From a virus: DNA of 21,012 nucleotides. The notes under the pieces are model-generated. The model searched no databases, was not told the DNA's origin, and saw only the letters and a list, made by a program, of their open reading frames with translations. A program made the position numbers and the translations under genes. The stretch lies in the IMG/VR virus record IMGVR_UViG_3300012003_000027, positions 1-21,012 of that record; one strand, given 5' to 3'. Below, piece after piece: positions 1 to 21,012 of this stretch; within the stretch, counting starts at the first letter, position 1; the number at the start of each line of letters is the position of its first letter.

Positions 1-33
1 GGGTCATCGGTTCGATTCCGATAGGCGGCTCCA
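1..33 (+). tRNA. 3' end of a tRNA (possibly tRNA-Thr), partial; probable attL
   Basis: The window opens inside a tRNA. ATCGG and CCGAT form the T stem around the loop TTCGATT. AGGCGGC is the 3' strand of the acceptor stem, T the discriminator base, and CCA is encoded at 31-33. The anticodon lies outside the window, so identity is a guess; the acceptor and T-arm resemble actinobacterial tRNA-Thr genes. tRNA 3' ends are standard attachment sites for tyrosine integrases, and an integrase gene lies about 680 bp away, so this is inferred to be the host side of attL. The core cannot be delimited without the other prophage end. Confidence 0.8.
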
Positions 34-37
34 CGGA

Positions 38-77
38 AAAGGCTCCTGACCAGCGGAAACACCGCCCAGGAGCCTTT
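38..77 (+). terminator. Intrinsic terminator after the tRNA
   Basis: AAAGGCTCCTG (38-48) pairs perfectly with CAGGAGCCTTT (67-77). A smaller inner stem, GCGG (53-56) with CCGC (62-65), lies in the loop, and a T-rich run (TTTCTGTTTC) follows. It would stop transcription leaving the tRNA gene 23 bases before the XRE gene. Confidence 0.75.
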
Positions 78-100
78 CTGTTTCAACACCGGAGGATCAA

Positions 101-469
101 ATGACACTAGTTGCACCACTAGTTGGGGATGTGCCAACTGTCCCGGACCTGGTGCGGGCTGCGATGACCCGCAAGGGCATGTCGACCCGTGAGGTCGCTG
201 AGCGCGCCGGCGGCCGACTCTCCCATTCCCAGATCGCGCGGATCTGCCGGGGCGAGACTGCGCAGATCCAGGCCGACTCGCTGCGTGCCCTGTCTGAGGC
301 GCTGAACATCCCGATCACCAAGCTGCGGAAGGCCAACGGTCACCAGCCCCGGGTGCCGACCCCGTTCATTCTTCCTGAACGCGCCAACGAATTGAACATC
401 GCCGAACGCAGAGTGGTCGTGAACATGATCGGCGCCCTGCTCGCAGCCCACGACAGCCATGCCACATGA
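101..469 (+). CDS. XRE-family helix-turn-helix DNA-binding protein
   Basis: A 122-residue protein with an N-terminal helix-turn-helix of the XRE/Cro-C1 type at about residues 16-75: a helix around LVRAAMTRKG, then STREVAERAG, SHSQIARICRGE as the recognition part, and a closing segment LRALSEALNIPITKL. The C-terminal 40 residues are unassigned and may serve dimerisation. GGAGG at 91-95 is a strong ribosome binding site five bases before ATG. The stop overlaps the start of the next gene (ATGA), implying translational coupling. Its place between attL and integrase suggests a role in lysogeny control, such as a repressor or integrase regulator, but this is inferred. Only 23 bases separate its ATG from the tRNA terminator, leaving little room for a promoter of its own. 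Confidence 0.85.
   Translation: MTLVAPLVGDVPTVPDLVRAAMTRKGMSTREVAERAGGRLSHSQIARICRGETAQIQADSLRALSEALNIPITKLRKANGHQPRVPTPFILPERANELNIAERRVVVNMIGALLAAHDSHAT
105..125 (+). repeat. Direct repeat CACTAGTTG x2, 12-bp period
   Basis: CACTAGTTG occurs at 105-113 and again at 117-125. Each copy contains the palindrome ACTAGT, unusual in DNA this rich in G and C. The spacing is about one helical turn, and the copies lie 72-92 bp from the tRNA end. They fall within codons 2-9 of the XRE gene and use the CTA leucine codon twice. They could be arm-type integrase sites or an operator; both are inference. Confidence 0.45.
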
Positions 470-705
470 TCCCTGGGGCTCGACCTGCCAGTCAGGTCAT
501 CGAAGCCGCCGCGCAAGCCGACCGGGCACGCGGTCACGGTCTCGCAGATGAGCACCTGGTGACGCTGATGCTGGCCCGACGAGCGTTCATGGGTCAGGCC
601 GGTATGCCGCCCCGGGCGGACCTGGTCGCAGCCATCACCGACCCGTCAGCGGGCGACTATGACCAGGTCCTCGTGGCGCGGATCCGGGAGCACATGCGGG
701 GCTGA
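466..705 (+). CDS. Hypothetical protein, second gene of the XRE cassette
   Basis: A 79-residue protein of unknown function. The ATG overlaps the TGA of the XRE gene (ATGA at 466-469), so it is almost certainly translated by coupling to it. The sequence is mostly predicted helix, rich in Ala and Arg, with no membrane segment, signal peptide or recognisable catalytic motif. It ends four bases before the stop codon of the convergent integrase gene. Co-expression with a DNA-binding protein suggests a partner or accessory role, for example in immunity or integration control, but no family was recognised. The ATGA overlap and good codon use support it as a real gene. Confidence 0.65.
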   Translation: MIPGARPASQVIEAAAQADRARGHGLADEHLVTLMLARRAFMGQAGMPPRADLVAAITDPSAGDYDQVLVARIREHMRG

Positions 706-709
706 GTGG

Positions 710-1615
710 TTAGGCTGCGCCGGCGATGAACGCAGCCACCACGTAGTTCGCGTGACGGTCGAGGTTCCCGCGGGCGCGGTCGTACCGGGTGGTCATCCTC
801 GGGTCACTGTGGCGGGCTGCGATCTGCACGTCACGCAACGGGACGCCGGCGTCCAGGCATGCGGTGATGTAGGCGTGCCGCAGCGAGTGCGGGGACAGGC
901 GTTTGCGGATGCCGACCTTCTTGGCCAGACGGACCACGACCCGTGCCGCCGATCGACGGTCCATCCCCTGCCCATCCGCCCGTAGCAACAGAGGCCCCGA
1001 CTCCCGCTCCCCCGCTGCGGCGTCAATGTCTGCAGCGACAGAGACAGGCAACGGAATGGTGGCCGGCTTCCTGCCCTTGCCGACCAGGACCAGGGTCCGG
1101 TGCCCACGCTCCAGGCCGTGGGTGTCCTGTATCCGCACGTCGCAGGCCTCGGAGACCCGCAGGCCGAGCAGGCCAAGCATCGTGATCAGCGCTGCGTCAG
1201 ATGGTGTGGAGGCGCGGGCCGCGGCGATGATCGCCCCGAGCTCGAGGCGGTCCGGGCCCAACGTCGTGGTCTCATCGCGGTAGACCCTCGGGAGGCGAAG
1301 GTGCGCAGCCGGTGACTTGTGCACGTAGTCATCGATCTCGGCGATTCGATAGAAGCACCTGATCGTGGACAGGCGGCGGTGGATCGACGATGGACCGTTG
1401 CCGCGGTCGTCCTCCAGATGGCGGGCGAAGAGCTCGAGGTGGGTACGGGTGGCGTCGAGGGGATCGACACTCTGGGCTGCGCACCATTCGAACAACAGAC
1501 GCAGGTCCAAGGCGTAGGCGGCCACCGTGGCCTTCGAGGAGTAGCGGGCCAGGAAGCCCACAACCGCGGCGGCAGCGCGGGAGATCGGGACAGGGGTGTG
1601 GTTGAGCTCGCTCAT
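710..1615 (-). CDS. int: Tyrosine recombinase (phage integrase)
   Basis: Catalyses site-specific recombination between phage and host attachment sites. With the start chosen here it has 301 residues. The N-terminal SAM-like DNA-binding domain spans about 10-100 and the catalytic domain about 118-295. The active-site set is visible: Arg153 in GLRVSEA, Lys180 in VGKGRK, His243 and Arg246 in PHSLRH, His269 in AARHSD, and the nucleophile Tyr278 in TTRYDR. An in-frame GTG at 1669 would add 18 residues, but ATG at 1615 is preferred because AGGGAG lies seven bases upstream and the perfect dyad at 1630-1647 would then sit in the leader. The gene reads towards the tRNA and is convergent with the XRE cassette. 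It is much shorter than large serine integrases and typical in length for XerC/D-like phage integrases. Confidence 0.95.
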   Translation of the reverse strand: MSELNHTPVPISRAAAAVVGFLARYSSKATVAAYALDLRLLFEWCAAQSVDPLDATRTHLELFARHLEDDRGNGPSSIHRRLSTIRCFYRIAEIDDYVHKSPAAHLRLPRVYRDETTTLGPDRLELGAIIAAARASTPSDAALITMLGLLGLRVSEACDVRIQDTHGLERGHRTLVLVGKGRKPATIPLPVSVAADIDAAAGERESGPLLLRADGQGMDRRSAARVVVRLAKKVGIRKRLSPHSLRHAYITACLDAGVPLRDVQIAARHSDPRMTTRYDRARGNLDRHANYVVAAFIAGAA

Positions 1616-1629
1616 GGTCGTCTCCCTGT

Positions 1630-1647
1630 TTGCCGATGGATCGGCAA
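1630..1647. promoter_or_regulatory. Perfect inverted repeat upstream of integrase (operator-like)
   Basis: TTGCCGAT and ATCGGCAA (1630-1637 and 1640-1647) form a perfect 8-bp dyad with a two-base spacer. It ends 14 bp upstream of the preferred integrase ATG, next to its ribosome binding site. The size and symmetry fit a dimeric regulator such as the XRE protein, or an RNA hairpin limiting integrase translation. If the upstream GTG start is used, it is coding sequence instead. Confidence 0.5.
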
Positions 1648-1712
1648 GCCATGCCGGGAGTTGACGCACCGGAGGCCGCCGTTATGCCCTCGGAACGCTA
1701 GGCCGAAGCACT

Positions 1713-1729
1713 GACATACCCGGGACATA
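1713..1729. repeat. Direct repeat GACATA, 11-bp period, upstream of integrase
   Basis: GACATA occurs at 1713-1718 and 1724-1729 in the gap between the integrase and the last late gene. One-turn spacing is what paired protein-binding sites show, but the units are short and chance is possible. No clear terminator was found in 1616-1737, so late transcription may run into the integrase gene. Confidence 0.25.
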
Positions 1730-1737
1730 TGGGCGGG

Positions 1738-2139
1738 TCAGTCGGGTGCTTCGACAGCGTTCAGCAGGTCGTCTGCGAGCCAGGACAGCATTAGGGCGAG
1801 GTCTCCGATGGCGTCGAGGATGGCGACCCGCTGGACCTGCGTCCACGCCGTGCTCGTCCGCGCTCCAGGGGTTTGGGACAGGGCGGCGATCTGCCGGGCG
1901 CGGGCCTTGGCCCCGGCGATCTTGGTTGTGCGGGCAGTCGCGCTGGCCTGCGCGGTCGTCGGCGCCCCGGTGTGCGCGGTCAAGACGGCTTGAATCACCA
2001 CACGGTCGGCCTCGGCTGAAAGCCCGAAACACAAGTCCGTCCCGACGACGTAGGGCCACCTGTTGGTTATCCCTGCCGCGCCAAGTTCGGCGGCGAGCCG
2101 TTCGGAGTTAACGACAGGCGGCGCGGTGAGCAGAAGCAC
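1738..2139 (-). CDS. Hypothetical phage protein, last gene of the late region
   Basis: A 133-residue protein of unknown function. It starts with GTG one base after the TGA of the upstream gene (TGACGTG), with AGGTAGG as a possible ribosome binding site. The first 55 residues look globular (VNSERLAAELGAAGI, YVVGTDL, and VIQAVLTAHTG). An Ala/Thr-rich linker with basic helix (AKARARQ) follows, then a C-terminal helix (LDAIGDLALMLSWLADDLL) that is amphipathic to hydrophobic and could pack against a partner. No enzymatic motif is visible. It lies between the C1q-like protein and the integrase, on the strand of the structural genes, so expression in the late phase is likely. Confidence 0.7.
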   Translation of the reverse strand: MLLLTAPPVVNSERLAAELGAAGITNRWPYVVGTDLCFGLSAEADRVVIQAVLTAHTGAPTTAQASATARTTKIAGAKARARQIAALSQTPGARTSTAWTQVQRVAILDAIGDLALMLSWLADDLLNAVEAPD

Positions 2140-2140
2140 G

Positions 2141-2617
2141 TCAGATACCTACCTTGCGCAGATAGAAGCCACTGTTGGGCAGGCTCGTAAGGCACGGCCC
2201 AGGGGCCATCGCGGCGAACTCCACATAGTCACCGACAGCCAAAAGGAGGTCCGTCGCAGCTGATGCCGTGTTGTAGACCCCACCAGTAGTTTCCCCGCCC
2301 CACGCCTCAACCCCATTGAGCATTATCCGGGCTAGCACCCGCGAAGCCGACGTGCCCACCAGAACAGCAGATACCCAGACCCCACCAACCGCGTAGTAAC
2401 CCGCCTGCCCTGCGGGAATCGTGAACCGCGTTATGCCGGTCACGACGCTGTGAAAGCCGTGCGTGTCATAGGTTTCAGTGTCCCAAGGGATCGCCGTCAG
2501 CACCTGATTGGGGAGCGACCAAGCTGCCGCCCGCGTGACCTTGCAACCGATCATCCCAACAGGTGCATACGTGGAACTAAGGCCTGCCGGCGTGGTCCCA
2601 CCCGCCATCTTCGACAT
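2141..2617 (-). CDS. C1q/TNF-like jelly-roll phage protein
   Basis: A 158-residue beta-rich protein. From about residue 45 onward it follows the pattern of C1q/TNF-like trimeric jelly rolls found in phage fibres and decoration proteins: YDTHGFHSV, then FTIPAGQAGYYAVGGVWVSA, RVLARIMLNG, and LLLAVGDYVEFAA before a final strand GFYLRKVGI. Such domains form trimers that contact surfaces or receptors, so a virion-exposed binding role is inferred; the match is by motif reading only. Start and upstream stop overlap as TGATG at 2615-2619; a second ATG three codons in is possible. The gene is downstream of the lysis genes, away from the main tail cluster. Confidence 0.75.
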   Translation of the reverse strand: MSKMAGGTTPAGLSSTYAPVGMIGCKVTRAAAWSLPNQVLTAIPWDTETYDTHGFHSVVTGITRFTIPAGQAGYYAVGGVWVSAVLVGTSASRVLARIMLNGVEAWGGETTGGVYNTASAATDLLLAVGDYVEFAAMAPGPCLTSLPNSGFYLRKVGI

Positions 2618-2934
2618 CAGACGCCCTGCGCCATCACGTAGACCAGCTGCGTGCCCGACGCCACGATGCCGTACAGGGCCTCACCTGGCGCCGAATGCGG
2701 GTCATTGGCGTGCAGTCGCGGGTCGTCGTCGATGTCGATGAAGTGCTCACTGCCAGCCTGGTAGGGATACCCGGTCGCCGCGGTGACACCCGGGCCGCCG
2801 ACGAACACGGTCTGCCCCCCTACCGGGACCTGGATGGCCAGGGAAGATCCGGGGACGCCGTCGGCCTGGCCGAAGTTGTTCAGCTGGGTCGCCGCGGTGG
2901 TGACGGTGACTCGGGTGTCATTGGTGAATGCCAT
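2617..2934 (-). CDS. Small beta-rich phage protein, unknown function
   Basis: A 105-residue protein without a recognised enzymatic motif. It is rich in short predicted beta strands: TRVTVTTAATQLN, SLAIQVPVGGQTVFVGG, and LYGIVASGTQLVYVM at the C terminus, with a middle segment HFIDIDDDPRL carrying acidic residues. This composition suits a small beta-sandwich structural protein, such as a virion decoration protein or fibre head, but that is inference. Translation start is secure: GGAAGGA lies seven bases before the ATG. The TGA overlaps the next ATG, so it is coupled to the C1q-like gene, suggesting the two products act together. Confidence 0.75.
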   Translation of the reverse strand: MAFTNDTRVTVTTAATQLNNFGQADGVPGSSLAIQVPVGGQTVFVGGPGVTAATGYPYQAGSEHFIDIDDDPRLHANDPHSAPGEALYGIVASGTQLVYVMAQGV

Positions 2935-3010
2935 GGGTCAGTCCTTCCAGGTGGTTGAGCAGGGCGGCGTCAGACTGCCCAAACGCAGGGACTCGCACCG
3001 GTATCGGCAT
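2918..3010 (-). CDS. Possible 30-residue small protein
   Basis: A short ORF beginning at ATG 3010 with a GAGG/AGGA ribosome site about nine bases upstream. It overlaps the next gene by 17 bases. The product starts MPIPVRVPAFGQSDAALLN and has a plausible amphipathic segment and good third-position GC. An overlapping ORF in another frame (about 36 residues, ATG near 3048, stop just before ATG 2934) has a weaker ribosome site, so it is uncertain which, if either, is used. No function is recognised. Confidence 0.4.
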   Translation of the reverse strand: MPIPVRVPAFGQSDAALLNHLEGLTHGIHQ

Positions 3011-3063
3011 GAAATCATCCTCACATCGTTGCGCGTGGTGTGTGCCATGCCACGCCGCCCAGT

Positions 3064-3259
3064 TCAGCTGGTGCTGGGTGGCGCTAGGACGAGCGACAGC
3101 AGGATCAGGACGAGCCCGCCAGCGAGGATCTGCAGGCCGCGACGAACGATCGGGTCGACCCGGACTCGGACTCGTGGCCGGTCGGGGAGGGGGGTGCTCA
3201 GCTCGACGTCGTGCGCGTGCAGCCTCAGTCAGGCGCCAGGACTCCTCCGGCGTGGGCAT
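3064..3259 (-). pseudogene. Small membrane protein with a frame disruption at a C6 tract
   Basis: The ATG at 3259 opens a frame starting MPTPEESWRLTEAARARRR. After six C residues (G run at 3189-3194 on the given strand) this frame becomes Pro/Arg-rich with T-rich third positions, typical of non-coding frame. In the +1 frame the sequence instead reads through a basic stretch RVRVRVDPIVRRGLQ and a clear membrane segment ILAGGLVLILLSLVLAPP to TGA at 3064-3066, with strongly GC-rich third positions. Removing one C would give a continuous 64-residue single-pass membrane protein directly after the holin. It may be a sequencing error, a real inactivating insertion, phase variation, or programmed slippage. 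A lysis accessory role is inferred from position only. The frame-1 continuation to 2918 is not considered real as a single protein. Confidence 0.6.
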
Positions 3260-3266
3260 GGCACGA

Positions 3267-3542
3267 CTAGCCGGCGGCGGGTGGCGCAGGGTAGGTCGGT
3301 GTCTGGTTGGAACCGAGGACGATGCGCGTCAACCATGCTGGCAGCTTCGGCTCAAGCCAGCGGAACGCGGCGTACCAGGCGGCGATCGCCGCGACGACAA
3401 CGACGTCGGTCTGGTTGGTCAGGAAGTCGCTGACCGATGCAGGCAGGGCGATGACGGTCAGCAGCCACGCGATCGCAGAACCCCACGCGACAGGGACGAC
3501 GGTTCGGAGCAGCGAAACAACTTTGTCAGACAGGGCAGGCAT
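3267..3542 (-). CDS. Holin-like membrane protein
   Basis: A 91-residue protein with two predicted membrane segments, about residues 12-33 and 45-62, joined by a short loop (ALPASVSDFLTNQTD). The C-terminal tail is short and Pro-rich. This size and topology fit a class II-type holin, which opens lesions in the membrane to release the endolysin or dissipate membrane potential. It directly follows the endolysin gene. The start at ATG 3542 is fixed by AAAGGAG seven bases upstream; the longer upstream extension of the frame runs inside the endolysin gene and is rejected. No sequence family was identified with certainty, so the call rests on topology and place. Confidence 0.75.
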   Translation of the reverse strand: MPALSDKVVSLLRTVVPVAWGSAIAWLLTVIALPASVSDFLTNQTDVVVVAAIAAWYAAFRWLEPKLPAWLTRIVLGSNQTPTYPAPPAAG

Positions 3543-3558
3543 GGTCAGTCTCCTTTGG

Positions 3559-4455
3559 TCAGTAACGCTTGTAGTTCGCGGTGTAGGCCCGGTTCCATGC
3601 GGCCTGCGAGATCGGGCCCCAGTTGCCGTCGGGGGTGACGCGGATGGTGCCCTGGATGCGCTTAATCGTGGTGATGCGGGCCGCCTCGGACGACGGACCC
3701 CAAACGCCGTCGACTCGAGCTCCAACCCAGCCTTGGAGGACTCGCACGTTGGTCAGGGTCCGACGGATGACCGCAGTGGCCGCAGCGCTGGTGCCGTTGC
3801 CCCACTTGCCATCAGGTAGGACGTGGCAGGCGCGCTGGATGGCGATGGTCATGGCGATGTCGCGAGTCGGGGCGATAGTCGCGCGGATGGTATTGCGCGA
3901 CACCGTGATGGCCTGGACGACCGCGGCCGCGACCCTCGATGCGAGGGTGACAGGCATCCCGGCGTGGACCCAGTTGCGCAACGGGTCTGCCGGGCAGGCT
4001 GTGGGGAACCCATCAGAGTGGGCCTTCTTGCTGAGTGTGCGGCCGGCGGCAGCTTCGAAGGTGTCGTGCAGCCAGCGGACCGATGCCAGGGCAGCGAGAG
4101 AAGGGGCCTGGTTGCCGCCGATGGCGACCTGGATGCCGATCCACGGGGTGTTCCAGTTGAGGCAGTGGGCACCGATGACGTCCCGGCCACGACCCTCAAA
4201 GATCAGCCCGTCGACGCTCGTGCCGGGCGCACTGATGACGAGGAAGTTGTAGCCGATGTCATCCCAGCCGTTGTGGTCCATGTGGTAGTTCTGGTCGGCA
4301 CGGACCCGAGCGCACGCCTCAGCGAAGGACCGGACCACAATGGGGGTCGCACCGTCGTGGTGGGTACAGGTTGCCGTGCGCGAGGCGAGGGCGACCTTGA
4401 CCGTGGTGTGCCTCGCAGGTCGGGCGGACCACTCGGCGCGAGTGACGATCCTCAC
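3559..4455 (-). CDS. Endolysin: N-acetylmuramoyl-L-alanine amidase with C-terminal wall-binding repeats
   Basis: Cleaves the bond between muramic acid and the stem peptide of peptidoglycan at the end of infection. The N-terminal Amidase_2/PGRP-type domain (about 1-165) shows the zinc-ligand pattern: His32/His33 in THHDG, His146 in KAHSDG and Cys154 in PTACPAD, with Tyr69 in GYNFLV. The C-terminal third contains three similar DG-x-WG motifs (PDGKWG near 214, VDGVWG near 248, PDGNWG near 275), read as degenerate peptidoglycan-binding repeats. No signal peptide is present, so export is through the holin. The GTG start overlaps the stop of the upstream gene (GTGA). At 298 residues it is a normal length for an actinophage amidase endolysin. 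Confidence 0.93.
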   Translation of the reverse strand: MRIVTRAEWSARPARHTTVKVALASRTATCTHHDGATPIVVRSFAEACARVRADQNYHMDHNGWDDIGYNFLVISAPGTSVDGLIFEGRGRDVIGAHCLNWNTPWIGIQVAIGGNQAPSLAALASVRWLHDTFEAAAGRTLSKKAHSDGFPTACPADPLRNWVHAGMPVTLASRVAAAVVQAITVSRNTIRATIAPTRDIAMTIAIQRACHVLPDGKWGNGTSAAATAVIRRTLTNVRVLQGWVGARVDGVWGPSSEAARITTIKRIQGTIRVTPDGNWGPISQAAWNRAYTANYKRY

Positions 4456-4640
4456 GGCAGCGTCTCGATCCGGTCAACGCTCACGTCGGGGTTGGCCCGT
4501 TGCGCGCCCTCGATCGCACCAACGCGGGTGACGTACCCCTCACCTGCGCTGATGACCTCGTTGTTCCCTGCGACCCGATGCCAACGGAACTCGCCAGCGG
4601 TGTCGACTCGGATCTCAATGTGGTCGTTGTCTGTGGTCAT
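4452..4640 (-). CDS. DUF1508/YegP-like small protein
   Basis: A 62-residue protein whose core resembles the DUF1508 (YegP-like) repeat: FRWHRVAGNNEVISAGEGY followed by a helix with variable spacing. In that family a single unit has about 50-60 residues and forms a small alpha/beta fold; function is unknown. The start at ATG 4640 has AAGGG at a good distance, and there is one base between the upstream stop and this ATG. The end overlaps the GTG of the endolysin gene, so it is translated with the lysis genes. A role in lysis is not supported by anything but position. Confidence 0.75.
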   Translation of the reverse strand: MTTDNDHIEIRVDTAGEFRWHRVAGNNEVISAGEGYVTRVGAIEGAQRANPDVSVDRIETLP

Positions 4641-4641
4641 G

Positions 4642-5067
4642 TCAGCCCTTCCCTGTTGCCTGCTGCCACGCGAGCCACGTCACCACGACGCCCTCTACTG
4701 CGGCGAGGATGCCCAAGCCTTTGGTGACGGGTAGGAACTTCCGCGCCGCCTTCTTGGCCCGGTCCTCGTCAGCCGCATCAAGCGCCAAACGGGTTTCGTC
4801 GGCACGCTTACGCCGCTGCTCGTCGGCCTCGTCAAGATCCTTGCGTCGCCGCTCGTCGGACTTCTCAAGCGCCTTCGCGGTGTCGTCACGGCCTCGCAGG
4901 TCGGAACGGAGGTCCTGGATGGAGATCGTCAGATTGGCTATCTCGGGGCCGATCCGTGCGAGGAGGCTGTCGACCGTGTTCAGTCGCGCCTCGTGGGTGT
5001 TGAGTCGGGCGTTCACCTCGCCCTGCATTTGGCCTCGAGTGAATGCCTCATCGACGGTCTCGGCCAT
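4642..5067 (-). CDS. Coiled-coil protein with C-terminal membrane segment
   Basis: A 141-residue protein. Residues from about 15 to 108 are strongly helical and charged (heptad-like stretches such as LEKSDERRRKDLDEADEQRR), consistent with a long coiled coil. A single hydrophobic segment near the C terminus (GLGILAAVEGVVVTWLAW) would anchor it in the membrane. Proteins of this design are common next to actinophage lysis genes and are often compared with DUF2746 or holin-associated proteins. A second holin or holin regulator is possible but unproven. ATG 5067 is preferred because GAGG lies eight bases upstream; ATG 5073, two codons earlier, is only two bases from that site. It is the first gene after an intergenic region. 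Confidence 0.75.
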   Translation of the reverse strand: MAETVDEAFTRGQMQGEVNARLNTHEARLNTVDSLLARIGPEIANLTISIQDLRSDLRGRDDTAKALEKSDERRRKDLDEADEQRRKRADETRLALDAADEDRAKKAARKFLPVTKGLGILAAVEGVVVTWLAWQQATGKG

Positions 5068-5193
5068 GGTCATCGCCTCGGCTCTGTATGGTCGGTCACT
5101 GTCAGCCCCTCATCGTGTGTCGTGGGGCGTGCTACACGCCACACCCTCACGCTAAGGGCGGGCGATGCTGATCGTGGTGCGACGTGCCGTGGT
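5068..5193 (-). promoter_or_regulatory. Intergenic region before the lysis module, with hairpin and shared 11-bp motif
   Basis: A rare gap in the compact late region. GTGGGGCGTG (5122-5131) pairs with CACGCCACAC (5135-5144) with one mismatch and a three-base loop. Directly beside it is CCCTCACGCTA (5144-5154), which also occurs at 16105-16115 in the other large gap. Read on the minus strand the motif is TAGCGTGAGGG; TAGCGT fits a -10 pattern but no good -35 is seen. Promoter, operator or terminator are all possible; its place before the lysis genes favours a control point. Confidence 0.45.
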
Positions 5194-6411
5194 TCACCAG
5201 TAGCCCAGCTGGCGGATGGATCCCTGCCGGCTGGTCCCGCCACCGGCCCGGAACGTCGACCCGACCATGCCGTCGTCACGCTGGAACTGGCGCAACGGTG
5301 GTGGGACTACTACGCCACCGCCTGGCCCTTGGATGACCCACAGGACACTGCTCACAAGGCCTGTGACGTAGCGGTCGTAGAGCATCGCCCCGAGGAGGAT
5401 GATCCCGGTGGTCTGGCCGGCATCCATGTGCGCGATGTCGAAGACGTAGGAATACCCGGGTGCGGGGTACGGCAATGACAACTGCGCCATCGTTGCCGGG
5501 ACGACGCCCTGGTCTACCGCGAACAGCCGACCCTCGAGAGACCCACCACCCAGGTCCATCTCCGCGTAGGAGATCAGGTGCTGGCCATCGCCCAGGGCGA
5601 CAAACGGGCCAAAGAGGTTGACGTACTCACCCCCGACGCCGGCTCCCGAGGCAGGAACCGACCCATCTGCGGCGTAGTAGTTGACCGGGTAAACACCGGA
5701 GTATGACTCGGCGATCAACCCCGCCCCGCCCGCGATGAACGGCGAACCTGCCGCGCCGGGATAGATCCCACTGGTGGGGATGCCAGGCATAGCTGAGGCG
5801 CCGTCGAAGGAGCAGGACGAGCCGCCCAGGGATACGGTGAAGTTGAGCCGTCGCGGCCAGTTGTCGAACACTGCGAACTGCGTGTGGTCGGCAGGGTTCA
5901 TATAGATGCCAGTCGGTCCCGAGACCCCCGACACTTCGCTGAGGAGCGCGCCAGTGATCGACGAGAACACCTGCAGTACCGTGCCCACCAAGACGATCCG
6001 GTTCGTTGCCGGGTCGTAGAAGTGGGCTGTCACACCCGCGTCGTAACGGGGCGCGAGGCTCGTGGCCATCGGCAATGCTGACCCTGCGGACGGGGTTGGA
6101 CCAGTGGCGTCGATCAGATACGTCGCGTAGGTCGCGGGCGAGTAGGCAACCCTGGTGATGAGGACCGCGTGCATCCCCGTCGCCACAAGGTATGGCGTCG
6201 GGCTGTCACTGGCACCCATGACGATGTCCGTCGAGCCCAGCACTGTCAGGTCTGCTGCGAGGTGCCAGAGCCGGATGCTTTCGAGCGTGTCTTGAACCCT
6301 GGAGGCGACCAAGTACGTGCCGTCGGACAGGATCGCGGTGGCCGGTGGACCCCACGGGTTCGGCCCCGACCCTGAGAGCAGGACCGACGAGTGCAGCAGC
6401 GTGTAGGTCAC
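5194..6411 (-). CDS. Tail-tip / receptor-binding-type minor tail protein
   Basis: A 405-residue protein with GTG start overlapping the upstream stop (GTGA at 6408-6411). The body is rich in short Gly- and Ser-containing beta strands with repeated blade-like units (for example TAILSDGTYLVASR, HAVLITRVAYS, NRIVLVGTVLQVFSS, HLISYAEMDLGG), suggesting a beta-propeller or similar fold. The C terminus has a Gly/Pro hinge (GPGGGVVVPPP) and a short basic tail ending QLGYW. It is the last tail gene before the lysis module, the usual place for host-recognition proteins, so receptor binding is inferred. No enzymatic motif was seen. Alternative: a structural baseplate component. Confidence 0.75.
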   Translation of the reverse strand: MTYTLLHSSVLLSGSGPNPWGPPATAILSDGTYLVASRVQDTLESIRLWHLAADLTVLGSTDIVMGASDSPTPYLVATGMHAVLITRVAYSPATYATYLIDATGPTPSAGSALPMATSLAPRYDAGVTAHFYDPATNRIVLVGTVLQVFSSITGALLSEVSGVSGPTGIYMNPADHTQFAVFDNWPRRLNFTVSLGGSSCSFDGASAMPGIPTSGIYPGAAGSPFIAGGAGLIAESYSGVYPVNYYAADGSVPASGAGVGGEYVNLFGPFVALGDGQHLISYAEMDLGGGSLEGRLFAVDQGVVPATMAQLSLPYPAPGYSYVFDIAHMDAGQTTGIILLGAMLYDRYVTGLVSSVLWVIQGPGGGVVVPPPLRQFQRDDGMVGSTFRAGGGTSRQGSIRQLGYW

Positions 6412-8810
6412 TGGATCGGTGCCGGGTAGACCCTGCCCGAGATGAACGTCGAGACCGGTGACCACTCCGCGACCCACACCCACGGTGGGAGCTGCGAGGT
6501 GTACTCCATCCCGCCGCCGTCCTTGAACTTCCCGGTCAGCGGTGCACCCGCGTCTTCGGTGCGGGGCCAGTACCCGGCAGCCTGCCCGGGCCCGCCGAAT
6601 GCCTGGATGATCCCGAGAGCTGCCAGCGCGTTCGCTTGGGCTTCGTCCTTGTTGAACGGGTCCGTGCCGTTCAACGGGTCACCGACCAGGTGGACCAGGT
6701 GTGCAGGGGTCACGGGGGCGCCGAAGAACGCGAGGCAGAACTTCGCTGCCGGCGACTGGGTGGTGATGTCGATCTTGGAGATCCGACCAACCTGCGAGAC
6801 CGGGATCCTGATGACAGTCCAAAGCCCCCCGTGGATGGCATGGCGGGGGATCTTCCCTGCGTCGGACTCACCGTCGAACGGGACGGTGATGTCCTGTTCC
6901 ATACGGGACCGTTTGTTGACCGCTCCAGGGCTCCGTGCGGGGTCCGCTGCGGCGTCTCTGGCGTTCGCGCGGATGGACGCCAACGTCATCGCGTCCCGCG
7001 CGTGCTCGTCGAGGGTGACGGTCACGGAGTTGCCAGAGGGGGAAGCCTTGACGTCGGCGACGTGCAGCAGCGGGTTGCCGCCACGGAACCCGTTGATGCG
7101 GATGTTCTGGCCCTCGTCGATCAGCCACTTCGACCCGCCGTGCGGGTCTGTGGTGAACGTCGCGGACCCGGTCAGTCCGGGGCTCTTGTCGCGGGCCAGC
7201 TCGGCCTTCGCGGACCTGGTCGCCTCAGCTTTGGTGCTGGTGCCGAAGTCCTCGTTCGGGCGGTCGAACCGCATGATGGTGGCGTCGTAGGTCGGGTTCG
7301 GGCCGGTGATCGCACCACTGGCGGAGTACAGGTGCGGTTCGACCCGGGGGTCGATCGCCAGGGGTCGACGGTACGCCCCGGTCAGGTCGCCGCCACCGGA
7401 TCCGACGGCGAACGTCGCAGCCCACGTCTGCCCGCCGATGATGCCGTCCTCGAGCAGGCCGTAGTCGTGCTGGATCCGCAAGCAGATCGCCGCATCGGAG
7501 GTGTTGTAGACCCCGTCGACGACCACGTCGGGGGTCAGGTTGAGCTCGTTGACCCTTCTCTGCCAGGTGGAGACGCCGGTACCGGAGTCGGTGTCTGCGT
7601 CGGTGGTGCCGATGGTGATGATCGCGGACGGGTTGGTGAACGGGAACGGGGGTGCGTCGTCGTCGAGGAACTTCGGGTAGCACATCCCCGACCAGGCGTA
7701 ACCATCCGGGCCGATGCCGTGCCCGAAGATCGCGTTGACACTGGACAAGAGGTCCTCTGAGAGGGTGATCTCGATGCCGGGCGCACCAGCTGTGACGGTG
7801 TGGTGCACAGTGGTGCGGTCTTTGAGGCGCACCTGGTAGCCGCGGGTCGACCCGGGGATCTTCGCGACGGTCCACTGGTTGGATCCGTCGTCCTTCCACG
7901 CACCGCCGAGCAGTGCCTGGGCGTAGTCGATGGGTGAGTCGTCCGCGGACCCGCGGTACCTTCGCGGGATCCCCGTCAGGGTGTTGTTGGGTATCCCGAA
8001 CCGGCGCGACACGACACTGTTGAAGGTGTTGCGGATCAGAGTCCCGATGTCGGTCGGGTTCAGGATCGTCGGGACCTGGATGCCCACGTGGTCGGCCTGG
8101 AACAAGGCACCTTCGGCCTGCCAGACGTTGCTGATGTCATCCTCGGAGCTGCCAGTCTCATCGGAGATGAAGTGGCCGGCGAACCGTTTGTGCCTGGTCG
8201 TGCCGTCGACGTCGAGGAGGAAGATTTCCACTGGGGCGCCGGGCTTGAGCCAGGACAGGTCCCCGGCGCCGATGACGTCGTACTGGGTGAGCTGGGGGAA
8301 CGTGATCTGCGCGGACGTGTCGCCGAACGGTTCAGCTGTCGACCATTCGTCCACCAGGGTGGGGGTATTGCGGAAGTACGTGACATCACGACCGGACACG
8401 ACCACGTGCAGGACACCGACGTCGGCCTCGACGATCGTCCACGCGTCTGAGACCCGTGCGTGCCCGTCCGCGTCGATGGTGGGCGCGGGCATGATGTGCG
8501 ACTGGCGGCGCAGCATCCGCTCAGTGACCAGCGGCCCACCGGTACCGCCCGGGCCGGGCCCGCCAGTACCGTCGGGTGCGACGGCGAGCGGCGGGTTGAC
8601 CACGAGGTCTGTGTCGGTCATGACGATGTCGAGCAGGGTTTTCTGTGACGTGTCCGCGGTCCACGGCAACAGGTGGATCAGGTCGAGGTTCAGGTCCGCA
8701 GCCAACGCCACATCGGAGCCGGTCGCCCCTGTGAGCGGGCGAGTCTGGGTCAGTGACGCGGCAAGAGCAACATCATCAGCACCAGCCGCAGCCAGGTCGA
8801 CGGCCACCAC
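6408..8810 (-). CDS. Large minor tail protein with internal peptidoglycan-binding-like domain
   Basis: An 800-residue tail protein, probably part of the baseplate or tail tip. Residues 1-100 include a duplicated ADDVALAASL / SDVALAADL unit and a Gly/Pro linker. About 110-360 is beta-rich with the pattern of tail hub proteins (LKPGAPVEIFLLDV, KRFAGHFISD). Residues 412-468 read as a peptidoglycan-binding (PG_binding_1) unit: TWQRRVNEL, VVVDGVYNTSDAAICLRIQ, then GLLEDGIIGGQTWAA. The region 520-640 resumes the hub-like pattern (LIDEGQNIRINGF, LHVADVKASPSGNSVTVTLDEHA), and the C-terminal part has a beta domain. No catalytic triad for wall cleavage was found. The start is GTG 8810 or the GTG next to it; there is no clear ribosome site, so coupling to the upstream gene is likely. 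Confidence 0.85.
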   Translation of the reverse strand: MVAVDLAAAGADDVALAASLTQTRPLTGATGSDVALAADLNLDLIHLLPWTADTSQKTLLDIVMTDTDLVVNPPLAVAPDGTGGPGPGGTGGPLVTERMLRRQSHIMPAPTIDADGHARVSDAWTIVEADVGVLHVVVSGRDVTYFRNTPTLVDEWSTAEPFGDTSAQITFPQLTQYDVIGAGDLSWLKPGAPVEIFLLDVDGTTRHKRFAGHFISDETGSSEDDISNVWQAEGALFQADHVGIQVPTILNPTDIGTLIRNTFNSVVSRRFGIPNNTLTGIPRRYRGSADDSPIDYAQALLGGAWKDDGSNQWTVAKIPGSTRGYQVRLKDRTTVHHTVTAGAPGIEITLSEDLLSSVNAIFGHGIGPDGYAWSGMCYPKFLDDDAPPFPFTNPSAIITIGTTDADTDSGTGVSTWQRRVNELNLTPDVVVDGVYNTSDAAICLRIQHDYGLLEDGIIGGQTWAATFAVGSGGGDLTGAYRRPLAIDPRVEPHLYSASGAITGPNPTYDATIMRFDRPNEDFGTSTKAEATRSAKAELARDKSPGLTGSATFTTDPHGGSKWLIDEGQNIRINGFRGGNPLLHVADVKASPSGNSVTVTLDEHARDAMTLASIRANARDAAADPARSPGAVNKRSRMEQDITVPFDGESDAGKIPRHAIHGGLWTVIRIPVSQVGRISKIDITTQSPAAKFCLAFFGAPVTPAHLVHLVGDPLNGTDPFNKDEAQANALAALGIIQAFGGPGQAAGYWPRTEDAGAPLTGKFKDGGGMEYTSQLPPWVWVAEWSPVSTFISGRVYPAPIQ

Positions 8811-8813
8811 CGG

Positions 8814-9233
8814 TTACGCGCCAGACGAGGTCGCAGTCAGCGCACCGACGGCGAGCTGAGGGGTGTCACCCGAGGCAACAGTCTTCGAGGTCGCCAGCGC
8901 GTAGTACCCGCAGAACGTGCCCGCTGTGGCTGCGTCGTACCGGCCGATGCCGACGACGGTCCCCCACGCACCGGTGGCGGTTGGCCAGGTGAGTGCGACC
9001 CCGTTGGCGATGGCGCGGGCTGCAGCGGCCGGGAAGTTCGTTGCGTTCTTGACCACGGCCACGCGAGCGTAGCCGTTGGTGGACGGCACCTCGACAGCGC
9101 CCGTGCCGACGTTGTCGCTCGGCGCAGTGGTCAGTAGTGCGTAGTAGGACGTGGCCGGGGACGTCGATGCTGCGCCTGCGTGCTCTACGTCGAGCTGGTT
9201 GTTCGCGCGTGCGTCGGAATAGCGGGAAGGCAT
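8814..9233 (-). CDS. Minor tail (fibre-like) protein, paralogue of the gene at 9339-9716
   Basis: A 139-residue protein of the phage tail-fibre-like type. Its features align with the neighbour at 9339-9716 in the same order: SYYALLTTAPSDN, then YARVAV, then LTWPTATGAWGTVVGIGRYDA, and a C-terminal VASGDTPQLAVGALT. The pattern is common in small tail proteins of actinophages and likely forms a beta-sandwich; exact role is unknown. It starts at ATG 9233 one base after the stop of a 31-codon gene; AGGAG lies within that gene's end. It ends TAA three bases before the 800-residue protein. The first 20 residues (MPSRYSDARANNQLDVEHA) are absent in the paralogue. Confidence 0.8.
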   Translation of the reverse strand: MPSRYSDARANNQLDVEHAGAASTSPATSYYALLTTAPSDNVGTGAVEVPSTNGYARVAVVKNATNFPAAAARAIANGVALTWPTATGAWGTVVGIGRYDAATAGTFCGYYALATSKTVASGDTPQLAVGALTATSSGA

Positions 9234-9234
9234 G

Positions 9235-9330
9235 TCAGGCTCCTGTGCTCTCGGCGTCGGTCAGGGTCGCGGTCCCGAGGTCGAGGATCCGCACAGTGGC
9301 AGGGTTTTCAGTGGACTCATCAGCAGGCAT
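9235..9330 (-). CDS. 31-residue small protein between paralogous tail genes
   Basis: A short ORF with strong translation signals: GAGGAG four bases before ATG 9330 and a TGA one base before the next gene's ATG. The acidic product begins MPADESTENPATVRILDLG. Without it there would be an unexplained gap of 105 bases in a region where genes otherwise abut. No function is recognised. It may be a small virion component or mainly a coupling device that delivers ribosomes to the next start. Confidence 0.65.
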   Translation of the reverse strand: MPADESTENPATVRILDLGTATLTDAESTGA

Positions 9331-9338
9331 GAGACTCC

Positions 9339-9716
9339 TCAGGGGGCTTCGGCGTGGATAGAACCAGCAGGCAGAACGGCCTGGGCGCCGGTGATGATCG
9401 TCTTGCCAACACCGACACGACCTGGGGCCATTGCCAGCCCGCCTGTCAGAGCGGTGAACAGCACGTAGTGGGTGACCGTGCCCCAATCCGCTGTCGCAAC
9501 AGGGAAGGTCACGTCGACGGCGGATTCCTTCTGGCGCCCGCTGGCAGCAGTCCAGTTCGCACCGAGTAGGGCCACGCGGGCGTAGGAGCCACCCACAGGC
9601 TCTGTGACACCTGAGGACGCATCGTCGGCTGGGGTCGTCGTGGATAGGCCCACGTAACACGTGGCAGCCAGTGCGGAGTCGAGGGCGGCGTCAACGACGA
9701 AGGTTGCGAAGTGCAT
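9339..9716 (-). CDS. Minor tail (fibre-like) protein, paralogue of the gene at 8814-9233
   Basis: A 125-residue protein. The order of motifs matches its neighbour: ATCYVGLSTTTPADD, SYARVALLGANWT, VTFPVATADWGTVTHYVLFTA, then a last segment VGVGKTIITGAQAVLPAGSI. The central Trp-Gly (DWGTV / AWGTV) and Tyr-Ala-Arg (YARVA) positions are shared. A tail or fibre-attachment role is inferred from family pattern and from lying between the tape measure and hub genes. ATG 9716 has GAGGGG six bases upstream, and only 12 bases separate it from the upstream stop. Lack of the 20-residue N-terminal extension of the other copy is a clear difference. Confidence 0.8.
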   Translation of the reverse strand: MHFATFVVDAALDSALAATCYVGLSTTTPADDASSGVTEPVGGSYARVALLGANWTAASGRQKESAVDVTFPVATADWGTVTHYVLFTALTGGLAMAPGRVGVGKTIITGAQAVLPAGSIHAEAP

Positions 9717-9728
9717 CAGGTGCCCCTC

Positions 9729-10172
9729 TCAGACGGTCGTGTTGGCTGGTGTGGGCTGGACGGGGATCTTGGCGATGAACGTGGACTGGCCTGCCATCGC
9801 CTGGAACTTGTCTAGCGGGAAACTTGAGTCGGAGCGCGTGGCACGCCACACGGACCGGGAGTTGCCGATGGTGACCTCGAGCAGCCACGACCACACCTCG
9901 AGCGCGTCGATGAGCGCCTGGCGGCGGGTGTTGATGATCGCCTGGGTTGAGCCCTCGATGATCACGACGAAGCCGTGCATGCCCCCTTCGAGGACTGCGG
10001 CGACGAGGAACTCGCCGTCGGCGTGGGGGGAGTGGACGGTGATGCGTCGCCAGGTGCGGTCCGGGGTGGAGACCTCGACAAGCTTGTACCCGCCGGCTTC
10101 GGTCAGGTCCAGGACCACTGCGGAGGCGTTGGACAGGATGCGGACTGTCGCAGCGAGGTCGGGGGTGGTCAT
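9729..10172 (-). CDS. Small tail protein following the tape measure gene
   Basis: A 147-residue protein. The ATG overlaps the tape measure stop (ATGA at 10169-10172), so it is translationally coupled. It is alpha/beta in appearance, with VVLDLTEAGGYKLVEV and EFLVAAVLEGGMHGFVVIIEG as strands and a helix RQALIDALEVWSWLLEV. No catalytic or membrane motif was seen. In siphoviruses the gene right after the tape measure normally encodes the distal tail protein, but this product is shorter than classical distal tail proteins and lacks a recognised galectin-like domain. It is therefore called only a tail-associated protein. Confidence 0.7.
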   Translation of the reverse strand: MTTPDLAATVRILSNASAVVLDLTEAGGYKLVEVSTPDRTWRRITVHSPHADGEFLVAAVLEGGMHGFVVIIEGSTQAIINTRRQALIDALEVWSWLLEVTIGNSRSVWRATRSDSSFPLDKFQAMAGQSTFIAKIPVQPTPANTTV

Positions 10173-13100
10173 GTGGGGCGCCTTCCGCCGAGCCGGGCCA
10201 ACCTGGTCTGTTCGTAGGTCTTGCGGGCGTCGGCGGTGTCACGGAACGACGCGTGCTCGATGTGCAGCGGGAACTCCGACGTGCGGGTCTCGTTGATCGG
10301 TACCTTGACGACCTGCACCGCGCCCCCACCCCACGGCGATGCCACCCGCGACCCCAGGGGCCCACCGTCGGCATACCGGGGCAGGCGACGCTTGTTGACC
10401 GCGTCCATGAAGTCGGTGCCGTAGAAGTCGTGCGCGGCAACGGACTGGATGTACTCGCGCGGGTTGACCCGAGCGACCATGTTGTCGACCTTCGGACCCA
10501 GGAACATGCCCGGGACCACGCCACCCTCAGAGCCACCCCACATGGCCTTGGGGGGTGGCACGACCACGTTGTCCGCGGCCTTGCCGGGGTACCCCTCCAG
10601 ACCCTTCCCGAACGACGCCACCACGTTGACCGTGGCCGTCGCGGTGGACCCGTCGATGCCACGCAACGCATACAGCACGCCGTCGATCACCGGGACCGCA
10701 CGCGAGGCATCCACGACGATCTCGCCGCGGACCCCCGCGTTGAGTCGGGTGGCCAGCGTCGACACCGCCGTGTCGGATGGTTTGAGGCCGTTGGCGATGT
10801 CGATGCCGAACCCGGTCGACGCGTCCGAGATCCGACGAATGTCCGCGACCGAGACTTTCAGCTTCTTCGCCAGCTGCTCGATGGTCAGCTTGCCCTTGTC
10901 GACCAGGGTCGCCTGCTGGATCTGCATCGCGATCGGGAGGTCTTTGACTGCCTGGTCGGTGGCGGACCCGACCGCGATCGCCGTCAGGCGGGCCTGAGCC
11001 ACCACGATCAGGTTCAGCCGGGCCAGCTGGGTTTCGGAGTCGTTGACCATCTTGATCATCGCCCCGGAGTGGTCCGACAGGATCGTGGCCAGGATCGGGC
11101 CGGCCTGTTTGGGGCCCTGCTCGAGCAGCCGTGCCACGACGTGGTAATCCAGGCCTTTCGCGGTGGCTGTGGTGATGTCCTTGGAGAACTGGGCAGCTTG
11201 GGCGATGGTCGCCTTGTACGTGTTCTTCAGGCCTGCCGTGCCGGTCTGGGCTTTGGCGGCGACGACGTCCTGCTGTGCGGCGGCGACGTCCTTCTGAGCC
11301 TTGGTCAGAGCTTGGGCGTCGGCGACAGATCGCTTCTTCTTCGCACCGACCCGCGCCTCGACGTCGGACAGGTTCTGCTTGGACGACGCGAGCTTGTCGT
11401 TGGCCGCGGTGAGCTTGTCAGCAGCAGCGGTGGGGTCGTACTGGCCCAGCACGTCAGTGTTGGACGTGAACGCCTTGGACGCCTTGTCCTGGGCGTCTTT
11501 GAGCGCGGTAGCGAACGCGGCCATGGCGTCGATGTCCTGGCCGATGTTCGCGGCCATGGCGCCAGTGGACAGCCCGGTCTGCTTTTCCAGGTCGCGCGTG
11601 TAGGCGACCAGCTTCAGCATTTCGTCGCCGGCGTCCTTGGGTGCCTTGGACAGGTCGACGTTCTGGCTCTTGGCGAGCTTGATCAGCGCATCGTCGGTGA
11701 GGCCGGTGGTGGTGCGCAGCCCGGCGAGGTTGGTGGTGACGTTCGCTGCGCGTGCCTTGAGCACACCGAGCGCGTCAGCTGCGGCGGCGCCGTCGTTGGC
11801 GACCTTCGCGAGCTCGTCGTTGCCGAACAGCAGCGAGAACCCACCCTTGATCACACCCAGAGTGCCCGTGTACTGCTTGCCGACCTCGATGGCGGCGTTC
11901 GCGGTCTTGGTCAGCTCGGCGACCCCGGCCTGCATCTTCGCCGGATCCAGGACGTCCGTTGACGTGCCCATGCCCTCGAACGTGGTTTTGGCCTTGTTCG
12001 CGGCGTCGTCCATCATCATGAACCCGCGCGCAGCCAGGAACAGGGCCGCACCGATCCCCAGGGTGGCGACGGTCTGCACGGTCAGCATGGACGCGGCCAG
12101 TGCCCGCAATGCCACGGTGCCGCCCTCAGCGGCTGTGATCAGCCCGACCAGACCCAACACGACGGGGGTCAGGATCATCCGGTTGAACGCGATGGTCACC
12201 GCGCCCAGGGATGGCAGCAGCGACGCACCGTAGACGATGGCCAACGCCAGGACGATGTCCTTGTGCTCGGCGATGAACCCGGTCGCGGCCGCCAACGCCC
12301 GAGCGATCGCGGTGATCCCGACGACGATCGCGCCGCCGGCGACCTCCAGCAGGGCCTTCGCGGCGGGTAGGGCCACCTGGGCGATGGTCTTCAGTGCAGC
12401 CACGACGTTCACCCCGACGGCCCACAACGCGGTGAACAGCGGGTTCAGCGCCCGCACCCCAGCTTGTAGGTCGGGCATTGCGCTCTTGGACAGGTTCATC
12501 ATGGACTGCATCAGGGTGGTCAGCACCGGCAGGAGTTTGAGACCGACCTCGATCGTTCCCGCCTTGATCGCGTTGACCACGAGGGTCCACTGCGCGGACG
12601 TGGCCTTCATCTGCTCCGAGAGGGCGGCCGCGGTCGCCCCAGCACCCGCGTGAGCTGCGGACCACTGCGCCACGACGTCGGTGTACAGCTTGCCCTGGTC
12701 TGAGGTCAGCGCCAGCGCGCCCCGCAGCCCACGGATGTCGACGAACAGCTCAGACATGGTCGAGACGTTGCCGCCGGTGACCCGCTGCAGGTCGGCCATG
12801 ACCCCGGTCAGGCCCTTGGTCTTCAGCGCACTGACCCCGGACTCGTACCCCAGCGACTTGAACACCCCAGCCAGGGCGTCACTGGGCTGGATCATCTCGG
12901 CCAGGACCCGGTTCAGTGAGGTGAACGACTCAGCGGGCACGATGCCCGCCCTGGTCATCGTGGCGATCGCCTGACCGACGGCGTCGATGGACACCCCAGC
13001 GGCGGCCGCAGTACCAACGACCGTGCCGATGCCCTGGCCAAGGTCGCTGAAGGTCAGGACACCAAGGTTGACGGTCTGGAACAGGGTATCCGAGACGTCC

Positions 13101-13822
13101 TTCGCGGACGCAGCAGACAGACCGTAGGCGTTCAGAACCCCGGAGATGGCCTGCGCAGCGGTGGCCGTGGTCGACAGGCCCGCAGTGGCGGCCTTCGCGG
13201 ACGCCTCCAGGACCTGCAAACCTTGCGCGCCCTGGAACCCCGAGCTCGCGATGTCGTACAAGCCCTGGCTGAGGTTGTTCGCATCCTGCGGCAACGTCTT
13301 AGACAGGTCCAGGACCTTCTGAGACAACCCACTCAGCGCCTGCTCGCTCATCCCTGTGATCGAGTTGACGTTGCGCATGTTTGTCTCGAACTGCGCGGAC
13401 AGCTGGATGCCGGTGCCGAACGCGGTGAGTAGCTGTCGCCCCAGCATGAAAGCCCCAGCCGCAGCCAACCCCAGGCCAGCAGCGACCCGCAACCCACCCA
13501 CCGAGTAGTACTCGGACAGCCGCAGGGCGATCCTGGCGTGCCGGTCGGCCTCGTTAGCGGCCTTCCCTGTCGCGATCCCCACGGCCTGCATGCCAGCGGC
13601 TGTGGTCCGCGACGACGTTTGGGTCTGCCGCGCTGTCTTCTGTGCGGTCGCCCCGAGCCGCGCGGTCGCCTGCTCGGTCTCACCCATCGACTTGGTTGCG
13701 CCACGCTGACCGGTCTCGACGTCTTTAGCGAACCCTCGGATCGACGTCCTGGCCTCGTTGAGACGTTTGTTCAGGTCGGCGTTCGACCCGACGATCTTGA
13801 CGCTGATGGTGCGAACGCCCAT
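10169..13822 (-). CDS. Tail tape measure protein (TP901-type)
   Basis: A 1217-residue protein that sets tail length and is ejected with the DNA. Residues 1-100 are helical and Gln/Thr-rich. About 145-380 match the TP901/PhageMin_Tail core: FETNMRNVNSITGMS, LYDIASSGFQGAQGLQVLEA, LNAYGLSAASAKDVSDTLF, and ELFVDIRGLRGALAL. Hydrophobic segments are present at about 112-135 and densely at 460-605, as expected for membrane insertion during injection. A charged coiled coil follows (TAANDKLASSKQNLSDVEA and after). The C terminus has the Gly-rich YADGGPLG type tail. No lytic domain was found. By the usual rule of about 0.15 nm per residue the tail would be near 180 nm. ATG 13822 has GGAGGA upstream and lies three bases after the previous stop. 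Confidence 0.95.
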   Translation of the reverse strand: MGVRTISVKIVGSNADLNKRLNEARTSIRGFAKDVETGQRGATKSMGETEQATARLGATAQKTARQTQTSSRTTAAGMQAVGIATGKAANEADRHARIALRLSEYYSVGGLRVAAGLGLAAAGAFMLGRQLLTAFGTGIQLSAQFETNMRNVNSITGMSEQALSGLSQKVLDLSKTLPQDANNLSQGLYDIASSGFQGAQGLQVLEASAKAATAGLSTTATAAQAISGVLNAYGLSAASAKDVSDTLFQTVNLGVLTFSDLGQGIGTVVGTAAAAGVSIDAVGQAIATMTRAGIVPAESFTSLNRVLAEMIQPSDALAGVFKSLGYESGVSALKTKGLTGVMADLQRVTGGNVSTMSELFVDIRGLRGALALTSDQGKLYTDVVAQWSAAHAGAGATAAALSEQMKATSAQWTLVVNAIKAGTIEVGLKLLPVLTTLMQSMMNLSKSAMPDLQAGVRALNPLFTALWAVGVNVVAALKTIAQVALPAAKALLEVAGGAIVVGITAIARALAAATGFIAEHKDIVLALAIVYGASLLPSLGAVTIAFNRMILTPVVLGLVGLITAAEGGTVALRALAASMLTVQTVATLGIGAALFLAARGFMMMDDAANKAKTTFEGMGTSTDVLDPAKMQAGVAELTKTANAAIEVGKQYTGTLGVIKGGFSLLFGNDELAKVANDGAAAADALGVLKARAANVTTNLAGLRTTTGLTDDALIKLAKSQNVDLSKAPKDAGDEMLKLVAYTRDLEKQTGLSTGAMAANIGQDIDAMAAFATALKDAQDKASKAFTSNTDVLGQYDPTAAADKLTAANDKLASSKQNLSDVEARVGAKKKRSVADAQALTKAQKDVAAAQQDVVAAKAQTGTAGLKNTYKATIAQAAQFSKDITTATAKGLDYHVVARLLEQGPKQAGPILATILSDHSGAMIKMVNDSETQLARLNLIVVAQARLTAIAVGSATDQAVKDLPIAMQIQQATLVDKGKLTIEQLAKKLKVSVADIRRISDASTGFGIDIANGLKPSDTAVSTLATRLNAGVRGEIVVDASRAVPVIDGVLYALRGIDGSTATATVNVVASFGKGLEGYPGKAADNVVVPPPKAMWGGSEGGVVPGMFLGPKVDNMVARVNPREYIQSVAAHDFYGTDFMDAVNKRRLPRYADGGPLGSRVASPWGGGAVQVVKVPINETRTSEFPLHIEHASFRDTADARKTYEQTRLARLGGRRPT

Positions 13823-13825
13823 GTG

Positions 13826-14461
13826 TCAGTCCTCCTGCTCGATGACAGCGACCAGGTGGTGGTGGTACCGGTGAGACTGGTCGGGCGGGATGGTCGCCTC
13901 GACCTGGGCTTTGAGCTCGCACTGCACGCACGGACGAGACACGACGGTGAACGCACCCACGGCGCCCATCAGGTCGGCAGGGACACCACAACCGGGGCAC
14001 CGGTCCGCGGCACGCACCTCGTAGGCAAGGGCGAGGTCTTGGTCTCGTTCCGACCAGGACAGGAACTGGGTGTGCGGGATCCCATGAGCGGCGCAGTACC
14101 CGACCTCAGCGGCCAGACGTGGGTCCCTGTTGAGGCGCCTGCGTGCCCATTCGATGCTGGTGATGTTCAGGGCCACACACCGGCGGAACAGGTCCTCACC
14201 AGCGTCAATGGGCCATTCGTTCCACCAGTCCGTGGCTGTGGGCACGTCGACCCGGTCCCGTGGTTGGTCTTCCTCGTCAGACCAGGAGGTGACCGACGCT
14301 GCGATCAGCGCCGGCGCGAACGTCGCCTCCAACCACAGGTCCCGACCCTTCACTGGAGGGTGGGCCTCGACGAGCTCGTCAAAGGCGACGCGACCTATCG
14401 AGGCGAGGCGGACCGTGATGGTCCCGTCGTCGCCCTGGTAGGTCGCCCCGTCTTTGCGCAC
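13826..14461 (-). CDS. Second tail assembly chaperone-like protein with C-terminal zinc ribbon
   Basis: A 211-residue protein with GTG start. Residues 15-105 resemble the end of the upstream gene: RLASIGRVAFDELVEAHP against RSLGRKAFFELLAAHP, and TFAPALIAAS against TFPEALVQTA, then a Trp-containing helix. The C-terminal part has the actinophage pattern QFLSWSERDQDLALAYE followed by CPGC (Cys155, 158) and CVQC (Cys178, 181), a probable zinc ribbon. The position just before the tape measure gene is that of tail assembly chaperones. It lies in the same frame as the upstream gene, separated only by TGA and one codon (TGA CCG GTG), so it may be made by reinitiation or as a readthrough fusion. There is no sign of the classical -1 frameshift. 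Confidence 0.75.
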   Translation of the reverse strand: MRKDGATYQGDDGTITVRLASIGRVAFDELVEAHPPVKGRDLWLEATFAPALIAASVTSWSDEEDQPRDRVDVPTATDWWNEWPIDAGEDLFRRCVALNITSIEWARRRLNRDPRLAAEVGYCAAHGIPHTQFLSWSERDQDLALAYEVRAADRCPGCGVPADLMGAVGAFTVVSRPCVQCELKAQVEATIPPDQSHRYHHHLVAVIEQED

Positions 14462-14464
14462 CGG

Positions 14465-15094
14465 TCAGGCCTTGCGTCGCTTCGGGTCGGCCACGGGTGC
14501 TTGGGACTGGGCGAGCTGGGCGTGGACGAACAGGGCGTTGATCTCGACGTCGTTCCAGTTCTGCCCGTGGAAGACGGCCTCGATGTCAGCATCGGACAGG
14601 ACCGGGTCAACACATGCGGTCTGGACAAGCGCTTCGGGGAACGTGTCCAGGTTCCAAGGAGCGCGGGACCCCTCACCAACAGCGGCGGCGGCCTCGTGGT
14701 CCTCGTCACGGGCCGGGTGTGCGGCGAGGAGCTCGAAGAACGCTTTGCGGCCCAGGGACCGGAACGTGAACCAGGTGGTCGCGGCGTCCATGGCGTCCAG
14801 CGCTGCGGTCGTGGCGGCTTCGAGTGGTGCGAGTTCGGCGGCGTCTGCTTCGTCAACACTGGCGCGGATGATCTGCGGGTCGATGACGTCGGTGGCCTCA
14901 GCTGTGGCGCGGGCTTCAGCGAGGCGGCGGGGTCGGGATGCGTCGAGGCGTTCTTTCGCGGCGGTCAGGTCACGCTCGGCGTCGTCGACGGCTTCGACGG
15001 TGGTGTCGTCCAGGTAGATGCCGACAGTGACGCGGCGGGGAAGTTTCCCGAGCCGGTCTTGCGGGGGCTTGGGCTGTGTCTTCGGTGCGGTCAT
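14465..15094 (-). CDS. Tail assembly chaperone-like protein
   Basis: A 209-residue protein. Residues 30-105 form a charged helical, probably coiled-coil region (DLTAAKERLDASRPRRL and beyond). Residues 109-195 carry the chaperone-like pattern: FRSLGRKAFFELLAAHP, WNLDTFPEALVQTACVDPV, DADIEAVF and NDVEINALFVHAQLAQ. Such proteins bind the tape measure and tail tube subunits during assembly. ATG 15094 has AAGGAG nine bases upstream. It ends in UGA followed by C, a weak termination context, with the next gene in the same frame. Codon use and third-position GC agree with the other late genes. Confidence 0.8.
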   Translation of the reverse strand: MTAPKTQPKPPQDRLGKLPRRVTVGIYLDDTTVEAVDDAERDLTAAKERLDASRPRRLAEARATAEATDVIDPQIIRASVDEADAAELAPLEAATTAALDAMDAATTWFTFRSLGRKAFFELLAAHPARDEDHEAAAAVGEGSRAPWNLDTFPEALVQTACVDPVLSDADIEAVFHGQNWNDVEINALFVHAQLAQSQAPVADPKRRKA

Positions 15095-15139
15095 GCGCTG
15101 GGGCTCCTTGTGGTTATGGGCTGCCGGTCAGCGACATGG

Positions 15140-15171
15140 GCTGGGGTGGTGCTTCCCGGCCCCACCCCAGC
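15140..15171 (-). terminator. Hairpin between tail tube and chaperone genes
   Basis: GCTGGGGTGG (15140-15149) pairs perfectly with CCACCCCAGC (15162-15171), loop 12 bases. There is no T tract after it on the minus strand, so it may act as an attenuator, RNA-stabilising 3' structure or a weak terminator after the tail tube gene. Confidence 0.5.
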
Positions 15172-15222
15172 GGCGTCAGGCCGCGGGCTGCGTGTGCCCG
15201 CACGCGGTGCCTGCGGCGCTCC

Positions 15223-15277
15223 CCGCGCCCCTGCTGACGTCCCGATGACCGACGGACGAGCGACTGCAGGGGTGCGG
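15223..15277. repeat. Second inverted repeat in the gap after the tail tube gene
   Basis: CCGCGCCCCTGC (15223-15234) pairs with GCAGGGGTGCGG (15266-15277): 12 pairs including one G-T wobble, with a 31-base loop. With the neighbouring hairpin it fills much of the 222-base gap 15095-15316, which contains no supported ORF. Confidence 0.45.
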
Positions 15278-15316
15278 TTGACGCGCACTGAATGGGTGGG
15301 GCCGGGAGACTGGTGG

Positions 15317-15808
15317 TTACGCGACGACCGCGTTCTTCTCCTGCGCCCCAGTGATGGCGAGCTCGGCGACGTACCGGGCCGGCTCGGCATCCAGGGAGAA
15401 GGACCGGTTCTTGGAACCGATACGGATCGGCCAGACCTCGACCTTGGCCGCGGCGGTGAACACGTTGGCCACAGGGTTGATGACGATGAACCCGGTGGCC
15501 TGCTCCGCCAGGGCGGTGTAGATGTTCTTGCGGGCCAGGTCGTCACCGGTCGCGCCGGTGCCGTCATCCTCGATGAGGGTGAGCTTGGCGTCGCCGAACT
15601 GCTGCGGGCCGTCGATCTGCACTTCCTGCTTGTACTTCAGCAGGGCCTGGTTGATCCTGTTGAGCTGGGTCTCGAAGCCCTCCATGGAGGCGAGGCCTGG
15701 ACCGAGGTCCGTGCCGGCAGTGATCTCGGCTGCGGTGGGTGCGGCGATGGCCACGATGGTGGGGACGAAGCGGACACCTGTGGTGCCGCGACGGAAGAAC
15801 ATGCCCAT
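15317..15808 (-). CDS. Major tail tube protein
   Basis: A 163-residue protein that forms the non-contractile tail tube. It is of typical beta-rich tail tube type: MGMFFRRGTTGVRFVP at the N terminus, then PTAAEITAGTDLGPGLASM, a helix-loop MEGFETQLNRIN, LTLIEDDGTGATGDDLARK, and FIVINPVANVFTAAAKVEVWPIRI towards the end. AEITAGTDL and the late VEVWPIRIG are recurrent features of actinophage tail tube proteins. It starts at ATG 15808, one base after the previous stop, and ends TAA. Hairpins follow it, and an intergenic control region precedes its small upstream partner, consistent with high expression. Confidence 0.88.
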   Translation of the reverse strand: MGMFFRRGTTGVRFVPTIVAIAAPTAAEITAGTDLGPGLASMEGFETQLNRINQALLKYKQEVQIDGPQQFGDAKLTLIEDDGTGATGDDLARKNIYTALAEQATGFIVINPVANVFTAAAKVEVWPIRIGSKNRSFSLDAEPARYVAELAITGAQEKNAVVA

Positions 15809-15809
15809 G

Positions 15810-15998
15810 TCAGACGCTCGCCTTCGGGGTTGCGGTCACGGGTGCCTGGGCGGGCGTGGACTTCGGGCCTTCGGCGGCGGGCTCGTCGGTGACGAGGACG
15901 AAGCCCTTGGGCTCCCAGACCTGGTCGAAGGCTTCCTGCGTGGTGACGGCCTGCTCGCCGCCTGACAGCTTGGGGTTCGTCATGATGACGGTGCTCAT
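15810..15998 (-). CDS. 62-residue protein upstream of tail tube gene
   Basis: A short protein with a compact first half (MSTVIMTNPKLSGGEQAVTT and FDQVWEPKGFVLV) and a disordered Pro/Ala/Thr tail. The pattern ending in KGFVLV resembles small conserved phage proteins that sit before structural genes. ATG 15998 has CGGGAG five bases upstream; the longer frame upstream has no support. It ends one base before the tail tube ATG, so the two are translated together. Function is unknown; a helper or connector for tail tube assembly is a guess from position. Confidence 0.75.
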   Translation of the reverse strand: MSTVIMTNPKLSGGEQAVTTQEAFDQVWEPKGFVLVTDEPAAEGPKSTPAQAPVTATPKASV

Positions 15999-16104
15999 TG
16001 GTACTCCCGTGGGGTGGGCCAGTCTCAGCCACGGCCCCGATCTCGGAGTACGCCGTCGTCCGCGTGGTGCGTTGGTGCCTGGGAGGGCGCGGTCCGCTCC
16101 CAAT

Positions 16105-16146
16105 CCCTCACGCTAGAGCGTGGGTGTGTCCCGTAGAGTGTGACAC
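16105..16146 (-). promoter_or_regulatory. Inverted repeats and shared motif upstream of the tail tube unit
   Basis: The 165-base gap 15999-16163 has no supported gene. It contains CCCTCACGCTA (16105-16115), identical to 5144-5154, which is part of the dyad CACGCT-AG-AGCGTG (16109-16122). A second dyad GTGTC/GACAC lies at 16126-16130 and 16142-16146. On the minus strand the shared word reads TAGCGTGAGGG, with TAGCGT as a possible -10. A late promoter or operator for the 62-residue and tail tube genes is the favoured reading; a terminator for the upstream gene is the alternative. Confidence 0.45.
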
Positions 16147-16163
16147 GCCACGACGGGCAGCGC

Positions 16164-16808
16164 TCAGCCAGCGGTGAGCACGCCAGCCTGGAGGAACCCG
16201 TGGTAGTCACCAGCGAGGATGGAGCCCGCACCAGCAGTACAGGTGTTGGCCCCCGTATTGCCGCCCTTGCCGACGGTGACGTTGCACTGGCGCGGGTCGC
16301 CCTCGCGCACCCAGCACGAGTGCGCCTCACCCTTGCGGTCGCAGTTGGATGCCTGCGAGTCGACACACCAGTCTGAACCGTTGGGCAACTTCACACACAG
16401 GGTAATGCCGTCGTCCGGTGGGGTCTGCTTGTCGTAGAACATGCGGTACCACGGCGCACTGTAGGTCGCTCCTGGCGGCAAGTTCCGCTTGCCATAGGTC
16501 TGACCGGTGGCTGGGTTCACGTATTCGCGGTCGGTGAACATCTGCCAGTGGTCGGCCTCGGTGAAGGCGTAGCCGCAGCCCCGCTCGCAGTGCATCGGCC
16601 AGCGCGGGTCGGCGTGGTCGGCCACAGCGGGCTGGGCGCGCATGGTGCCCTCGTCGTCGATCTCGGCCGGGACTGTACCGAAGGGTGCCATCGCGTTGTG
16701 CCAGCCCTCGGCGCAGGTCCACCCGCCGCTGCTGTTGGTGTAGCGGCGCAGGGAGACGATGCACTCGCCGGATTCCTCGACCCAGAATGTGGGCGTCGCT
16801 GGGTACAT
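16164..16808 (-). CDS. Cysteine-rich conserved phage protein, unknown function
   Basis: A 214-residue protein with about eleven cysteines and many Trp, Gly and His residues. Visible blocks are CERGCGYAF (a CxxxC pair), then LPPGATYSAPWYRMFY, DGITLCVKLPNGSDWCVDS, ASNC followed by HSCWVREGDP, and at the C terminus NTCTAGAGSI then YHGFLQAGVL. The organisation suggests a metal-bound or disulfide-bonded compact protein. The block order looks like a conserved family seen in prophages, but no function is known to me. ATG 16808 is supported by AAGGAG seven bases upstream. It lies between the tail terminator and the tail tube unit, so a virion or tail-assembly role is possible; an enzyme has not been excluded. 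Confidence 0.8.
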   Translation of the reverse strand: MYPATPTFWVEESGECIVSLRRYTNSSGGWTCAEGWHNAMAPFGTVPAEIDDEGTMRAQPAVADHADPRWPMHCERGCGYAFTEADHWQMFTDREYVNPATGQTYGKRNLPPGATYSAPWYRMFYDKQTPPDDGITLCVKLPNGSDWCVDSQASNCDRKGEAHSCWVREGDPRQCNVTVGKGGNTGANTCTAGAGSILAGDYHGFLQAGVLTAG

Positions 16809-16819
16809 GGCGGACTCCT

Positions 16820-17266
16820 TCAGGGGCGTTGGTAGGTGATTTCGAACGTTTCGAACTGCTGCCACAGCCCGCCGACCAGGTCCGGCTCGCCGTCCCAGTT
16901 GGCCTCACGGGTGATCACCTTCGCGGTGGTCAACGCCATGGCCGTGGTGTACCCGGTCCGGGCGCGTGCAGCGACCCGGGCCCGGATCATGTCGAACAGG
17001 GCCCGGGTCTGGGTCTCGGTCGGGCACACGGCGCGCAGGCCCAGCTGTAGACGCAGGATGTCCTGGAACCCCGACTGTTCCGCCGCGGCGATGGGTGTGG
17101 ATCCGGGGAGCATGGACGCCACGAAGAACGGCAGGACCACGTCTGGGGGTGGGGAGTCCTGGTGCCCGGTGAGCGTCTTGCCGCCCATGGCGGCAGGTAG
17201 GACGCCGGACAGCCAGGTCACGAGTTCGGCGACAACCACGGTGGGCTGCCAGATCGGGTCAACCAT
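16820..17266 (-). CDS. Tail terminator / tail completion-like protein
   Basis: A 148-residue protein. In siphovirus head-tail modules the gene after the gp10-like protein and before the tail tube gene encodes the tail terminator, which caps the tube and joins it to the head. This product has the expected size and alpha/beta look: VVVAELVTWLSGVLP, LRLQLGLRAVCPTETQTRAL, AMALTTAKVITREANW and a last strand FETFEITYQRP. The call is based on position and fold pattern. ATG 17266 is chosen over the GTG at 17287 because AGGAAG lies eight bases upstream. It overlaps the end of the upstream gene by eight bases. Confidence 0.75.
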   Translation of the reverse strand: MVDPIWQPTVVVAELVTWLSGVLPAAMGGKTLTGHQDSPPPDVVLPFFVASMLPGSTPIAAAEQSGFQDILRLQLGLRAVCPTETQTRALFDMIRARVAARARTGYTTAMALTTAKVITREANWDGEPDLVGGLWQQFETFEITYQRP

Positions 17267-17747
17267 CGGTGGCACTTCCTCTCGCACGGGCTAGGACGGT
17301 CTCTACTGCGGTACGGACCGTGGTCTGGAACTTGGGTTCGATGGTGTCGGCGGCGGGTTTCCAGTGCGGGTACGGCGGCTGCTTGTAGACGCGGCCGGCG
17401 GAGTCGACACCGACGAACCCGTACTCGAGCCGGTTGCCTTGGACACTGTTCGTGTAGACGTCGCCTTGTACGGCACGCTCACCGTCCAGCGTGCCTGAGC
17501 TGAACTCCAGGCTGATGGAACGTCGGTAGTCACCGGTGGCGACGTTCGGGCCCGGCCCGGTGCCGGGGATGTGTGAGCGGCCGGCTTTGTGGAACCCTGT
17601 GGAGGCGTTGATCTTGACTTGGTTCTGCAGGAGCATCCCGTACTCGCGGATGGTGGTCTCCATGGCTTGGCCGACCTGGTGGCCGATCTCTTCGAGGTCG
17701 ATGTTGGTGCCAGCGAAGGACACCTCGATGGACAGTTCGTCAGCCAT
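17259..17747 (-). CDS. HK97 gp10-like head-tail joining protein
   Basis: A 162-residue protein with features of the HK97 gp10 family: an N-terminal helix (IGHQVGQAMETTIREYGML), a central Pro/Gly segment (SHIPGTGPGPNVATGDYRRS) and the late pattern RLEYGFVGVD followed by PPYPHWKPAAD, which leads into a C-terminal helix. Members sit at the head-tail interface or assist tail completion. The ATG overlaps the upstream stop (TGATG). Length is normal. It may be called neck or minor tail protein in other schemes. Confidence 0.85.
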   Translation of the reverse strand: MADELSIEVSFAGTNIDLEEIGHQVGQAMETTIREYGMLLQNQVKINASTGFHKAGRSHIPGTGPGPNVATGDYRRSISLEFSSGTLDGERAVQGDVYTNSVQGNRLEYGFVGVDSAGRVYKQPPYPHWKPAADTIEPKFQTTVRTAVETVLARARGSATDG

Positions 17748-18109
17748 CAGCGTTCCGCGGTCAGGTACGCCACGAGCTGCGGGTTGTCGCGCAGCACGCA
17801 GACGATGGGCGACTCGAAGGCTGCGACGACAGCCTCCTCGCGGTCGCTCTTCTCCTTGCCCAAGTGGCGCCAGTCGGAGCTGCCTATGACGGTGTAGCAG
17901 AGGGCGTGCATGACCTCATGCCACAGCGTCGAACGAACCACCTCCGGCGCGCATTCAGGGTTGATGTAGATGATGGCCATGGCGTTGTCGGTGTGCCCAA
18001 CGAAGCCGGAGCGCTTGTTCGCGTGCTCGAAGCGCACCCACTCGTCGAGGTCGATGGTCACCCGGTAGGTGATTGAGCCGACGCGGACGGTGTCCGGAAT
18101 GTTTCCCAT
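17747..18109 (-). CDS. HExxH metallopeptidase-like phage protein
   Basis: A 120-residue protein with a zincin signature: LWHEVMHAL gives His64, Glu65 and His68. A third ligand may be Glu91 or Glu92 in REEAVVAAFES. The C-terminal helix includes CVLRDNPQLVAYL, a pattern seen in small phage proteins annotated as ImmA/IrrE- or SprT-like metallopeptidases. The N-terminal half has strands (ITYRVTIDL, MAIIYINPE). It has no signal peptide or membrane segment and would act in the cytoplasm or in the virion. Its genes overlap both neighbours by TGATG, so it is made together with head-tail joining proteins. Whether it cleaves a structural protein or uses the fold as a scaffold cannot be decided here. 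Confidence 0.75.
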   Translation of the reverse strand: MGNIPDTVRVGSITYRVTIDLDEWVRFEHANKRSGFVGHTDNAMAIIYINPECAPEVVRSTLWHEVMHALCYTVIGSSDWRHLGKEKSDREEAVVAAFESPIVCVLRDNPQLVAYLTAER

Positions 18110-18546
18110 CAGACCTGCCCGGTTTCGGGGTAGGCCACAACACTCAGGTCACGGATCGCGCCCGCACTGGAGTCGGGGATGGCCTTGACGATGAACTTCC
18201 GAGACACCGACAGTCGCGGGTCACGACAAGCCAGGACAGTGAACACGTCACCGACCAGCACGTTGGTGGTCGTGACGGGCAGGACCAGCCGCCACTGGTT
18301 GTCCGCCCTCACGGTGCCCGGGTAGGGCTGCTGGCCGTTGGCGCCCCCGGCTTGGGGGACGAGGATCGCGTCGACGTCGGCGTAGGTCACCGGTGCGGCC
18401 GTCACGACGGTCTCAACGAGGGTGTCTGCGTGGACGGTGGTCTTGTCGTGCCCTCGTTGGGCCTTGACTCGGGTGCCGCTGGTGGCGATGGCCTGCTCGG
18501 CCAGCGACTGAGCACGGCCGAAGAGGGCGTTCAGGTCGAGGCTCAC
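18109..18546 (-). CDS. DUF6093-like head-tail connector protein
   Basis: A 145-residue protein that resembles the DUF6093 phage family: a helical start (LFGRAQSLAEQAIAT) followed by beta strands DAILVPQ, RLVLPVTTTNVLVGDVFTVLA and KFIVKAIP, with a final VVAYPETG. Family members occur in actinophage head-tail modules and probably act as a stopper or connector. The GTG start overlaps the upstream stop (GTGA at 18543-18546) and the end overlaps the next start as TGATG. The family name is recalled from pattern and needs a profile search. Confidence 0.7.
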   Translation of the reverse strand: MSLDLNALFGRAQSLAEQAIATSGTRVKAQRGHDKTTVHADTLVETVVTAAPVTYADVDAILVPQAGGANGQQPYPGTVRADNQWRLVLPVTTTNVLVGDVFTVLACRDPRLSVSRKFIVKAIPDSSAGAIRDLSVVAYPETGQV

Positions 18547-18959
18547 TCGACTGTGTCCCCGGTGGCGATGGCTTGGGCCATCTCGATGAGCAGTTCGAGG
18601 GCGACGTCGATCGGGTTCCGGTTGAACCCTGCCTGGAGTGCGGCCTGGGCGAGGTGGTCGGGGTTGACGGACTGGAGGAACTCGACGGTGTTGACGTTCT
18701 GCACGATGTTGACCTCAGCTGGGCCGTTGTAGGTCACGCCTGCGTTGAGTTCGACGAACACCCTGGTGGGCCGGGTTCTGCGGTCGCCGGCCTGGATGGT
18801 CACCCCGCCGAGGGTGACACGGTTGGACAGGTCATGGCCGTCGACCGTCAGTGTCCCGACGCCGAGGGCATCGATGCAGACATGGACGGGATGCAGCACT
18901 GGGGCGGGGTCGTTGTGCTCGGTCTCGATGAGGGTTTCGTTTGTGGGCATGCCGCTCAT
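18543..18959 (-). CDS. Hypothetical head-region protein
   Basis: A 138-residue protein of unknown function. Its middle is beta-rich (VHVCIDALGVGTLTVDGHD, VTLGGVTIQAGD, RVFVELNAGV, AEVNIVQNVNTVEF) and the C-terminal third is helical (HLAQAALQAGFNR, VALELLIEMAQAI). ATG 18959 is used: the frame extends upstream to 19181 but that part lies inside the MuF-like gene and has non-coding composition. The ribosome site GGTGG is weak; a second ATG three codons later is possible. It follows the MuF-like gene after a 37-base gap. A capsid-surface or head-completion role is a guess from position. Confidence 0.7.
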   Translation of the reverse strand: MSGMPTNETLIETEHNDPAPVLHPVHVCIDALGVGTLTVDGHDLSNRVTLGGVTIQAGDRRTRPTRVFVELNAGVTYNGPAEVNIVQNVNTVEFLQSVNPDHLAQAALQAGFNRNPIDVALELLIEMAQAIATGDTVE

Positions 18960-18996
18960 CGTGCCACCGTCGCGCGTGGTTTGCCACACAACACAC

Positions 18997-19980
18997 TCAG
19001 CCAGCGCGGCGAGCCTGCAACGCAGCCAGGCGGGTCGCAGCGGGGCCACGGACCACCGACGCGACCGGTGCCAGCGTCCCGTTACCCCGACGGTCGACCA
19101 CCTTGCGGAACCCCACGTCGGCACCGTCAGCGGCGTCCTTGAGCTGCTGGGCGGTGAACTGTGGGCCCATCGGCTTCGCACCGATCAGGGACTTGATGTC
19201 GGGGCGGGCGATGGTGGTCCGGCGGCAGTTGGGGTGGCTGATCGGCCACGCTCTGGCTTCGTCGAGGGTGACGATCATGCCGTTGGCCTGGGTGGTGTCG
19301 TCGTGCGACGTCCACCCGCAGTTCGGTCCGTCCATGACCTCCATGAACTTCACCTTGTGCGACTCGGCCTGGTTGAATCCGCCGATCTGGTAGGCCTCGG
19401 CGGTTTTGGTCCGCACGACCATGTCTGCGTAGGACGCGAGGCCGTGGCGGGAGCCGTCCTTGTAGACGATCGCAGCCACGCTCTGGCTCCGGAGTGCCTT
19501 GGCGAGGTCACGGCCGGCCTGTGTGGCTGGGGTGCCGGTGTAGAGCCGGTCTGAGACGTGGTCGCGGGCCAGGGTACGGATCAGGTCCTTGGTCGTTTGG
19601 CGCATATGCGTGGTTGCAGCTAGCAAATCATCGTGAGTGTCAATGGCCAGGGCCGTGATGGCGTCCAAGTCAACCCCGGTCGACGCGACCGCCCCACCGA
19701 CAGTCAGCGCGGTGGCGTGCGCGCCCAGCAGGTACGCGTCACGGACCCCGGCCAGGACGTGCCGGGCCGCGATCTCATCGGCTGCGTCAGCCAACCCGGC
19801 AATGTGGGTCTGGAGCTCCAGGAGGCGGCGTCTGCGGGCCGCGGCGCCCATGGTCGGCCAGTCAGCCTCCAGCGCGTCCACCTGCGCGCCCACACGGGCC
19901 CAGACGCGTTCCAGGTCCCTGCGCAGGATGATCGTCAGGGCCTCGATCGCGTCGGCGATCGCCGACGGGTTGTCAGCCAC
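18997..19980 (-). CDS. MuF-like minor head protein
   Basis: A 327-residue protein of the phage minor head/MuF type. The first 150 residues are helical. A basic region, then the diagnostic segment: VRTKTAEAYQIGGFNQA, MDGPNCGWTSHDD (Cys221, His226), and WPISHPNCRR (His249, Cys252), the last typical of MuF domains and a possible metal site. These proteins sit inside the capsid near the portal and may enter the cell with DNA. The GTG start overlaps the upstream stop by eight bases, with AGGG upstream. Only about 75 residues follow the motif, so there is no room for a fused toxin. In most siphoviruses this gene precedes the capsid gene; here it follows it. Confidence 0.85.
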   Translation of the reverse strand: MADNPSAIADAIEALTIILRRDLERVWARVGAQVDALEADWPTMGAAARRRRLLELQTHIAGLADAADEIAARHVLAGVRDAYLLGAHATALTVGGAVASTGVDLDAITALAIDTHDDLLAATTHMRQTTKDLIRTLARDHVSDRLYTGTPATQAGRDLAKALRSQSVAAIVYKDGSRHGLASYADMVVRTKTAEAYQIGGFNQAESHKVKFMEVMDGPNCGWTSHDDTTQANGMIVTLDEARAWPISHPNCRRTTIARPDIKSLIGAKPMGPQFTAQQLKDAADGADVGFRKVVDRRGNGTLAPVASVVRGPAATRLAALQARRAG

Positions 19981-20308
19981 GGGCGGTGACCCTGCGCAGG
20001 TGCGTCGAGGTCGAGGTGCTCCCGGTCACGTCAGCGGTCTCGGCCTGCTCGAGGCGAAGGATCTGCGCGTCGAGCGCGACCAGGTCCGTCTTTGCTTGCG
20101 ACACGGAAAGGATTCCTGTCAGCGTGAAGCTGGAGGCTTCGGACCCGCCGGCACCAGCAGCCTTGCGGCGCTTCAGGACTCGCAACGCGACCAGGCGCCA
20201 CCGGTCAGCCAACGCGACCGCATACGACTGCAGGTCAGTGTCAGTGGGTGGGGTGGCGTCGCCGACCTCATCACGGATCAGGTCAAGGTCGGTCGAGGTC
20301 AGCGCCAT
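19973..20308 (-). CDS. Head-tail connector (gp6-like) protein
   Basis: A 111-residue, mainly helical protein. The start DLDLIRDEVGDATPPTDTDL is the pattern of actinophage gp6-like head-tail connectors, which form the ring below the portal. It continues with a helix (YAVALADRWRLVALRVLKRR), a beta element FTLTGILSVSQAK, and a helix ending in an Asp/Thr/Ser-rich tail. ATG 20308 has GGAGG nine bases upstream and is chosen over the upstream extension, which runs through the hairpin at 20354-20395. It is the first gene after that hairpin and overlaps the MuF-like gene. Confidence 0.8.
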   Translation of the reverse strand: MALTSTDLDLIRDEVGDATPPTDTDLQSYAVALADRWRLVALRVLKRRKAAGAGGSEASSFTLTGILSVSQAKTDLVALDAQILRLEQAETADVTGSTSTSTHLRRVTARG

Positions 20309-20353
20309 TATTCGTATCCTCCGTCGCACGCGGAACTTGCTGATAAGTGGGAA

Positions 20354-20395
20354 CGGCCCCGCGCCCACGACTCGTGGTCAGTGGGTGCGGGGCCG
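20354..20395 (-). terminator. Strong hairpin after the capsid operon
   Basis: CGGCCCCGCGCCCAC (20354-20368) pairs with GTGGGTGCGGGGCCG (20381-20395): 15 pairs with one G-T wobble, loop 12 bases. On the minus strand it is followed by a short T/C-rich stretch. It separates the capsid and 98-residue genes from the connector gene 46 bases further on. Partial termination or 3' mRNA protection is likely. Confidence 0.65.
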
Positions 20396-20411
20396 CGTCA
20401 TGATGCCCAGG

Positions 20412-20708
20412 TCAGGCTTTGGCGGGCTCAGTGTCGGGGGTCGGGGAAGTGGCCTCCGGTACTGGGTCGGGTTGCGGGTCGCCGGATTCGTCGGCGACCC
20501 GGGCTTTCGCCGGACCGCGCGTCCGCTTGGGGCGTGCCGGTTTGGGCTGGTCGCCCTCACCGTCGGCCTCGTCGGGCTCGGTGTCGGCGAGCAGATGCGC
20601 ACCCACCACGAAACCCTCCGGAACCTCGTCGCCAGCAACCAGGACGACCGGACCGGCCGATGCGTGAAGGAACACCGACCCATCCAAGTCATCCCGTATG
20701 CGTGCCAC
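20412..20708 (-). CDS. Small protein with disordered tail, downstream of capsid gene
   Basis: A 98-residue protein. The first 40 residues are compact (ARIRDDLDGSVFLHASAGP, VVLVAGDEVPEGFVV). The rest is Pro/Glu/Asp/Lys-rich and probably disordered (PKPARPKRTRGPAKARVADE). The GTG start is two bases after the capsid stop, without a clear ribosome site, so it depends on coupling to capsid translation. A capsid-associated or head-completion role is possible; no family was recognised. Confidence 0.75.
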   Translation of the reverse strand: MARIRDDLDGSVFLHASAGPVVLVAGDEVPEGFVVGAHLLADTEPDEADGEGDQPKPARPKRTRGPAKARVADESGDPQPDPVPEATSPTPDTEPAKA

Positions 20709-20710
20709 GA

Positions 20711-21012
20711 TCAGAGCACCGTCGCGGACAGCAGGCCGGCGATGTCAGCCGCGACCGGCATGAACGTCGCGTTGACCTTCGTCCAACCCGTGACCGGGTC
20801 CGGGGTCTTCCATGCGGAAGCGACCAGGCCAGGCGCGTCAGCCAGGACGAAGTCCACGGCGTTGGTCGTGGCGAAGTCCAGACCCTCAGCGGTGATGCCC
20901 CACTGGGACTCACCCACCGAGTCGGTGACCAGGATGAACTTGGTCGTCGGGATGAGCCGGGTGTTCGCCCCTGCGACCTCGAGCTGGTGGTCGTACTCCA
21001 CCAGTGGCGGGG
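20711..21012 (-). CDS. Major capsid protein, C-terminal part (cut by window edge)
   Basis: About 100 residues at the C terminus of a protein that continues past the window; the GTG at 21001 is an internal valine, since the frame is open to the edge. The sequence fits the end of actinophage HK97-fold capsid proteins: ANTRLIPTTKFILVTDS, then VGESQWGITAEGLDFATT, VDFVLADAPGLVASAWKTPD, and a last strand TFMPVAADIAGLLSATVL. The Gly-Glu-x-x-Trp-Gly and Trp-Lys-Thr-x-Asp-Pro blocks are the most telling. The protein forms the icosahedral shell. The call rests on the C-terminal pattern and the following connector genes. Confidence 0.75.
   Translation of the reverse strand, partial: PPLVEYDHQLEVAGANTRLIPTTKFILVTDSVGESQWGITAEGLDFATTNAVDFVLADAPGLVASAWKTPDPVTGWTKVNATFMPVAADIAGLLSATVL

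Follow-up and report, generated by a model that had tools for sequence, protein, structure and literature searches.

As judged from their sequences, two adjacent genes on the minus strand of the window (the whole stretch of DNA analyzed, 21,012 nt, positions 1 to 21,012 of virus record IMGVR_UViG_3300012003_000027) encode homologous tail-assembly chaperones, the second of which carries a zinc ribbon. It is very likely that the pair is a chaperone module in which the short form, G, and the long form, GT, come from two separate neighboring genes and not from recoding. ORF1 would provide G, and ORF2 would provide GT, its second G core being joined to a T zinc-ribbon domain in one reading frame. 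Because ORF2 holds both parts in a single frame, ordinary translation would be sufficient to produce GT and recoding would be unneeded. The features of the locus are given below, including the strand, which was absent from the first-pass annotation.

15317-15808, minus strand: tail tube (major tail) protein gene, upstream neighbor of the pair (PF25595, E 4.9e-25; phrog_2491)
15104-15109, minus strand: Shine-Dalgarno sequence AAGGAG of ORF1 (duplex -7.5 kcal/mol)
14465-15094, minus strand: ORF1, 209 aa, ATG start, stop TGA at 14467-14465; putative G (short tail-assembly chaperone)
14501-14779, minus strand: G core of ORF1 (residues 106-198), preceded by a helical N-terminal region
14462-14467, minus strand: ORF1 stop TGA and a CCG codon (14464-14462), followed by the GTG of ORF2
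13826-14461, minus strand: ORF2, 211 aa, GTG start; putative GT (long chaperone) encoded in one frame
14386-14450, minus strand: predicted hairpin just inside ORF2 (uncertain)
14165-14422, minus strand: second G core, in ORF2 (residues 14-99)
13883-14137, minus strand: T zinc-ribbon domain of ORF2 (residues 109-193; T profile E 8e-17)
10169-13822, minus strand: tape measure protein gene, downstream neighbor of the pair (phrog_1533, E 8.9e-37; PF10145, E 1e-29)

The gene order is tube-ORF1-ORF2-tape measure. The interval between the tube and tape measure genes is the usual site of tail-assembly chaperones, and it is the one that the pair occupies. Elsewhere in the tail region, an 800-residue protein (6408-8810, minus strand) is matched in its middle part by endolysin profiles (residues 398-521; phrog_1493, E 4e-8) and is perhaps a tail protein carrying a cell-wall-degrading domain. 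The joint between 9233-8814 and the start at 8810 consists of TAA, one codon and GTG, in the same frame.

Two amino acid blocks singled out by the first-pass annotation, F-x-EL-x-x-AHP (FFELLAAHP in ORF1, FDELVEAHP in ORF2) and TF-x-x-AL (TFPEAL and TFAPAL, respectively), are indeed present in both products. Comparing the profiles of the ORF1 and ORF2 families yielded a probability of 75.6 and an E-value of 2.4e-5 over 45 columns, a similarity indicating that the common chaperone core is not due to chance. The canonical G profile matches ORF1 with E-values ranging from 2.2e-9 (window) to 5.8e-14 (relatives); in the relatives, the match includes the helical N-terminal region besides the core. 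The T profile matches ORF2 and not ORF1, and the four cysteines of the zinc ribbon are common to ORF2 and Streptomyces phage ZL12. ORF1 is a short form homologous to G of the relatives with a G/GT layout, and ORF2 a long form in which a G part is followed by the T extension.

A GT profile was built from 14 canonical contigs, with GT decoded across the putative slip site; profile E-values were computed for a nominal 40,000 sequences. ORF2 of the window aligns with positions 89-281 of the 312 in this profile, unbroken (E 3.5e-30), and the match crosses the point where the frame shifts in the relatives. In the aligned slip-site region, relative L033 reads AVELNNRGLDVPFQRARLRADPGFFMEMGFC and ORF2 of the window reads CVALNITSIEWARRRLNRDPRLAAEVGYC. 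These data bear out the zinc ribbon of the second ORF and support the earlier view that the pair takes the place of the frameshift product, ORF2 already being GT in one ORF. They modify that view in one respect: the ribbon would not have been added to a duplicate but would be the ancestral T domain, apparently reached by -1 frameshifting in relatives.

Two families of PHROGs v4 listed as "unknown function", phrog_19248 and phrog_19456, match ORF1 (phrog_19248, E 1.9e-6) and the N and C termini of ORF2. Both also match the decoded GT of contig L041 (E 6e-34 and 3e-37) and that of L033. They are likely to represent the two halves, G and T, of frameshift-type chaperones, which supplies a likely function for the two families. 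Pfam chaperone models did not reach their cut-offs with ORF1 or ORF2, the AlphaFold models of the two ORFs (mean pLDDT 38 and 55) were too poor for use, and searching solved structures by sequence gave no meaningful match to the pair.

Few recoding events are as widely conserved among tailed phages as the G/GT frameshift. Distant viral contigs were gathered by searches with the zinc-ribbon part and classed by the position of the G core relative to T; each contig was counted once and a cut-off contig (L075) was left out. The window and eight related contigs holding the same pair make up a clade with seven distinct sequences, that of the window included. Outside this clade, 47 contigs possess just one G core, T lying in the -1 frame; near the G stop, 40 of them present a strict X_XXY_YYZ heptamer (GGGAAAA, CCCTTTC, CCCAAAA, AAACCCT or GGGAAAC). 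The 47 contigs appear to have the canonical G/GT layout and would be decoded by frameshifting. In L036, L037, L061, L062, L067, L070 and L076 the strict heptamer is replaced, at or near its usual position, by CCCTATC, CCCTCCG, CCCTCCC or CCCTACC, which might serve as non-standard sites of -1 slippage. A joined chaperone gene is annotated in the more distant Brevibacterium phage LuckyBarnes.

In the window and each of its eight relatives, the G core occurs twice, and T shares an ORF with the second core; the short gene and the fused long gene are distinct. The frameshift-type arrangement, with T in another frame and a slippery site, is not found as a feature of the clade, whose members have no slippery site in common. 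Differences at the three codon positions number 522/376/1004 in ORF1 and 451/407/1015 in ORF2, the third-position-rich variation expected of two protein-coding genes. Neither ORF had a tblastn match among INPHARED phages at E 1e-3; raising the limit to E 10 gave weak leads only (LuckyBarnes, ZL12 and an unannotated record), of which LuckyBarnes and ZL12 were then examined as frameshift-type examples. Two scans of bacterial genome contigs found no relatives of the pair. No second copy of T or ORF1 was found in three larger clade records (49.6, 49.2 and 36.3 kb), which may be fragments; ORF1 is split across the ends of the 49.2 kb record.

As noted in the first-pass annotation, ORF1 and ORF2 of the window are in one frame, split by TGA and one codon before a GTG (TGA CCG GTG; stop and codon at 14467-14462), with a C following the UGA. 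Readthrough of this leaky UGA-C was proposed to fuse the two ORFs into a protein replacing the frameshift product, 420 residues in length according to the annotation, although the product would have 422. Aside from the window, L003 (TAA CCA GTG) and L004 (TGA ACTTCA GTG) also have the two ORFs in one frame, as readthrough would require; however, the stop contexts in these contigs are UAA-C and UGA-A. In L017, L018 and L012 (TGA CCGGA GTG; UGA-C) and in L005/L006 (TGA, 11 nt, ATG; UGA-U), accounting for four of the seven distinct sequences, ORF2 is out of reach of readthrough because it lies in the -1 frame relative to ORF1. The joints of the window and L017 are a two-base indel apart, and the frame is thereby changed. 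Thus, the same frame and the UGA-C context, for which relatives were to be checked, are not kept: ORFs in other frames and a UAA stop both occur, and the spacing varies as well. A conserved in-frame stop with a constant downstream frame, the mark of a readthrough gene, is not seen in the clade. Furthermore, the fusion would have the composition G-G-T, because ORF2 has its own G core, and the joint between ORF2 and the tape measure gene (13820-13828, minus strand; TGA-CAC-ATG, same frame) shows identical geometry. Among 25 neighboring minus-strand gene pairs in the window, counted on provisional gene calls, 8 share a frame, 22 have TGA as the upstream stop and 10 have TGA-C. The shared frame and UGA-C of ORF1 and ORF2 are what chance gives and are coincidental. 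Since the stop, the following base and the frame vary among relatives, readthrough is rejected; we find it scarcely credible.

It is also very improbable that, in part of the clade, ORF1 and ORF2 are still linked by a -1 frameshift toward the end of ORF1. The -1 frame occupied by ORF2 in L017, L018, L012 and L005 is open for 127-265 nt upstream of its start, but such long open frames are unsurprising where DNA is G+C-rich, and no strict heptamer is common to these four. A CCCCCCC at -172 in L017 and L018 falls within the open stretch only in L018, and a -1 shift would yield only a 35-39 residue tail in the window, L003 and L004. An unlikely alternative of a different kind has ORF2 as the sole working chaperone gene and ORF1 in some unrelated role. 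The GT profile does fit ORF1 less well than ORF2 (E 2e-9 versus 3.5e-30), partly through smaller coverage. Against this, the match of ORF1 to G spans the core and extends, in relatives, to the helical region; the gene occupies the G position, its initiation signal is the stronger one and is conserved, and no contig of the clade lacks ORF1.

The production of G and GT from two genes is consistent with the initiation signals. The ORF1 start combines AAGGAG with ATG, identical in all five members scored. ORF2 starts with GTG in six of the seven distinct sequences, 3-6 nt after the ORF1 stop, and its Shine-Dalgarno sequence is weak in six of seven (-2.8 to -5.0, with a random median of -3.6). The exception is ORF2 of L005/L006, which has an ATG with a Shine-Dalgarno value of -7.1 at a spacing of 2, so weak initiation is not universal. 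The strong signal of ORF1 as opposed to the weak one of ORF2 suggests that ORF2 is likely to be translated at a low level by coupled reinitiation after the ORF1 stop. Starting at the GTG, offered initially as the simpler alternative, is a better reading than readthrough. The excess of G over GT would probably be fixed at initiation, GT being perhaps limited by weak coupled reinitiation. If the pair acts as gpG/gpGT do in lambda, the G product of ORF1 would coat the tape measure protein, and the tail tube protein would be recruited by the T part of ORF2.

The predicted hairpin lies about 10 nt into ORF2, and in four of six members no other 80-nt stretch of ORF1 and ORF2 is as stable. Measured against synonymous-codon shuffles, it gives z-scores of -3.0 in the window and -4.1 in L003; in L004 and L005 it is not better than the shuffles. 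The covariation term is unfavorable, with only two pairs changing on both sides. The structure is a possible brake on ORF2 initiation. We tentatively suggest that a siphovirus-like lineage might have swapped frameshifting for a hard-wired GT gene, the ratio of the two forms being set by weak reinitiation at the GTG and perhaps dampened by the hairpin.

The ORF1 and ORF2 sequences each form one clade in a tree built on the 80-column core. Constraining the two together is not rejected (AU p 0.29), and the tree does not place the duplication. On a simple reading, tandem duplication would have given the two G cores; the second could also have arrived by recombination. The end of ORF1 in L003 and L005 (DPKRHRG) is similar in length and finish to the canonical G end of L033 (VPFSERG), and CCC is found at -19 from the stop in both, within CCCGAAG/A in L003 and L005 versus CCCTTTC in L033. 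From this short, by-eye comparison, to be given little weight, CCCGAAG/A near the ORF1 stop may be a decayed slippery site.

The finding of a frameshift-free lineage amid apparently frameshifting relatives offers a way to probe the purpose of the frameshift. Should a weakly initiated second gene suffice, it is the ratio of the two forms that matters and not recoding. Annotators should not assume that a frameshift has been missed wherever two adjacent chaperone genes lack a slippery site. The authors of PRFect list 342 SEA-PHAGES genomes that have a pair of chaperone genes but lack a joined one, which they presume to be missing; some of these genomes could resemble the two-gene module of the window.

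In phage lambda, the tape measure protein is bound by G, which is in excess, and connected to the tube protein by GT (PMC5009743). The window clade shares with the frameshift G/GT systems (lambda gpG/gpGT, the ZL12 type and the 47 contigs) the position between tube and tape measure genes and the G core and, with the ZL12 type and the 47 contigs, the T zinc ribbon, ORF2 aligning with decoded GT through the slip site. It differs from them in having two G cores instead of one, with T in the same ORF as the second, and no common slippery site. Like the G and T halves of canonical relatives, the pair is matched by phrog_19248 and phrog_19456; however, the PHROGs keep the halves as separate families, whereas the second G core and T of the window form one ORF. 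According to the available description of their chaperones, some T4-like phages have separate short and fused long genes in place of frameshifting (Vladimirov, Gautam and Davidson 2022, in PMC10885494). As far as that description goes, the two-gene solution is already known, and the likeness is one of architecture only: one gene for the short form and another, longer one made of the short form plus the downstream part. The window differs in that it is not T4-like, with tail genes matching those of frameshift-type relatives of ZL12, and in that the long gene lies immediately after the short one. Here, the two-gene solution is found in a siphovirus-like lineage whose relatives have the frameshift layout.
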